Assembly: GCA_943787445.1 (NCBI GenBank)
Contig: CALSML010000020.1
Coordinates: 62,001-126,000, forward strand
Length of the DNA: 64,000 bases
Direction: 5' to 3'
DNA from: an uncultured Alphaproteobacteria bacterium
Lineage (GTDB): Bacteria > Pseudomonadota > Alphaproteobacteria > UBA6615
The notes beneath the pieces are model-generated. The model saw only the letters and a list, made by a program, of their open reading frames with translations, was not told the origin of the DNA and did no database searches. The first letter of the stretch is position 1; each line of letters starts with the position of its first letter. The translations under genes and the position numbers were made by a program. Below are positions 1 through 64,000 of the stretch, piece after piece.

Positions 1-705
1 GCGGCGGAGAGCGGCGATGAGGAGGCACAGCTGCTTCTGGGTGCCCTGCTGGCCGATGGTCAGATCATCCCGAAAGACCTGATCCAGTCGCATGTTTTCT
101 TCGAGCTGGCCTCTGCTCAGGGCAGCGATGAAGCCAATGAAATGGCTGCCAGTCCTCGAACGCCAGATGACGCCGCGTGAAGTTGTCGATTCCCGCCGCC
201 TGGCCCGACAATATCGCCGTCTTCTCGACGCGACGGCCGAGGCGCGTTCGCGTGGCTCGAGCGGCGAAGGCCTACGCGATCAGCTGCTCGACGCCGCAGC
301 AGCCGGCAATACGGCCAAGACCGCCGAATTGCTGTCGCGCGGTGCCGATCTGGAGGGCAATGACACCGCCGGACGCACCGCGGTCATCAACGCCGCCTGG
401 CGCGGCGAACAGGAGGTCGTCGATCTTCTGATCGAACTGGAAGCCGACCTGAACGTCGCCGATCATGAAGGTCGTACGGCTGTGTCCTGAGCAGCGAGCA
501 ACGGCCACCACACGATTGTCCGCAAATTGCTGGAGAACGGCGCGCGCCCGAGAGTCACCGATCAGGAGGGCCTGACCCCCTGATGCGCGCGGCCTGGAAC
601 GGGCATATTGAAGTTGTGCGTCTGCTGATCGACGCGGGCTCACAACTCTCGGGCACGGATGACAAGGGCAATTCCGCGCTCGACTATGCCGAGCAGGGCG
701 GGCAT
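1..705 (+). pseudogene. Sel1-like / ankyrin-repeat protein, broken and partial
   Basis: The window opens inside a reading frame whose first 50 codons read like a Sel1-like repeat (LLLGALLADG, then FFELASAQG). Near 155-160 the frame shifts by one base into a second frame holding ankyrin repeats (AAAAGNTAKTAELLSRGADL, AAWRGEQEVVDLLIELEADL). An in-frame TGA at 488-490 interrupts the third repeat, where a Trp or Leu codon is expected before AASNGHH. A second one-base loss in the C run at 575-580 separates it from the last repeat (AAWNGHIEVVRLLIDAG). The similarity ends around 705, where the sequence becomes the antisense of the next gene. Repeat proteins of this kind mediate protein-protein contacts; no specific partner can be named. 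Three lesions plus loss of the 3' end make a pseudogene the best reading. Confidence 0.7.
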
Positions 706-1047
706 CGCGAACAACGCCCGGGCCCGGTAAATCGTGTTGTAGGAATTCTCGTTCAGGCCCGTGAGGATGAGTTTCTCGGCCTCGGCCCCTTTTGCAAAGA
801 TCGCGAATTGCGGCGGATAGGGGTTTTTGAGCATCTCATTGGTCATGACCGTGACAAAGCCAATGCGCCGCTCCCTGTCACTTCCGGGCAGCACCGGTAC
901 ACGGGCCTCATAAACTTCGAATGTTGCCGGTACGGGATAGTAATAGTCCGCATGGCGGCGGCCATCCTGCGCCACACTGGCACCGCTGCCCAGCATCCCG
1001 ACACCGAGAATAAACAGCCCTGTAAACACCAATCGCCATGACGACAT
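640..1047 (-). pseudogene. Exported conserved hypothetical protein, C-terminus lost
   Basis: The start is taken at the ATG ending at 1047 (MSSWRLVFTGLF), which opens a good signal peptide with a likely cleavage after ASVA near residue 26. The mature part (VPATFEVYEARVPVLPGSDR, RIGFVTVMTNEM, PYPPQFAIFAKG, GLNENSYNTIYRARALFA) resembles a conserved exported alphaproteobacterial family that has sometimes been mislabelled as a molybdopterin biosynthesis protein; that memory is not verified. After the FAMP residues (about 695) the frame reads the antisense of the ankyrin gene, so the natural C-terminus, probably some tens of residues, is missing. Two convergent genes have therefore both lost their 3' ends at one junction, which points to a deletion or a misassembly. 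Confidence 0.5.
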
Positions 1048-1118
1048 GATAGAATTCTCCCAAAGACACACCCCACGGCACACTCTGCCGCCGCCGCCCC
1101 CGTGAGACAACGGCTGGT

Positions 1119-1991
1119 TTGCCATGGGGTGACTGCGATATAGTCCCGCCCAGCGCTTTTTCTGCGACCCCTGACGGATTGTTCAAGATTTTGTCCAAAA
1201 CCAGCAACGCCACAACCTTTTCAACGGAAACCGGACGGATCGCCTTCGTGGCGGCGGAGTTCGATGCGGCCCGCGACGCGCTGCAGGACCTGAAATCCCG
1301 ATATGACAATGTCGCCCCGGAAGAGGCCGATGTCATCGTTGCCCTGGGCGGGGATGGCTTTGCGCTGCAGACCCTGCGCCGGTTCGTGGACAGCAAGAAA
1401 CCCGTCTTCGGGCTGAACCGGGGTTCGGTCGGCTTTCTGATGAACGACTACAATCCCGATGGATTGAATCTGCGGCTTTCGAAAGCCCAGGCCGTCACTC
1501 TCTACCCACTGCAGATGATCGCCCGGACCGCCGATGGCGAGACCCATGAATCCCTTGCCATCAATGAGGTCTCGCTGCTGCGCGAGACCTATCAGGCTGC
1601 CAAGCTCGAGATCGTCATAGACGGCGTGTCGCGGATGGAAGAACTGATCTGTGACGGCGCCATGGTCGCAACCCCGGCTGGCAGCACAGCCTATAATCTG
1701 TCTGCCCATGGCCCGATCATTCCACTGAGCGCGGAAATTCTGGCCCTGACCCCGATCAGCGCGTTTCGCCCGCGCCGCTGGCGCGGTGCCCTGTTACCGC
1801 ATGACGCCGATGTGGTGTTCAAGGTGCACGAGACCGGCAAACGACCCGTGAGCGCGACCGCGGATGACTTTGAAGTCCGCAATGTTGTCGAGGTCACGAT
1901 CCGCGAAGATCGCGCCCGCAGCTTCCAACTGCTGTTCGATCCCGAGACCAATCTGGAAGAGCGCATCCTGAAAGAGCAATTTGCTCCGTGA
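1119..1991 (+). CDS. nadK: NAD kinase
   Basis: Phosphorylates NAD to NADP with ATP in the cytoplasm. Diagnostic features are the GGDG motif at residues 77-80 ([13 protein letters not shown]), the NEVSLLR segment, and [20 protein letters not shown], the Gly-rich nucleotide-binding loop of the family. The core length of about 255 residues fits alphaproteobacterial NAD kinases. The 40 residues before GRIAFVAAE are longer than usual. No later ATG exists in frame, so the true start may be a TTG at 1179 or 1191. The TGA stop overlaps the GTG start of the next gene by 4 bases, suggesting translational coupling. It is the first of four genes in this window that touch the NAD pool (pncC, nadE and pncB are the others). 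Confidence 0.9.
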
Positions 1992-2915
1992 TCGCTTCGG
2001 GAGAGCGTGACCCTCATGCGGCACCCGACGATCGCGTTGAACTGACACCACCCGATATCGAGCCCTATCGGCAGGGCAATACTTCCGTGCCCTATATGAC
2101 CACTCTGGACAGCGGCGTGGCAGGGCCCCATGCAATGATCAATGCCCTGATGCATGGCAACGAGATCAGCGGTGCCATCGCGGTCGACCATCTGTTGCAA
2201 CGGGGCATTCGCCCTACCCGTGGCCGCCTGACCCTCGCATTCGCCAACACCACCGCCTTCGGCATGTTCAGCCGGGAGCGTCTCTATGAATCGCGACTCA
2301 TCGACGAAGACCTGAACCGCCTATGGGACGACGATGTCCTTTCCGATCACAAACGCAGCGTCGAACGCCTGCGCGCCCGCGCCTTGCGCCCGATCATCGA
2401 TACGGTCGACCATCTGCTCGACCTTCATTCGATGCAATCCGGGACCCGCCCCATCCTGCTCTGCGGCCCGAGCCCGAAGGGGCGTGACTTCGCACGTCGG
2501 CTGGGCGGGCCGGCGGCGATCGTCGCCGATGTCGGACATGCCGATGGGGTGCGCACTGGGCATCGCGCACCGCAGTCACCGCGATCGAGGTGGCCTACCG
2601 TTTCTGGTCGCGGTCGACATGATCCCCCCGGCGCTTGCCGCGCCGCACATGACCGAGCGCGTCGCACCCGACCATTGGGTGGAGGTCACGGACCGGGTCG
2701 TACCCCGGAACCCAGACGCCACCTTTGTCGAGACCTTCCTCGGCCTCGAAACCATCGCCGCGGCCGGCACCCTCAGCGCCCGGGACGGTGCTTGCGATAT
2801 CCGCACCCCCTATGACGACTACGTCCTCATCATGCCCGCGCGCCAACTGACACCGGGCCAGACAGCGGTTAGACTGAGACGAAAGCGCCGTTTCGAAGAC
2901 CATCATGCCAGCTGA
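1988..2915 (+). pseudogene. Succinylglutamate desuccinylase / aspartoacylase family protein, broken
   Basis: The N-terminal frame (GTG at 1988) carries the M14-like zinc hydrolase signature: the HGNE ligands in NALMHGNEISGA, the DEDLNRLW motif and DLHSMQ. The C-terminal half (VEVTDRVVPRNPDATF, DIRTPYDDYVLIMP, PGQTAVRL) matches the usual end of the family but lies in another frame, and a short middle piece (HWASRTAVTAIEVAYRF) lies in the third frame. Two lesions explain this: a deletion near 2553 that removes the stretch expected after ADGVR (including the catalytic-Glu region) and a one-base change near 2603. Family members release acyl groups or aspartate from N-acylated substrates. The gene overlaps nadK upstream and the AbrB-type gene downstream. 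Confidence 0.75.
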
Positions 2916-4011
2916 ACTGCCTCCTCAACCTGCGCGCTCGCCGGTGCGGCGTCTGACCCGTGCAGACCTTTTTCTATTCCTACGCACCATTGCGATCGGG
3001 GTGATCGGTGGCGCGATCTTCAACGCCCTCAATCTGCCCCTGCCCTGGATGATGGGTGCCATGGCGGCGACCGGCGGGCTGACTCTGGCGCGGATCGAAA
3101 TGGCGATGGATTCTCGCCTGCGCACCCTGATGATCCTCGTGTTGGGTGTGTTTCTCGGCAGCGCGTTCTCACCCGAAATCCTCGACCGGATCGCACTCTG
3201 GCCGATCACCCTGGCGGCGCTGGTCGGCTATGTTTTCCTGAGCACCCTTGTCGTCTATCTGTTCTTCCGCCTTGTCGCCGGATTCGATGCGAAAACCGCC
3301 TTCTTTGCCGGCGTGCCCGGTGGTCTCAACGAAATGATCATCCTCACCCAGGCCGCCGGCGGCGACGAGCGGCAGGTGAGCGTCATGCACACGACACGGA
3401 TTTTCCTCGTCGTGATGACCCTGCCCTTCGTGTTCCGCATCCTGGAAGATTTCGACCCTGCGCTGCGTAGCTTTGGCGCTGCCGATGCACAACTGGAGGT
3501 CATCGATGTTGTATTGCTCGCCGCCAGCGCCGTGGTCGGGTTCTACACCGCCCGTCTGTTGCGGATCCCCGCGCCCCATCTGACCGGACCGATGATCCTG
3601 AGCGCCGCGGTGCATCTTTCCGGACTCACCTCGGCGGCACCGCCGGTCATCGCGGTGGCTGTCGCACAGATCATTCTGGGATCAGCGGTCGGCGCTCGCT
3701 TTGCCGGGCTTACATTTCGCGATCTCGGCCGAATTCTGCGGCTCGGCGGCTCGGCCACGGTCATTCTGCTGCTGATCTCGGCAGGCTTCTCACTGGTCCT
3801 GCAGACGATCACCGGAATCCCGTTTGGCTCGCTCATCCTGGCCTTTTCACCAGGCGGCCTGACCGAGATGAGCCTCGTGGCACTGGCACTGGAAATCGAC
3901 ACGGCCTTTGTAGCCACCCATCACATCGCCCGGATCAGCGTGGTGGTCATTGCGATACCATTCCTGTTCCGGTTTCTTGACCGGCCCGAACCCCGCGACG
4001 AGGATATCTAG
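2905..4011 (+). CDS. AbrB-type duplicated-domain membrane protein
   Basis: A 368-residue, very hydrophobic polytopic membrane protein. It shows the internal duplication typical of the AbrB family (Pfam AbrB; often wrongly called ammonia monooxygenase): the FAGVPGGLNEMIILTQAAGGDERQ region in the first half corresponds to AFSPGGLTEMSLVALALEID in the second half, and LPLPWMMGAM corresponds to IPAPHLTGPM. Roughly ten membrane segments are expected. E. coli AbrB overexpression affects aidB regulation, but no transport substrate is established for the family. The ATG lies inside the end of the broken aspartoacylase gene, so the two were probably cotranscribed. Confidence 0.85.
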   Translation: MPAELPPQPARSPVRRLTRADLFLFLRTIAIGVIGGAIFNALNLPLPWMMGAMAATGGLTLARIEMAMDSRLRTLMILVLGVFLGSAFSPEILDRIALWPITLAALVGYVFLSTLVVYLFFRLVAGFDAKTAFFAGVPGGLNEMIILTQAAGGDERQVSVMHTTRIFLVVMTLPFVFRILEDFDPALRSFGAADAQLEVIDVVLLAASAVVGFYTARLLRIPAPHLTGPMILSAAVHLSGLTSAAPPVIAVAVAQIILGSAVGARFAGLTFRDLGRILRLGGSATVILLLISAGFSLVLQTITGIPFGSLILAFSPGGLTEMSLVALALEIDTAFVATHHIARISVVVIAIPFLFRFLDRPEPRDEDI

Positions 4012-4083
4012 CCGCGGCTTCGTCAGAATCGTATGCTGGGCCAAAATTTCCAATGAACATTTGACAGAAACAGGGACACCGAC

Positions 4084-4872
4084 ATGATCGTCGAACAGGT
4101 CTGGACCGGAAACGCCGGCCGCAACTTTTTCTATATCGTCGCCTGCCCGGACTCGGGTGAAGCCATCGCCATCGACCCGATTGACCCTTCCCTGTGCCTG
4201 GCAACGGCCAAGGATAAGGGCTGGGACATCACCTGGGTGATGAACACCCACGAACACGCCGATCACATCGAAGGGAATGATGATGTCATTGCCGCCACCG
4301 GCGCCAAGCTGATGGGGCCCCACAATGCGGGCAGCAGCATACCCGGCATCGACAAGGGCCTGCGCGGCGGCGATGTGGTAAAACTGGGCAGTTCCGTCGA
4401 ACTCGAGGTTATCGACACGCCGGGGCACACGCCGATCCACATTTCCATGCTGGGTCATGGTGATGAATCGCACCTGCTGTGCGGTGACACGATCTTCAAT
4501 GCGGGCGTGGGGCACTGCTACAGCGGTGATCCGAACGTGCTCTATGCGACCTTCCGCGACAAGATCGTCAAACTGGCGGACGACACGCGCATTTACCCGG
4601 GGCATGACTACATCGCCAACAATCTGAATTTCACGCTGGATCGCGAGCCGGACAACGCGGACGCCAAGACTTTGCTGGCCGATGTCGAGGGGCAGGACCC
4701 GGCGAATGCTCTGGTGACGACGCTGGGCCTGGAGCGCAAGGTGAACACCTTCATGCGGCTCGACAGCGCCAGCGTGATCGCGGGCGTAAAGGAAAAATTC
4801 CCCGATCTTTCCGATACGCCGAGCGAGGAAGACGTCTTTCTCAGCCTTCGTAAACTCCGCAACGACTGGTAG
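4084..4872 (+). CDS. gloB: Hydroxyacylglutathione hydrolase-like protein (glyoxalase II type)
   Basis: A 262-residue metallo-beta-lactamase-fold hydrolase. The metal ligand motif THEHADH is at residues 55-61 (NTHEHADHIEG), followed by the later ligands in DTPGHTPIHIS, LCGDTIFNAG and YPGHDY. The C-terminal region (NNLNFTLDREPDN, then a short helical tail ending in RKLRNDW) fits the extra domain that glyoxalase II enzymes use to bind glutathione thioesters. The likely reaction is hydrolysis of S-D-lactoylglutathione to lactate and glutathione. The first ligand triplet is HEH rather than the HHH common in classical GloB, so a related thioesterase activity is possible. It converges with the dehalogenase gene, with 5 bases between the stops. 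Confidence 0.8.
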   Translation: MIVEQVWTGNAGRNFFYIVACPDSGEAIAIDPIDPSLCLATAKDKGWDITWVMNTHEHADHIEGNDDVIAATGAKLMGPHNAGSSIPGIDKGLRGGDVVKLGSSVELEVIDTPGHTPIHISMLGHGDESHLLCGDTIFNAGVGHCYSGDPNVLYATFRDKIVKLADDTRIYPGHDYIANNLNFTLDREPDNADAKTLLADVEGQDPANALVTTLGLERKVNTFMRLDSASVIAGVKEKFPDLSDTPSEEDVFLSLRKLRNDW

Positions 4873-4877
4873 TTTTC

Positions 4878-5753
4878 CTAGGCGAGAGTCGCCATCCACT
4901 GCGCGATGGCCTGACCGATTTCATCGGGTGAATCTTCCTGAATGAAATGCAGGCCTTTCACCTGAACTTCGGTCTGGTTTGGCCAGCTGCGGCAGTAGTC
5001 GCGCTGCGCACCGGTCAGGATCACGCCAGGATCAGCATCAATAAACAGCTTGGGAACATCTGATGTTTCCAGCCAGGTTGCATAGTTACCGATGATTTCC
5101 GTGACGTCTGTCGGGTCCCCATCAAAGGGAATGTTTCGCGGCCAGGTCAGGGTTGGCCGACGGGATTCGCCGGGCTCAAGGAACGGACGCCGATACTCGC
5201 TTATCTCTTCATCTGACAGATCACGAATGACAGAAGCCGGTAAAATCCGATCCACGAAGAAGTTCTTCTCAAGCACCATCTCCTCACCCTTGGGTGTGCG
5301 GAAAGCCTGAAACACAGAACGTGAGGATTCCGGCCACTCATCCCATGTCAGCGGACGCACCAGCGCTTCCATATAGGCAATGCCCCGGACTGCATCGCGA
5401 TGCTGACTGGCCCACTCGAAACCGAGGGCACTGCCCCAGTCGTGAACCACCAGCGTGACGTTTTTGCGCACGCCCAACTGGTCCAGCAACGCAAACAGAT
5501 AGTCACGATGCTCCACGAAGCGGTATCGGTCAGGGCCGCTATCGGGCAGCTTGTCGGAATCCCCCATACCGACCAGATCGGGAAGAATGCAACGCCCCAG
5601 ACCGGTCATATAGGGCACGATGTTGCGCCAGAGATAACTTGAAACCGGGTTCCCGTGCAGAAACACAATGGGATTACCATTGGGATCGCCCAGATCTGCA
5701 TAGGCCATCCGCGTGCCGTTGACTTCGGCGTACTTTTTACCGGTCCAAGTCAT
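4878..5753 (-). CDS. dhaA: Haloalkane dehalogenase, HLD-II type
   Basis: A 291-residue alpha/beta hydrolase that should cleave carbon-halogen bonds by nucleophilic attack, giving an alcohol and a halide. The catalytic set of the LinB/DhaA subfamily is complete: nucleophile Asp105 in [11 protein letters not shown], catalytic acid Glu129 in AYMEALVRP, base His269 in GLHFIQED, and halide-stabilising Asn35 (HGNP) with Trp106. There is no signal peptide, so it is cytoplasmic. It heads away from a quinone reductase and VOC gene on the same strand, possibly a small detoxification group, though each has its own spacing. Substrate range cannot be read from sequence. Confidence 0.9.
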
Positions 5754-5776
5754 CTACTGCGTATCCGTTGTCGTAC

Positions 5777-6763
5777 CTAGGGGATCAGCACCGTCGAACC
5801 GGTCGTCTTACGGGCTTCAATGTCCTTGTGAGCCTGCGCCGCATCCTTCAGGGGATAACGCTGATTGACCCTGATTTTGACGGCACCGCTTTCGATGGCG
5901 TTGAACAGATCACGGGCCCGACGCATCATTTCGGCGCGGGATGTGGTGTAGTTCACAAGAGCGCAACGCGCGATGTAGGGCGAACCCATTGGGCCGGTCT
6001 TTGCGATATCCACCAGCGGCGGATTGCCCGAGGCACTGCCGAAATTGATGACCGAGCCACGCAGACGGACACTGGCCAGGGATTCTTCCCAAGTGTCCTT
6101 GCCAACTGAATCATAGATGCAGTGTGCTCCCTCACCATTGGTGAGCTCGCGAACCTTCTTGGCAAATTTCGGCTTGGTGCGGCTGACGACAATCGGATGA
6201 TGGCAGCCGTTACGTTTGGCGAAGCTGGCCTTCTCCTTCGAACTGACAATGCCGATCACCGTCGCGCCGATCGAATTGGCCCATTGGCACATAATGATGC
6301 CGACGCCACCGGCTGCAGCGTGAACGACAATCGTGTCGCCCTTCTTCACCCTGTAGGAATCGCGGATCAGGTACTGCGCCGTAATGCCCTTGAGCAGAGC
6401 AGCGGCTGCCGTACGGTCCTTGATGCCATCCGGCAGCGGAATCAGATCCGAAACCGTTGCAATGCGTCGCTCGCTATATCCATCGAGCGTCTTGCCGCCA
6501 ATATATCCAACACGATCACCGACCTTGATCCCGCGCGTACCGGAGCCAACAGCTTCGACCACACCCACAGCTTCATTGCCGATACCACCCGGAATTTTCA
6601 TCGGATACAGGCCAATGCGCCGGTAGGTGTCTGCGAGATTGAGACCGACAGCTGTGTGTTTCAAACGAATCTCACCCTGCTTGGGTTCGGGAACGTCAAC
6701 GGTTTCCCATTTCAGGACCGAGGGTCCACCTGTCTTGTAAAGCCGAAATGCTTTTGCCTTCAT
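5777..6763 (-). CDS. NADPH:quinone oxidoreductase (zinc-free MDR family)
   Basis: A 328-residue medium-chain dehydrogenase/reductase of the QOR type. Visible features are the N-terminal GroES-like fold (VGLNLADTYRRIGLYP), the nucleotide-binding AAAGGVG motif, and the absence of the Cys/His zinc ligands of alcohol dehydrogenases. It should reduce quinones or other enones with NADPH. An ATG at 6769 is in frame, but the AGGGAG ribosome site sits directly against it, while the ATG at 6763 has correct spacing, so 6763 is chosen. It lies 24 bases upstream of the dehalogenase gene on the same strand and may be cotranscribed with it. Confidence 0.88.
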   Translation of the reverse strand: MKAKAFRLYKTGGPSVLKWETVDVPEPKQGEIRLKHTAVGLNLADTYRRIGLYPMKIPGGIGNEAVGVVEAVGSGTRGIKVGDRVGYIGGKTLDGYSERRIATVSDLIPLPDGIKDRTAAAALLKGITAQYLIRDSYRVKKGDTIVVHAAAGGVGIIMCQWANSIGATVIGIVSSKEKASFAKRNGCHHPIVVSRTKPKFAKKVRELTNGEGAHCIYDSVGKDTWEESLASVRLRGSVINFGSASGNPPLVDIAKTGPMGSPYIARCALVNYTTSRAEMMRRARDLFNAIESGAVKIRVNQRYPLKDAAQAHKDIEARKTTGSTVLIP

Positions 6764-6802
6764 GATCATCTCCCTGAATGAACTCTGCAGTTGTTCGCCT
6801 GT

Positions 6803-7168
6803 TTAGGACGCGCGTTGATATAATTGTACGAAGTTACCGTCGGGGTCTCGGAATGTGAGCGTCTTGCCGTGATCACCCATATCGCGTTCGCCAAGCAATT
6901 CGCCACCTGCACTGGCGATGGACGCGCTCATGGCGGCGATGTCGTCGACTTCGAAGACCACAGTCGCGCCAACGGCGCCGTCCGGGGCTTCCTCGTCGGA
7001 AGCCATGGCGAAATTAACACCGCCCGCCTTGAATTGGGTCCATTTGGCACCATCCTGAAACACGAGATTGAGCCCAAGTGCATCGCGATAGAACCCAACC
7101 GCACGTTCCATATCGCCGGTCACGTAATAAGCATTCTGAAGTTTCTCGACACTCACTGCAGCCTCCAT
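6803..7168 (-). CDS. VOC-family (glyoxalase/bleomycin-resistance fold) protein
   Basis: About 121 residues with the paired beta-alpha-beta-beta-beta units of the vicinal oxygen chelate fold: an N-terminal VEKLQNAYYVTGDMERAVGF and the C-terminal FRDPDGNFVQLYQ, whose acidic residue normally binds metal. Such small proteins act as lyases, dioxygenases or resistance proteins and usually dimerise; the exact reaction is not deducible. The ATG ending at 7168 is preferred because it starts just after the methyltransferase stop; an in-frame ATG at 7195 would overlap that gene by 23 bases. Its spacing suggests one transcript with the two upstream genes. Confidence 0.75.
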   Translation of the reverse strand: MEAAVSVEKLQNAYYVTGDMERAVGFYRDALGLNLVFQDGAKWTQFKAGGVNFAMASDEEAPDGAVGATVVFEVDDIAAMSASIASAGGELLGERDMGDHGKTLTFRDPDGNFVQLYQRAS

Positions 7169-7172
7169 TTGG

Positions 7173-7799
7173 TCATAAATATTTAGCGGCAACACGCCGA
7201 AACAGGACAGAAAGATTGTTCACCGGCATCTCGATTGTCTGATCGAGAACAAAGCCTGCACTCTGTGCAAGTCCGCACAGCTCCTCCAAATGCCGCAATC
7301 CCCATTCGGGGTTCTCGGCGCGCAACGAACGATCAAAGGACTTGTTGCCCTCTGACGAGAATTTTCCGTCGACAATGAAGGGTCCGTAAAAATAGACAAG
7401 CCCACCGGGAGCAAGCAATCGCGCCGCGCCCTCCATCAAACCCACGCAAGCGGACCACGGTGCGATATGGATCATGTTGGCACTGATCACCGCATCCAGA
7501 TTTCCGGATATTTTCTCCGGCCAGCCGGTTTGCTTCACATCAATCTGTAACGGCGCACGCAGGTTTTGCTGTCCGGCGGCAGTGACCCGTTGTTCCAGCG
7601 CGGTAACCAGATCAGGGTTGTAATCGCTCGACCACCAGTCCAGATCCGGCAGCGCGGCAGAAAAATGGAACACATGCTGACCGCCGCCGCTCGCGATTTC
7701 CAGTACCCCCCCGGTGGGCGGCAGGACATCGCGCAGAACATCCAGAATCACATCCTTGTTGCGATCCGCCGCAGCAAACATGGGGGCGTCCGGGGTCAC
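7173..7799 (-). CDS. DUF938 SAM-dependent methyltransferase-like protein
   Basis: A 208-residue class I methyltransferase fold. The SAM-binding glycine loop is VLEIASGGGQHVFHF, followed by DWWSSDYNP (motif II) and the later MIHIAPW region characteristic of DUF938 proteins. The natural substrate of this family is not established. The start ATG overlaps the last 4 bases of the ChaC-like gene, which argues for translational coupling in a chaC, DUF938, VOC order. The length is typical for the family. Confidence 0.82.
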   Translation of the reverse strand: MTPDAPMFAAADRNKDVILDVLRDVLPPTGGVLEIASGGGQHVFHFSAALPDLDWWSSDYNPDLVTALEQRVTAAGQQNLRAPLQIDVKQTGWPEKISGNLDAVISANMIHIAPWSACVGLMEGAARLLAPGGLVYFYGPFIVDGKFSSEGNKSFDRSLRAENPEWGLRHLEELCGLAQSAGFVLDQTIEMPVNNLSVLFRRVAAKYL

Positions 7800-8431
7800 G
7801 GTGACTCCGACAGATACTTCTGGACCCGCACATGCAAGTCCTGAGTTTCCGGGTCATCCAGCCCGTAATGATCGAGCGCTTCAGCCAGAAGCGCGACATA
7901 CTCATGGCAGGTACCACTGCTCCCCAGCGCGTTGGCGATGATCCGCGCCGACTGATCGGGCGGCAGAATTCCCGCATAGTTGCGATGAGACCGATTACCA
8001 ACAAATCCAAGCGACCAAACCGGGCCGTGATCGGTTTCGGCGGAGATCCATGTGGGTACATAGACACCCCCGCTCATTTCCCGTCTCCACAGGGCATCCA
8101 GGATGTCGTCGCGCCCGTCTTCCGGTACCCGAAACGCAACCCCGGCACAGGTCCCACCAGCCTCCAGTGCCAGACCAAGACCCGGACGTTCGAAGGAGCC
8201 ACGCGCCCGAACGGTCCAGAAACAAAAGGCCCGCCGATGGGTTGACAAAAACGCCGTCCGGGTTTCCACAGGCTCAAACCGCGGGTCCCAGATCAGCGAA
8301 CCTGCGCCGAAGACCCACAACTCGGCCGGATCGGGAGACGCCATGAGGGTTTCACGAAGATTGGCCTCCCGCTGCTCATCGCTCCACTGGGTGAAGGATG
8401 TGGGTGGAGGATTGAAGGGATATTCAGTCAT
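7796..8431 (-). CDS. chaC: ChaC-like gamma-glutamylcyclotransferase
   Basis: A 211-residue protein with the family's nucleotide-fold signature FGAGSLIWDP near residue 41 and the conserved catalytic glutamate in LWRREMSGGVY. Bacterial and eukaryotic ChaC proteins degrade glutathione to 5-oxoproline and Cys-Gly in the cytosol; older annotations call them cation transport regulators. With glyoxalase II nearby and glutathione reductase and glutaredoxin elsewhere in the window, a glutathione-turnover role is reasonable. It is the first gene of the three-gene reverse-strand run and overlaps the methyltransferase by 4 bases. Confidence 0.85.
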   Translation of the reverse strand: MTEYPFNPPPTSFTQWSDEQREANLRETLMASPDPAELWVFGAGSLIWDPRFEPVETRTAFLSTHRRAFCFWTVRARGSFERPGLGLALEAGGTCAGVAFRVPEDGRDDILDALWRREMSGGVYVPTWISAETDHGPVWSLGFVGNRSHRNYAGILPPDQSARIIANALGSSGTCHEYVALLAEALDHYGLDDPETQDLHVRVQKYLSESP

Positions 8432-8542
8432 GATTTACGTACGCACCACGAACAGGAAAAACACCAAAGAATCGAAAACGGTCTGGCACCCGCGATGCTA
8501 TTCTGCCATTCAAACCGTGCAAGACACAGAGGAGAGATAAAA

Positions 8543-9481
8543 ATGTCAGGCGCAGATATGAAATCGCACACCATCGGCTGGATTGGCACGGGCAAAATGG
8601 GCTACCCGATGGCCGGATTGCTGATCGAAGCCGGCGCTGATTTGAAGGTCTACAACCGCACTGCCGCCAAAGCCGAACCGCTGGGCGTCGAAGTTGTCGG
8701 CAAACCGTCTGACCTCGCCGATCGTGACATTGTGTTCTCGATCGTGACCGATGACACCGCCATCCGCGAAATGATCACCGGACCCGAAGGCGTGCTGACG
8801 GGGACGTCCCTGCCCAAGATCATCAGCGACAGCTCCACGATCTCCATCGAAACCTCGAAGGAAATGCGCGCGGCCTGCGAAGCCAAGGGCGTGATGTTTC
8901 TCGCCACACCGATCAGCGGCAATGGTCACGCAGTCGCGGCCGGCAAGGCCACGCTTGGCGTTTCCGGACCCCGCGAAGCCTATGACATTGCGCGCCCCTA
9001 TATCGCGGCATTGGGCCGGGCAGAGACCTATATCGGCGAAGGCGATTCCTCACGCCTAGCCAAACTCGCCCACAATGTCATGCTCGGCGTGGTCGCCCAG
9101 TGCATGGCTGAAATCACGGTGCTCTGTGAAAAAGGCGGGATCGAGCGTCACGCCTTCCTGAACTACTTCAACAACAGTGCCATGTCGTCTACCTTCACCA
9201 ATTACAAGGCGCCTGCGCTGGTGAAGCTGGACTACACCGCGACCCACACGTCCCGGATGTTGCGCAAGGATCTGGATCTCGCCCTCAAGGAAGCCAAGGA
9301 TCTGGAGGTGCCTATGCCGGTCACCAACCTGACCCGTGAACTGGTTCAGGCCCTGATCGGACTTGGCCATGGCGAAGACGATTTTGCGGCCCTCATCAAG
9401 ATGCAGGCCTCCGCATCGGGCTATGACATTCAGCCCGAGAATGTCGAAGTCTCCGACGGACTCAAAGACGCCGCCGAATAA
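8543..9481 (+). CDS. NAD(P)-dependent 3-hydroxyisobutyrate-dehydrogenase-family oxidoreductase
   Basis: A 312-residue beta-hydroxyacid dehydrogenase. The N-terminal dinucleotide-binding loop is GWIGTGKMGYPMAGLL. The substrate loop TPISGNGHAVAAGKATLGVSG replaces the usual DAPVSGG, and the catalytic lysine is in LAKLAHNVMLG (normally K-x-x-N). It should oxidise a short beta-hydroxy acid or reduce the semialdehyde. The ATG at 8543 is chosen because GAGGAGA lies at the right distance; the frame stays open upstream to 8495. It starts the catabolic cluster that continues with the amidohydrolase 20 bases downstream. Confidence 0.85.
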   Translation: MSGADMKSHTIGWIGTGKMGYPMAGLLIEAGADLKVYNRTAAKAEPLGVEVVGKPSDLADRDIVFSIVTDDTAIREMITGPEGVLTGTSLPKIISDSSTISIETSKEMRAACEAKGVMFLATPISGNGHAVAAGKATLGVSGPREAYDIARPYIAALGRAETYIGEGDSSRLAKLAHNVMLGVVAQCMAEITVLCEKGGIERHAFLNYFNNSAMSSTFTNYKAPALVKLDYTATHTSRMLRKDLDLALKEAKDLEVPMPVTNLTRELVQALIGLGHGEDDFAALIKMQASASGYDIQPENVEVSDGLKDAAE

Positions 9482-9501
9482 TCCTTCAGGGAACAGCGCA
9501 T

Positions 9502-10857
9502 ATGACCAAGACACTCATCAAGGGCGGCACCATCATCTCGATGGACCGCAAGACCGGTGACTTCGCCAAGGGCGACGTTCTCGTCAACGGCACCACGATC
9601 GAAAAGATCGGAAAATCGCTTCGCTCGCCAGGGGCCAAGGTTATCGATGCCACTGGCATGATCGTCATGCCGGGCTTCGTGAACGCGCATCTCCACACCT
9701 GGCAAACCGGTATCCGCGGCGTGGCTGGCAACTGGTCAATCCCCGAATACCTGCACCAGATGCACGCCACTATGGCCCCGCGCTACACGGCCAAGGACAC
9801 CTATCTGGGTAATCTGGTCGGTGCGCTGAACCAGATCAATCTGGGGGCGACCACCATCTTTGACTGGTGTCACAATAATTCGACCTCGGCACATTCCGAT
9901 GCCGGCGTACAAGGGCTGCAGGAAGCCGGGATTCGTGCCCTGTTCGGTCATGGCTCACCCAAACCCGACGCGGCGAAGGGTGCAAAACATTTCAGTGAAA
10001 TCCCGCACCCGCGCGCCGAACTGGAACGTCTGCGCAAGGGCGCATTGTCGGATGATGATGGACTTGTCACCCTGGCCATGTCGGCACTCGGCATCGATTT
10101 CTCCGTCTGGGATGTCGTGAAACACGATTTCGAACTCGCCAAGGAACTCAACCTGATCATCAGCACCCATGTCTGGGGTGCGCCGTCACGGCTCAACCCG
10201 GATGGCTACAAGAAGCTGGCGAAGCTCAAGCTGCTCGACAAGCGCCACAACCTGGTGCACGGCAACTACCTGTCGGACAGCGAGCTCAAGCTCGTGCTGG
10301 ATTCAGGTGCATCGGTGACGGTGACCCCGGAAGTTGAAATTCAGATGGGGCACGGAAATCCGCTGATCGGCCGCATTCGCGCCCTGGGCGGAAAACCCAC
10401 CATCGGCATTGATGTGGAATGCAATATCTCCGGTGACATGTTCACGGTGATGCGCATGGCCATGCAGCCCCAGCGACTGCTCGACAATCAGGCGAAGTTC
10501 AACGAGACCAAGGCGATGGTCTCATCGCTCTCGATCAAGCCGCGCGAGGCGCTTGAATGGGCAACGATCAATTCGGCAAAGGCGATGGGCCTCGACAAGA
10601 AGGTCGGCTCGCTGAAACCGGGGAAACAGGCCGATATCATCCTAATCAACGGGAACGATCTGAACCTGTTCCCGGTTCACAATCCGGTCGAGAGTGTGGT
10701 TTTCCACGCCCATGGCGGCAATGTGGATACAGTCATGATTGCGGGCAAAATCCAGAAGCAGAACGGCAAGCTGAAATATCGCGGTCTGCGTGAAAAAATG
10801 GACGAACTCGCCAAATCCGGCCGGCGTATTCTCAAAGGCGTCAAAACAGCCGCTTAA
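9502..10857 (+). CDS. Amidohydrolase, cytosine deaminase / MTA-SAH deaminase-like
   Basis: A 451-residue metal-dependent hydrolase. The first metal pair is in [13 protein letters not shown], the next His in STHVWGAPS, another in LVHGNYLS, and the metal Asp region is [13 protein letters not shown]. The C-terminal [14 protein letters not shown] is the hallmark of the ATZ/TRZ-type composite beta-sandwich. Members remove amino or chloro groups from N-heterocycles, or open cyclic amides. The substrate is not determined here, but the neighbours (a semialdehyde-type dehydrogenase, an aminotransferase and amidases) suggest breakdown of a nitrogen compound. A ribosome site (CAGGGA) precedes the start. 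Confidence 0.85.
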
Positions 10858-10918
10858 GCGGAGATACCACGCCGGTCGCAGGTACTGTATTGTGGCGTCT
10901 TGCTTATTGGAGACGACC

Positions 10919-12310
10919 ATGCCTGACGATTCACCACGGCCAAATTCACCTGAGGCGCGCGATGCCGCCTCCATCATCCACCCGCTGACCAATCTCAAGA
11001 CACATCTTGAGAAAGGCCCCGTGGTGATCGAGGACGGTGACGGTGTCTGGGTGACAGACATCCACGGCAAGAAATACATCGAGGGCATGGCCGGGCTCTG
11101 GTGCCTGTCGCTGGGTTACGGACAAGACCGGCTGGTCCAGGCGGCCGCCGACCAGATGGCACGCTTGCCCTACTACCATCTGACAAACCACAAGAGCCAT
11201 TCACCGGTGATCGAACTGGCCGAGAAGCTGCTTGAAATTGCGCCGGTACCGATGTCGAAAATCTGGTTTGCCAATTCCGGCTCCGAAGCCAATGACAGTG
11301 CTGCGCGGATCGTCTGGTACTACTGGCACGCCAAGGGGAAACCCGAAAAACGCAAAATCATCGCCCATCAGCGGGCCTATCACGGTAACACCATCGCCGC
11401 TGCCAGTCTGTCGGGTATGCACTACAACCACGCCTCCTTCGGACTGCCGCTTGACGGCTTTCTGCATGTCACTCCGCCTCATCACTATCGCTACGCCAAA
11501 CCCGGAGAGAGCGAGGAGGACTTCGCGACCCGTCTGGCCGAGGAACTCGACACGCTGATCGAAGCCGAGGGACCCGAGACGGTTGGCGCCTTTTTCACCG
11601 AACCGATCATGGGATCCGGTGGCGTGATCGTGCCACCGCCGACCTACTACGAGAAGGTTCAGGCGGTGCTGAAAAAGCACGACATGCTGCTGATCGCAGA
11701 CGAGGTCATCACGGCGTTCGGGCGCACCGGCAATATGTTCGGAACCACCACGATGGGTCTTCAGCCCGACATGCTGGTCTGCGCAAAAGGCCTTTCGAGT
11801 GCCTATATCCCGATCTCGGCTCTGTTGGTGAATGCCCGCGTCTTCGATGTGATTTCCGAAGAAAGCGACCGCGTGGGTGTCTTCGGTCTCAGCTTCACCT
11901 ATTCGGGCCATCCGGTCGCAGCCGCGGTCGCCCGGGAAGCGCTGCGAATCTATGACGATGAAAACATCGTCGCGCATGTCCGTGCCATGGAGCCTCACTT
12001 CCTGGGTGGCCTGCGCGAACTCCTAGATCACCCTCTGGTCGGCGAAGTGCGCGGTGCCGGTCTTGTCGCCGGTGTGGAACTGGTCAAGGAAAAGACGACC
12101 GGAGAGGCCTTTGATCCGGCGGATGCCGTCGGACCTTTCTGCAATGATTCTGCCGAGGATCATGGACTGATCGTTCGCGCAATTGGCGATACGATCTCGT
12201 TCTGCCCGCCCCTTATCATCTCAAAGGACGAAATAGCTGAGATGTTGGCACGGTTTCGTCAGGCACTGGATGACACGCTGGCCATGGTTCAGGAACGAGG
12301 TCTGCAATGA
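10919..12310 (+). CDS. Class III aminotransferase (omega-amino acid / diamine type)
   Basis: A 463-residue PLP enzyme. It has the cofactor phosphate region [12 protein letters not shown], the [14 protein letters not shown] motif, the [11 protein letters not shown] segment with the PLP-binding Asp, and the Schiff-base Lys in [13 protein letters not shown]. It moves an amino group from an omega-amino acid or amine to pyruvate or another keto acid. The frame is open from 10790, but only the ATG at 10919 has a ribosome site (GGAGAC). Its last 4 bases overlap the amidase start, so the two are probably cotranslated. The product would be a semialdehyde, consistent with the dehydrogenase at the head of the cluster. 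Confidence 0.9.
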
Positions 12311-13719
12311 GCGGCAATCTGGTCAGCAAAACCGCAACCGAACTCGGCGATCTCTACGCCAGCGGCGTTGCGTCACCTGTGGAAGCCACAGAGGCGATTC
12401 TGGCGCAGATCGAGAAGCACAACCCGGCACTGAACTGCTTCTGCCTGATCGATCCGGAGGCAGCCCTTGCCTCTGCCCGCGAGTCCGAGAATCGCTGGCA
12501 GTCCGGAGCACCGCTTTCGGCGATTGACGGTGTGCCCACCTCAATCAAGGACCTGACCCTGACCAGGGGCTGGCCCACCCTACGCGGATCGCGCACCACC
12601 GACCCGGCGGGTCCGTGGGATGAAGACGCGCCAGCCACCGCGCGCCTGCGTGAAGCGGGCGCCGTTCTTGTCGGGAAAACCACGACCCCCGAAATGGGCT
12701 GGAAAGGTGTCACGGACAATCCGCTCACCGGTATCACGCGCAACCCCTGGAATCCCGACCGCACGCCCGGTGGATCTTCCGGCGGCGCCTCCTCGGCCTG
12801 CGCTGGCCTCATGGGCCCGCTGCATCAGGGTTCGGACGCAGCCGGTTCCATTCGCATCCCCGCCGCATTCGCCGGGGTTTTCGGCCACAAGCCCACATTC
12901 GGACTGGTTCCGAACTACCCCCTTCCGCCCCATATCGGCAGTCTGGCCAATATGGGTCCGCTAACCCGCACCGTGACCGATGCTGCGACCATGCTGAACG
13001 TCCTCGCGCAGCCGGATTCCCGGGATTTCATGGCTGCACCGCCTTCCGCTCAGGGCGAGAACTATCTCGATGCCCTGAATGCCGGGATCGAAGGCGTGCG
13101 AATCGCCTATAGCCCCACTCTGGGTGACAATGGCTGGGCCGATGACGACGTCGCCAACGCCGTGCGCGACGCCGCCAAGGTGCTGTCCGATCTGGGCGCC
13201 ATTGTTGAGGAAGCCGACCCGGACATTCCGGCCACCCGTCCGCTCATCGACGCGATCTGGTCCACCGCCGATACCTGGCTTGTCGATCAGATGACGCCTG
13301 AACAACGCGCGGTGATGGATCCCGGGCTTCTGGCCATCGCCGAAGAGGGGCGCAAGGTCGGTGTGACAGACATCGTGGGCGCCCATGCCGGCCGCGTGCT
13401 GCTGGGCAACGCGATGGCCCGGTTCCACGAAACATATGACCTGCTGCTGACGCCGCAGATGCCCCTCGAGGCCTTCAAGGCCGGACAGAACGTGCCCGAG
13501 GGTCGCGAGATGAAGGAATGGGTCGACTGGTCCCCCTTCACCTATCCGTTCAATCTGACGATGCAACCAGCCTGTTCGGTACCCTGCGGTCTGGGTGATG
13601 AACGGATGCCCGTCGCCTTCCAACTGGTCGGGCGACACTGGGAAGATGCGCTGGTTCTGCGCGCCGCCCGCGCTTATGAGGCTGCACGACCATTCGAGAC
13701 CGCGCCGGGCTACGCCTAA
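12307..13719 (+). CDS. Amidase (amidase-signature family)
   Basis: A 470-residue amidase-signature hydrolase. All three catalytic elements are present: Lys in [10 protein letters not shown], the Ser-rich signature [13 protein letters not shown], and the nucleophile region [13 protein letters not shown]. It should hydrolyse a linear amide to acid and ammonia or amine. The start overlaps the aminotransferase stop, and its own stop overlaps by 4 bases the stop of a second amidase on the other strand. Pairing with the aminotransferase suggests the amide product is processed further. The substrate is unknown. Confidence 0.9.
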
Positions 13720-15152
13720 ACGGCGGGAAGACCTTCCGGGCGACGGTCCCGCCAGGGCATGGCTGACTCCAGCTGACCCGAGAGTCGGAACAGGCTGGCT
13801 TCATCGGCATAGCGTCCCACCGCCTGCACCGAGACCGGGAATCCTTCGGCTGTGGTTCCCACTGGCAGGCTGATCGCCGGCTGTCCGGTCAGGTTGAACC
13901 ACACGGTGAATGGTGAAAATGCAGCGACCCGATCCCAGTATCCGTCGGCGTCTTCCATCATCATATCGAGCCAGCCGAGTTTCGGCGGCATATGTCCCAG
14001 CCCCGGAGTCATCAGCACATCATAGGTCTCGTGGAATGCCGCCATCCTGCGACCGGCGGCATGCATGCGCCCTTGTGCCAGGAACACGTCATATCCGGTG
14101 ACCCTTTCGCCCCTGGCTGCCGTAGCAGCAACGACCCGCTCCACCTCACCCTCTTCGGGCAAACGACCCTTTGTCGGATGCAACCGGATCGTCTGGGCCG
14201 CATTGGACGCCATCAGGGTGCGGAAAATCTCCTGCATCTCATCATTGCTGATCGGCGGATCCACCTCCTCGACGGCATGACCCAGACCAGCCAGAACGTT
14301 CAGGGTTTCATGGAGCACACGCCGATGCTCCCCGTCACATTTCGCGCCGGTGACCCCACCATAGGAAAACGCAATTCGCATCTTTCCCGGATCCGTGCTG
14401 ACTTCATCAAGGAACGGACGTGCCGGGGGCGGGGCGAAATACGGGTCGCCGGGCGCCGGACCGGCCGTCGCATCAAGAATGGCAGCGTGATCGCGCACCG
14501 AAATCGAAACGGTGTGTTCGGCAACAATGCCACCCATCCGTTCCCCCAGACCCGGTGAGAAACTGTTGCGGCCACGGGTCGGTTTCATCCCGACCAGGCC
14601 ACAGCAAGAGGCCGGAACCCGGATCGAACCGAACCCATCACTGGCATGGGCAGCCGGTAGAATTCGGGCGGCCACGGCAGATGCCGCGCCACCGGATGAC
14701 CCGCCCGGCGTGACGTCGGCATCCCAGGGGTTCTTTGTCGGACCATACAATTGTGGCTCGCAGGTGATTGACATACCGAACTCGCAGGTGTTGGTCTTTC
14801 CAAAGATCGCCATGCCGGCCTGTTTCAGCCGTATGACGGTCTCGCTGTCGGCATCCGGCACAACATCGGTCATGAACTTGCTGCCGCCGGTGGTCGGTGT
14901 ACCGGCAATCGCGGCCCCGAGGTCCTTGATCAGATAAGGCGCACCGGCCAGTGGACCGGCCGGCAATTCGCCCGAGACCATGTCCCGGCCATGATCATAG
15001 AGCTCCTGCACCACCGCATTGAGTGCAGGGTTGCGTGCTTCGCAACGGACAATGGCCGCCTCCAGCACTTCATCCGCGCTGACTTCACGTTTGGCGATCA
15101 ACGCGGCAAGGCCGATCGCATCGAAGGATTCATAGTCGCTAAAGCCGGACAT
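13716..15152 (-). CDS. Amidase (amidase-signature family), second copy
   Basis: About 478 residues. It shows the catalytic Lys in [12 protein letters not shown], the signature [13 protein letters not shown] and the serine loop [13 protein letters not shown]; the family's Asp-Gly-Ser pattern is conserved. The ATG ending at 15152 ([16 protein letters not shown]) is preferred over the upstream ATG at 15209 because family members start about there and a GGGGAAG stretch precedes it. It converges with the first amidase with a 4-base stop overlap. The two are clearly different proteins rather than a recent duplicate. Confidence 0.88.
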
Positions 15153-15258
15153 GGCGCTTCCCCGTTTCATCGCATTTTTCTGCGCCTCGGTTGAAAGCCG
15201 GTTGCGCATTGGTCAGTGTCTTGGTCAGTTCAGCCATGGTTCACCGAAACGCGCAATA

Positions 15259-16158
15259 ATGTCACGCTCGAACATTCTGCTGGGGTCTGTCCTCGCCGGC
15301 GCGGCCGGAATCGGTTTTGCCGCCAATTCGACGGCGGCAAAACTGGCCTATGAAGGCGGCACCAACCCCCTCACATTCCTGACATTGCGCTCGGCTCTGG
15401 CCGCGCTGCTCGTGCTGAGCATCATCCTGATCACCCGCCGCAGTCTGCAGATGCCGCTGCGACGTCGCCTCGCCGCTTTCGCCATCGGCGCCATTCTGGC
15501 GTTGTATTCCTATGGCCTGCTGGCGGCCATTCAGTTCATTCCGGTCGCGCTGGCGGTGCTGATTTTCTACACCTTTCCCCTTCTTACGAGTGCCTATACT
15601 TGGATGAGTGGCCGCGAACGCCCGACCCTTTTGTCGGTCACCGCCCTGCTGGTGGCCTTTGGCGGGCTGGCCCTCGCGCTCGATTTTCGTGGCGGGCAGC
15701 TCAATCTCGAAGGCGTCGCGCTCGCCGCCATGGCCGCGCTGGGCATCACCATTGTCGTGATCCTGAACAACCGGCTCGTGGGGACAGCGGATTCGCATCC
15801 GATCACCCTGCACATGATGCTGTCGGCAACATGCCTCTGTGCCCTGATCACGCTAATGCGGGGCGACTTTGTTCTGCCCCAGACCGCCGCCGGCTGGACC
15901 AGTCTGGCCGTCGGCACCTCGTTCTATGCCTTGGCCATTGTGACCGTATTCATTGCCATGTCCCTGGCGGGCGCTGTTCCGACCGCGTTGTCGATGAATC
16001 TCGAACCGTTGGCCAGCATGACCTTCGGCTTTCTGATTCTGGGGCAGGCGCTGTCGGGCCTGCAGCTGTTCGGCGCCGGGCTGGTCATTGCAGCAGTGTT
16101 GTCGGTACGTTTGGCAGAGAGTCGAAAACCTGGATCCAAGGGAGTCGTAACCCGATGA
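15259..16158 (+). CDS. DMT-superfamily permease (EamA domain pair)
   Basis: A 299-residue inner-membrane protein with two EamA repeats and about ten hydrophobic helices. The first repeat holds GTNPLTFLTLRSALAALLVL and the second LAGAVPTALSMNLEPLASM followed by GQALSGLQLFGAGLV, the usual ends of EamA units. It probably exports a small metabolite or amino acid. The start at 15259 (MSRSNILLG) opens directly into the first helix; the upstream extension to 15151 is not family-like. The stop overlaps the next start by 4 bases. Confidence 0.85.
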   Translation: MSRSNILLGSVLAGAAGIGFAANSTAAKLAYEGGTNPLTFLTLRSALAALLVLSIILITRRSLQMPLRRRLAAFAIGAILALYSYGLLAAIQFIPVALAVLIFYTFPLLTSAYTWMSGRERPTLLSVTALLVAFGGLALALDFRGGQLNLEGVALAAMAALGITIVVILNNRLVGTADSHPITLHMMLSATCLCALITLMRGDFVLPQTAAGWTSLAVGTSFYALAIVTVFIAMSLAGAVPTALSMNLEPLASMTFGFLILGQALSGLQLFGAGLVIAAVLSVRLAESRKPGSKGVVTR

Positions 16159-16643
16159 CAAGTCTGACCGAACACACACACGCAATTGCAGATATTCTCA
16201 AAGCTCGGAAACAGACAGTGGCTGTCGCCGAAACATCCGCGGGCGGGCTGGTTTCCGCCCAGCTCCTCGCCGTTCCGGGCGCGTCTGCCTATTTTGTGGG
16301 CGGCGGCGTACTCTACACCGGCGATGCGCGCGCGGCGCTGGCGGGCATATCTGATTCGGATATGGGAAATATCCGCTCCAGCAGCGAACCTTTTGCCCAA
16401 TTGCTGGCAAAAACCATGCGTGAACGCCTGGGTACCACCTGGGGACTGGCCGAAACCGGGGCTGCCGGGCCGTCGGGAAACCGTTACGGCGACGATGCCG
16501 GACACACCTGTATCGCAGTGTCAGGGCCGGTTTCCGAGGTCATGACCATTGAAACGGGGAGCGCCGAGCGGGGCGAAAACATGTGGCGTTTCTCCGCGGA
16601 AGCCCTGGCCCTGCTAAATCGTTGTCTTGACAATCAAGACTGA
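16155..16643 (+). CDS. pncC: CinA C-terminal-domain protein, probable nicotinamide-nucleotide amidase
   Basis: A 162-residue stand-alone CinA C-terminal domain. Family landmarks are VAVAETSAGGLVSAQL near residue 22, FVGGGVLYTGDARAAL, and the GLAETGAAGPSGNRYGD stretch that matches the usual G-(I/V)-T-G-(I/V)-A-G-P-G-G loop in altered form. The enzyme deamidates NMN to nicotinate mononucleotide in pyridine nucleotide recycling. The T-to-E change in the GxTG loop is unusual, so catalytic activity is less sure. It is coupled by a 4-base overlap to the permease. The matching CinA N-terminal-type domain is a separate gene at 19811-20593. Confidence 0.75.
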   Translation: MTSLTEHTHAIADILKARKQTVAVAETSAGGLVSAQLLAVPGASAYFVGGGVLYTGDARAALAGISDSDMGNIRSSSEPFAQLLAKTMRERLGTTWGLAETGAAGPSGNRYGDDAGHTCIAVSGPVSEVMTIETGSAERGENMWRFSAEALALLNRCLDNQD

Positions 16644-16657
16644 ACCGTATGGGACCC

Positions 16658-16685
16658 TTGGAATTACTCGCGAAGTTGTTACAAT
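16658..16685 (+). promoter_or_regulatory. Probable sigma-70 promoter for the OmpA-type lipoprotein
   Basis: TTGGAA at 16658-16663 and TACAAT at 16680-16685 are separated by 16 bases. The pair lies about 105 bases upstream of the lipoprotein start, in a gene-free stretch after pncC. Only the sequence match supports it. Confidence 0.5.
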
Positions 16686-16790
16686 CGCGGAAAAGCGGGG
16701 TCGCCCGATTGGGGGAGATCACGACCAGAGGCAATTCGGGCCATCTGGTTCAGCGCAATCAAGGGTGATCACAAGGGGATACCTCATAAT

Positions 16791-17659
16791 ATGAATAAGA
16801 AGGCTTTTTTGGCCGCAGCGGCGATGCTCGCCCTGACGGCATGTGCGGGGCAGGAACTCGGTAACGCACGTAACGCAGGAATGGACAATGGCGATTTCGG
16901 CAATGCCCTTTCCGCAGGTTATCTGCGTCTGGCGCAGGCTGAATATGCCGAGAGCGACTACGCAGACTCGGATTACTTCGCTCTGCGTTCCATGCAGGCA
17001 GGTACCAAGGGTGGCTCGGTCGATCTTCCGGCCATTGAGTCACGTACCTTCCCGAAAGGTGATGCGATCTATGTCGCAACCGCCCGCAATGAACTCGAAG
17101 AGGTTTTCAACGCCGGCGCGCGTGAAAAGGCTCCTCAGCTCGCAGCCGCCGCGCAGGTGTCCTACGAGTGCTGGATCCAGGAACTCGAAGAGAACCAGAA
17201 CCCGGCTCACATCGCCGCCTGTCAGGATCAGCTCGATGGCCTGATCCCGGCTCTGCGCAACGCCGTTGCCGGTGCACCGAAGAAGGTTGCCGGTGCACCG
17301 AAGAAGAAAGCCAAGCCGACCAAAGGCAAGACCTTTCAGGTTCTGTTCGGTACCGGTTCGCCAAGCTTGACGCCGCCGCCAACAAGATGATTGTTGACGC
17401 CGCAGCCCATGCCAAGAAGTTCAAGCAGGTTCGCGTTGTCGTGAGCGGCTACACGGACTCCGCAGGCAGTGCTTCCGGCAACCTGGCGCTTTCCGAGCGT
17501 CGTGCCGCGGTTGTGGCCGCAGCGCTTCGGATCCGTGGCGTTCCGCGCACCTCAATCAAGACCAACGGCTTCGGCGAAGACTTCCCGGCCGTCCGCACCG
17601 GTGCCGGGGTTTCCGAGCCCAAGAATCGCCGCGTGGACATCGCGGTCGGCGGCAAGTAG
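16791..17659 (+). pseudogene. OmpA-family outer-membrane lipoprotein, one frameshift
   Basis: The N-terminus is a lipoprotein signal with the lipobox LTAC (Cys18). A helical middle part follows (LRLAQAEYAESDYADSDYFA, then a Cys-containing region near residue 127), then a Pro-Lys linker, then an OmpA peptidoglycan-binding domain: KLDAAANKMIVDAAAHAKK, VSGYTDSAGSASGN, LSERRAAVVAAAL and EPKNRRVDI. The two halves lie in different frames, joined by a missing base near 17360 (GSP-S should read GSAKLD). One restored G gives an uninterrupted protein of about 289 residues. It would tether the outer membrane to the cell wall. A strong terminator follows and a promoter precedes it, so it is its own transcript. 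The single lesion may be a sequencing error. Confidence 0.75.
17265..17306 (+). repeat. Two tandem 21-bp units inside the OmpA-type gene
   Basis: Two exact 21-base copies sit head to tail, at 17265-17285 and 17286-17306. They encode the repeated VAGAPKK linker between the lipoprotein part and the OmpA domain. Copy number could vary by slippage without breaking the frame. Confidence 0.9.
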
Positions 17660-17686
17660 TCCCGAACGAATTCAATTCGTAAAAAA

Positions 17687-17715
17687 GGGCATCGGCTTCG
17701 GCCGGTGCCCTTTTT
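17687..17715 (+). terminator. Rho-independent terminator with UUCG loop
   Basis: A 10-bp stem (17687-17696 with 17701-17710, one G-U pair) closes on a TTCG loop and is followed by five T residues. It lies 27 bases after the stop of the OmpA-type gene. A-rich sequence on the left could let it also work weakly for the gene on the other strand. Confidence 0.9.
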
Positions 17716-17761
17716 CTTTGCCGGCCATCCCGACCAATGGCGCTGCGCTGCTTCGTGTAGT

Positions 17762-18746
17762 CTAGAGACCGAACACCCGGGCTGCATTGTCCCCGCGTAT
17801 GGCGGCCGCCTCGTCCGTCGGACGGGCATCAATGAGCGCAAACAGCTTGGACACATCCGCCGGCATGGGCAGATCCGTCCCGAACATGACCTTCTCGGGG
17901 CCCGCAATATCGATCACCAGCTGCAGGGCCGCAGGATCGTAGACGATGGCGTCGTAGTAGATATGGCTGAAATATTCGCTGGGCAGTTTGGGAATATCGA
18001 ACTTCGCAAGGGTCTCGACGCCGAAGAACATGTCGATCCGGCCATTGACGAAGGGCAGATAGCCACCGCCATGACTGGCGATGATCTTGACCTTTGAAAA
18101 CCGCTCGAAGAATCCGTCAATAGCCATCCGGGCCAGCGCAATCGTCGTGTCATACATGAACCCGGCACCGGGCATCAGGATGCGCTCATAACCGTAATTC
18201 ACATGCCTTGGCGCCCAGCGGCGCCGTCGGATGGACGAGAACCGGGAATGCATGCCGATCAAGTGCCTCCCAGACCGGCGCAAAGAGCGGATCGACCAGA
18301 TGCCGCTCGCCGATATGGGCCACACACATCACCCCGACAGCGCCCAGGGCGATGCAGCGCTCGAGTTCGGCAATGGCAGCCTCGGGATATTCCCACGGCA
18401 GAGAAGCAAACCAGCGGATACGGTCCGGATGGGCCGCCTGCCCCGCAGCCATTTCATCATTCGCGATACGCGCCGTCGCAATGCTGATTGCTTCATCACC
18501 AAAATGAACATTGGGGGAGGTCAGCGAAACGATGGAAACATCGATGCCTTCGCGATCCATCATCTCGACGCGCTTGTCATAATCGAAGGCCTCGACTTCC
18601 AGCGCGCAGGCCGGTGTTCCGTACTCGACCAGATATTCCCGGCTGTCCTCGCGATCGGAAATATCATAGGCGGGGGCGCCGTGTTGTTTGATCATGTCGA
18701 GCCAGCCATAGCCGAACATATGGGTGTGAATATCGATGGTCGGCAT
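17762..18746 (-). pseudogene. Amidohydrolase family 2 (ACMSD-like), one frameshift
   Basis: The N-terminal part starts at the ATG ending at 18746 (MPTIDIHTHMFGYGW) with a GGAG site 8 bases upstream, and carries the HxH metal motif. The C-terminal part (GFMYDTTIALARM, IIASHGGGYLPF, EKVMFGTDLPMP) holds the later metal His and Asp. The halves lie in different frames because of one extra base near 18205; removing it gives PLGAKHVNYGYERI and a continuous protein of about 327 residues. Family members decarboxylate or hydrolyse metabolites such as aminocarboxymuconate semialdehyde. The gene stands alone between a terminator and a gene-free region. It is either a recent frameshift or a sequence error. 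Confidence 0.75.
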
Positions 18747-18985
18747 GGTCTGAAACTCCAAAACAGAAAGCGCGGCCTCACAGCCCGAACGTCATCCCGG
18801 GCACGCGGGAGGGAAATGGTTTCAGTATGTTAGTTCCAACCCATCCGGCAATGTAAGTGGATAACCACCCCGGCCCCCATCTTGCCGGCTATCTCCGGCA
18901 CAGAAGCGCCGGCACCAGATACGGCAGGTTCCGGAAGGGACTTCGGGGTTCACGGCGATGAAGGTTCTACCGCCGGGGGTGGGTT

Positions 18986-19372
18986 CTATTTCCCGCGGGT
19001 GACCGCAGCATTCATTCGAACGTTTTGCACCAGAACGCGGATCAGGGCCCGAATGAAGGGATCGGAATTGCCGAACCTGGCCTCGAAAATATCGACCGGA
19101 ATGATCCGCAAGATGGCGGCCTTTCCGCAGATGGCACTCGCCATCCGGCACTCGTCATCCACCAGAGCCATTTCACCAAGAATCGCACCCTCACTGAGCG
19201 TACCCGGCAGGAGGTCTTCGTGGCCGTCACCGAGGCTTTTGCGAATTTCGATTTCGCCCGACTGGACGATATATGCCTCAGCGCCCAGATCACCTTCCTA
19301 GAACACCAGATCGCCCGGCTGATAAGCACGGGTCCCGAATTTCCATTCGGATTTGGCGTTCTTGGGGTCCAT
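18986..19372 (-). pseudogene. Cyclic-nucleotide-binding domain protein with an internal TAG
   Basis: From the ATG ending at 19372 (MDPKNAKSEWKFG) the frame runs 128 codons to the stop at 18986, broken only by TAG at 19298-19300. The pieces read as one cyclic-nucleotide-binding (Crp-like) sensor domain: AYQPGDLVF-stop-EGDLGAEAYIVQSGEIEI, LSEGAILGEMALVDDECR, then ILRIIPVDIFEARF. An Arg or Lys codon is expected at the TAG. No DNA-binding domain follows, so an intact version would be a small single-domain cNMP or redox sensor. The usual phosphate-binding Arg of the GEMALxxxxxRxA loop is present (ECRMASA). A premature stop makes function doubtful. Confidence 0.65.
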
Positions 19373-19456
19373 CAGCGTCTCTGACAATAGGTTGCGTCAA
19401 CCCAAGCCTAGGCCGATCGGGTAAACAAACCATTGGCCAGGGGCAGAAACCGAAAG

Positions 19457-19541
19457 TGGTGCGGGCGGCCGGACTTGAACCGGCAAGGCCGAGGCCGAGG
19501 GATTTTAAGTCCCTTGTGTTTACCAATTTCACCACGCCCGC
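19457..19541 (-). tRNA. tRNA-Leu (anticodon TAA)
   Basis: The reverse strand folds into a complete cloverleaf of 85 bases including an encoded CCA. The acceptor is GCGGGCG paired with CGCCCGC, the anticodon loop CTTAAAA gives TAA, a long variable arm typical of Leu tRNAs is present, and the T-arm contains GGTTCAAGTCC. It reads UUA/UUG codons. Confidence 0.95.
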
Positions 19542-19616
19542 AACGCATGGACTGCAACTGCTATACTTGTAGCGAACGAAACATCGCGCTGACAAACGCC
19601 AAAGCGAGTATTGCAC

Positions 19617-19790
19617 ATGAACGGACCCGAAATCGCGCGGCTGATTGCCGGAACAGGCGCCCTACTGATCTTCGCCCCGGCCGCCTTCTATATCATCCGC
19701 GACCGTCACGCCGCCTTTCGCAACCCGGTCATCTGGTTCGCGCTTATTGGCGCATTACTGCTGGTCTGGACGGCGATCTGGCAGGTTTGA
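19617..19790 (+). CDS. Small two-helix membrane protein
   Basis: A 57-residue frame from ATG at 19617 to TGA at 19788-19790. Two hydrophobic stretches (LIAGTGALLIFAPAAFYII and VIWFALIGALLLVWTAIWQV) flank a short charged loop (RDRHAAFRNP). This is a typical small inner-membrane hairpin with positive charges between the helices. No clear family is recognised. It sits between tRNA-Leu and a convergent CinA-like gene. Codon use matches its neighbours, which supports a real gene. Confidence 0.6.
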   Translation: MNGPEIARLIAGTGALLIFAPAAFYIIRDRHAAFRNPVIWFALIGALLLVWTAIWQV

Positions 19791-19810
19791 GGCGACGGCG
19801 GACGAACCCG

Positions 19811-20593
19811 TCAGTCGTTGCTCTTGGGCACTTCAATCCCTCCCTCAACAGGCTCTTCTCCCAGATTGCGGATCAGATCACCCAGACGAAGCGCGGCCTC
19901 GTCCAGTCGGGCCTGCTCAGGTCCGCGCAACACCAGGTTCGAACCGGGCTTTCCGCCAAAGAAGAACGGATAGCTGCCGATATCCAGATCGGGATAGGCA
20001 TCCTGTAACAGCGAGAGTTCCGTCGCGATTGCTCCCTCGGGCACATAGCTGCCGACGGTCACCGATAACAGCGTTACCCCACGCTTGAGATTTGGTTTTG
20101 TCGCTTCGAACATCGCCTGCATGATCCGGGGCACACCCGCCATCACGAATACATTCTCGACCCGAAATCCCGGTGCACCACTGATCGGATTGTCGATCAG
20201 CTCGGCAAACTCGGGGGTCTCGGCCATTTTCAGGCGTGCTTCAGTCGCTTCGACATTCATTTCCTTCATCCGTGCACGCAGGACGCGCTCGGCTTCCGGA
20301 TGGCGGATCAGCGTCTGGCCAAAGGCCTTGGCCACACATCCGGCCGTGATGTCATCATGGGTGGGCCCGATCCCGCCGGTCGTGAAGACGTAGTCGTATT
20401 TCGCCCGCAGGGCATCCAGGGCGTTGATGATTTCCGCTTCGATATCCGCCACCACACGTGCCTCGAGCATCTGGATACCCAGTTTGTTCAGCTCCGCGCC
20501 CAGAAAGGGAAGATTGGCATCTTTGGTACGCCCCGAAAGAATTTCATTGCCAATCACAAGGACGGCGGCTGTGACTCGCTGGTTATCTGTCAT
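19811..20593 (-). CDS. CinA N-terminal / molybdopterin-binding-domain protein
   Basis: A 260-residue protein with the MoaB/Mog-like fold found in the N-terminal half of CinA: AVLVIGNEILSGRTKDANLP, FTTGGIGPTHDDIT (the nucleotide-binding GGxGPTxDD loop) and GAPGFRVENVFVMAGVP. In full-length CinA this domain has ADP-ribose or CoA pyrophosphatase-type activity and is joined to the NMN amidase; here the amidase is a separate gene 3.2 kb away. The ATG ending at 20593 is chosen over a TTG at 20614 because the protein family starts there. Confidence 0.82.
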   Translation of the reverse strand: MTDNQRVTAAVLVIGNEILSGRTKDANLPFLGAELNKLGIQMLEARVVADIEAEIINALDALRAKYDYVFTTGGIGPTHDDITAGCVAKAFGQTLIRHPEAERVLRARMKEMNVEATEARLKMAETPEFAELIDNPISGAPGFRVENVFVMAGVPRIMQAMFEATKPNLKRGVTLLSVTVGSYVPEGAIATELSLLQDAYPDLDIGSYPFFFGGKPGSNLVLRGPEQARLDEAALRLGDLIRNLGEEPVEGGIEVPKSND

Positions 20594-20614
20594 GGTAATT
20601 CGCTTTCGAAACAA

Positions 20615-20932
20615 TCACGTCTTTGACTGGATATAGCCCAGTCCACGCATGCATTGGGCGAAGAGACGCTCATATGACCGGGCCGCCTTGATGTCTCGCG
20701 TGCTTTCGACAAATTCCCGGGTGTCGTCTCGCCCACCGGAAATCGAACCACCCCGGATATCCCGCGTGACATCCAGATTTCGGCCACCGGCGCGTTCGGC
20801 GCGGGCGCGGCAGGAACGCTGATCCACGCGGATCTGATCGTCGCTGACCCCGGCTTTCAACCACGCATTCGCGCCACCACACGCGGCGAGCGTGAGCAGC
20901 AAAAGCGCTGGAACAAAGACCTTCATCATCAT
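20615..20932 (-). CDS. Small predicted lipoprotein
   Basis: About 105 residues. The start is taken at the first Met of a Met-Met-Met run, preceded by AAGGTGG. The signal peptide ends in the lipobox LAAC. The mature protein is short and charged, with two further Cys residues (QRSCRAR and FAQCMRGLGY) that could form a disulfide. The C-terminal pattern with Cys-Met-x-x-x-Gly-Tyr is common in small alphaproteobacterial lipoproteins of unknown role. It ends 22 bases upstream of the CinA-like gene on the same strand and may be cotranscribed with it. Confidence 0.65.
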   Translation of the reverse strand: MMMKVFVPALLLLTLAACGGANAWLKAGVSDDQIRVDQRSCRARAERAGGRNLDVTRDIRGGSISGGRDDTREFVESTRDIKAARSYERLFAQCMRGLGYIQSKT

Positions 20933-21050
20933 GTCATCGCCACCTTCAGGATGCATGTATCGATCTATCATGCAGCAAACGGACAGTCAAAACCACGCAG
21001 ACACGCCAACCGGTTGAACAACGCACCTCGCGAAACTAGGGTCCGGTCCT

Positions 21051-21776
21051 ATGGAATTCCCTGACCCCCTCATCCGCGGGCGACTGGTGCAGCGCTATAA
21101 GCGATTTCTCGCGGATATTGTCCTTGAGAACACCGACGGCGGGCCGAGTCTGATCACAGCCCATTGTCCCAATCCCGGCGCCATGACCGGTCTTGTCGCC
21201 CCCGATTCCGAAGTCTGGGTGTCTCCGGCGCGCAATCCCAAGCGGAAGCTCCCATTCACCTGGGAACTGATCCGCGTTGGTGCGCACATGGTCGGCATCA
21301 ACACCGCGCACCCCAATGCCATCGCTGCCGAGGCCATCAATGCCGGCCGGATTTCCGAACTTCACGGATACGCAACCCTGCGCCGGGAAGTCCGATATGG
21401 CGAAAACTCCCGGATCGACCTGCTTCTCGAAGGTGACAACCAGCCGCCCTGCTACGTCGAAATCAAGAATGTTCACCTCAAACGCAACGACGATATCGAC
21501 CACGGGGTCGCCGAATTTCCCGACAGCGTGACAGCGCGTGGTGCCAAGCATCTGCGTGAGCTCGGCAATATGGTCAACGAGGGTGCCCGCGCCGTGATGC
21601 TCTATGTGGTGCAGCGCAATGATTGCGACCTGTTTCGCCTGGCCGCGGATATCGACCCCAAATATGTGGCTGAATTCCGTGAAGCCCGGCGTCTGGGGGT
21701 TGAGGCAATCTGTTATGCATGCGACGTTTCGACTAATTCGATTACCATTGTCCGCCAGTTGCCGATAGACGCGTAG
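21051..21776 (+). CDS. sfsA: Sugar fermentation stimulation protein homologue
   Basis: A 241-residue SfsA family protein. Landmarks are LIRGRLVQRYKRFLADI at the N-terminus, AHCPNPGAMTGL, the nuclease-like core SRIDLLLEGDN with CYVEIKNVHL, and FPDSVTARGAKHLREL. The D-E-x-K arrangement resembles restriction-type endonuclease folds. E. coli SfsA binds DNA and affects maltose metabolism genes, but its biochemical role is not settled. It precedes map by 19 bases on the same strand, a pairing often seen in alphaproteobacteria. Confidence 0.92.
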   Translation: MEFPDPLIRGRLVQRYKRFLADIVLENTDGGPSLITAHCPNPGAMTGLVAPDSEVWVSPARNPKRKLPFTWELIRVGAHMVGINTAHPNAIAAEAINAGRISELHGYATLRREVRYGENSRIDLLLEGDNQPPCYVEIKNVHLKRNDDIDHGVAEFPDSVTARGAKHLRELGNMVNEGARAVMLYVVQRNDCDLFRLAADIDPKYVAEFREARRLGVEAICYACDVSTNSITIVRQLPIDA

Positions 21777-21795
21777 CCTCGAACATCCAAAGAAC

Positions 21796-22614
21796 ATGAC
21801 AGACACACAGACAGCACCGCTTGACTCCGAAGCCCGGCAAATCCGGATCCACGGCCCCGAAGCCTTCGAAGGTATGCGCCGCGCCGGAAAGCTCGCCGCA
21901 GAAACCCTAGACCACATCACACCCATGGTCGTTCCCGGAGTCACAACTGAGGCGCTCGATCAGGCTTGCCACGCGTTCATACTCGATCACGGTGCAACAC
22001 CCGCACCGCTCGGCTATCGGGGCTTCCCGAAATCAATCTGCACATCGGTGAACCACGTCGTCTGTCACGGTATTCCTGGCGAGAAACGTCTTGGTGATGG
22101 CGATATCGTCAATATCGACGTGACTGTCATTCTCGACGGATGGCACGGCGACACCAGCCGCATGTACAGTGTGGGAAATGTGAAACGTCTGGCAGAACGG
22201 CTGGTCGACATTACCTTTCAGGCCCTCTGGAAGGGCATTGATGTGGTCAGGCCGGGCGCCACCGTTGGCGATATCGGATATGCCATCCAGACCTATGTGG
22301 AAGCAGAGCGGTTCTCTGTCGTCCGTGACTTTTGCGGCCATGGTCTAGGACAGGTGTTTCACGACGCGCCGTCGATCCTGCACTTCGGAACACCGGGCAG
22401 CGGCGCAGAGCTGCGTGAAGGCATGTTTTTCACCATTGAACCCATGGTCAATACCGGTCGGTTTGATGTGAAGATCCTCAATGATGGCTGGACTGCCGTG
22501 ACCAAGGACCGGTCCCTCTCGGCGCAGTTCGAGCATTCGATCGGCGTGACCGCTGATGGCTGCGAGGTCTTCACACACTCGCCGAAGGGCTGGGATCGCC
22601 CCCCCTACGTCTAG
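21796..22614 (+). CDS. map: Type I methionine aminopeptidase
   Basis: A 272-residue enzyme that removes the initiator Met from new proteins. The five metal ligands are visible: Asp in VNIDVTVILDGWHGDTSRM (two Asp), His in FCGHGLGQVFHDAP, Glu in FTIEPMV and Glu in SAQFEHSIGV. The substrate His is in VNHVVCHGIP. Type I class is shown by the lack of a large insert and by the short N-terminus. It sits between sfsA and radC, about 20 bases from each, so one transcript is likely. Confidence 0.96.
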   Translation: MTDTQTAPLDSEARQIRIHGPEAFEGMRRAGKLAAETLDHITPMVVPGVTTEALDQACHAFILDHGATPAPLGYRGFPKSICTSVNHVVCHGIPGEKRLGDGDIVNIDVTVILDGWHGDTSRMYSVGNVKRLAERLVDITFQALWKGIDVVRPGATVGDIGYAIQTYVEAERFSVVRDFCGHGLGQVFHDAPSILHFGTPGSGAELREGMFFTIEPMVNTGRFDVKILNDGWTAVTKDRSLSAQFEHSIGVTADGCEVFTHSPKGWDRPPYV

Positions 22615-22634
22615 ACCGTCCGGACGATGCCGTA

Positions 22635-23315
22635 ATGACCGATGCTGATGACCGCAAGGGACACAGACATCGATTGCGCGAGCGGTTTGCAGCAGATGGC
22701 GGCGCGGCGATGCCCGACTACGAGTTGCTGGAATTGCTGCTCTTCCAGATGCTTCCGCGCCGCGACACCAAACCAATTGCAAAGCGCCTGATCGACCGCT
22801 TTGGCAGTCTCGCGGCGGTTTTGGCGGCGGATGCCGAAAACATCGCGAAAATACGGGATTCAGGTCCGGCTGTTGCCAGCTATCTCAAGGCCATCCATCA
22901 GGCCGGTCGCCGCATGGCCCGCGAGGGCCTGCGCACCCGCAAGGAACTGGGCTCCTGGGACATGGTTCTCGATTATTGCCGTGCCGAACTGGGGCACCTG
23001 ACCCGCGAGAGCTTTCATGTCCTGTTTCTGGATCAGAAAAATGGACTGCTGACCGCCAAGGAACAAAGCCGCGGCACAGTGGACCAGACCTCAGTCTATC
23101 CGCGCGAAGTCGTGAAGCGTGCGCTCGAACTCGATGCCAAGGCACTGGTGATGGTGCACAATCACCCTTCCAGCGATCCCACGCCCAGCCATGCGGACAT
23201 CGAAATTACACGTGCTGTCGATGCCGCGGCAGAAGCACTTGGTATTGCTCTGCATGACCATGAGATCGTTACACGCAACGCATATCGGAGTTTGCGCTCA
23301 GATGGACTGATCTGA
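22635..23315 (+). CDS. radC: RadC family JAB-domain protein
   Basis: A 226-residue protein. The N-terminal helix-hairpin-helix part (ELLELLLFQMLPRRDTKPIA, then FGSLAAVLAADAENIAKI) is followed by the JAMM metal site with HNHPSSDPTPSHADIEIT. Early reports of a DNA-repair role in E. coli were not upheld; the JAB fold suggests a metal-dependent hydrolase. A KNGLLTAKEQSRGTVD segment marks the usual RadC core. It is the last gene of the sfsA-map-radC run. Confidence 0.93.
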   Translation: MTDADDRKGHRHRLRERFAADGGAAMPDYELLELLLFQMLPRRDTKPIAKRLIDRFGSLAAVLAADAENIAKIRDSGPAVASYLKAIHQAGRRMAREGLRTRKELGSWDMVLDYCRAELGHLTRESFHVLFLDQKNGLLTAKEQSRGTVDQTSVYPREVVKRALELDAKALVMVHNHPSSDPTPSHADIEITRAVDAAAEALGIALHDHEIVTRNAYRSLRSDGLI

Positions 23316-23354
23316 ATTCAGCGCAACTGTCGTACGAAAATTGACCTCCGCGCC

Positions 23355-23477
23355 TCAAACAGCAGCGAAGAGAACTATCCCGAGAACGACGACACGACGC
23401 ATCACACCGGGCCAGCGGTTGTGACGTTTGAAGAGTGTTCGTCGTGCCGGAATGGTACCGGCGTGAACCAGAGACAT
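23355..23477 (-). CDS. Possible 40-residue small protein
   Basis: A reverse-strand frame with an ATG ending at 23477, preceded by GAGGT at suitable distance. It encodes a very basic N-terminal part (ARRTLFKRHNRWPG) and one C-terminal hydrophobic segment (VVLGIVLFAAV). The layout resembles small membrane-anchored peptides, but length alone gives weak support and no family is recognised. The rest of the 23316-23589 interval shows nothing else. Confidence 0.3.
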   Translation of the reverse strand: MSLVHAGTIPARRTLFKRHNRWPGVMRRVVVLGIVLFAAV

Positions 23478-23589
23478 CGCATTACCTCGCCTTATGCGTG
23501 TGCCCCAGCTTCACCCCCAGGGGCTTAAAGACCGGTTAATTTCACAGCACGGTATGAAGGTATGAAATAATTCTGAAAATCCCTGAATT

Positions 23590-24324
23590 TCAAGACCTGT
23601 AGTCAGGTTCTTCCTTGTCCAGAACCTGCTGGATTGCGGAAAGGTGACTCTCACCATATGACCCATCGCCCAAAATCTGGTTCTTGGCAGCCTGCACCAA
23701 CTGCGTTGGTATTTCGCGCAGAGGTAGCCCTGTACTCATGGCCAGAACCTGATTCTTGCAGGCCCGCTCAAGATAGTAGAGGTCGTCCCACGCGTTCGCG
23801 AGTGTACGTCCGACCACAAGAATTCCGTGGTTGCCCATGAACATGACACCGCGATCTCCCAATGCAGTAGCGATGCGATCGCCTTCGTCATTGTCCAGTG
23901 CCAGGCCGTTATAGGCGTCGTCATAGACAATGCGATCATGGAACCGGACACAGTTCTGATTGATCATATGCAACCGCTGATCCCCGAGGCTCGTCAGAGC
24001 CGTCGCATAGGGCATATGGGTGTGCAGCACACAGCGCGCATGGGGCAACGCCCGATGCACCCGCCAGTGAATATAGAGAGCCGTATCCTCGACCCGGCCC
24101 TCGCCCTCGACAATCTTGCCCTCGCTGTCCAGCAACATCAGGCTGCCAGCGGTAATCTGTGACCAATGCGCGCCATGCGCGTTGATGAGAAACAGATCGT
24201 CGCGTCCGGGGATCATCAGACTGAAATGGTTGCAGATACCCTCATGGAAACCCAGCCGTGTCGCCCAGCGAAATGTGGCGGCCAGAGCAACACGTGCGTC
24301 GTGAATATCAGTTTCAAGGGTCAT
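23590..24324 (-). CDS. Class II aldolase/adducin family protein
   Basis: A 244-residue class II aldolase fold. The zinc ligands are in VLHTHMPYATALTS (two His) and in MGNHGILVVG. The N-terminal pattern GFHEGICNHFSLMIP matches the family's G-x-x-x-x-x-x-G-N-x-S motif. Such proteins act as L-fuculose- or ribulose-phosphate aldolase-like enzymes, epimerases or decarboxylases; many, like this one, are of unknown substrate. It stands alone, divergent from purB. Confidence 0.85.
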   Translation of the reverse strand: MTLETDIHDARVALAATFRWATRLGFHEGICNHFSLMIPGRDDLFLINAHGAHWSQITAGSLMLLDSEGKIVEGEGRVEDTALYIHWRVHRALPHARCVLHTHMPYATALTSLGDQRLHMINQNCVRFHDRIVYDDAYNGLALDNDEGDRIATALGDRGVMFMGNHGILVVGRTLANAWDDLYYLERACKNQVLAMSTGLPLREIPTQLVQAAKNQILGDGSYGESHLSAIQQVLDKEEPDYRS

Positions 24325-24467
24325 GAATCTGGCCTGCTGCCGCTATCGGTTCTATCCCCGTCAAACTAGCTTTACACCCTTTGCCCGGCAACGCCCGACT
24401 CGCCTTGTCGCGGTATCAATCGCTCACCCGCATTGGGTTGATGACAACACGAAGGTTCAGGATTCTT

Positions 24468-25781
24468 ATGATACCGCGCTATAGCCGTCCGGAAATGACC
24501 ACCATCTGGGATCCGGAGAACAAATTCCGCATCTGGTTCGAGATCGAGGCACATGCCTGCGACGCCCAGGCCGAGCTTGGTGTGATCCCGAAATCTGCCG
24601 CCGAGCAAGTCTGGAAAAAAGGCGCCTGGGAGATCGAACGGATCGATGAGATCGAGCGTGAAACCCGCCACGATGTTATCGCCTTCCTGACCAATCTGGC
24701 CGAACATGTGGGCGAGGATGCGCGCTTTGTCCATCAGGGAATGACCTCATCTGATGTCCTCGACACCTGCCTGTCTGTACAACTCAAACAGGCCACCGAC
24801 CTGCTTCTGGCAGATATGGACAACCTGCTGTCCGCGCTGGAAAAACGCGCGCGTGAGCACAAGAACACGGTCTGCATCGGACGCAGTCACGGAATTCATG
24901 CCGAACCGACCACTTTTGGTCTGAAGCTGGCCGGACACTATGCGGAGTTTGCACGTTGCCGCGATCGTCTGGTCGCTGCCCGGGCCGAAATCGCCACCTG
25001 CGCCATCTCAGGCGCAGTTGGCACCTTTGCCAATATCGATCCCGCCGTGGAACAGCATGTTGCCGACAAAATGGGCCTGACCATCGAGCCGGTTTCCACC
25101 CAGGTCATTCCGCGGGATCGTCACGCGATGTTCTTTGCGACGCTGGGCGTAATTGCCAGCGCCGTCGAACGGCTTTCGGTGGAGGTCCGTCACCTCCAGC
25201 GCACCGAAGTGCGCGAAGCCGAAGAGTATTTCGCGCCGGGCCAGAAAGGTTCCAGCGCCATGCCCCACAAGCGCAACCCGATCCTGACCGAGAACCTGAC
25301 CGGCCTTGCCCGTGTGGTGCGCGCCGCTGTCGTTCCTGCGCTTGAGAATGTCGCCCTGTGGCATGAGCGGGACATCTCACATTCCTCCGTCGAGCGGATG
25401 TTCGGGCCGGACGCGACAGCCACCCTCGATTTCGCACTGGTCCGGCTGACGGGAGTGATCGAAAAGATGATGGTCTACCCCGACGCCATGAACGCGAATA
25501 TGGAAAAACTGGGTGGCCTGGTTCACTCACAGCGGGTGCTGCTCGCCCTCACTCAGGCCGGACTGAGCCGAGAGGATTCCTATCTGGCAGTGCAGCGCAA
25601 CGCGATGAAGGTCTGGGCTTTGCCCGAAGCCGAGCGTGAAGGTGCCTTCCTAAACTTCCTGCAGACCGACGAAGAAGTCGCCGCCAAGGTCTCGGCCGAG
25701 GATCTCGCGGCTTCCTTCGACCTCGGCTACCACACCCGACATGTCGACACGATCTTCGCACGCGTGTTTGGCAGCGCCTGA
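24468..25781 (+). CDS. purB: Adenylosuccinate lyase
   Basis: A 437-residue fumarase/aspartase-superfamily enzyme that acts twice in purine synthesis (SAICAR to AICAR, and adenylosuccinate to AMP). The signature SSAMPHKRNP is intact, along with the catalytic regions GMTSSDVLDTC and GRSHGIHAEPTTFG. The ATG at 24468 (MIPRYSRPEMTTIWDPENKF) matches family starts; the open frame upstream to 24381 is not conserved-looking. It begins the purine block that continues with purC-S-Q-L about 3.6 kb on. Confidence 0.97.
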   Translation: MIPRYSRPEMTTIWDPENKFRIWFEIEAHACDAQAELGVIPKSAAEQVWKKGAWEIERIDEIERETRHDVIAFLTNLAEHVGEDARFVHQGMTSSDVLDTCLSVQLKQATDLLLADMDNLLSALEKRAREHKNTVCIGRSHGIHAEPTTFGLKLAGHYAEFARCRDRLVAARAEIATCAISGAVGTFANIDPAVEQHVADKMGLTIEPVSTQVIPRDRHAMFFATLGVIASAVERLSVEVRHLQRTEVREAEEYFAPGQKGSSAMPHKRNPILTENLTGLARVVRAAVVPALENVALWHERDISHSSVERMFGPDATATLDFALVRLTGVIEKMMVYPDAMNANMEKLGGLVHSQRVLLALTQAGLSREDSYLAVQRNAMKVWALPEAEREGAFLNFLQTDEEVAAKVSAEDLAASFDLGYHTRHVDTIFARVFGSA

Positions 25782-25793
25782 CCGCAGGCTGAG

Positions 25794-26126
25794 ATGACCG
25801 ACGACCGCCTTCCCACGGAGCTCTGGGTCAGCGCCGGTCTGCACCGCTGTTCGCTCGAAGCCGTCCCGGCTGTGGTCATCCGCAAGGGCGAACGGCAATC
25901 GGGGACGGTCATCCTGAAACTTGACCGGCGGGATCGCGGCACGGTCATTCTGACCCAGTCGCGCAACATGGACGGGAAGCTGGTCTGGTTTCCGGCCAAT
26001 GATGGCAAGCCTTTTACGGACGCCGAGGCAGCCGCCTATGTGGATCGCGCCGTATCGCGCGATCCCGATATCTGGGTGATCGAGATCGAGCACCAGGAAG
26101 GCTGGCACCCGTTCACGGATATCTGA
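25794..26126 (+). CDS. DUF1491 family protein
   Basis: A 110-residue protein of the alphaproteobacterial DUF1491 family: LWVSAGLHRCSLEAVPAVVI at the start, a central TVILKLDRRDRGTVIL, and the C-terminal IEIEHQEGWHPF. The function is unknown. It lies 12 bases after purB on the same strand and is probably cotranscribed. It converges with the zeta-subunit gene. Confidence 0.82.
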   Translation: MTDDRLPTELWVSAGLHRCSLEAVPAVVIRKGERQSGTVILKLDRRDRGTVILTQSRNMDGKLVWFPANDGKPFTDAEAAAYVDRAVSRDPDIWVIEIEHQEGWHPFTDI

Positions 26127-26140
26127 CGCGGATGAGCGTT

Positions 26141-26464
26141 TTACTCGCCGGCCTCGATCTGCTGCACGGCAGTGCCCATCAGATCATCCATGTGCTTGCG
26201 CACGATATGCTCTGAGGTGTCGAGCCCCTTGGCCTGAAGGTCCCCATGGACCTTCTCCAGAACATCTTCGTCGCCGGGGCGTTCGAAATCGGATTTCACG
26301 ACTTCCTTGGCGTATTCCGCGGCCTCGGCTGCATTCATGCCCATGAGGTCTGCGGCCCACATGCCAATCAGCTTGTTGCGGCGCGCGGTGGCCTTGAATC
26401 TCAGCTCCTCGTCCAGCTTGAACTTGTTCTCGAATGCTTTCTCTCGATCGTCAAAACTTGCCAT
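26141..26464 (-). CDS. F1-ATPase inhibitor zeta-subunit family protein (DUF1476)
   Basis: A 107-residue, highly charged four-helix protein: MASFDDREKAFENKFKLDEE at the N-terminus, then RRNKLIGMWAADLMG and YAKEVVKSDFE. In Paracoccus the zeta subunit inhibits the F1F0-ATPase by inserting its N-terminal part into F1; in other alphaproteobacteria its inhibitory strength varies. The family is confined to Alphaproteobacteria, which is a useful marker for the organism. It often sits next to the purine cluster, as here. Confidence 0.9.
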   Translation of the reverse strand: MASFDDREKAFENKFKLDEELRFKATARRNKLIGMWAADLMGMNAAEAAEYAKEVVKSDFERPGDEDVLEKVHGDLQAKGLDTSEHIVRKHMDDLMGTAVQQIEAGE

Positions 26465-26553
26465 TTCCTGATTTCTCTCTGGGTTGCGGGCTTGCCGAGT
26501 AGTCTCTGCACATAGATATAGTGGGGCAACCCGCCGGTTTGAATTGAAATTTC

Positions 26554-27318
26554 ATGTGCACTTTTATCATTCTTCGCCGTTCTGGCCATGACTGGCCTGT
26601 CCTGATCGCCGCCAACCGCGACGAAATGACCGACCGTGCGTGGCAACCACCCGCCCGCCACTGGCCCGATCGCCCCGACGTGGTCGGCGGACTGGATGAA
26701 CTGGCCGGCGGTACATGGCTGGCCGCAAATGACAGCAATGTCGTCGCAGCTGTCCTCAACCGGGAAGGCTCGCTGGGTCCGACCACCGACAAACGGTCAC
26801 GTGGCGAACTGGTTCTTGACGCTGTCGACTATCCCGACGCTGCTGTCGCGGCCGAAGCGATGGCAGAACTGGACGGGCGCGCCTATCGCGCCTTCAATCT
26901 GATCATCGCAGACAACACCAATGCCTTCTGGCTGCGCGGCACGGAAGAAACGCGGGTTACGGTTGCGGCCATCCCGCCCGGCCTGCACATGATCACGGCA
27001 CGCGAGCTCGACGACACAGGCAGCGCGCGGATCGGTCGATTTCTACCCCAGTTCCAGTCTGCAACTGAACCCGATGTGAAGGCGGACAACTGGTCGGAAT
27101 GGGAACGGCTGCTGCGCACACGTCTGCATACGAGCGAGGAAGACCCGCGCGAGACCATGTGCATCGTCACCGACAAGGGCTATGGCACTGTTTCCAGCAC
27201 GATTATGGCACTGCCGTCAGCCAACCACCCCGACCGGAAACGCGTCTGGAAATTCGCCAATGGACGCCCGGACGAACAGCCTTTCGAATCCATCAAAGAT
27301 CACGAGTCCCGGCCATGA
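26554..27318 (+). CDS. NRDE (TANGO2-like) family protein
   Basis: A 254-residue NRDE family protein. The family Cys is at residue 2 (MCTFIIL), the name-giving motif is AANRDEMTDR, and GGTWLAANDSNVVAAVLNRE is the typical central segment. The fold resembles N-terminal-nucleophile hydrolases, and eukaryotic TANGO2 is linked to haem or acyl-CoA handling. No bacterial substrate is firmly known. Its stop overlaps the next start by 4 bases. Confidence 0.88.
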   Translation: MCTFIILRRSGHDWPVLIAANRDEMTDRAWQPPARHWPDRPDVVGGLDELAGGTWLAANDSNVVAAVLNREGSLGPTTDKRSRGELVLDAVDYPDAAVAAEAMAELDGRAYRAFNLIIADNTNAFWLRGTEETRVTVAAIPPGLHMITARELDDTGSARIGRFLPQFQSATEPDVKADNWSEWERLLRTRLHTSEEDPRETMCIVTDKGYGTVSSTIMALPSANHPDRKRVWKFANGRPDEQPFESIKDHESRP

Positions 27319-27707
27319 AAATCGAATCTCTCGACCATCTGGTCCTCACCGTTGCATCCATTGAGATCACCTGCGCGTTCTATGCGGAGGTCATGGGGAT
27401 GCGCGTCGAAACCTTTGCTGAAAGCCGCAAGGCCCTGCATTTCGGTGATCAGAAGATCAATCTGCACCTCGCCGGACAGGAATTCGAACCCAAGGCTGAC
27501 AAACCTGTGCCCGGCAGCGCCGATCTGTGCTTCATCACCCGGACCCCGATTGCGGAGGTTGTGAAAACCCTCAATGCACGCAAAATCGATATTATCCAGG
27601 GACCGGTTTCACGCACCGGCGCCAACGGCGCGCTCGAATCGGTCTATTTTCGCGATCCGGATGAAAATCTGATCGAAGTTTCAAACCACGTTGGCAACAC
27701 GAACTGA
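27315..27707 (+). CDS. VOC-family protein (virulence-protein/glyoxalase-like)
   Basis: A 130-residue vicinal-oxygen-chelate protein. The first metal position is His in SLDHLVLTVASIE, and the second half ends with the usual FRDPDENLIEVSN. KINLHLAGQEFEPKA resembles the glyoxalase-like group often labelled virulence protein. It may act as a small lyase or dioxygenase; the reaction is not known. It is coupled to the NRDE gene by a 4-base overlap and precedes an SDR gene by 11 bases. Confidence 0.82.
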   Translation: MKIESLDHLVLTVASIEITCAFYAEVMGMRVETFAESRKALHFGDQKINLHLAGQEFEPKADKPVPGSADLCFITRTPIAEVVKTLNARKIDIIQGPVSRTGANGALESVYFRDPDENLIEVSNHVGNTN

Positions 27708-27718
27708 AAAGAGTCCTC

Positions 27719-28489
27719 ATGAGCAACAATCGTTTCGACGTCAGCGACCTTGTGGTCATCATCACCGGTGCCGGACAGGGACTGGGCCGCGAATACGCCC
27801 TCGCCTTTGCGGCCGAAGGTGCCATCCCGGTTCTCGCCGAACTCAACGAGGAAAACCTCAACAGTGTTGCGAAAGAGATCGAAGCCGCAGGCGGAAAATG
27901 TCTGGCGATTCCGACCGATGTAAGTGATCCGGAATCCACCAAAGCCATGGCAAACCAGACCGTCGAGACCTTCGGCCGCATCGATGTGCTGATCAACAAC
28001 GCAGCGGTTTTTGCGAACCTCCCCCAGCGTCCCTTCGATGAGATTCCTTTCGATGAATGGAATCTCGTCATGCAGGTCAACATCACCGGCTCTTACCTGT
28101 GTGCCTGCGCTGTTGCACCAGCGATGCGCAAGGCGGGCACGGGACGCATCATCAACGTCTCATCAGGGACCGTCCCCCAGGGCGCACCCGGCTTCATGCA
28201 TTACGTTACGTCGAAATCCGCGATCATCGGCATGACCCGTGTCCTAGCGCGCGAACTGAGCGACCACAACATCAATGTGAACACGCTGATGCCCGGCTAC
28301 ACAACGACCGAGGTCGATCATGCGAGCATGGATGACAATCTGCATGAATTCATTCAGGGCAAACGCCTCGTGAAACGCGCCGGGACCCCGGACGACCTGA
28401 TCGGAACCGCCTTGTTCCTGTCCTCGCCCGCGAGTTCTTTCATTTCTGGACAGACCATCGCTGTCTGCGGTGGTGAGGTGATGACCTAG
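27719..28489 (+). CDS. Short-chain dehydrogenase/reductase
   Basis: A 256-residue classical SDR. The cofactor loop is ITGAGQGLGREYA, the NNAA motif is in VLINNAAVFA, the catalytic Ser is in INVSSGT, and the active-site Tyr-Lys pair is YVTSK. The C-terminal SSFISGQTIAVCGGEVM is standard. Substrate is unknown. It is followed by a second SDR and shares the strand and close spacing with the NRDE-VOC pair, so these four genes may form one operon inserted between the zeta gene and purC. Confidence 0.88.
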   Translation: MSNNRFDVSDLVVIITGAGQGLGREYALAFAAEGAIPVLAELNEENLNSVAKEIEAAGGKCLAIPTDVSDPESTKAMANQTVETFGRIDVLINNAAVFANLPQRPFDEIPFDEWNLVMQVNITGSYLCACAVAPAMRKAGTGRIINVSSGTVPQGAPGFMHYVTSKSAIIGMTRVLARELSDHNINVNTLMPGYTTTEVDHASMDDNLHEFIQGKRLVKRAGTPDDLIGTALFLSSPASSFISGQTIAVCGGEVMT

Positions 28490-28527
28490 CTCCTGGCAGC
28501 ACCCCTGAACATAGCCGGAGACCTGAG

Positions 28528-29280
28528 ATGAACAAGATCGATCTGGACGGCCGCAGCGCCATCGTGACCGGCGGGGCCAAGGGAATTGGCTACGCCATCG
28601 TGGAATGCTTTCTCGCCTCGGGGGCAAAAGTCACCATCTGGGACATTGATTCCACCCGTATGGAACAGGCCGCCGAGACGCTGGCCGAGGGCGACAATCT
28701 GCGGACGGACTGTGTGGACGTCACCGATGCCGATGCAATCGAACAGGGCCGTGATGGGGCCATCGCCGCCTTCGGAAAGATTGACATACTGGTCAACAAT
28801 GCTGGCGTTGTCGGCACAATTGCGAAAATCTGGGAGCAACCAGTCGAAAACTGGGAGCGGATGCTAAAACTCAACCTAACCAGCGCATTCCTGTGCTGCC
28901 GCGCCATCACCCCGCACATGATGGGCAACGGTTATGGGCGGATCGTCAATATCGCGTCCAACGCGGCCAAGATGGGCACGCCAAGCAACTCACCCTATGC
29001 GGCCGCCAAGGCCGGCGTGGTGAGCCTGACCAAGACTCTTGCCAAGGAAACCGCCAAGACCGGCGTAATCGTCAATGCAATTGCACCGGGTGGCGCGAAC
29101 ACCGAACTGTTCGACGTGCTCTCGGATGAGTATCGCGAACAAATCGAAAACGGCATGGCGCTGGGACGGCTCGTGGAGCCTGAGGAAGTCGCCGCAATCG
29201 CGGCCTGGGCTGCCTCGGAAGATTGCTCCTTCACCACTGGTGCCGTCTTCGATATTTCCGGCGGGCGGGCGGACTACTAG
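28528..29280 (+). CDS. Short-chain dehydrogenase/reductase, second copy
   Basis: A 250-residue classical SDR with cofactor loop VTGGAKGIGYAIV, NNAG in ILVNNAGVVG, catalytic Ser in NIASNAAKMG and active-site YAAAK. The end (TTGAVFDISGGRADY) is the typical SDR tail. It belongs to the 3-oxoacyl-ACP reductase-like group, but the substrate cannot be assigned. It is only moderately similar to the SDR just upstream, so it is not a recent tandem duplicate. Confidence 0.88.
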   Translation: MNKIDLDGRSAIVTGGAKGIGYAIVECFLASGAKVTIWDIDSTRMEQAAETLAEGDNLRTDCVDVTDADAIEQGRDGAIAAFGKIDILVNNAGVVGTIAKIWEQPVENWERMLKLNLTSAFLCCRAITPHMMGNGYGRIVNIASNAAKMGTPSNSPYAAAKAGVVSLTKTLAKETAKTGVIVNAIAPGGANTELFDVLSDEYREQIENGMALGRLVEPEEVAAIAAWAASEDCSFTTGAVFDISGGRADY

Positions 29281-29316
29281 CCGCCGGCCAGACCGGTTCG
29301 TCCACAGGCAGTCCGA

Positions 29317-29345
29317 TTGTGAGAAATCCCGACTGTTGCTATACC
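29317..29345 (+). promoter_or_regulatory. Probable sigma-70 promoter for the purC-S-Q-L run
   Basis: TTGTGA at 29317-29322 and TATACC at 29340-29345 are separated by 17 bases, about 55 bases before the purC start. No purine-box operator was recognised beside it. Confidence 0.45.
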
Positions 29346-29400
29346 TCGCGCGCGCGTTTTGCCGACTCGGCACGCGCCATACTCGTGGAATTCCATCACC

Positions 29401-30168
29401 ATGTCACAACGCAGAAAAATCTATGAAGGCAAGGCCAAGGTCCTTTTTGAAGGGCCCGAGCCGGGCACTCTGGTCCAGTATTTCAAGGACGACGCCACGG
29501 CCTTTAACAATGTGAAAAAGGGCACCATCGCGGGCAAGGGAGTCCTGAACAACCGGATTTCCGAATACCTGATGACGCGGCTGACCGAAGCCGGAATCCC
29601 GACACATTTCATTCGTCGCCTGAACATGCGTGAACAGCTGGTGCGCGAGGTCGAGATCGTGCCGGTCGAGGTTGTCGTCCGCAACATCGCCGCGGGTTCC
29701 ATCTGCAAGCGCTTCAACATCGAGGAAGGCACGCCGCTGCCGCGTTCGATCGTCGAATATTATTACAAGAATGACGAACTCGGTGATCCGCTGATCTCGG
29801 AAGAGCACATCACGGCGTTTGGCTGGGCCACACCGATGGAAATCGACGAGATACTGTCAATGAGCCTGCGCATCAACGATTTCCTGTCCGGACTGTTTCT
29901 GGGAATCGGCCTCAAACTGATCGATTTCAAGCTGGAATATGGGCGTATTTTCGACCAGAACGAGCAGGTGCGTCTGGTCCTCGCCGACGAGATTTCTCCC
30001 GATGGCTGCCGTCTCTGGGATGTGGCCACCAACGAGAAAATGGACAAGGATCGGTTCCGCCGGGACCTCGGCGGTGTCGAAGAAGCCTATCAGGAAGTCG
30101 CCCGGCGACTTGGCATCCTTCCCGAGTCAGAGCCGCAGGACGTAAAAGGTTCTACGACGATCCAATAA
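29401..30168 (+). CDS. purC: SAICAR synthetase
   Basis: A 255-residue ATP-dependent ligase that joins aspartate to CAIR in purine synthesis. Family marks are [21 protein letters not shown], the VVRNIAAGS region and [10 protein letters not shown] followed by [15 protein letters not shown]. The ATG at 29401 ([10 protein letters not shown]) is preferred to the in-frame ATG at 29359. It is the first gene of a purC-purS-purQ-purL run. Confidence 0.96.
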
Positions 30169-30190
30169 CCATCCATATCGGGCAGGTCCG

Positions 30191-30433
30191 TTGAAAGCGC
30201 GCATACACATCACACTTAAAAACGGCGTCCTCGACCCGCAGGGCAAGGCCATCCACCAATCGCTGGAAGGCCTCGGTTTCGACGGAGTCAACGATGTCCG
30301 ACAGGGCAAATTCATCGAAATCGAGCTCGCCGATGGCGATGCCGCGGCGGCAAAGGCAAAGGTTTCGGAGATGTGCGAACAGCTTCTCGCCAATACGGTG
30401 ATCGAGAATTATGCCGTCGAAATCGACGACTGA
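30191..30433 (+). CDS. purS: FGAM synthase PurS subunit
   Basis: An 80-residue small subunit of the three-part FGAM synthase (PurS-PurQ-PurL), which helps channel ammonia from PurQ to PurL. The sequence shows ARIHITLKNGVLDPQGKAI and FDGVNDVRQGKFIEIEL, the full family pattern. The start is a TTG at 30191, 22 bases after purC. The presence of PurS fits the short, PurS-dependent PurL downstream. Confidence 0.94.
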   Translation: MKARIHITLKNGVLDPQGKAIHQSLEGLGFDGVNDVRQGKFIEIELADGDAAAAKAKVSEMCEQLLANTVIENYAVEIDD

Positions 30434-30530
30434 ACCTGCCGTTCCTTCCCATCCGGGAACAATCCACAACCAGTCGCCGTTGCGACTCGAAAGCCCGGCT
30501 GATAGCAGGGATTGATTGGATTTCGAGCCT

Positions 30531-31223
30531 ATGACCGCAGCTGTAATTGTCTTTCCCGGATCGAACTGTGACCGTGATGTCGCCGTCTCGCTGGAGGCTG
30601 CGCTGGGACACAAGCCGCTGATGGTCTGGCATGGCGACAGCGCGCTGCCCGATGTGGATCTGATCGTTGTGCCCGGCGGATTTTCCTATGGTGACTATCT
30701 GCGTTCGGGGGCCATGGCCGCGAACAGCCCGGTCATGCGGGAGGTGATATCGCGTGCCGGCAACGGCACCCCGGTGCTGGGCATCTGCAACGGCTTTCAG
30801 GTCCTCACCGAATGCGGTCTGCTGCCCGGCGTGCTGATGCGCAATGCGAGCCTCAAATTCATCTGCCGCGATGTGGATCTGCGGGTGGAACGCGCCGATA
30901 CCGTCTTCACCAGCCAGTACACGAAACATCAGGTGATCCGCATTCCCGTCGCCCACCACGACGGCAACTATTTCACCGACCCCGACACTCACAAGGCCCT
31001 GGAAGACAACGGACAGGTCGCCTTCCGCTACTGTGCCGCCGACGGATCGCTGACCGAAGAGGCCAACCCGAACGGCTCACTGGCCAATATCGCCGGTATT
31101 CTGAACGAGGCCGGAAACGTGCTCGGCATGATGCCCCACCCCGAACGCCTCGCCGACCCGCTTCTCGGTGGTCTCGACGGTGCACCGATGTTCTCCGCCC
31201 TGGCCGAAGCGATCGCCGCATGA
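30531..31223 (+). CDS. purQ: FGAM synthase glutaminase subunit PurQ
   Basis: A 230-residue class I glutamine amidotransferase supplying ammonia to PurL. The start motif is [14 protein letters not shown], the oxyanion region is [15 protein letters not shown], the catalytic Cys is in [10 protein letters not shown] and the His/Glu pair in [10 protein letters not shown]. The ATG at 30531 is chosen; a TTG at 30516 is possible. The stop overlaps the purL start. Confidence 0.96.
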
Positions 31224-33406
31224 GCGCCCCAGCACAACGCCCCGAAGACCTGATGGGCCTGAGCGAGGATGAATACGACACTATCCTCGACATCATGGGC
31301 CGCGATCCGAACTTCACCGAGCTGAGCATTTTCTCGGTGATGTGGTCCGAACATTGCTCGTACAAATCCTCGAAATTCTTGCTGAAGACCCTGCCCACGG
31401 ACGGGCCGCAGGTCATTCAGGGGCCCGGCGAGAATGCCGGTGTGATCGACATCGGGGACGGGCTGGCCGCGATCTTCAAGATCGAAAGCCACAATCATCC
31501 GAGCTTCATCGAACCCTATCAGGGCGCAGCGACAGGCGTGGGCGGCATCATGCGCGATGTCTTCACCATGGGGGCGCGCCCGGTCGCCAATCTAAACGCC
31601 TTGCGCTTCGGCAGCCCGGACCACCCGAAGACCCGTCACCTGATCAATGGCGTGGTGGCCGGGATCGGCGGCTATGGCAATTGCATCGGCGTGCCCACTG
31701 TGGGCGGCGAGGTCAATTTCGACCCGGGCTATAACGGCAATATCCTGGTCAACGCCATGACCGTCGGCCTCGCGGCAACAGACAAGATTTTCTATTCCGC
31801 GGCGGCCGGGGTCGGACTGCCGGTGGTCTATGTTGGTTCCAAGACCGGACGCGACGGCATCCACGGCGCAACCATGGCATCGGCCGAATTTGACGATGAT
31901 TCCGCCGACAAGCGCCCCACGGTGCAGGTCGGTGATCCCTTCACGGAGAAACTTCTGCTTGAGGCCTGCCTCGAACTGATGGCGACCGATGCCATTGTCG
32001 CCATTCAGGATATGGGGGCCGCCGGCCTGACCTCCTCCTCGGTGGAAATGGCGAGCAAGGGCAATGTGGGCATCACCCTCAATCTCGACGATGTGCCCCA
32101 GCGTGAAACTGAAATGCAGCCCTTCGAACTGATGCTGTCGGAGAGCCAGGAGCGCATGCTCATGGTGCTTAAGCCCGGCCGCGAGGACGAAGCCCGTGCG
32201 ATCTTCGAAAAGTGGGAACTCGATCTTTCAGTGATCGGCATCACCAATAACAGCGAGCGCCTGGTACTTACCTCCGGCGGTGAGACGGTTGCCGATATTC
32301 CGGTTCCGCCGCTGGTCGCCGCCGCACCGGAATATGAACGCCCGTGGACGGCGACCCCACCCCGGGAAATTCTCGGCCCGGATGATGTCCCGGCCCCATT
32401 CGATCTGGGGGTCGCCCTGCTAACGCTGATCGAAAGCCCGGATCTGTGCTCCCGGCGCTGGATCTGGGAACAGTATGATCACATGGTCATGGGCGATACG
32501 GTAGCCCGCCCGGGTGGCGATGCCGCGCTGGTCCGTGTGCACGGCACGGAAAAGGCGCTGGCGATCAGCACCGATTGCACACCCCGCTACGTGGAAGCCA
32601 ATCCGGTAGAAGGCGGCAAACAGGCGGTCGCCGAAGCCTGGCGCAATGTCACGGCCGTCGGCGCGACCCCTCTTGCCGTCACCAACAATCTAAACTTCGG
32701 CAATCCCGAGCGGCCGGAAATCATGGGGCAGCTTGTCGGCGCCGTTCACGGCATGGGCGCGGCCTGTCTGGCACTCGACAGCCCGGTCATCTCCGGCAAT
32801 GTGTCCCTCTACAACGAAACCAATGGCACTGCGATCCTGCCCACCCCCGTCATTGGCTGTGTCGGCCTGCTCGATGACGTGAACCAGCGCGTGAACGCGG
32901 CCTTCCAGAATGATGGCGATACCGTCTTCGTGGTGGGAGACACCACGGGCTGGCTCGGCTGTTCGATCTATCAGCGGGACATGGCCGGTGGCAGCGCCGG
33001 AGCGCCCCCTCCGGTCGATCTGGATGTTGAACGCCGAAATGGCGATTTCGTCCGCGCCAGCATTGCCGAAAGCCGCCTGACGGCCTGTCACGACGTCAGC
33101 GATGGCGGACTGGCCATCGCACTGGCTGAAATGGCCATTGCCGGCCATCTGGGCGCGGAGATCGACCACAAACCGGAAATCCCGGTCCATGCCTGGGCAT
33201 TCGGTGAAGATCAGGCACGCTATGTGGTCACGACGGGCGACCCGGACGGGTTTGCCGCCGCCGCGGCCACTGCGCAGGTCGCTGTGACCCGCCTAGGCCG
33301 TGTGGGGGGTGCTGCGTTGACACTCCCGGGAGCGAAGCCTATATCCGTCGAGGGCCTGCGTGAGGCACACACACGCTGGCTGCCGGAGTATATGGGCACG
33401 CGCTAG
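31220..33406 (+). CDS. purL: FGAM synthase large subunit PurL (PurS-dependent form)
   Basis: A 728-residue ATP-dependent enzyme converting FGAR to FGAM. Its length is that of the small PurL type that needs PurS and PurQ. Seen motifs include [41 protein letters not shown] and [17 protein letters not shown]-like sequence ([13 protein letters not shown]), and the second-half counterpart [13 protein letters not shown]. The ATG at 31220 overlaps the purQ stop; the frame open upstream is a shadow of purQ. Confidence 0.97.
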
Positions 33407-33439
33407 GCGTCCCACACACCCCCGGGGGAGCAAGACAAC

Positions 33440-33679
33440 ATGCCAATGGCCGCCAGTGATATTGAACGTCTGATCAAGGACGCAATGCCCGATGCCGAGG
33501 TGCGGATCGACGATCTGCGCGGCGATGGCGATCACTATCTGGCCAATGTCGTTTCATCGGCATTTATCGGTAAATCCCGGGTCCAGCAACATCAGATGGT
33601 TTATGCAGCCCTTCAGGGCCGGATGGGGGGTGAGCTACACGCGCTCGCGCTCCAGACCTCCGCCCCCGAAGCCGGCTGA
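33440..33679 (+). CDS. bolA: BolA family protein
   Basis: A 79-residue BolA/IbaG-type protein. The conserved pattern is [20 protein letters not shown] and the family His region [11 protein letters not shown]. BolA proteins pair with monothiol glutaredoxins and bind a shared iron-sulfur cluster, helping in iron and cluster handling. The grxD partner follows 22 bases downstream, the expected arrangement in alphaproteobacteria. Confidence 0.93.
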
Positions 33680-33701
33680 CCGACAGCAATTGGAGTTCAA
33701 G

Positions 33702-34037
33702 ATGAGCGATACCGTCAACGAACGGATCAAGTCCGATATCGAGCAGAACGAAGTCATGCTCTTCATGAAAGGTACGCCTGTGTTTCCACAATGCGGTTTC
33801 TCTGCAGCCGTGGTCCAGATTCTCAATCATGTCGGCGTGAAATTCGGTAGCGCCGATGTCCTCGTGGACCCGGAAATCCGCGATGGTATCAAGGCCTACA
33901 CCAACTGGCCGACCGTCCCGCAGCTCTATGTGAAAGGCGAGTTCGTGGGCGGTTGTGACATCATCCGCGAAATGTTCGAAGCCGGTGAGCTCGAGCAGTT
34001 GCTCGACGAAAAAGGCATCGCACGCGAAGCTGCCTGA
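33702..34037 (+). CDS. grxD: Monothiol glutaredoxin, Grx4 type
   Basis: A 111-residue monothiol glutaredoxin. The active site CGFS is at residues 31-34 ([13 protein letters not shown]), and [19 protein letters not shown] is the glutathione-binding part. It carries a 2Fe-2S cluster with glutathione and works with BolA. The ATG at 33702 follows an AATTGGAG ribosome site. A terminator follows, so purC to grxD may be one unit. Confidence 0.96.
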
Positions 34038-34062
34038 GCTGCAATCGAGAGTTTTTCCGGAA

Positions 34063-34090
34063 ACGGGCTGCGGGTTTCGCGGCCCGTTTT
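34063..34090 (+). terminator. Rho-independent terminator after grxD
   Basis: A 10-bp stem (34063-34072 with 34078-34087, one G-U pair) with a five-base loop, followed by a run of T residues at 34087-34090 and more pyrimidines. It ends the purine/bolA/grxD run. Confidence 0.85.
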
Positions 34091-34121
34091 CATTTGTCGG
34101 ACTGTTCCGGGGGACTGACAG

Positions 34122-35033
34122 CTGAGCCAGCCATCATCAGCTCCAAACCGCAAATTCAGCAGCGAAGAATCACGCGGGCTGATCTACGGCACTTCGGCCT
34201 TCCTGATGTGGGGCTTCACGCCGTTCTATTTCAACGCCATGGACCGTCTGCGGGTTGAGGAAATCGTCGCTCACCGGATCGTGTGGTGCGTTTTGTTCCT
34301 CATCCTCGTGCTGACCGTGGCACGCCAATGGCCCGCTGTCTGGCGCGCGCTGACCAATCGCAAGGTGCTGCTGATCCTGTTCACCACAGCGGTGCTGAAC
34401 TCCCTGAACTGGGGGATCTATATCCATGCTGTGGTGACGGACCAGCTGCTGGCCGCCAGCCTGGGATATTTCCTCAACCCGATCGTGAACGTGTTGCTGG
34501 GATTGTTCTTCCTGCGCGAACGCCTGTCCCCCATGCAGATCATTGCCGTCGCGCTGGCTGCAATCGGGGTCGCCACACAGATCATCGGCTTTGGGGAACT
34601 TCCATGGATCGCGCTGAGCATCGCCGTGCTCTTCGGACTCTACGGCCTGATGCGCAAAACCGTGGATGCCGGGGCGCCTGTTGGCCTGTTTGTCGAATGT
34701 CTGCTGCTCAGTCCGTTTGCCATGAGCTGGCTGATCTGGCTGCATCTCCGCGGTCAGGGCGCATTCGGGCAATACGGTGTCGAATTCGACGCATTGATTG
34801 CCTTTGCCGGTCTCGTTACCGGCATTCCGCTTGTGCTGTTCGCCGCCGGGGCGCGGCGGATCAAGCTCGCGACCATCGGATTGCTGCAATACATTGCACC
34901 TTCGGTCTATCTGGTCATGGCACTCACCATTTATGACGAGCCTTTCGAACTGGCCGATTTCATCACCTTTGGATGCATCTGGGGCGCGCTGATCCTCTAT
35001 ACGCGGGAAATCTGGCGGACCCGAATCGTGTGA
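34122..35033 (+). CDS. rarD: RarD-type DMT permease
   Basis: A membrane protein of the EamA/RarD family with about ten helices: GLIYGTSAFLMWGFTPFYFN at the start, LNWGIYIHAVVTDQLLAASL, and GYFLNPIVNVLLGLFFLRER. The family-conserved N-terminus lies upstream of the first ATG (34206), so the real start must be earlier. Between an in-frame TGA and 34206 there is no ATG, GTG or TTG; a CTG at 34122 sits about 8 bases after GGGGA and gives 303 residues, the usual length. A CTG start or a base error (ATG to CTG) are the two options. The transported compound is unknown. Confidence 0.85.
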   Translation: MSQPSSAPNRKFSSEESRGLIYGTSAFLMWGFTPFYFNAMDRLRVEEIVAHRIVWCVLFLILVLTVARQWPAVWRALTNRKVLLILFTTAVLNSLNWGIYIHAVVTDQLLAASLGYFLNPIVNVLLGLFFLRERLSPMQIIAVALAAIGVATQIIGFGELPWIALSIAVLFGLYGLMRKTVDAGAPVGLFVECLLLSPFAMSWLIWLHLRGQGAFGQYGVEFDALIAFAGLVTGIPLVLFAAGARRIKLATIGLLQYIAPSVYLVMALTIYDEPFELADFITFGCIWGALILYTREIWRTRIV

Positions 35034-35111
35034 CCGGCTGCCACATTGAATCCTGCATCTGCGGGGTACAAAATGGTGCAAATCCGCGATCCGCTACTGG
35101 AGGAAACCACG

Positions 35112-35666
35112 ATGTCCCTGTTCTGGCTTGACCACGTCAACATCCGCACCGCCAATCTCGATGCCATGTCGGCATTCTATGAAGATGTTCTGGGCCTCAA
35201 GCGTGGCAAGCGGCCGAGTTTCGAATTCGGCGGTGCCTGGCATTATTGCGGCAAGCAGGCCGTGGTTCATCTCGTCGAAGCAGCGAAGAAGTTCAAAACC
35301 GACGAAGCGCAGGTTGAGCACTTCGCCTTTCGTTCGAATGGCACGGTGAAGGCATTCCAGAAAAAAATGCGCGACACGGACACCCCCTACAACGTTGTCC
35401 CCCTGACCGAGATCAACATGATCCAGGTCAACGTCTTCGACCCGGATGGCAACAAGATCGAAATCCAGTTCGCCGCCAGCGAAGCCGATATGGAGCCCTT
35501 CAACGGGTCCCCGGCCGCGCGCCGACGGGTACGCAAGGGCGCCGCGCTCAATGTCGTCGGCCCCATGCCTCTCAAGAAGTCCAAGGCGAAGACATCCCGG
35601 ACCAACAAGCGTCTGGGTGTGCCAAAGCCGATCAAGGCGCCGACGAAACGCAACCCGCCTTATTAA
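35112..35666 (+). CDS. VOC-family protein with basic C-terminal tail
   Basis: A 184-residue protein. The first 130 residues form a vicinal-oxygen-chelate domain (LDHVNIRTANLDAMSAFYED, a second His in VEHFAFRSN, and FDPDGNKIEIQF). The last 50 are unusual: rich in Lys, Arg and Pro (KKSKAKTSRTNKRLG), with no predicted fold, perhaps binding nucleic acid or acidic partners. The ATG at 35112 follows GGAGGAAA. No operon partner is close. Confidence 0.8.
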   Translation: MSLFWLDHVNIRTANLDAMSAFYEDVLGLKRGKRPSFEFGGAWHYCGKQAVVHLVEAAKKFKTDEAQVEHFAFRSNGTVKAFQKKMRDTDTPYNVVPLTEINMIQVNVFDPDGNKIEIQFAASEADMEPFNGSPAARRRVRKGAALNVVGPMPLKKSKAKTSRTNKRLGVPKPIKAPTKRNPPY

Positions 35667-35788
35667 ACCGACACGCCGCACCGCGGATATTCCGTTCCCC
35701 GCGATCAAACTTTTGTGTTTTGATCCAGTCTCGGGAATGCCGCATATGCAGATCTACAGTCTTTAAAGTTTTTTTTGAGGTGTTGAAG

Positions 35789-36398
35789 ATGCGCCGTACG
35801 TCAATTTCCAGAACCCTTGCCCGCAAAGCCGGTGCACTTGGCTGTCGCCGGAGCGCTCATATCCGCTGCGGCATGGGGAACCACCGGCGCATATGCGCAG
35901 GATGGCTATGGCGCCAAAGTTGGCGAAGTTATCCCGCATCAGCTTGAGGTTCCCGATCAGACCAATCAGGTACAGAGCTTTGTGACCCTGAAAAAGAACA
36001 AGGGTCTGATCATGCTCTTCTCCCGCTCTCTGGCGAGATAACCCACCTGCATTAGCCAAGCGATTGCTTGGAACGATAAAGTGGATTACGTGCACGAGAA
36101 CGGCTTTGAAGTCGTCTCCGTAACGGCCGATGACGTCGAAACGCTGAAACGTTTCTCGGCACGCCGGAAGGTCAAGTTTCCTCTTCTCTCCGATGAAAAG
36201 AAGGAATCCATTGCCGCCTTCAACCTGTTCAACGACCGGTTCCCCGAAGGCAGCCGCTACTAAGGCACCGCTGTGCCGCAGGTGGTCGTTGTCGACGCCA
36301 ATGGCGTTGTGACCCGCACCTTCTCAGGTCACGGATAAACCTCGGATGACGAGATCGAGGGTATCGTGGACCGCGCCGTGGCCGGGCCCGCAAGCTAG
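35789..36398 (+). pseudogene. Exported peroxiredoxin-like protein (copy 1), three in-frame TAA codons
   Basis: The likely start is the ATG at 35789, with GAGG upstream, giving a basic n-region (RRTSISRTLARK); a one-base shift near 35820 leads into the hydrophobic part of the signal (HLAVAGALISAAAWG) and the mature AhpC/TSA-like protein. The mature frame then stays open in register to 36398 except for TAA at 36039, 36261 and 36336. The first TAA lies in RSLAR-stop-PTC, at the position of the catalytic Cys (or Sec in copy 2). The other two lie where Tyr or His is expected (SRY-stop-GTAVPQVVVVDANG and GHG-stop-TSDDEIEG). The clean frame with three stops suggests decay of a once functional copy. 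It is 6 bases upstream of its tandem homologue. Confidence 0.7.
36056..36071 (+). other. SECIS-like hairpin relic in peroxiredoxin copy 1
   Basis: A perfect 6-bp stem (36056-36061 with 36066-36071) closes on a GATT loop. The loop starts 20 bases after the TAA at 36039-36041, the same relative place as the candidate SECIS of copy 2, and has G as its first loop base. It suggests that copy 1 once had a selenocysteine codon, later changed from TGA to TAA. Inference only. Confidence 0.35.
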
Positions 36399-36404
36399 GT
36401 GTCC

Positions 36405-36975
36405 ATGCCGGCTCTCCGCACCCTGGCAGGCGTAGCATTCCTTTTTGGAATGCTTGCCTCACACCCTGCGCAGGCACAGGACGCGATTTCGCAGGGTGTG
36501 AAAGTTGGCGCCGTCATCCCGCATATGCTTGAGGTGCCGGACCAGGCCAATCAGGTCCAGAGCTTCGCGACCCTGAAAAAGAACCGGGGGCTGATCCTGA
36601 TATTTTCCCGTTCTCTGTTCTGGTGACCCTATTGCGATGATCAGGCGGTCGTCTGGAATGACACGATCGAAGACTTCAGATCACTCGGATACGAGGTTGC
36701 AACGGGCACCTATGACCCGGTGTCCAAGCTGCAACGCCTTTCGCGGGGCGCCAAAATCAAATACCCGCTGCTCTCGGATGAAAACTCGGACATCATCCGC
36801 GCCTTCGGGCTGCTGGCCACGAACTATGCGCATCGATCACGGCATCCCGCACCCTACGATTGTCGTGATCGATGCGGATGGCGTGGTCAGCCATCGTTTC
36901 TCCGAACAGCGCTATACAGACCGCCCCGAAGTGGATGACGTGCTGGCGGCACTCAAACGCGACGCCGGGAGCTAG
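36405..36975 (+). CDS. Candidate selenoprotein: exported peroxiredoxin-like protein (copy 2) with in-frame TGA and one frameshift
   Basis: The ATG at 36405 follows AGGTG and opens a signal peptide ending near HPAQAQD. The mature protein has the AhpC/TSA-like start (VGAVIPHMLEVPDQANQVQS), then RSLFW-TGA-PYCDDQA at 36624-36626. Related Cys proteins read W-C-P-Y-C there, so the TGA replaces the peroxidatic Cys and would give a U-P-Y-C site if read as selenocysteine. The frame continues unshifted on the far side (YEVATGTYDPVSKLQRLSRG, KYPLLSDENSDIIRAFGLL). Near 36830 a one-base shift separates this from the conserved C-terminal PTIVVIDADGVVSHRFS. A SECIS-like hairpin follows the TGA. Expected role: periplasmic thiol- or seleno-peroxidase or disulfide reductase. 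The selenocysteine machinery is not in the window, so function is unproven. Confidence 0.6.
36624..36660 (+). promoter_or_regulatory. Candidate bacterial SECIS element
   Basis: After the TGA at 36624-36626, 36636-36642 pairs with 36647-36653 (7 bp, two G-U pairs) around an AGGC loop. The loop starts 16 bases after the TGA and has G within its first two bases, which meets the published rule of thumb for bacterial SECIS (loop 16-37 bases downstream, early G). A lower 3-4 bp helix (36630-36633 with 36657-36660) can extend it across an internal loop. Seen by eye; energies were not computed. Confidence 0.45.
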
Positions 36976-37006
36976 ACGCGAAAAGCGGACGAAAGCTTCA
37001 ACGAAA

Positions 37007-37030
37007 AAGGCCGCCCGGAGGCGGCCTTTT
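37007..37030. terminator. Bidirectional terminator between peroxiredoxin copy 2 and rpsD
   Basis: A perfect 9-bp stem (37007-37015 with 37020-37028) with a CGGA loop, flanked by A residues on the left and T residues on the right. It can end transcripts from both convergent genes. Confidence 0.9.
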
Positions 37031-37055
37031 GTAATTTGTCGGTCGAAGTGACCTC

Positions 37056-37670
37056 TTACAGCGAATAATATTCGATGACGAGGTTCGGTTCCATCTGAAC
37101 CGGATACGGCACATCAGCCAGCTTCGGACCGCGGATGAACGTGCCCTTCAGAGCATTCAGATCCACATCCGTATATTCGGGAAGATCGCGCTCGGACGAA
37201 GCGATGGCTTCAAGCACCAGCGGCAACTCACGGGACTTCTCCTTCACCTCGATCACGTCACCATCCTGAACCTGAAAGGACGGAATGTTGACTTTCTTGC
37301 CGTTCACACGGATATGGCCATGGTTCACGAACTGGCGGGCGGCAAAGACCGTCGGGACGAATTTCATGCGATAGATCACCGCATCGAGACGACGCTCAAG
37401 CAGCTCGATCAGGTTTTCACCCGTGTCACCGCGACGACGAACAGCTTCGTCGAAATAGCGGCGAAACTGGCGCTCGCCAACATCACCATAATATTTGCGA
37501 AGCTTCTGCTTCGCCATCAGGTGGAGGCCGTAATCGGAAGGTTTCTTGCGTCGACGGCCGTGTTCACCCGGTCCGTATTCACGACGATTGATGGGGCTCT
37601 TGGCGCGCCCCCAAAGATTCTCGCCCAGACGGCGATCAATCTTGTATTTCGCGGAATGCCGCTTTGACAT
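37056..37670 (-). CDS. rpsD: 30S ribosomal protein S4
   Basis: A 204-residue ribosomal protein that binds 16S rRNA early in assembly. Family features are [20 protein letters not shown] at the start, [25 protein letters not shown] and the S4 RNA-binding domain [20 protein letters not shown]. The ATG ending at 37670 is the family start; the frame open further upstream is not part of the protein. It is a stand-alone gene, as in many alphaproteobacteria, with its own promoter and terminator. Confidence 0.98.
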
Positions 37671-37776
37671 ACTTCTTTTCCAGTCTTGTCTTTTGTTGTC
37701 CCGATTAGCACTGCCCAAACATGGGACAGCACGGGATTCGCTCTTTGTCGATCCACGTTCCCGGGAATTGCGCCGC

Positions 37777-37804
37777 ACTATAAGCATCGACGATGGGAAG
37801 TCAA
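37777..37804 (-). promoter_or_regulatory. Probable sigma-70 promoter for rpsD
   Basis: Read on the reverse strand, TTGACT (37799-37804) and TATAGT (37777-37782) are separated by 16 bases, about 110 bases upstream of the rpsD start. Both boxes are close to consensus, as expected for a ribosomal protein gene. Confidence 0.65.
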
Positions 37805-37861
37805 ACGCACTTTGACCCCCACAACCGGGTATTTATCACATGTTTTCAGGTATATGGACCT

Positions 37862-38761
37862 ATGAGCAGCATGACAGACCCACGCGGCGCACGGAGCCGT
37901 CACCTCAAGGGAATTGCGATCACCGCATTCGGCGTTCTGATCCTCACACCGGACGGGCTTTTAACCTCCCTTGTGGCCGCTGACGTCCGTACAGCGCTGT
38001 TCTGGCGCGGCCTGTTCATGGGACTGGCGCTGACGGCATTTGTGCTCCTGCGCTACCGCAGGGACACCGGAACAATCCTGCGGGCACTCCTGACCGCTCC
38101 GCAGCTGTTCATCGCGCTCATGTTTACCGTGTCGTCCATCGGGTTCGTCGTCTCCGTTGTCACCACAAGCGTTGCCAACACGTTGTTCATTGTTGCCAGC
38201 GCGCCATTGTTCTCGGCGCTTCTGGCCTGGATCGTGTTCCGCGAACGGACTCCAACGCGCACCATCGTCGCCATTCTGATCGCCATGGCCGGTATGGGTG
38301 TGATCTTCGCCGAAGGCCTGAGACGCGGCGATCTCTGGGGCAATCTCGCCGCGTTGATCACGGCACTGGCCTGGGCCTGTATGGTGGTGGTTCTCAGCCA
38401 TGCCAAAATAAAAGATCCCGCGCCTGCCTTGGCGCTGGGGGGCTATCTTATTTCCGGTGCGGCATTGCTGGTCGCGCCCACGCTTGTCGCTGTCACACTG
38501 GATCTCGTCTGGCTGGCCATTCTGGGGCTCTTCGTCCTGCCCGTCTCGTTCTTCCTGATCGGACTGGGACCTCAGTACATCCCGCCGCCCGAGGTCAGCC
38601 TGATCATGCTGCTCGAAGCCGTGCTGGGACCGATCTGGGCCTGGTTCTTCATCGCCCAGTCGCCCTCACCCCAGACTATGCTGGGTGGGGCGCTGATATT
38701 GATCACACTGGCGATCCATTTTTCCATTGGGCTCGTCAGAGAACACCGGCAGAGGGCTTAG
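37862..38761 (+). CDS. DMT-superfamily permease (EamA domain pair)
   Basis: A 299-residue polytopic membrane protein with two EamA repeats: GVLILTPDGLLTSLVAADVR and FWRGLFMGLALTAF in the first, VLGPIWAWFFI and GGALILITLAIHF at the end of the second. The role is probably metabolite export. The ATG at 37862 (MSSMTDPRGARS) is preferred, with another at 37871 also possible. Its stop overlaps by 4 bases the stop of trmJ on the other strand. Confidence 0.85.
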   Translation: MSSMTDPRGARSRHLKGIAITAFGVLILTPDGLLTSLVAADVRTALFWRGLFMGLALTAFVLLRYRRDTGTILRALLTAPQLFIALMFTVSSIGFVVSVVTTSVANTLFIVASAPLFSALLAWIVFRERTPTRTIVAILIAMAGMGVIFAEGLRRGDLWGNLAALITALAWACMVVVLSHAKIKDPAPALALGGYLISGAALLVAPTLVAVTLDLVWLAILGLFVLPVSFFLIGLGPQYIPPPEVSLIMLLEAVLGPIWAWFFIAQSPSPQTMLGGALILITLAIHFSIGLVREHRQRA

Positions 38762-39558
38762 TCCTCGATCTCGCCCCGGGCACGCTTGGCATTCTGCGTG
38801 TCCTGCCAGCTTCGGGTCAGCGCACTGATCATGCCATGGAAGGTGCGCACCTCCTGTTCGGTCATACGTCCGCGCTGGAGCATGGCGCGCAGGTTGCGAA
38901 CCACGGTTTTCTTCAGATTGGGCGCGCGGAAGAAACCTCCGGCGTCAAGCTCACGCTCCAGACGTTCGAACAGCTCCATGACATCGTGTTTTTCGGCAAG
39001 CCGTGTTCCCGACATTTCAAGGGTTTCGACCGGCGTGTCATCACCCGCCGTAAACCACTCATAAGCGACCACCAGAACGGCTTGCGCGAGGTTCAGCGAA
39101 GAATAGGCCGGGTTAAGCGGCACCGAAATGACCGTATCAGCCAGCACGATGTGATCATTCGTCAGACCCGAGCGTTCGGGGCCAAACAGCAGACCAACCT
39201 TGTCCCCGCGCTCATGAGCAGCGCGCATCTCTGCACCGGCCTGCCGCGGCGTGATCACACGAACGGTGATTTCCCGCGGCCGTGCAGTGGTCGCATACAG
39301 CGTGGTGATACCGGCGACAGCCTCTTCGGTCGTCTCGAACACCCGGGCATTGTCGAGCACCTCGGTTGCACCTGACGCCATGGTCACGGCCTTCTGGTTC
39401 GGCCAGCCCTGACGCGGTTTGACGAGCGACATGCGGTTCAACCCGCAATTGAGCATCGCCCGCGCCACTGCGCCGATATTCTCGCCCAGTTGCGGTTCCA
39501 CCAGAACAACGCGCGGGCCACCGATCAGCGGTTCGCGGGTGCGATCAGTGCCAGCCAT
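38758..39558 (-). CDS. trmJ: tRNA (cytidine/uridine-2'-O-) methyltransferase
   Basis: A 266-residue SPOUT methyltransferase modifying the wobble-region position 32 of certain tRNAs. Motifs are VVLVEPQLGENIGAVARAM (motif 1), GLLFGPERSGLTNDHI (motif 2) and VPLNPAYSSLNLAQAVLV (motif 3), which forms the trefoil knot and binds SAM. The C-terminal helical extension (LERELDAGGFF, MLQRGRMTEQEVRTFHGM) is typical of TrmJ. It faces the DMT permease tail to tail. Confidence 0.93.
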   Translation of the reverse strand: MAGTDRTREPLIGGPRVVLVEPQLGENIGAVARAMLNCGLNRMSLVKPRQGWPNQKAVTMASGATEVLDNARVFETTEEAVAGITTLYATTARPREITVRVITPRQAGAEMRAAHERGDKVGLLFGPERSGLTNDHIVLADTVISVPLNPAYSSLNLAQAVLVVAYEWFTAGDDTPVETLEMSGTRLAEKHDVMELFERLERELDAGGFFRAPNLKKTVVRNLRAMLQRGRMTEQEVRTFHGMISALTRSWQDTQNAKRARGEIED

Positions 39559-39630
39559 CAGACGTCACCGGGATGATTGCAGAAGGAAACATAATTTTTG
39601 CGGACACCCTTGATGGTGCAACAATTGAAC

Positions 39631-39900
39631 ATGGCTCAGGACTCGACCTATTCCGGACGGACGATCGAACGCGCGCGACATGCTCAAGTGTCTGCGAACG
39701 TCAGATTCCCTGCTCTCTTTAACGGAAATCTGCCGGGCAACAAACCTTCACCCTGCAATAGCCCATCGCGTACTCAAGTTGCTGCAGCGTCGGAATCGCA
39801 TTTCACCCAATCTGCGCACCTGATGTTACGAACTCGGCATCCATTCCCGCTATCGGGGGAAAACCAGTGATGCCATGCGAGTGACGGCAGAACGCATGTA
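39631..39900 (+). pseudogene. IclR-type regulator remnant
   Basis: From an ATG at 39631 the frame reads AQDSTYSGRTIERAR, then shifts by one base near 39675 into DMLKCLRTSDSLLSLTEICR and ATNLHPAIAHRVLKLLQR. This matches the winged-helix N-terminus of IclR regulators. Soon after it breaks at a TGA (39821), although CYELGI follows in the same register. The effector domain is absent. It lies upstream of the reverse-strand MFS gene and may once have controlled it. The following stretch, about 39895-40040, has an open frame (NPAFWLIHNGAAETSGNLWG, then RDISEQIGSYRTVGENG) that was not assigned to any family. Confidence 0.5.
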
Positions 39901-40039
39901 ACCCGGCCTTCTGGCTCATCCATAACGGCGCGGCCGAAACATCCGGGAACCTGTGGGGCGCACAGGCCCGCACCCGGGATATCAGCGAACAGATCGGTTC
40001 CTACCGCACAGTCGGTGAGAACGGACGTCCACGGCGCAC

Positions 40040-41274
40040 CTATTGTGGTCGGGTCAGAAACACAGCGGATATGGCGGCCCCGGCAAACGCCAGCCCCAAT
40101 GCGATCTGCGCAAGTCCGGTCAGGGCAAACGCGCCGGTCAGGTCAATCCGGTCTGCCAGGGGCTGGCTATAGAGCGGGGAGGCAAAGATACCGAGAAACT
40201 GGAAGAACGTCAGGCCGCCCACAAATCTTCCCCGCATGTCGAGCGGTGCGATCGAGAGCAACCACGCATAAAAGGTTGGCATCAACGGGCCAAACCCGAT
40301 TCCCGCAAAGACCATGCCCAGCATTGCCTGCTCCACACTGTCTGCCGTGCCGGCCAGCAGCAAGCCTGTCCCGAGAAAGAGATAGGTCCCTACGAGGATC
40401 GCGTTGTTGTCAAAGCGTTCACGCAAACGACGAAACGCCATCGCGGTGAGAGCACCAATGGCGTTGAACACGGCGATGGCAATGCCCGCCACCGCCGCTG
40501 CCGGAATTCCGATTTCGGGCAGGAGAAACGGTACCTGCGACGGGATCATGAATGTGGAAAGCATGCTCACGCAGATCAGGACATAGATCAGAACAGCCCG
40601 GAGCACCGGAAACCGGTTGCCCGGTGCGAACAATCTCCACGGCGGGGCGCTGCGGATTTCATGCGAACCGGCTCACGCACGCAGAAAACCACTAACGGCA
40701 GGACGATCAGCCCCGCAAGATAGAGATAGAACGGCAGGCGCCAGTCGGTGTCGGCGAGAAAGCCGGCAACTGTGGTTCCGGTTGCCACGGCAAAAATCAT
40801 CACGGAGATCTGTGCACCCGCCATCCGATTGCGGGCCGCACCACGATAATAGTCTCCGATCAACGTGGTCGCCGCGGTCAGGATCATGCCCGAAGCAATC
40901 CCCAGCACCGCCCGACTGACCAGCAATTCCGTCAGACCTTCCAGCCATATGCCCGCAGTCCCGCTCACCAGATAGAGGATCAGAGCAGAGAGCAGGACGG
41001 GTTTGCGCCCGATCCTGTCGACCAGAAGTCCCGCCAGTGGTGCCGAAAACGCCATGAAGAGCGCTGTGATTGTCAGGACCAGGCGTGTCAGCAACGCCGC
41101 ATCGGGCCAGTCGGCATAGGCAAGTTCGATCGCGGGCAGCGACGGTGCCACCGCTCCCAATGCCAGCAGAGTCAGACTGCTAGCTGACAGGATCGCCAAA
41201 GTACGCAGCGGCGCGCGCGCAGTAACCGCGTCCGGATCGGAGTCAGAGGAATTCAAAACAGGTCCACCCTTCAC
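40040..41274 (-). pseudogene. MFS transporter, one frameshift
   Basis: Two reading frames make one 12-helix major-facilitator protein. The first (from 41274) holds the N-terminal six helices with the MFS loop motif LAGLLVDRIGRKPVLLSAL and RAVLGIASGMILTAATTLIGD. The second (to 40040) holds the last six with AVFNAIGALTAMAFRRLRERF and VFAGIGFGPLMPTFYAWLLS. They join after VREPVRMKSAAP by a one-base change in the G/C run near 40645. The composition suggests a drug-efflux-type transporter. It may be a real frameshift or a base-calling error. Confidence 0.75.
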
Positions 41275-41322
41275 CTCGCAGATGCGCCTTTCGCACCTGT
41301 TCCGTCAAGCCACCTGCGGAAC

Positions 41323-42306
41323 CTACTGGTGCAACGTTCCGTCAGGGTGAAAGGCGTTGAAGGCAAAGGCAAAGGTCATGTCGTGATGTGTGTCCGCCAA
41401 GCCCGCCGGGGTCCGGCGCTGAACGGTGACATAACCGATATCGCGGCTCTCCTTGATGTAGGACACATCCAGAACAGAGAGCTGTCCTGGTTCCCAGGTG
41501 ATCACCAGATCAACGGCTTCAATCTGCTTTTCCCGGCGCAGCAAATCCAGCGACCAGGCTTCGTTGCCCACCGCAACCACATAGGCCAGAGGCGCAATAC
41601 CATCCACCTTGGGCACATCGGGAATGAACGGCTCATCGGCCGTGTCGTATCCGGCATAGGGGTTCACACCGTAATTCCGGGGAAAGCCCTGCGGGCGTTC
41701 GAGGATATCGGCATCAGGGAACCGATCGGCAAAGACGGCAAAGGGCTCAACCCGGCTCGGTATGATCGAGAGAGAAGCTTCGGAATACTTGCCGACCAGC
41801 CCCGCACCGGTGAACTGCTGCCACCAGCTTTCAGTCTGGCGGTCATACATGACCAAATCGGAAAAACGCAGATTTCCAGTGGTCCCGAAGTCGAGCACCT
41901 GATAGTCGACGCGACGATCAAATACGATCGATGTGTTGCAAAGCGCACAGAAGGTAACCGCGATCGGGACACCTCCCAGCGTGTCATTGACGATCTCGTG
42001 CCACATCAGCACCGTCAGGGGATAAGCGCGGGTTGCGCCGTTGACAGTCACGGAAATCACCGGTTCGCGTGCGTCGTGAACCAGACGGGCTTTTTCAAGA
42101 TCACCAATCGTCGGATCGTCGATGGCCGGGATCACATCGCGCTTGATACCGCCCGTAACGATTTCGGCCAGATCCACGCTGTGCCGCGAGAAATCGGTTT
42201 TTCGCCAGTCCTTCTCCCACAAATCCACATCAGCTTCGGCGGCAAAGACCGTCAGTAACAACGCCACAAGGCCAAGAACCGGAACACGCATTTTGAACAT
42301 CGACAT
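41323..42306 (-). CDS. Exported DUF3179 protein
   Basis: A 327-residue protein with an N-terminal signal (VPVLGLVALLLTVFAAEA, likely cut near residue 25). The DUF3179 core is evident: REPVISVTVNGATRAYPL, LMWHEIVNDTLGGVPIAVTF and the conserved FCALCNTSIVFDR with two Cys. Function is unknown; the Cys pair and exported location hint at metal or haem binding, but this is not established. It stands alone between the MFS gene and cimA, all on the same strand. Confidence 0.88.
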   Translation of the reverse strand: MSMFKMRVPVLGLVALLLTVFAAEADVDLWEKDWRKTDFSRHSVDLAEIVTGGIKRDVIPAIDDPTIGDLEKARLVHDAREPVISVTVNGATRAYPLTVLMWHEIVNDTLGGVPIAVTFCALCNTSIVFDRRVDYQVLDFGTTGNLRFSDLVMYDRQTESWWQQFTGAGLVGKYSEASLSIIPSRVEPFAVFADRFPDADILERPQGFPRNYGVNPYAGYDTADEPFIPDVPKVDGIAPLAYVVAVGNEAWSLDLLRREKQIEAVDLVITWEPGQLSVLDVSYIKESRDIGYVTVQRRTPAGLADTHHDMTFAFAFNAFHPDGTLHQ

Positions 42307-42394
42307 GAATTCACCCTTTGATCACAGGGCAATCTAGCCTGTGCATCATGGCAATGGCATGGCGTCCCCTTCAAAACGATGTGAAGTGGTGGCG

Positions 42395-43984
42395 CTAAAC
42401 CCGTGAACGAAGCAACTTGTAGACGATGGCATCGTCCAAAGCGTTATAGGCAGCATCGATAATATTTGGCGAAATGCCCACCGTGCCCCAGCGCAACCCG
42501 GACTCATCGGTGGATTCGATCATCACCCGGGTCACGGCGGCAGTGGCCTGCTGCGGTGTCAGGATACGCACCTTGAAGTCGACCAGACGCATGGTTTCCA
42601 GTTCGGGATATTTCGGCAGAAGCGCCTTGCGCATGGCATCATCAAGCGCATTCACCGGCCCGTTGCCTTCCGCAACCTGCATGGTCGCCTGTCCGTCGAT
42701 TTCCATCTTCACGACCGCCTGACTGATCGTGGTGATGTCCCCGCGGGCGTTGAACCGGCGCTCGACCTCGGAACGGAAACTTTCCATCACATAGAAGTGC
42801 GGCAATTCCCCCAGCACCCGGCGCGCCAGAAGCTCGAAACTCGCTTCGGCACCATCATAGGTGTAGCCGTCGAACTCCCGGGCCTTCACATCCTCGACCA
42901 GACGCGCGATACGCGGATCCTTGGAATCCACATCGATATCCGCCTCGCGCAGACGCGAGAGGATATTCGAACGGCCCGCCTGATCCGAAACCACGATGTG
43001 GCGCACATTGCCAACGATATCCGGATTCACATGCTCATAGGTCGCGGGATCCTTCTGGACTGCCGAAACATGTAGCCCGCCCTTATGAGTAAAGGCCCCT
43101 TCCCCGACATAAGCCGCATGCCGATCCGGCGCCTGATTGAGCAGTTCATCGAGCAGACGTGACACCCGCGTCAGCTTGCGCAGTTCCTCGTGCTTGATCC
43201 CGGTCTCGTAGGCCCCGTCATATTTGAGCATCAGATTGGGAATGAGCGTGATCAGGTTCGCATTGCCACAGCGTTCCCCCAACCCGTTCAACGTGCCCTG
43301 CACATGACGCACGCCGGACTCGACGGCGGCCAGTGTGTTGGCCACGGCATTGCCTGTATCGTCATGAGTATGGATACCCAGGCGATCGCCGGGGATGTGC
43401 TCCAGAACCTCTGTCACAATCCGGCGCACATCATGGGGCAGCATGCCACCATTGGTGTCACACAGAACGACCCAGCGGGCTCCGTTGTCATAGGCGGCCT
43501 TCACGCAGGCCAGCGCATAGTCCGGATTGGCCTTGTAGCCATCAAAGAAATGCTCCGCATCGAACAGCACTTCATCCTTGCGGGTACAGGCATAGGCGAT
43601 GCTCTCGCCGATCATGGTGACGTTGTCCTCGCGCGGAATGCCCAGCGCGAGATCCACATGAAAATCCCAGGTCTTGCCCACCATGCAGGCCGAATCCGCA
43701 GCCGTGGACAGGATGGCATTGATGCCAGGATCATTTCCAGCACTATGATCGGCTCGGCGTGTCATGCCGAACGCGGTAAAACGTGCAGTCTTCATTCCGG
43801 GCGAGGTCTCGAAAAAGGCGTCATCCACCGGATTGGCACCCGGCCAGCCACCCTCGACATAGTCCACACCCAGATCATCCAGCGCGCGGGCAATGGCGCG
43901 TTTGTCATCGACCGAGAAATCAACACCCCGGGTCTGCGCTCCGTCACGCAGGGTCGTATCAAACAGATAGATGCGTTCGGCCAT
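42395..43984 (-). CDS. cimA: (R)-citramalate synthase
   Basis: A 529-residue LeuA-family enzyme condensing acetyl-CoA and pyruvate to citramalate, the threonine-independent entry to isoleucine. The N-terminal catalytic barrel shows DTTLRDGAQTRGVDFSVDDK and the metal motif GIHTHDDTGNAVANTLAAVE. The C-terminal LeuA dimer (regulatory) domain starts near SFELLARRVLG. The second-type CimA length and the pattern YVEGGWPGANPVDD fit this rather than isopropylmalate synthase. cysS lies 5 bases upstream on the same strand, suggesting cotranscription. Confidence 0.93.
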   Translation of the reverse strand: MAERIYLFDTTLRDGAQTRGVDFSVDDKRAIARALDDLGVDYVEGGWPGANPVDDAFFETSPGMKTARFTAFGMTRRADHSAGNDPGINAILSTAADSACMVGKTWDFHVDLALGIPREDNVTMIGESIAYACTRKDEVLFDAEHFFDGYKANPDYALACVKAAYDNGARWVVLCDTNGGMLPHDVRRIVTEVLEHIPGDRLGIHTHDDTGNAVANTLAAVESGVRHVQGTLNGLGERCGNANLITLIPNLMLKYDGAYETGIKHEELRKLTRVSRLLDELLNQAPDRHAAYVGEGAFTHKGGLHVSAVQKDPATYEHVNPDIVGNVRHIVVSDQAGRSNILSRLREADIDVDSKDPRIARLVEDVKAREFDGYTYDGAEASFELLARRVLGELPHFYVMESFRSEVERRFNARGDITTISQAVVKMEIDGQATMQVAEGNGPVNALDDAMRKALLPKYPELETMRLVDFKVRILTPQQATAAVTRVMIESTDESGLRWGTVGISPNIIDAAYNALDDAIVYKLLRSRV

Positions 43985-43989
43985 GACCG

Positions 43990-45366
43990 TCAGCCTTCCC
44001 GTCGCCAGGTGCTGCCGCCGGCACCATCTTCCAGCACGATCCCCTGTGCAGAGAGCTGGTCACGAATTTCATCGGCACGGGCGAAATCCTTGTTGGCGCG
44101 TGCCGCATTGCGTTCGTCAATCAGCGCATCGATGGCATCATCACCATCGCCCTGAAACCAGACTGCCGGATCGTGTTGCAATATGCCCAGCAAGCGACCC
44201 GCGGTCCGCAAAGCCCCCACGCCAACCCTGACTGCAACCGCATCGCCATCCTTGTCGGCCGCAAACACGGCATCGGCAACGGCATGGATCCCGGCCAGTG
44301 CCGCCGGCGTGTTCAGGTCGTCGCGCAGTCCGGTCATGACATCATCGGGCACGCCGTCAGTTTCGAGAGCCTCTCCTTCGGCCAGAGCCAGTGCGCGATA
44401 GAAACGATTCAGTTCCTGACGGGCCTCGCGGACGCCGTCCTTAGTAAAGTCGAGCGGCTGGCGATAATGGGTCTTGAGCAGGGCCAGACGCAGGGCCTCG
44501 CCTGGAAATTCCGCGAGCAGCTCCGTGACGGTATAGAAGTTACCGAGCGACTTGGACATCTTCTCGCCTTCACTCATCAGATAGCCGTTGTGCATCCAAT
44601 AGCGCGCAAACTGCGCTTCAGGATGGGCGCAACGGGACTGCGCGATCTCGTTCTCATGATGGGGAAACACCAGATCGACGCCGCCACCGTGAATGTCGAA
44701 GGACGTGCCCAGATGTTCCTTGCTCATGGCCGAACATTCCAGATGCCAGCCGGGCCGTCCCTTGCCCCAGGGGCTGTCCCAACCGGGTTGGTCATCATCG
44801 GACGGCTTCCAGAGCACAAAGTCCGACGGATCCTGCTTGTAGGGCGCAACCTCGACCCGGGCACCGGCAATCATCTCGTCACGATTGCGACCCGATAGCT
44901 TCCCGTATTCGGGCATCGAGGGCACGTTGAACAGAACATGACCTTCGGCTTCATAGGCATGGCCCCGGCTGATGAGTTCCTCCATCAGTGCGATCATCTG
45001 GGGGACATGATCCGTCGCACGCGGCTCGACATCCGGAGGTGCGCAGCCCAGTTCTGCCGCCACGACGTGAAAATTCGCAGCCGTGCGTGCCGTCAGATCA
45101 TCAATGCTTTCCCCGTTTTCACGGGCACGATCAATGATCTTGTCATCCACATCCGTGATGTTGCGTGCATAGGTCACCGCATTCTGTCCGTAGAGCAGAC
45201 GGAGCAACCGGGCGAGCACATCGAAAATCACCAGCGGGCGGGCATTGCCGATATGGATATCGTCATAAACCGTCGGGCCACACACATAAATACGCACGGA
45301 AGCCGGATCGATCGGCGCGAAGGCTTCTTTTTGACGCGTATAGGTATTGTGGAGATGAAGTGTCAT
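43990..45366 (-). CDS. cysS: Cysteinyl-tRNA synthetase
   Basis: A 458-residue class I synthetase charging tRNA-Cys. The HIGH-type motif is DDIHIGNARP, the KMSKS loop is EGEKMSKSLGNF, and zinc ligands include Cys in YVCGPTVYDD and in HLECSAMSKEHLG with His in VFPHHENEIAQS. The ATG ending at 45366 (MTLHLHNTYTRQK) is the usual start; an upstream ATG at 45390 adds eight residues. It precedes cimA by 5 bases. Confidence 0.96.
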   Translation of the reverse strand: MTLHLHNTYTRQKEAFAPIDPASVRIYVCGPTVYDDIHIGNARPLVIFDVLARLLRLLYGQNAVTYARNITDVDDKIIDRARENGESIDDLTARTAANFHVVAAELGCAPPDVEPRATDHVPQMIALMEELISRGHAYEAEGHVLFNVPSMPEYGKLSGRNRDEMIAGARVEVAPYKQDPSDFVLWKPSDDDQPGWDSPWGKGRPGWHLECSAMSKEHLGTSFDIHGGGVDLVFPHHENEIAQSRCAHPEAQFARYWMHNGYLMSEGEKMSKSLGNFYTVTELLAEFPGEALRLALLKTHYRQPLDFTKDGVREARQELNRFYRALALAEGEALETDGVPDDVMTGLRDDLNTPAALAGIHAVADAVFAADKDGDAVAVRVGVGALRTAGRLLGILQHDPAVWFQGDGDDAIDALIDERNAARANKDFARADEIRDQLSAQGIVLEDGAGGSTWRREG

Positions 45367-45533
45367 CGGAGTTCCCGGATTGGATTGCAAATCGCGCGGC
45401 TTTCAGAAGCACGCAGACAGGGCCTGTCAGGCGATAATTCGCCCGTTGGCCGCGCAACATCGAAAAGACCGAAGATCAAACATGGCCGCGTGTATAGCGC
45501 CGATGGGAAAACAAGGCAATTCAAGGGTTTGGC

Positions 45534-47199
45534 TTAGGCCTTGCCCCGAAATGCATTGGTGATCGGATAGCGGCGATCACGGCCAAATGAGCGGCTGGTC
45601 AGTTTGACCCCTGGCGGGGCCTGACGGCGCTTGTATTCGGACAACTCCAGCAGGCGCCAGATGCGTTGCACCGTTGCGGCATCGAAGCCCTTGGCTTCCA
45701 GCTCTGCACCCCCCAGATCCTCCTCGATCAGTCCGTGCAGAATGGTATCCAGTGTCTCATAGGGCGGCAGGGAGTCTTCATCCTTCTGGTCCGGACGCAA
45801 GCTCGGCAGAAGGTGGTTTGGAAATCATCCGTTCCGGGATCACGGCTCCCGCCGGACCCATCACATCATCGGGGGTATGTTCATTGCGCCAGTGGCAGAG
45901 CGCGAAAACATCAGTCTTGTAGACATCCTTGATCACCGAATAACCGCCATTCATGTCGCCATAGATCGTCGCATAACCGACGGACATTTCCGACTTGTTG
46001 CCCGTCGTCACCAGCATCGCACCGGTGGCATTGGAAATTGCCATGAGAAGCGTTCCGCGCGCACGACTTTGAATATTCTCGGCCGTCACGCCCGATGCCG
46101 GTTCGTTGAAGACCTCGGTCAGCATCTCGTCGAACGCACCCATGGCTGGCGCGATATTGGCGCTGTCGTACCGCACCTTCAGCCGCTCGGCGAGTTCCAA
46201 TGCGTCTTCAAGGCTGTCCTGGCTGGTATAGGGGGACGGCATCATCACGCAATGCACCCGTTCCGCGCCCAGCGCATCGACTGCAACGACAGCCGTGATC
46301 CCGGAATCGATACCGCCTGACAGGCCGATCACCACACCCGGGAAGCCGTTCTTGTTCACGTAGTCCCGCAGACCGAGGACCATGGCCTGATAGATGCGCT
46401 CCTTGCCTTCGATCCAGTCATGGACGTCTCCGCTGACACAGGACCAGCCATCTGCGCCGCGCGCCCATTCGGTCGCGGTGAGATCTTCGGTGAACTGCCG
46501 GGACGCTGCAGCCATCCGGCGATCGGCGTTCAACACAAACGAACCGCCATCAAAGACCAGTTCGTCCTGCCCCCCGACCTGGTTCACATAGATCAGTGGC
46601 AATTCGGTTTCGGTCACCCGCGCAACCGCGTGGTTCATGCGCACATCAACCTTGTCCCGCTCATAGGGACTGCCATTGATGATAACCAGAATTTCAGCCC
46701 CGGATTCCATGAGCGTTTCGGCAACATCGGGGGTCCACATATCCTCACAGACCGCCAGACCCAGACGCACACCGCGATAATTCACCGGACCGGGCAGTTC
46801 GCCAGCCGCAAAGACACGTTTTTCATCAAACACGCCATAATTGGGCAGATCCCATTTGAAACGCAGGGTCTGAACATTGCCATCGTCGAGCACGGCAGCG
46901 GCATTGAAACGTCGGCCGGCTTCATCCAGCCAGGGCGTGCCGATGATCAGCCCGGGACCCCCATCCGCAGTTTCAGTCGCAAGCGCCTCGACTGCCGCCA
47001 TTGCCGCACGAACAAACGCGTTCTTCAGGATCAGGTCTTCGGGCGGGTAGCCGGTGATACACAATTCGGTGCCCACCACCAGATCGGCCCCCTGCGCGGC
47101 GGCCGCATGACGGGCCGCACGGATTTTCGCGACATTGCCATCGATATCCCCGACAACGGGGTTCAACTGCGCGAGCGTGATCTTCAGGGAGTCAGTCAT
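45534..47199 (-). CDS. nadE: Glutamine-dependent NAD synthetase, one frameshift
   Basis: The start is the ATG ending at 47199 (MTDSLKITLAQLNPVVGD). The N-terminal nitrilase-like glutaminase shows VVGTELCITGYPPEDL (Glu), FKWDLPNYGVF (Lys) and GLAVCEDMWTPD (Cys). The synthetase part has VIGLSGGIDSGITAVVAVDA, the P-loop-like SGGxDS motif. The last 90 residues (LRPDQKDEDSLPPYE onwards, with LTSRSFGRDRRYPITN) are shifted by one base near 45800; deleting one T restores a standard 554-residue protein. It makes NAD from deamido-NAD. As the gene is normally essential, the shift is more likely a sequence error than a null allele. Confidence 0.85.
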
Positions 47200-47283
47200 G
47201 AAACAAAATGGTCTGAGTTGCTGAGCTGGGGACGGTATGCAGCACCGCACAGAGTGTCAACGCGATACGATGCAAGGCTCGCA

Positions 47284-47592
47284 TCAATCGCGATACTCGA
47301 AAAGAATGGCGCTGGCGAAACCGTCATCATCGGTGCGCATCACGCGGTGAATGCGGGAATTGCGAAAACTGGCCTGCAGGATTTCGGCTTCGGTCAATCC
47401 GACCCGAGCGGTCAGATGCAGGGCTGAACGCTGTCCCTTGTCGGACCGGGCCTCCCCCTTCAAGCCCTTCAGATAGTCCACCAGCTTGCGCTCCTTGCGT
47501 TTGCGCTCCCAGACATAGCGGCCGTATCCCGTGACAGCGACAACTGCCGTCAGAATCGCCGCGACACTCGAGAGAATGTTCAACCAATCCAT
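47284..47592 (-). CDS. Small single-helix membrane protein
   Basis: A 102-residue protein. One N-terminal membrane helix (ILSSVAAILTAVVAVTGYG) is followed by a very basic stretch (WERKRKERKLVDYLKGLKG), then a soluble tail that looks like a small winged-helix (ALHLTARVGLTEAEILQASF) ending in DDDGFASAILFEYRD. Similar small anchored regulators occur next to various genes, but no function is assigned. It lies 20 bases after pncB and about 85 bases before nadE on the same strand. Confidence 0.7.
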   Translation of the reverse strand: MDWLNILSSVAAILTAVVAVTGYGRYVWERKRKERKLVDYLKGLKGEARSDKGQRSALHLTARVGLTEAEILQASFRNSRIHRVMRTDDDGFASAILFEYRD

Positions 47593-47612
47593 CGAACCCC
47601 CTTCGACGCGAC

Positions 47613-48800
47613 CTACTTCTGCAACAGGAACTCGCGACCGACCTTGACGCGCTTGGTGCCGCCATATTCGACGATATCGGCCGTGGCATAGGTCTGCTGC
47701 CAGTCACCGGGCAGATAAGACCCGGTACCGATGGCATCAATCGGTACATCGGCGGCCGCCATCACCTTGCATTTTTCCGGCCCGAAACCTGAGGACGCGA
47801 CGATCTTCGCCTTCTCGAAACCGCCTTCATCAAGCCGTTCGCGCAATTGCCATAGTGCGGCCGCAGACACGCCGCCGCCGATCAGATGGCGCAGCTCTCC
47901 TTCGGTGCGATAGCCACGAATGGCATCGGGTGCGTGGCGTTCCAGCACTGCGTAGCTCTGGGACGGGTCGAGATTCTCGATATACCGGCCACCGGGCGTA
48001 TCCAGACGCAGCGACATCTTTCCGTCGCGGACCATATCCGGGAACCGCCGGCACACTTCCAGGGAATCACTGATCTCGCGACCGAAATAGTCGACGAGCA
48101 CGGTCAGGGATTCATCCGGATGGGTTTCGCGGAACATCTCTGCCGCCCGCACCGTTGATCCGGCATACCCGATCAGCGCATGGGGCATGGTACCCAGTCC
48201 CCGTTCCTGTCCGAAATAGTGCGCGGTCGCATCCGTCGCGTTGCCGACAAAGCCGATCGCTCCAACCTTGCGGGCGGCACGGGCAGACCCCACCGACGCG
48301 GCATAGGCCATCAATTCGGCCATATCGGGGCCCGCACAATGGCGGGCATCGAATGCCATGAACGCCACATTGGGCAGATCCACACACATAGCCGCGGCGT
48401 TGTAGGCCGCCACACAGGCCGCACCGAGTTTCTGCAGAAAGAGCGTTTCCAGATCGACCAACTCGTGGAACGAGCCGGAGATGTATATCAGGGGTTCACC
48501 GGCACCGACCCAGCGGCCTTCATCAAACCGCAAATCGATTTCGAATGTCGTATCACGCGCCGCAGCAACGCTTTCCAGCCAGTCCAATGCCAGTCTGGTC
48601 GCCGAAATCACCGGCCGGCGCATGAACACTGCATAGGTGACCGGCGTGTCGCCAAACTTACCGACAATCGCGCGGGTCTTGTTGAAATAGGTGTCCGTGT
48701 AAGCCGTGATCTCGTCCGTATGGGGACGCAACTCGATACGCGGCGTGGTCTTTTCGGACCTGACCTCCGGTTCCACGTCCCGGGATTTCGTTGTGCTCAT
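47613..48800 (-). CDS. pncB: Nicotinate phosphoribosyltransferase
   Basis: A 395-residue enzyme joining nicotinate to PRPP, the salvage entry to NAD. Features are YTDTYFNKTR at the N-terminus (substrate loop), the FMAFDARHCAGPDM segment with the conserved His, GAIGFVGNATDATAHYFG and the phosphate-binding IVASSGFGPEKC near the end. No transmembrane part. It lies near nadE on the same strand, with the small membrane protein between, making a local NAD-salvage group. Confidence 0.9.
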   Translation of the reverse strand: MSTTKSRDVEPEVRSEKTTPRIELRPHTDEITAYTDTYFNKTRAIVGKFGDTPVTYAVFMRRPVISATRLALDWLESVAAARDTTFEIDLRFDEGRWVGAGEPLIYISGSFHELVDLETLFLQKLGAACVAAYNAAAMCVDLPNVAFMAFDARHCAGPDMAELMAYAASVGSARAARKVGAIGFVGNATDATAHYFGQERGLGTMPHALIGYAGSTVRAAEMFRETHPDESLTVLVDYFGREISDSLEVCRRFPDMVRDGKMSLRLDTPGGRYIENLDPSQSYAVLERHAPDAIRGYRTEGELRHLIGGGVSAAALWQLRERLDEGGFEKAKIVASSGFGPEKCKVMAAADVPIDAIGTGSYLPGDWQQTYATADIVEYGGTKRVKVGREFLLQK

Positions 48801-48872
48801 GTGACTCCCCGATCTTTCAGAGCCTCAGTCTGGCCCGTGATGCGCGATTGGGAAAGCCCCATGCGGCGCCGA

Positions 48873-50264
48873 TCAACCGACAGATGCAGCCAAAACCTCT
48901 TCCGCAGCCATTTCCTCACGCTGGCGTTTAAGGCGCTCGGCGATCTGGAATGCCAGTTCGATCGACTGACTGGCGTTCAGGCGCGGGTCGCAATGGGTGT
49001 GATACCGGTCGGCCAGGCCCTCTTCGGTGATGGCCTGCGCACCACCGATGCATTCGGTAACGTCCTGCCCGGTCATCTCGAAATGGACACCGCCGGCATG
49101 GCTGCCTTCCGCACGGTGGACCGCAAAGAAGGTGTCCACCTCGGAAAGGATCGAATCGAAACCGCGGGTCTTGTAACCGCTCGACGCCTTGACCGTGTTG
49201 CCATGCATGGGATCACAGGACCAGACGACCTTGCGACCTTCCCGTTCCACAGCGCGGACCAGCGGCGGTAAGCCGTCTCCGGCCTTCTCGGCCCCCATCC
49301 GGCAGATCAGGGTCATGCGTCCCGGATCATTCTCCGGGTTCAGGACATCGAGAAGACGCAGAAGATCATCTGTATCCAGCGAGGGTCCGCACTTCATCCC
49401 GATCGGATTTTCCACACCGCTGAGATATTCAACATGGGCACCGTCAGGCTGACGGGTCCTGTCGCCGATCCACAGCATATGGGCCGAAGTGTCGTACCAT
49501 TTGCCGGTCAGGCTGTCCTGCCGGGTCAGCGCCTGCTCATAAACGAGCAACAGCGCTTCATGGCTGGTGTAGAAATCGGTCTCACTGACCTGGGGCACAT
49601 TTTCGCTGGTCAGGCCACACGCGGCCATGAAGCCAAGAGTCTCTTCGATACGCGCAGCCAGTTCCTCGAATTTCGCGCCCTGAGGGCTCGATTTTACGAA
49701 ATCGAGGTTCCAGCGATGGACCTGATGCAAGTCCGCAAAACCGCCCTGAGCGAAGGCCCGCAGCAGGTTCAGTGTCGCGGCGGCCTGGTGATAGGCCCGC
49801 AGCATCCGTTCCGGATCGGGCTCGCGCGCGTCTGTTTCAAACGCCATATCGTTGATGATGTCACCGCGATAGCTCGGCAGGGACACGCCATCAATTTCTT
49901 CGTGGGAAGACGATCGGGGCTTGGCGAACTGGCCGGCCATGCGGCCAACCTTCACAACCGGGCAAGCAGCACCAAAGGTCAGGACAACAGCCATCTGCAG
50001 CAGCACCTTGAAGGTGTCGCGGATATTGTCGGCATGAAACTCGGCAAAGCTCTCGGCGCAGTCACCGCCCTGCAACAGGAAGGCCTCACCTTCGGCCACA
50101 CGTCCGAGCTGCGCACGCAAGGCTCGCGCCTCGCCTGCAAAAACCAGCGGCGGCTGCTTTCCAAGGGTTGCTTCCACATCGGCAAGCGCGGCTGCATTGC
50201 CGTATTCGGGCACTTGCAGGATATCGCGGTTGCGCCAGCTATCAGGCTGCCAGTTCTTTGACAT
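48873..50264 (-). CDS. Class II (plant-type) DAHP synthase
   Basis: A 463-residue class II 3-deoxy-D-arabino-heptulosonate-7-phosphate synthase, first step of aromatic amino-acid synthesis. Marks are [17 protein letters not shown] near the N-terminus, [12 protein letters not shown] (metal Cys), [31 protein letters not shown] and [14 protein letters not shown]. The ATG ending at 50264 ([10 protein letters not shown]) matches family starts, with an ATG at 50273 also in frame. Class II enzymes are usually regulated by aromatic amino acids, but that is not visible here. Confidence 0.95.
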
Positions 50265-50420
50265 CGTATCCATCGGATCGGAGGCAAAGCCGCCAAATCC
50301 GTCCGTTTTCCAGTTTTACCAGGTATCGCCGAGGCGACGGGCCATGCCTATAAGCACCCCCCGCTGCGATTGCCAGCGAAAATCGCACAAATTCAAAGTG
50401 CCAGCAAACTCTGGAGGCTT

Positions 50421-51797
50421 CTATTCTGAGGCGTCCGCCACCGGCTCGCGCATGGTAACGAACTCTTCTGCCGAGGTCGGATGGATGCCGATGGTGGAAT
50501 CGAACAACGCCTTGGTGGCCCCGGCCTTGAGCGCCACCGCAAAGCCCTGGATCATCTCGCCGGCATCCGGACCGACCATGTGGATGCCCACGACCTTGTC
50601 GCTCGCCTTGTCGACGATCATCTTCATGAAGGTCTGCTCGTCACTGCCGGTCAGGGTGTTCTTGAGTGTGCGGAAGGTGCTCTTGAAAAGCAGGATATCA
50701 CCATACTTCTCGCGCGCCTCATCCTCCATCAGGCCGACCGTTCCGATCGGTGGCTGACTAAACACGGCAGTCGGGATGTATTCGTAGTCCACCACGCTGG
50801 GCGTATCACGATACAGGGTCTTGGAGACGGCCATGCCTTCAGCAAGCGCCACAGGCGTCAGCTGATAGCGATCGATGATATCCCCCACAGCGTAAATCGA
50901 CGGCACCGAGGTCTGGAAATAATCATCCACGATCACCGCGCTATTCTCTTTCAGCTTCACACCAACCTCTTCCAACCCCAAGCCGGTCACTTTCGGACGG
51001 CGGCCGATCGCCGACATCACGGTATCGGCCTCGATGCTGGTGCCATCAGACAGATGCACCGTCAGACCTGTGTCCGTCTTCTCCACCTTCTCAAAGGAGG
51101 CGTTGAGCTTCATGGTGATGCCCTTCTTCTCCATCTCGCCCATCAGATGCTGCCGGATATCCTCATCGAAGCCGCGCATGATCAGTGGACCGCGATAGAC
51201 CAGGGTTGTGTCCACACCCAGACCATTGAAAATACCTGCGAATTCAACGGCGATGTAGCCGCCGCCTTCCACGATCACCTTCTTGGGCAGTTCATCGAGA
51301 TAAAAGGCTTCGTTCGAGGAGATGACATGCTCACCACCTTCGTAACGCAGATCGGTCGGCCAGCTGCCGGCTGCAACAAGAATATGCTCAGCGGTGTATT
51401 GCTTACCAGCCACTTCGACGGTGTGTGGATCCACGACCGTAGCCCGACCATCGACGATGGTGACGCCGGAGCCCTCCAGAAGCCGCTCATAGATACCATT
51501 CAGGCGCTTGATTTCCTTGTCCTTGTTGTCGACCAGAGTGCGCCAGTCGAAGGAATCCGGCTTCACCGTCCAGCCATAGGCGGCGGCATCGGAAAAATCC
51601 TCATGGAAGTGCGAGGCATAGACGAAAAGCTTCTTGGGGATGCAGCCCACATTCACACAGGTGCCCCCCATGAAACTGTCCTCGGCCACAGCGACACGCG
51701 CACCGGCATTGGCGGAGAAACGCGCAGCACGGACACCGCCCGAACCCGCTCCAATGACAAAAAGATCGTAATCATATTCGGCCACAGGGCACCTCAT
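50421..51797 (-). CDS. gor: Glutathione-disulfide reductase
   Basis: A 458-residue flavoprotein reducing oxidised glutathione with NADPH. The FAD loop is LFVIGAGSGGVRAAR, the redox disulfide is in GGTCVNVGCIPKKL, the NADPH-binding part is IVEGGGYIAVEFAGIF, and the C-terminal active-site His-Glu region is VGIHMVGPDAGEM with PTSAEEFVTMR. The start ending at 51797 (MRCPVAEYDYDLF) gives the normal length; the frame extends 45 codons upstream but that part is not conserved-looking. It fits with glutaredoxin, glyoxalase II and ChaC elsewhere in the window. Confidence 0.95.
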   Translation of the reverse strand: MRCPVAEYDYDLFVIGAGSGGVRAARFSANAGARVAVAEDSFMGGTCVNVGCIPKKLFVYASHFHEDFSDAAAYGWTVKPDSFDWRTLVDNKDKEIKRLNGIYERLLEGSGVTIVDGRATVVDPHTVEVAGKQYTAEHILVAAGSWPTDLRYEGGEHVISSNEAFYLDELPKKVIVEGGGYIAVEFAGIFNGLGVDTTLVYRGPLIMRGFDEDIRQHLMGEMEKKGITMKLNASFEKVEKTDTGLTVHLSDGTSIEADTVMSAIGRRPKVTGLGLEEVGVKLKENSAVIVDDYFQTSVPSIYAVGDIIDRYQLTPVALAEGMAVSKTLYRDTPSVVDYEYIPTAVFSQPPIGTVGLMEDEAREKYGDILLFKSTFRTLKNTLTGSDEQTFMKMIVDKASDKVVGIHMVGPDAGEMIQGFAVALKAGATKALFDSTIGIHPTSAEEFVTMREPVADASE

Positions 51798-52088
51798 GAG
51801 ACAATGAATGTTGCGGAACAGGCGTTCCGCCATATTTGTTAGAAAGTTACTTAGCGTGCATCCCCGCAAAAGCAAATGTTCGGAACGGAACATGACCATA
51901 CAGGCGGCGTCACGATCTTGACTGGTCTCCATGACGCCGACGCTGGTGCCATCGCCCGACCGCCCGGCTCGAGCCTATTGCCCCCCGGAATGTGCCCTTC
52001 GATCTCTGCGGGCCTGCCCGGCGCGAACCGCGCTTGTCGGCACAGTCTCGTGCGCGCATTCTGCCGATGAAACTCGGGAGCAGGACGA

Positions 52089-52895
52089 GTGGTCGACATC
52101 ATCGTTATCTATCTCGCGGCCGGCGTCTTTTCCGGCTTCGTGTCGGGCCTGTTCGGGGTTGGCGGGGCATTTGCGCTGGCTCCGGCCCTGATCATCACGC
52201 TCACACTGCAGGGTGTCGGGGACACCCATCTGATGCATCTGACCATCGCCACTTCTCTGGCCACCCAGTTGGTGACCGCGATTCTGACCAGTGTCCTGCG
52301 CTACCGTGCCGGTGATTTGCGCATGCCGATGCTTTTCCGTATCGCACCCTTTGTCGGGTTGGGCGCCATCATCGGCTATATCCTGCCCAGCGATGTGCTG
52401 AAGATATTCTTCATGTGCTTCATTGGCTTTTCCATCCTGCGAACCCTGATGCAACGTCCCGCCACTGTCACCGGCGAAGGCGCGCAGGTTTCCGATCTGC
52501 GCGGCGGAGCCTTCTGGTTTCTCAGCATCATTTCGGGTATTTCCGGCGGGCTGCTCGGCCCCGGCCCGGCCATTGTTCTGGCACCCCTGCTGCGCAGGAT
52601 CGGTTTCGCCATGCCGATCGTTTCAGCCGCATCCGCAGCACTTCCCGGGCTGGTTGGTGCAATGGCGGCAGGCGGCTACATCGTCGGTGGATTTGACGAA
52701 GTCGGACTGCCCGCACATTCCCGTGGTTATCTCTACCTGCCCGGCTTCGCGAGCCTTGCAATCGGTGCGCTGGTGGGCTCACCGCTCGGCATCCGCTTCT
52801 CTCACCGGGTTTCCGACAAGCTCTAGACCCGCCTCTTCGTCGCCTATCTCAGCGCTGTCCTGCTCACCATGATATTCCACAGCCTGCGAGGATAA
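52089..52895 (+). CDS. TauE/SafE family permease (copy 1), premature TAG
   Basis: A GTG start at 52089 opens a TauE/SafE (sulfite/organosulfonate exporter) protein with about eight helices: SGFVSGLFGVGGAFALAPAL, TIATSLATQLVTAILTSV, and GGLLGPGPAIVLAPLL in the second half. A TAG at 52824-52826 stops it at 245 residues, but the next 22 codons continue in frame (TRLFVAYLSAVLLTM and so on) and match the last helix of copy 2, ending at TAA 52893-52895. Loss of the final helix probably harms it unless the TAG is an error. It is a clear homologue of the next gene. Confidence 0.8.
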
Positions 52896-52942
52896 TTGCC
52901 ATTCGGAACGTCGCGGGCTAAGGGTCGCGCAGGGGAAGCCAA

Positions 52943-53758
52943 GTGCTCTATGAAATTGTCCTGATCTATCTGCTTACCGGAGCGCTCGCCGGATTCGTCT
53001 CCGGCCTGTTCGGAGTTGGCGGCGCATTTACCATGGCACCGGCACTGATTATCGGCCTGCCATTACAAGGTGTCCCCGAAGACCATGTGATGCATCTCTC
53101 CGTCGGCACGGCACTGGCCGTGATGGCGACGACATCGGCCTATGTCGCTATCCTGCGCTACCGAGCAGGCGACCTCCAGATGTCTGTCACCTATCGCTTC
53201 GTGCCCTATATCGTGATTGGCGCGGTCGGCGGGTCCCTATTCGGGGATTTTCTGCCCGGCGACATCCTGAAAGCGATCTTCATGGGGTTTATCGCGCTGA
53301 CGATCGCGCGGGGTGTTTTCTATAAGGGCCATGAAACGGTCGCTGCCGGTGGGGATCTCAATCAGGTACGCGGTTTCGGCCTCTGGTTCCACGGCGTACT
53401 GACCGGAATCACCGGATCACTACTCGGCCCGGGACCGGCCATCGTCATCGGGCCCTATCTGCGCAAGCGTCGCTATTCGATGCCGATGATCGCGGCCACG
53501 GCCTCGGCACTGGCCGGTCTGCTCGGGTTCTCGGCGGCGGCGGGCTATATCTATGGCGGATTCAACGAGGTTGGCCTGCCGGACTTCTCGCTCGGATTCT
53601 TTTATGGCCCGGCCTTTGCCGGCCTTGCCATTGGTGCTCTGGCGGGCTCACCGGGTGGCGTGCGCGTCTCCCACCACATTCCCGATGTGCTGATCCACCG
53701 CATGTTCATCGGCTATCTGGCACTCATCCTTTTCGTGATGGTGCTCTGGGGCCGATAA
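52943..53758 (+). CDS. TauE/SafE family permease (copy 2)
   Basis: A 271-residue full-length member from a GTG start. It repeats the pattern of copy 1: AGFVSGLFGVGGAFTMAPAL, then SVGTALAVMATTSAYVAI, GSLLGPGPAIVIGPYL, and a final helix MFIGYLALILFVMVLWG. The two genes are about 50 bases apart and are an old tandem duplication. Substrates for the family include sulfite, sulfoacetate and other small anions; none can be chosen here. Confidence 0.88.
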   Translation: MLYEIVLIYLLTGALAGFVSGLFGVGGAFTMAPALIIGLPLQGVPEDHVMHLSVGTALAVMATTSAYVAILRYRAGDLQMSVTYRFVPYIVIGAVGGSLFGDFLPGDILKAIFMGFIALTIARGVFYKGHETVAAGGDLNQVRGFGLWFHGVLTGITGSLLGPGPAIVIGPYLRKRRYSMPMIAATASALAGLLGFSAAAGYIYGGFNEVGLPDFSLGFFYGPAFAGLAIGALAGSPGGVRVSHHIPDVLIHRMFIGYLALILFVMVLWGR

Positions 53759-53773
53759 TACCCACGCCTGTCG

Positions 53774-55427
53774 TCAGATCGCGGCAGAACGTTTTTTGAT
53801 ATCCACGTTCAAGATGTAGTCGTTCTCGGCATAGTCGACCGGACAATCGATCAGATGCACACCGGGTTCGGTCAGCGCCGTCTCGATGATGCCCGGCAGC
53901 TCCTCGGCTGACCCCACACGGTGGCCGACACCGCCATAGGCCTCAACATATTTCACGAAGTCCGGATTGCCGTATTCCAGACCCCAATCTGCCAGCCCCA
54001 TATTTGCCTGCTTCCACCGGATCATGCCGTAAGAACTGTCATTCAATATCAGCACGGCGAGATTCATCTTCTCCCGAACTGCTGTTTCGAGTTCCTGACT
54101 GTTCATCATGAATCCGCCATCACCGCAGATCGCCATAATTTTGCGATTCGGATGCACCAGACGGGCAGCCATCGCCGACGGCAGACCCGCCCCCATAGTG
54201 GCCAGCGCATTGTCGAGCAGGACCGTATTTGGCTGATAGCCCGGATAATTGCGAGCAAACCAGATCTTGTAGACACCATTGTCGAGACAGATGATTCCAT
54301 CATCGGGCATCGCTTCGCGGACCTTACTGACCAGATGCTGCGGGTAGATCGGAAACCGCATATCATCCTTACCCTCGGCCAGCTGCGCATCGCCATGGAA
54401 CTTCACTTCCATCATGCGCGAAAAATCCCAATCGGCTTCTTCCTGCTTCTTCACACCGTTCTTGAGCTGCCAGATCGAATTCCCGATATCGCCAATCACT
54501 TCCACCTGCGGGAAATAGACCGGGTCGACCTCGGCAGAGTTGTAGGAAACGTGGATCACTTCGGTCCCGCCCTGTTCCATGAAGAATGGCGGTTTCTCGA
54601 TCACGTCATGACCGACATTGATAATCAGGGTCTGCCGCGTCAATGGCCTGATGGACATAATCGCCAGACGACAATGCTGCGCAGCCCATGAACAACGGAT
54701 GCCGCTCATCGACCACCCCCTTACCCAGCTGGGTCGTGATGAACGGAATACCCGTCTTCTCGATGAACACCGGACAGCATCTTTGACGTTAGCTTCCGAT
54801 TGCCGCCGGCACCAATGACCAGGATCGGGGATTTGGCGGCATGGATTTTCTCCAGCGCCCGGAAGACGGATTTCTCTTCGGCCGTGGGGCGACGCACCGA
54901 TGACGCCTTGATGGGGCCGCTCATCGGTCTGCTCGTCGGCAATATCCTCGGGAAGTTCGATATGGGTCGCGCCCGGGTTTCTCCTCTTCCGCAATCCGAA
55001 GGCCTCCCTGACACGGCTGGGAATATTGTCCCCGGCAACGATCTGCGTTGCGTACTTGGTAATTGGCCGCATCATTTCGACCACATTGAGAATCTGGAAC
55101 GACCCCTGCTTGGAACTCTTCACCGGTTTTTGCCCGGTGATCATCAGCATGGGCATCCCGCCGAGTTGGGCATAGGCGGCTGCGGTGGTGAAGTTGGTCG
55201 CACCTGGCCGAGGGTCTACAGACACACACCGGTCTTGCCGTCAGGACGACCATAGACAGAGGCCATGAACCCGGCGCCCTGCTCATGGCGCGTCAGGACC
55301 AGCTTGATCTTCTTCGACCGGGACAGGGAATCAAGAAAGTCGAGGTTTTCCTCCCCGGAATTCCGAAGATGTATTCGCATCCCTCTTCTTCCAGACACTC
55401 GATGAACAGATCAGATGCTTTCGCCAT
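53774..55427 (-). pseudogene. Acetolactate synthase large-subunit-like ThDP enzyme, multiple lesions
   Basis: From the ATG ending at 55427 (MAKASDLFIECLEEEG) to 53774 the pieces make one thiamine-diphosphate enzyme of about 550 residues: YIFGIPG, then VLTRHEQGAGFMASVYGR (catalytic Glu), GIPFITTQLGKGVVDERHP, and the ThDP motif GDGGFMMNSQELETA with LNDSSYGMIRWKQ. They lie in all three frames. Lesions seen: frameshifts near 55354, 55205, 54927, 54780 and 54630, and a TAG at 55216-55218 where TCG is expected. The C-terminal 250 residues are intact. Six lesions make a dead gene the likelier reading, unless this stretch is poor sequence. Confidence 0.8.
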
Positions 55428-55697
55428 TTCCCACTCGCCTCTCGGCGCGCCCGAATTGAATGCACAAATAATCGCAAATATTCAGAAGCTTAGCGAAAAC
55501 CCCGCGAGGATGCTGACTTTATTTGTCCCGTCGCACCCGTAAAATTCCGGTTTGATGAAATGGGTTCGCCATCCGAACCTGAAGCCTGTCCTTCCCCCCC
55601 TAAAACTGGGCTGACCTGCCCCCACTGACTGGTCCGATTTAATTGAATATGGGACCCTTTAAGTCACTAAATATTGTGAAGTATTCTTATTCAAGAA

Positions 55698-56048
55698 TCA
55701 CCGTCTCAACCACTTCAACTCAAACTTACCGATCTCGACACCATACTCATGGGTCTTCACATTCTGAAGACGGTGTTCTCGTTCCTTGTATCGTTTGATG
55801 AATGAAAAGACATGGGTATTTTTCCATTCTTCACCTGTGGTGGTTTTAATACCTCTTCCATTGAGGTGATGAGCAATTCTACGATAACCCATCCCTTCTT
55901 CTTGGAGAGACAGTACTAGGTCGATAATCTCCTGTTGGGAGTCAGACCATTTTGTCGGATTGTAGTCGTTTAGGAGGTCATTTGACCCAAATGACACCTT
56001 AAAACAGAGATATTGCGAGAAATCGTCAGAAAAATAATCACCGTTCAA
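55698..56048 (-). CDS. Small AT-rich HTH-like protein next to the glmS 3' end
   Basis: A 116-residue frame with visibly lower GC than the genes on both sides. Its middle, EEGMGYRRIAHHLNGRGIKT followed by TTGEEWKNTHVFSFIKRYKE, resembles the helix-turn-helix of recombinase-type domains that reads I-A-x-x-L-N-x-x-G-x-x-T-x-x-G-x-x-W. No catalytic domain accompanies it. It sits directly downstream of glmS, the site favoured by Tn7-like elements, so it may be a passenger or remnant of mobile DNA. The 55428-55697 stretch beyond it is gene-free; it holds a C-rich patch near 55595-55625 with no assignable feature. Confidence 0.5.
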   Translation of the reverse strand: MNGDYFSDDFSQYLCFKVSFGSNDLLNDYNPTKWSDSQQEIIDLVLSLQEEGMGYRRIAHHLNGRGIKTTTGEEWKNTHVFSFIKRYKEREHRLQNVKTHEYGVEIGKFELKWLRR

Positions 56049-56050
56049 AA

Positions 56051-57874
56051 CTACTCTACGGTCACACTCTTTGCGAGGTTCCGCGGCTGGTCGACGTCGG
56101 TGCCCTTGACCACCGCCGTGTGATAAGCGAGCAGCTGGATCGGGATGGAATAGAGCAGCGGCGCGACGAAGGGGTCCACATCGGGCATCTCCACCGCCGC
56201 AAAAGCCTTGTCGGCGAGCTTCGCCACACCGGCCTTGTCCGACATGAACACCACCTTGCCGCCGCGCGCGATGACCTCTTCGACATTGGACAATGTCTTG
56301 TCGAACAGCGCGTCATTCGGTGCGAGGACGATCACAGGAACATTCTCGTCGATCAGTGCAATCGGGCCGTGTTTCATCTCGCCGGCAGCATAGCCTTCGG
56401 CGTGGATATAGGAAATTTCCTTCAGCTTGAGCGCACCTTCCATGGCGAGCGGAAATGCTGTCCCCCGCCCCAGATAGAGAACGTCGCGGGCTTTTGCCAC
56501 GTCACGGGCAATCTCCCGCAGCGCCTCGTCATGATTCAGAACTTCGGTCATCCGTGAGGGCGCTTCGGTCAGCGCCCCTGCCATTCCGGCCGCGCGCGCC
56601 TCATCGATGGCTCCGCGGGCCCTCGCCGCCGCAATCGTCAGGCAGGCCAGCACGGCAAGCTGGGTGGTGAAGGCCTTTGTGGACGCCACACCGATCTCCG
56701 GTCCGGCCAGGGTCGGCAGCACCACATCAGATTCCCGCGCAATGGAGCTTTCACTCACATTCACCACGGAAACAATATGCTGCTTCTCAGCGCGGCAATG
56801 ACGCAGCGCGGCCAGGGTATCGGCGGTCTCTCCGGACTGGCTGACAAACAACGCGACGCCACCCTCGGGCAAAGGAGCCTCGCGATACCGAAACTCCGAG
56901 GCCACATCAATCTCGACCGGCAGACGCGCAACCGTTTCCAGCCAGTACTTGGCAACCCAGCCCGCATAGCAGGCCGTACCGCAGGCGATCACCGTGACCC
57001 GCGGCACTTCGGCAAAGTCGAAAGGCAGGTCCGGCAAACTGATCTCGCGCGTGGTAGCGTTGATGAAGGACTGAAGCGTGTCGCCAACCACCGCCGGCTG
57101 CTCGAAGATTTCCTTCTGCATGAAGTGGTCGTAATTGCCCTTGCCGATCAGCGCGCCCGACAGTTCCGTCTCGCGGATCACCCGGGATACCGGATTGTCG
57201 TCTTCATCGAAAATATCGGCACCGTCACGGGTGATCACTGCCCAGTCGCCCTCATCGAGATAGCAGATGCGCTTGGTCAAGGGCGCCAGCGCCAGAGCGT
57301 CGGATCCGATAAACATTTCCCCTTCGCCATAGCCGATCGCCAGCGGACTGCCGCGCCGCGCCCCGACCATCAGGTCATGTTCACCGGCAAAGACAATCGC
57401 CAGGGCAAATGCGCCGTGCAAACGCGGCAGGGTACGCGACACTGCATCCCGGGGGGAGGCGCCCTGGTCCATTTCATGGGTCAGCAGGACAGCAATGGCT
57501 TCGGTGTCCGTATCGCTCTCGAAGACATGACCGGCCGCGATCAGTTCGGCACGCAGTTCCTGAAAATTCTCGATGATGCCGTTATGCACCACCGCAACCC
57601 GCGGTGTGACATGGGGGTGCGCATTGCTCTCATTAGGAACGCCATGGGTTGCCCATCGCGTGTGACCGATACCGGCATCGCCGGTCACCGGGCTCTTGTC
57701 GAGGACAGCTGCCAGATTGACCAGCTTGCCCTCGGCGCGTCGGCGATCGATCGACCCGTTGACCAGAGTCGCGATACCGGCCGAATCATAGCCCCGATAC
57801 TCCAGCCGTTCGAGGCCTTCGAGGAGACGCGGCGCCGCATCATCCGAACCCAAAATCCCGATAATTCCGCACAC
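56051..57874 (-). CDS. glmS: Glutamine-fructose-6-phosphate aminotransferase (isomerizing)
   Basis: A 607-residue enzyme making glucosamine-6-phosphate for cell-wall synthesis. The catalytic Cys is residue 2 (MCGIIGILGS), the glutaminase part has IGHTRWATHGVPNESNAHPH, the sugar isomerase domains hold VSQSGETADTLAAL and the second SIS domain the GRGTAFPLAMEGALKLKEIS segment, and the protein ends in the standard KSVTVE. Stop and glmU start are separated by 5 bases from the upstream gene, so glmU-glmS is one transcript. The 3' end is the classic attTn7 region. Confidence 0.97.
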   Translation of the reverse strand: MCGIIGILGSDDAAPRLLEGLERLEYRGYDSAGIATLVNGSIDRRRAEGKLVNLAAVLDKSPVTGDAGIGHTRWATHGVPNESNAHPHVTPRVAVVHNGIIENFQELRAELIAAGHVFESDTDTEAIAVLLTHEMDQGASPRDAVSRTLPRLHGAFALAIVFAGEHDLMVGARRGSPLAIGYGEGEMFIGSDALALAPLTKRICYLDEGDWAVITRDGADIFDEDDNPVSRVIRETELSGALIGKGNYDHFMQKEIFEQPAVVGDTLQSFINATTREISLPDLPFDFAEVPRVTVIACGTACYAGWVAKYWLETVARLPVEIDVASEFRYREAPLPEGGVALFVSQSGETADTLAALRHCRAEKQHIVSVVNVSESSIARESDVVLPTLAGPEIGVASTKAFTTQLAVLACLTIAAARARGAIDEARAAGMAGALTEAPSRMTEVLNHDEALREIARDVAKARDVLYLGRGTAFPLAMEGALKLKEISYIHAEGYAAGEMKHGPIALIDENVPVIVLAPNDALFDKTLSNVEEVIARGGKVVFMSDKAGVAKLADKAFAAVEMPDVDPFVAPLLYSIPIQLLAYHTAVVKGTDVDQPRNLAKSVTVE

Positions 57875-57879
57875 AGAAC

Positions 57880-59211
57880 CTAGTCCTTCTTCTTCAAGGC
57901 GCGGAAATTGCCGGCCCAGCCGGGTTTGTCCACCTGCGGTGCGCGCTCGATGGACAGCGCATCCTTTTCCACATCGCGGCCAATGGTGCTGCCCGCAGCA
58001 ACAATCGCGCCATCCCCGATGGTCACCGGGGCGACCAGAGCCGAATTGGAGCCGATGAAGGCCCCTGCTCCAATGGTTGTCCGGTATTTCCCGAAGCCGT
58101 CATAATTGCAGGTGATCGTGCCAGCACCGATATTCGAACGAGCCCCGATGGTGGCATCACCGATATAGGTCAGGTGATTGGCTTTCGCGCCTGCACCAAG
58201 TTCAGCGTTCTTGATTTCCACGAAATTGCCGACATGGGCTTCCACGCCAATCTGCGCGCCGGGGCGCAGTCGCGCATAAGGTCCGATCACAGCGCCGCTT
58301 TCCACTCTCGCCCCTTCCAGATGGCTGAAGGCCTTGATCTGCACATTGTCGGCCACCGTTACGCCCGGCCCGAAGACCACATTGGGCTGTACCACCACAT
58401 CCCGCCCCAGTTGCGTATCATGATGGAACCAGACCGTGGCCGGCTCGACCAGCGTCGCCCCATCCTCCATCGCCCGGGCTCGAAGCTCGTCCTGCACGAC
58501 AGCTTCCGCCACCGCCAGATCTTCGCGGGAGTTCACACCGAGCAATTCGTCTTCCTCACCTTCCACCACGGCTGCAGAATGACCCGCCGCGCAAGCGAGC
58601 CGGACCGTGTCAGTCAGATAGTACTCACCCTTGGAATTGTCGGTGTCGAGCTGATCGAGCAGTCCCAGCAAGTGTCGACCGTCAAAGGCCATGACCCCGG
58701 AATTGCACAGATTGACGTCGAGTTCTTCAGGGCTGGCATCACGGGCCTCGACAATGGCCGTCAGCGCACCACTGGCATCGGTGATCAGGCGTCCATACTG
58801 ATGAAAATGCGACGGCTGAAACCCGAGGACCGACACCGCCGCCCCGTCCGCACAGGCTGCCGCAGCATTGCGCATAGTCTCGGCGCGGACCAGCGGGGTG
58901 TCCCCATAGAGCACCAGCACCGTTCCCGCGAAGCCCTGCAATTCCGATGCGGCGGCCTTTACCGCGCCGCCGGTGCCGTCCCGGTCTGCCTGCACGCAGG
59001 TGGGGTGCGGCGCCACGGTCTTCGTGACCACATCCATATCGGGCCCGACCACCACCACAACCTTCGCAGGAGCGAGTTCGGACACCGTATCGAGCAGATG
59101 CGAAATCATCGGCCTCCCAGCGACAGCATGCATCACCTTGGGAAGGTCGGACTTCATCCTTGTGCCCTTGCCTGCGGCAAGGATGACAACGGCGATCGGG
59201 GTGTCGGTCAT
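57880..59211 (-). CDS. glmU: Bifunctional UDP-N-acetylglucosamine pyrophosphorylase / glucosamine-1-phosphate acetyltransferase
   Basis: A 443-residue two-domain enzyme. The N-terminal pyrophosphorylase starts with VVILAAGKGTRMKSDLPKVM and has LYGDTPLV. The C-terminal left-handed beta-helix acetyltransferase holds PYARLRPGAQIG, NFVEIKNAELG and THLTYIGDA-type sequence (NHLTYIGDATIG), then TITCNYDGFGKY. It makes UDP-GlcNAc from glucosamine-1-phosphate. It is followed directly by glmS. Confidence 0.97.
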   Translation of the reverse strand: MTDTPIAVVILAAGKGTRMKSDLPKVMHAVAGRPMISHLLDTVSELAPAKVVVVVGPDMDVVTKTVAPHPTCVQADRDGTGGAVKAAASELQGFAGTVLVLYGDTPLVRAETMRNAAAACADGAAVSVLGFQPSHFHQYGRLITDASGALTAIVEARDASPEELDVNLCNSGVMAFDGRHLLGLLDQLDTDNSKGEYYLTDTVRLACAAGHSAAVVEGEEDELLGVNSREDLAVAEAVVQDELRARAMEDGATLVEPATVWFHHDTQLGRDVVVQPNVVFGPGVTVADNVQIKAFSHLEGARVESGAVIGPYARLRPGAQIGVEAHVGNFVEIKNAELGAGAKANHLTYIGDATIGARSNIGAGTITCNYDGFGKYRTTIGAGAFIGSNSALVAPVTIGDGAIVAAGSTIGRDVEKDALSIERAPQVDKPGWAGNFRALKKKD

Positions 59212-59324
59212 TAGCGGAATTTGGTTTGTGAGCGTGCATGCGGATCACCCGCAGCTATGGCGCGGAAAATGCCACACCGGGCTGAATCGCACCAAGTCAC
59301 GAATTGTTCCCGATTGTTACGGGT

Positions 59325-60191
59325 TCATTCGGCATCCCCCGTACCAAAGACCAGCGCACCATCACCCTTCCGCGCGCGCACCAGATGGGCAAACCCCTTG
59401 CCCCAGGGCGTCGTCAGCTCCAGCCGCACCGGAACACGCCCGGCTGCAAGCCCGACCTGCGACAACCAGACATCCACGGTGAAATCCTGCAGCCGTTTCC
59501 GGTCAGGCTTGAACCCGGCGATGCGCTTGAAGGTCAGTTTGCAGCCCTCGGCCCGCCCGGAAAAAGGGGCATAAGCGCTCGGCTTCAGATCGCGGGGCGA
59601 AAGTACGGTCATATTGGCATCGTAGCGGCGACGGCCGTCATAGATCGCGGTCTGCGGACGGCAGGTCCCCTCGATCGCACTGGTCAACACCAGCGCCGTC
59701 ACGCCGCTGGTCGGGTCCACCGCACCGGCCCGCATCGCAGGCGTGACCTTCTTCATATCCTCTTCGCTATAGGGTGGCACCGCACTGACCTTCTGCGCGA
59801 CCCCATCCTCGTACTCTATGGCCACGACACGTTCGTTGCCGCGCCAGACATTGGCTGTGCGGTAACGTCTGGGGACGATCTCGCCATCGCGCCAGGCTCC
59901 CGTGCTGGTCGCATCGAACCGCCAGTTGAACAGCGCGCCGATGATCCCGGAGGTTTCCATCGTAACCCGTGTGTCGTAGCGCGGCGGCATCGTGTCGTCA
60001 GCGGCAATGTCCCCCGCTATGTCGACGATAAAATCGAGTTGCAAGGCGCGAAACCCGCCCGAATAGATATCATAGGTCAGCGAAAACCCGTCCGCCCCGT
60101 CGCCTGACTGCGCCGGTGCCGAGGTGATGCCGGCCAGCAGAACGGCTGCGGACACAACCGCAGAAACTCCCGACGAAAACCCGCGTGACAT
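59325..60191 (-). CDS. Exported DUF3108 protein
   Basis: About 288 residues. The ATG ending at 60191 (MSRGFSSGVSAVVSAAVLLA) gives a good signal peptide with a likely cut after APA near residue 28. The mature protein has the DUF3108 pattern: FSLTYDIYSGGFRALQLDFI, then a beta-rich body, and KGFAHLVRARKGDGALVFG near the end. DUF3108 proteins are thought to sit in the periplasm or outer membrane; the role is unknown. It is on the glmU strand but about 110 bases upstream of it. Confidence 0.85.
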   Translation of the reverse strand: MSRGFSSGVSAVVSAAVLLAGITSAPAQSGDGADGFSLTYDIYSGGFRALQLDFIVDIAGDIAADDTMPPRYDTRVTMETSGIIGALFNWRFDATSTGAWRDGEIVPRRYRTANVWRGNERVVAIEYEDGVAQKVSAVPPYSEEDMKKVTPAMRAGAVDPTSGVTALVLTSAIEGTCRPQTAIYDGRRRYDANMTVLSPRDLKPSAYAPFSGRAEGCKLTFKRIAGFKPDRKRLQDFTVDVWLSQVGLAAGRVPVRLELTTPWGKGFAHLVRARKGDGALVFGTGDAE

Positions 60192-60268
60192 GGGACAACT
60201 CCGTGATCTCGAGCACACCAATTAGTCTCGCTGACAATAACGGCGAATTCGTGGTCATGTCGTGCAAC

Positions 60269-60298
60269 TTGACTTGATCGAACCAGACACCCTATTAG
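60269..60298 (+). promoter_or_regulatory. Probable sigma-70 promoter for tRNA-Val
   Basis: TTGACT at 60269-60274 and TATTAG at 60293-60298 with 18 bases between. The tRNA starts 20 bases after the second box, as expected for a tRNA promoter. Confidence 0.5.
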
Positions 60299-60317
60299 GA
60301 CCGCTGTCCTATGGGAC

Positions 60318-60392
60318 GGGCGCGTAGCTCAGCGGGAGAGCACTGCCTTCACACGGCAGGGGTCACAGGTTCAATCCCTGTCGCGCCCACCA
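60318..60392 (+). tRNA. tRNA-Val (anticodon CAC)
   Basis: A full cloverleaf of 75 bases including the encoded CCA. The acceptor is GGGCGCG with CGCGCCC, the anticodon arm CTGCC-TTCACAC-GGCAG gives CAC, and the T-loop holds GGTTCAATCCC. It reads GUG. A tyrosine recombinase gene follows about 115 bases downstream, so its 3' end is a likely attachment site. Confidence 0.95.
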
Positions 60393-60508
60393 TTTCGGAT
60401 GCAACGTATCTGACTTAGTTACAACGGCTTACCGCTAATTAAGCGGCAGAGTCACGACCGGGTTTCCAGCAACAAAACCGCTCTTGTTCCAATCCTGTGC
60501 CACAGGAG

Positions 60509-61484
60509 ATGGAATTGGCGACGTTTATGAAGCGCAATGGCCGCTATACGGCGCGTGTCAGGCGCAGCGGACACCCAACGCAGACAAAAACATTCGACAG
60601 GCTAACGGACGCTCGGCGATGGGCAACCAAGACCGAGCATCTGATAGACGCCGGGAATGTTATCTCCCAAGACTGCACACTCAATCAGCTGCTCACACGC
60701 TATGCGGCGGAAGTGACCCCTCATAAGCGAGGTGCAAAAGTCGAAACCTATCGGCTCGGCGTCATACAGCGGCATTCAATCTGTGACCTTTGGCTATCAA
60801 AGCTAAACTCTTCCCATATCGCGCGTTATCGAGACGAACGACTATTGAATGCTGCCCCAGCAACAGTGGCTCGTGAGCTATCGATCATCAGCCATGCCAT
60901 CCGCATTGCGATGTCGGAGTGGGGCTTCAACCTCCCCGGTAACCCAGCAGCCAATCTCAGAAAGCCGCCGCAGCCGAAAGGTCGAACCCGAAGGCTGGAG
61001 GGAGACGAAGAGGCCCGTCTGATGGTGTCGTGTCAGGCCTCATCGAATCCATTTCTTCAGCCGCTCGTTGTCCTGGCCATTGAGACGGCGATGCGCAGAG
61101 GTGAGTTACTCAGTCTTCGCTGGGACCATGTCCAGCTCGACAAAAGCTACGTCCATCTGCCCATGACGAAAAATGGTGACAGCAGGGATGTCCCGTTGTC
61201 GCCACTGGCACGACAAACCATCGAGGCACTGCCAAGGAGCCTGAGCTGGTGTCGTCATACCGGTCCACCCCGAGGCACTAAAGGGCCTTTGGAACAGAGC
61301 AACCCGCAGGGCCGACATTACAGACCTTCGGTTCCATGACCTCAGACATGAAGCGACAACACGGTTCTTCGAGAAGGGGCTAGGCGTGATGGAGGTGGCA
61401 GCGATCACGGGTCACAAGGACCTCAGGATGCTGCAGCGGTACGTCCAGCTGAGACCTGAGGACCTTGCCCAAAAGCTTTGTTAG
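60509..61484 (+). pseudogene. Tyrosine recombinase (integrase), one frameshift
   Basis: A phage-type integrase. The N-terminal part (MKRNGRYTARVRRSGHPTQT) resembles an arm-binding domain; the core-binding region includes LNQLLTRYAAEVTPHKRG. The catalytic residues are Arg in TAMRRGELLSLRW, His-x-x-Arg in FHDLRHEATT, His in ITGHKD and the nucleophile Tyr in MLQRYVQL. The first 250 residues and the last 75 lie in different frames; one extra T near 61247 (SLS-GVVIPVHPEAL if removed) accounts for it. The start is uncertain (ATG 60509, GTG 60497 or ATG 60527). With tRNA-Val upstream, it probably inserted the DNA that follows. Confidence 0.82.
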
Positions 61485-61533
61485 TTCGATAACAGCCTAA
61501 TGGGAGGCCCTATTCGAACTAGCGACAGGAAAA

Positions 61534-61935
61534 CTACTCGACTGCTGATCCTTCTCGCTGGATCGCCAACCATACCTTTGTGTTACGGCCGACTTTAACG
61601 GGGACAACACGCCAATGCATGATGAACGGGGTTCCGTTCTTCTTGTAGTTGATCGCTCGGCCCTCGAAGGGCTTTCCATCTGTCAGAGCCTTACGGAGAC
61701 GATCCAACACCTTTTTATCAGTAGCCGCACCTTGCAGAATGCGAGGGGTTTTCCCGATCACTTCTTTCGTTGAATAACCGGTCAGAGCATTAAAGCCCTT
61801 GTTGGCGTACAAGATTTTTCCAGCCTTGGTTGAGTCCGTGACCAGAATTGAATCAAAGCTGTTATCCAGCAGCGCCTTAAGGGTCGTGAGGCTTAGATCG
61901 CCCCCAGAAAGTACTTCAGTCAGTGAATCGGCCAT
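61534..61935 (-). CDS. Single PAS-domain protein, LOV-like without the Cys
   Basis: A 133-residue protein from the ATG ending at 61935 (MADSLTEVLSGG); the frame is open to 62049 but the extra part is AT-rich and not conserved-looking. The PAS/LOV-like core reads SILVTDSTKAGKILYANKGF, then ALTGYSTKEVIGKTPRILQG, which matches the LOV motif GRNCRFLQG except that the flavin-binding Cys is replaced (TPRILQG). It could bind another ligand or act only in protein contacts. It has no output domain. Reverse strand within the putative element. Confidence 0.75.
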   Translation of the reverse strand: MADSLTEVLSGGDLSLTTLKALLDNSFDSILVTDSTKAGKILYANKGFNALTGYSTKEVIGKTPRILQGAATDKKVLDRLRKALTDGKPFEGRAINYKKNGTPFIMHWRVVPVKVGRNTKVWLAIQREGSAVE

Positions 61936-62100
61936 ATTATTTTCGGCTCCCTTATGTGATAATTCACAAAAATTAGAGAACAATTTATAATCCAAAAAAC
62001 TGAAAATAACATCTTTTCTGATAAATTTTTCTGTTTGGAATTTTATCAAAAATATCCTACTGACGTTTAGTTTTGATCTTAGACTTATGAAGGGGCAGAA

Positions 62101-62364
62101 ATGTCAGATTTGACCAAAGGCGAAATTCGCAAACTAAACGCTTTGAAGAAATCAATAGGCGACAAATTAGGACAAAAGGCATTCGATGAATGGCGGAAGG
62201 CCAATTCCAAATCAGAAAATTCGGATAAAGTTGCGGATAGAATTGTAAGTATACTCTCTTCGGCCGAAGACATTGAATCACTCAACTTAGGCGCAAAGGG
62301 CTATACTATTTACAAGTCTCGTGGTCGAGGAGGAAAGGGGATTAAGGCGGTCAAGAACACTTGA
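62101..62364 (+). CDS. Small basic hypothetical protein
   Basis: An 87-residue frame, ATG at 62101 preceded by AAGGGGCAG. It is AT-rich, Lys-rich and mostly helical (LTKGEIRKLNALKKSIGDKL, KVADRIVSILSSAEDIESL), ending in a basic Gly-rich tail (SRGRGGKGIKAVKN) that could bind nucleic acid. No family is recognised. Its base composition differs from the chromosome core, consistent with acquired DNA. Its 3' end overlaps by about 55 bases the frame of the truncated gene on the other strand. Confidence 0.55.
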   Translation: MSDLTKGEIRKLNALKKSIGDKLGQKAFDEWRKANSKSENSDKVADRIVSILSSAEDIESLNLGAKGYTIYKSRGRGGKGIKAVKNT

Positions 62365-62648
62365 TGCTGAGTTGCAATATGGAACCGGCTCAATAGAGTT
62401 CCATAAAATAACCAAATCAAAATATTTATAAGCCTGTAGAGGCCCATATCGCCGGGAGACATTGCGCCGTCCCGCATCAGATGGTCATCGAACCAGATGC
62501 GTCGGCCAAATACCGAGTGGTTGTCTGATGCAAACTCGTCCCATCCACCATCGTAGACGGCCTCTATGCGGTCACGGGGAATGATGAGGTTGATGAAACC
62601 GACATCAGCGAGGCTAAGCCGCAATCTCAGCGCGGCCGACAATCTCAC
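62310..62648 (-). pseudogene. Truncated homologue of the 62614-63000 gene
   Basis: The first 60 residues (FINLIIPRDRIEAVYDGGWD, then GRRIWFDDHLMRDGAMSPGD) are clearly the same family as the next gene (FLNLVIPIKKIEQHYEGGWE, GRRIWFDDHLVRDGAKDPKD). After MGLYRLINIL the similarity stops and the frame runs into AT-rich sequence. The protein has therefore lost most of its C-terminal half. It starts inside the 3' end of the neighbour, overlapping it by 35 bases. The pair shows a tandem duplication with one copy decaying. Confidence 0.55.
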
Positions 62649-63000
62649 CCGGCGGATGCCCCTTTAGTGATGCCGACCACCCGTTCGGTGAGAGCTGAAC
62701 CCAGTTACAGGGCAGTGTAGGCGCGTTGAAGATGGACGCGATAACGCAACAGTCGACCCAGCGCGGCTTCCCGTTGGTCTCCTCGATGGTCCTGAGGCCA
62801 ATGTCGACCCACTCATCGATCAATATGCTCATATCCTTGGGGTCCTTTGCGCCATCTCGTACCAGGTGATCATCGAACCAGATGCGCCTACCGATGAGGT
62901 GCTGGTGGTCGTCCAGGTACTGTTCCCAGCCTCCCTCGTAATGCTGCTCGATCTTCTTGATCGGGATAACGAGGTTCAGAAACTCCAGTGCGACGGCCAT
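62614..63000 (-). CDS. Unknown protein with GRRIWFDDHLxRDGA motif
   Basis: A 128-residue soluble protein preceded by a strong ribosome site (AGGAGG). The N-terminal half carries the motif shared with its truncated homologue, GRRIWFDDHLVRDGAKDPKD. The second half (DEWVDIGLRTIEETNGKPRW, NAPTLPCNWVQLSPNGWSA) has conserved-looking Trp and Pro residues. No known family is recognised. Position within the putative integrated element and duplication suggest an accessory, perhaps immunity- or effector-type, gene set; that is a guess. Confidence 0.6.
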   Translation of the reverse strand: MAVALEFLNLVIPIKKIEQHYEGGWEQYLDDHQHLIGRRIWFDDHLVRDGAKDPKDMSILIDEWVDIGLRTIEETNGKPRWVDCCVIASIFNAPTLPCNWVQLSPNGWSASLKGHPPGEIVGRAEIAA

Positions 63001-63053
63001 ATGCTTATCCTCCTGGTCAGGTGCGTTCTACGGTCTGGCTTCCCCGGCATATC

Positions 63054-63479
63054 TCAGATGCCTTGCTGATCGTCTTGCCGAAGCCATCCAATGCCCAAGC
63101 TGTTGTTGGTGATGTCGAAGTAGGCCTCAGGGACGATCCCGTTGCCCTCCAGCATGACCAGAGATGCGGATTTGCCGTCCATCCAGAGCTTCCAGTAATC
63201 CACGGGAAGGAAGCCAAAGGTCATCAGGGCACGATGCCCCGCAAGGAATGGCGAAGCGGCGACCACAGTGCCTCCGGCAGTTGTGGTGCTGTCCTCCTTA
63301 TCGACAACGTTTGGTTCATCGACGGCGAACTCGAAGCCAATCACCTTGCCCTCCAGACCTACAAAGTTGGGATTACGCTCCACGCTGTAGAAGGACGTGA
63401 TCATCTCAGCCTGATCACAGTCGTCTTTTGGGTTTAGCCGGAACATAAGCCGGTCACCATGCGTGATCTGCCCCGGCAT
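63054..63479 (-). CDS. Unknown small protein
   Basis: A 141-residue frame starting at the ATG ending at 63479, which overlaps the previous gene by 26 bases; an ATG ending at 63446 (MFRLNPKDDCDQAEM) would avoid that. It is beta-rich with TAGGTVVAASPFLAGHRALM in the middle and YFDITNNSLGIGWLRQ near the end. No signal peptide or membrane helix. Not assigned to a family. Same strand and close spacing as its neighbours suggest an operon. Confidence 0.5.
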   Translation of the reverse strand: MPGQITHGDRLMFRLNPKDDCDQAEMITSFYSVERNPNFVGLEGKVIGFEFAVDEPNVVDKEDSTTTAGGTVVAASPFLAGHRALMTFGFLPVDYWKLWMDGKSASLVMLEGNGIVPEAYFDITNNSLGIGWLRQDDQQGI

Positions 63480-64000
63480 GCGTGACCATGATCATTGTCT
63501 CACCGAAAAACTCTATCTCCCAACCATCCACTTTCTCGGAAACATCTTCCTCAGTGGCTTCGATGCTTTCATAGTTGAACGCCAACCGGCTGAACCGCCC
63601 ACTCCACCAATCTCCAAAGCGTTGGGCTACCGCCTGGCTCATGAAGGGTGACGGTTGTAGTTGGGTAGCAGCGCTAACCAGGGTAGGCTCAACAAGCCCC
63701 GCCTTATGATCGGCAAGGCACTGCAGTTGGGCCTCTGAAGCTGCCTCCGGGAAATACCGAAGATCCCAGGAGTTCTCCGGATTTTTGAAGTAGGCCGCTA
63801 CAGGCGGAGCATCGTCTGACACGCTCAGCTTCAGGCTGAGGCCGTCGAGCTTACTGATCCAGTTGTTCACCTTATCGAAGCCAAGGGATATGAGGGCCAC
63901 CTTGAAGGCACCCATATCGCTGACTGCGACGATCTTGGCATCGATTGTTTCGATTGTGTCGGTATCGACCCCAATAAACCCCGTAATGGCTTTATAGAGT
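63454..64000 (-). CDS. Unknown protein, N-terminus beyond the window
   Basis: The frame is open from the right window edge (LYKAITGFIGVDTDTIETID, then AKIVAVSDMGAFKVALISLG) to the stop at 63454, so the 153-residue version starting at 63915 is probably too short. Content includes WISKLDGLSLKLSVSDDAPP and QRFGDWWSGRFSRLAFNYES, and the protein ends in VTHAGADHAW. It is soluble, with no family recognised. It lies upstream of, and overlaps by 26 bases, the gene at 63054. Confidence 0.5.
   Translation of the reverse strand, partial: LYKAITGFIGVDTDTIETIDAKIVAVSDMGAFKVALISLGFDKVNNWISKLDGLSLKLSVSDDAPPVAAYFKNPENSWDLRYFPEAASEAQLQCLADHKAGLVEPTLVSAATQLQPSPFMSQAVAQRFGDWWSGRFSRLAFNYESIEATEEDVSEKVDGWEIEFFGETMIMVTHAGADHAW

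Follow-up and report, generated by a model that had tools for sequence, protein, structure and literature searches.

The locus at positions 36405–36975 of the window (the whole 64,000-nucleotide stretch of DNA that was analysed) raises two questions: whether an in-frame TGA at a redox position is a codon for selenocysteine (Sec, U), and whether the gene that carries it can still give a complete protein. The answer that we consider probable is a tandem pair of exported, peroxiredoxin-like (Prx-like) UxxC selenoprotein genes, both copies of which are inactivated here, in a lineage that is most likely losing the pair. The gene at 36405–36975, called copy B below, is a frame-shifted remnant identified by its Pfam AhpC-TSA domain and by comparison with relatives. 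Immediately upstream, at 35789–36398, alignment with relatives revealed a broken paralogue, copy A, that the first-pass annotation had overlooked. Both copies, with all features described for them, lie on the forward strand.

The selenocysteine codon and its conservation

In the frame starting at 36405, the TGA at 36624–36626 is found in the context RSLFW-TGA-PYC, and thus takes the first Cys position of a W-x-P-Y-C motif (WUPYC), exactly as the first-pass annotation had read it. The N-terminus of copy B had been called a signal peptide, and by eye it does read as one, of the AQA-Q type (36405–36479, MPALRTLAGVAFLFGMLASHPAQAQ); the N-termini of the relatives are also hydrophobic. The sel genes, on whose presence the proposal of a selenoprotein had been made to depend, were all detected in the genome: selA (C17:168055, 578 bits), selB (C17:169434, 461 bits), selD (C17:193527, 295 bits) and the tRNA-Sec gene selC (C17:192164, 71.2 bits), for which ARAGORN gave the anticodon TCA.

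A search at the level of the order covered 24 genomes, all of one family, and the protein was present in 14 of them. Every homologue found within the genus has TGA at the Sec codon, and each family copy that spans the codon contains one TGA, except copy A of the window and the Cys homologue of genome G009. The alignment that had been suggested for deciding between Cys and Sec therefore shows a Sec codon in nearly all close homologues. The Cys homologue of G009 is the only one in the same family, and no match to selA was detected in that genome; selA also gave no match in G019, a genome that is 87% complete and has a TGA copy. In wider samples of 385 genomes of the class and 398 of the phylum, f92 and f104 were two more families with TGA homologues, and homologues with Cys, in motifs such as WCPYC and WCPFC, came from elsewhere.

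A tree of 39 proteins groups the Sec rows together, with 2 changes compared to a mean of 9.7 after shuffling. In this tree, where the long outgroup branches are placed with uncertainty, A and B fall on two branches of their own that predate the genus. The tandem arrangement of A and B is kept in G001, G002, G005 and G020–G023. Searching plasmids returned just two weak matches, and a scan of genome contigs gave five loci, three of them informative, with L034 being the G002 locus; two archaeal matches span 19 residues only. Judged from these comparisons, the TGA at 36624–36626 is a true selenocysteine codon site of a predicted exported protein with a peroxiredoxin fold.

The same genome carries two further intact Prx-like genes, L031 (G000:C18:77356) and L033 (G000:C17:175816), with TGA in the motifs FRGHWUPYC and FYRGHWUPYC, respectively, and no obvious signal peptide; both are likely additional selenoproteins. 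In G006 and G007 the redox motif is reordered at three loci (L053, L063 and L064), which read WUTPC and WUAPC instead of WUPxC, and G007 holds a third copy that is internally deleted, with the motif absent.

The SECIS hairpin

Conserved pairing, together with the loop and spacing rules for bacterial SECIS elements (bSECIS), points to a candidate apical hairpin of copy B at 36641–36656. Its 6-bp stem pairs 36641–36646 with 36651–36656 and closes a GGUC loop (36647–36650) 20 nt past the TGA, and the hairpin, CCAGGC[GGUC]GCCUGG, is conserved 3' of the TGA in nearly all homologues of the family. In 13 sequences of the pair, 100% of the cells in alignment columns 27–32 versus 37–42 (36641–36656 of the window) were paired, with a compensatory change from G-C to A-U in 3 of the 13, while slid controls, in which the partners were moved by 1–3 columns, reached at most 51%. 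The GGUC loop is present in every one of these sequences but copy A of the window, whose hairpin (36056–36071) keeps the stem and has a loop changed to GAUU.

The first-pass annotation had placed the SECIS in a different register, a 7-bp hairpin with an AGGC loop. This hairpin can form here (−7.8 kcal/mol) and is a more stable local fold of the window sequence than the conserved GGUC hairpin, but across relatives only 69% of its cells are paired, compared to 100% for the GGUC register, and we rejected it as the SECIS. A bSECIS model with rules for loop, stem and spacing and an energy rule of −7.5 has been described (PMC13188914). The GGUC hairpin, with its 6 bp and 20 nt, agrees with the loop, stem and spacing rules of that model (PMC13188914); in isolation, the window's hairpin reaches −5.4 kcal/mol and so misses the energy rule. 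The whole stretch of 47 nt from the TGA reaches −9.9 kcal/mol, in a different fold. As single-strand folding found these 47 nt no more stable than their shuffles (z 0.54), folding energy alone gives the SECIS no support; its conservation does.

Covariation in the stem is modest because the relatives share much of the stretch by descent, and it is weak in a wider alignment (A3), where the stem is the same in most rows and so can hardly covary. The proteins of copies A and B are only about 42% identical, and the constancy of stem and loop between the two copies is a stronger argument for a SECIS than covariation. At the corresponding position of L069, a distant homologue with TGA, there is also a hairpin, of 7 bp and with a different sequence.

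Fold, family and proposed function

The pair in an intact relative matches Pfam AhpC-TSA with 68–76 bits. An AlphaFold model of a relative's copy B (pLDDT 77, pTM 0.74) places U-x-x-C at the beginning of the first long helix, and all 50 of the 50 PDB fold matches listed were peroxiredoxins, Bcp/PrxQ types included; among sequence matches to solved structures, Bcp/PrxQ proteins were best and ResA was weaker. No NCBIfam model reached its cut-off. The motif PxxxTxxC/U of classical peroxiredoxins was sought in the pair and found to be absent. We therefore rejected a classical peroxiredoxin; the protein is likelier to be a thiol:disulfide oxidoreductase with UxxC or else a non-standard peroxidase. 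The exported, peroxiredoxin-like selenoenzyme of the first-pass annotation thus keeps its Sec site, its fold and its signal peptide, but it is a Prx-like UxxC oxidoreductase instead of a peroxiredoxin in the strict sense, and its gene is frame-shifted.

The combination of an AhpC-TSA domain (PF00578) with a UxxC motif, both found in the pair, is that of Prx-like thiol:disulfide oxidoreductase selenoproteins (UxxC or UxxU), in which Sec likewise stands first in UxxC. These are listed among the prokaryotic selenoprotein families as a high-confidence prediction (PMC13188914), and the gene belongs to this known family. Such PF00578 selenoproteins are common in the sea and have many Cys homologues (PMC13188914; PMC2398784), and with 225 sequences 'Prx-like 1' (PF00578, UxxC) belonged to the more frequent families of the Global Ocean Sampling data (PMC2398784). 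The pair differs from 'Prx-like 1', whose published representatives we compared by description, in its predicted export, in its motif FSRSL(A/S)WUP(T/Y)C and in being kept as two adjacent genes.

Three other groups come close. Sec-containing classical peroxiredoxins (PxxxTxxU) share the fold and the Pfam family, but the pair has Phe for the Pro and Leu for the Thr, and its Sec lies in UxxC instead. To the profile of SelL-related redox proteins (NF040769) the match is weak, with 31 bits for the relative's copy B and 20 for copy A, far under the cut-off of 120 bits that marks membership. The motif of SelL is UxxU, whereas it is UxxC here. PrxQ/Bcp thiol peroxidases rank near the top of the solved structures matched, by sequence as well as by fold; the pair, in contrast, has a signal peptide and UxxC, and with 50–56 of 140 bits it stays under the curated thiol peroxidase cut-off.

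In relatives with working copies, the GGUC-loop hairpin just 3' of the UGA would recruit SelB with Sec-tRNA-Sec, and Sec would be inserted as the first residue of U-x-x-C, where the first long helix of the thioredoxin fold begins. Once exported, the protein would alternate between a selenol/thiol state and a selenenylsulfide formed by Sec and the nearby Cys, a cycle that may reduce periplasmic disulfides or peroxides. Of this scheme, the genes of the Sec machinery, the conservation of TGA and hairpin, the modelled fold and, by eye, the signal peptide were observed; Sec insertion, export and substrate are inferred.

Apparent inactivation of the pair: loss or assembly error

In relatives copy B is intact, with 192–205 aa. 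Alignment to the closest relative, the G002 locus L034, which is about 86% identical in DNA and has the same gene order, revealed an 8-bp deletion in copy B after about 36829 (junction 36829–36830), so that the frame does shift, contrary to what had been claimed. Similarity to homologues ends at about residue 142 of the frame from 36405 and resumes in an ORF at 36637–36975; the gene end previously set at 36975 is the stop of that other frame, and the frame from 36405 runs into a second TGA at 36936. The deletion drops from the copy B frame the last strands and helix as well as the invariant P153 of the alignment, probably the cis-Pro of the fold. Copy B is therefore not open from start to stop apart from its TGA, and as assembled it could not give a full enzyme even with Sec inserted.

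Copy A is damaged at more places. It has a 1-bp frameshift in the signal peptide, at about 35836, and a TAA (36039–36041) at the Sec codon position, where relatives have TGA; the Trp codon preceding the Sec site is changed as well. Two more in-frame TAA codons, at 36261–36263 and 36336–36338, stand where relatives have Tyr codons, and because of the TAA codons and the frameshift copy A, too, has no open frame from start to stop. As read, both copies thus appear inactivated: copy A is without Sec codon, SECIS loop and frame, and copy B without its C-terminal part. Downstream of copy B, between it and the convergent rpsD, a GC-rich hairpin at 37004–37031 is flanked by runs of A and T and probably acts as a two-way terminator.

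Either these lesions are real, or errors of the assembly have put the frameshifts and the deletion, perhaps also the TAA codons, into a pair that is intact and functional in the living organism, an explanation that we regard as the less likely one. Other frame lesions lie nearby: compared to a sister genome, the NAD synthase gene (45537–47199, reverse strand), the only copy in the genome, is put out of frame by 1 bp close to its 3' end, probably through an assembly error, and an MFS transporter gene (about 40043–41274, reverse strand) is frame-shifted near 40620 relative to G002, both within about 10 kb of the pair. The NAD synthase case implies that assembly errors may explain some of the lesions and that single-base indels of the window need care. 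Outside the lesions, dN/dS is low in both copies (0.056 for copy A and 0.073 for copy B, with 0.015–0.05 for neighbouring genes), which means that the inactivation is very recent or partly an artefact, and neither L031 nor L033, the two further Prx-like genes with a Sec codon in this genome, is broken. Against wholesale error, copy A combines several separate disabling changes with an altered SECIS loop, the 8-bp deletion of copy B is not a homopolymer error, and no such density of lesions was seen in the roughly 20 other genes, which are intact over the 30 kb compared with G002.

The sister genome G003 also argues against it. G003 has selA, and there the flanks of the locus, a glyoxalase-like gene and rpsD, are kept, but at L084 the start of copy A is joined to the end of copy B by a deletion of roughly 970 bp, with further damage to the frame. 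This remnant shows directly that the pair can be dispensed with in the genus, and since a sister species truly lost it by deletion, real loss is the likeliest reading for the present genome. We favour real loss over assembly error, even if single lesions may still be errors.

That both copies are broken in this genome would also suit an ordinary pseudogene, in which the TGA is a nonsense mutation of a Cys codon and selenocysteine plays no part. We consider this very improbable, as many species have TGA at the position, in more than 20 distinct homologues whose frame is otherwise open and is followed at the TGA by a conserved hairpin, and as the genome encodes the full Sec machinery. Equally improbable, and rejected, is a decoding of the TAA codons of copy A by recoding or reassignment so that this copy is still made: the three in-frame TAA among 13 nonsynonymous codon differences are a mild excess over random change (P about 0.015), few other changes are harmful and the hairpin stem is retained, but TAA terminates neighbouring genes such as the glyoxalase-like gene ending at 35666, the TCA anticodon of tRNA-Sec is not expected to read UAA, and copy A is, besides, frame-shifted and altered in its SECIS loop.

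With real loss as the favoured reading, the genomes of this one genus may represent successive stages, an interpretation towards which we lean slightly: the pair is intact in G001, G002 and G005, freshly broken here and collapsed by deletion in G003, with Sec machinery and other selenoproteins retained. What is new is the exported tandem pair, together with stages of its loss that can be seen; a literature search on exported Prx-like selenoproteins, of limited coverage and hence weak as evidence, found no paper containing all its terms. Zhang et al. (2006) relied on the presence or absence of selenoproteins to infer their loss in sister genomes, and the cases that they found were confined to Clostridia, Deltaproteobacteria and Actinobacteria (PMC1794560). 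Unlike in such inference, the remnants of a loss may themselves be visible at the locus described here.

The locus also calls for caution, as a TGA at a redox Cys position was rightly called Sec and its gene nevertheless appears dead. For the family, Prx-like selenoproteins gain an exported, tandem branch with a clear GGUC-loop SECIS. If the stages are true, they would show in action the loss of selenoproteins by inactivation, and not by replacement of Sec with Cys.
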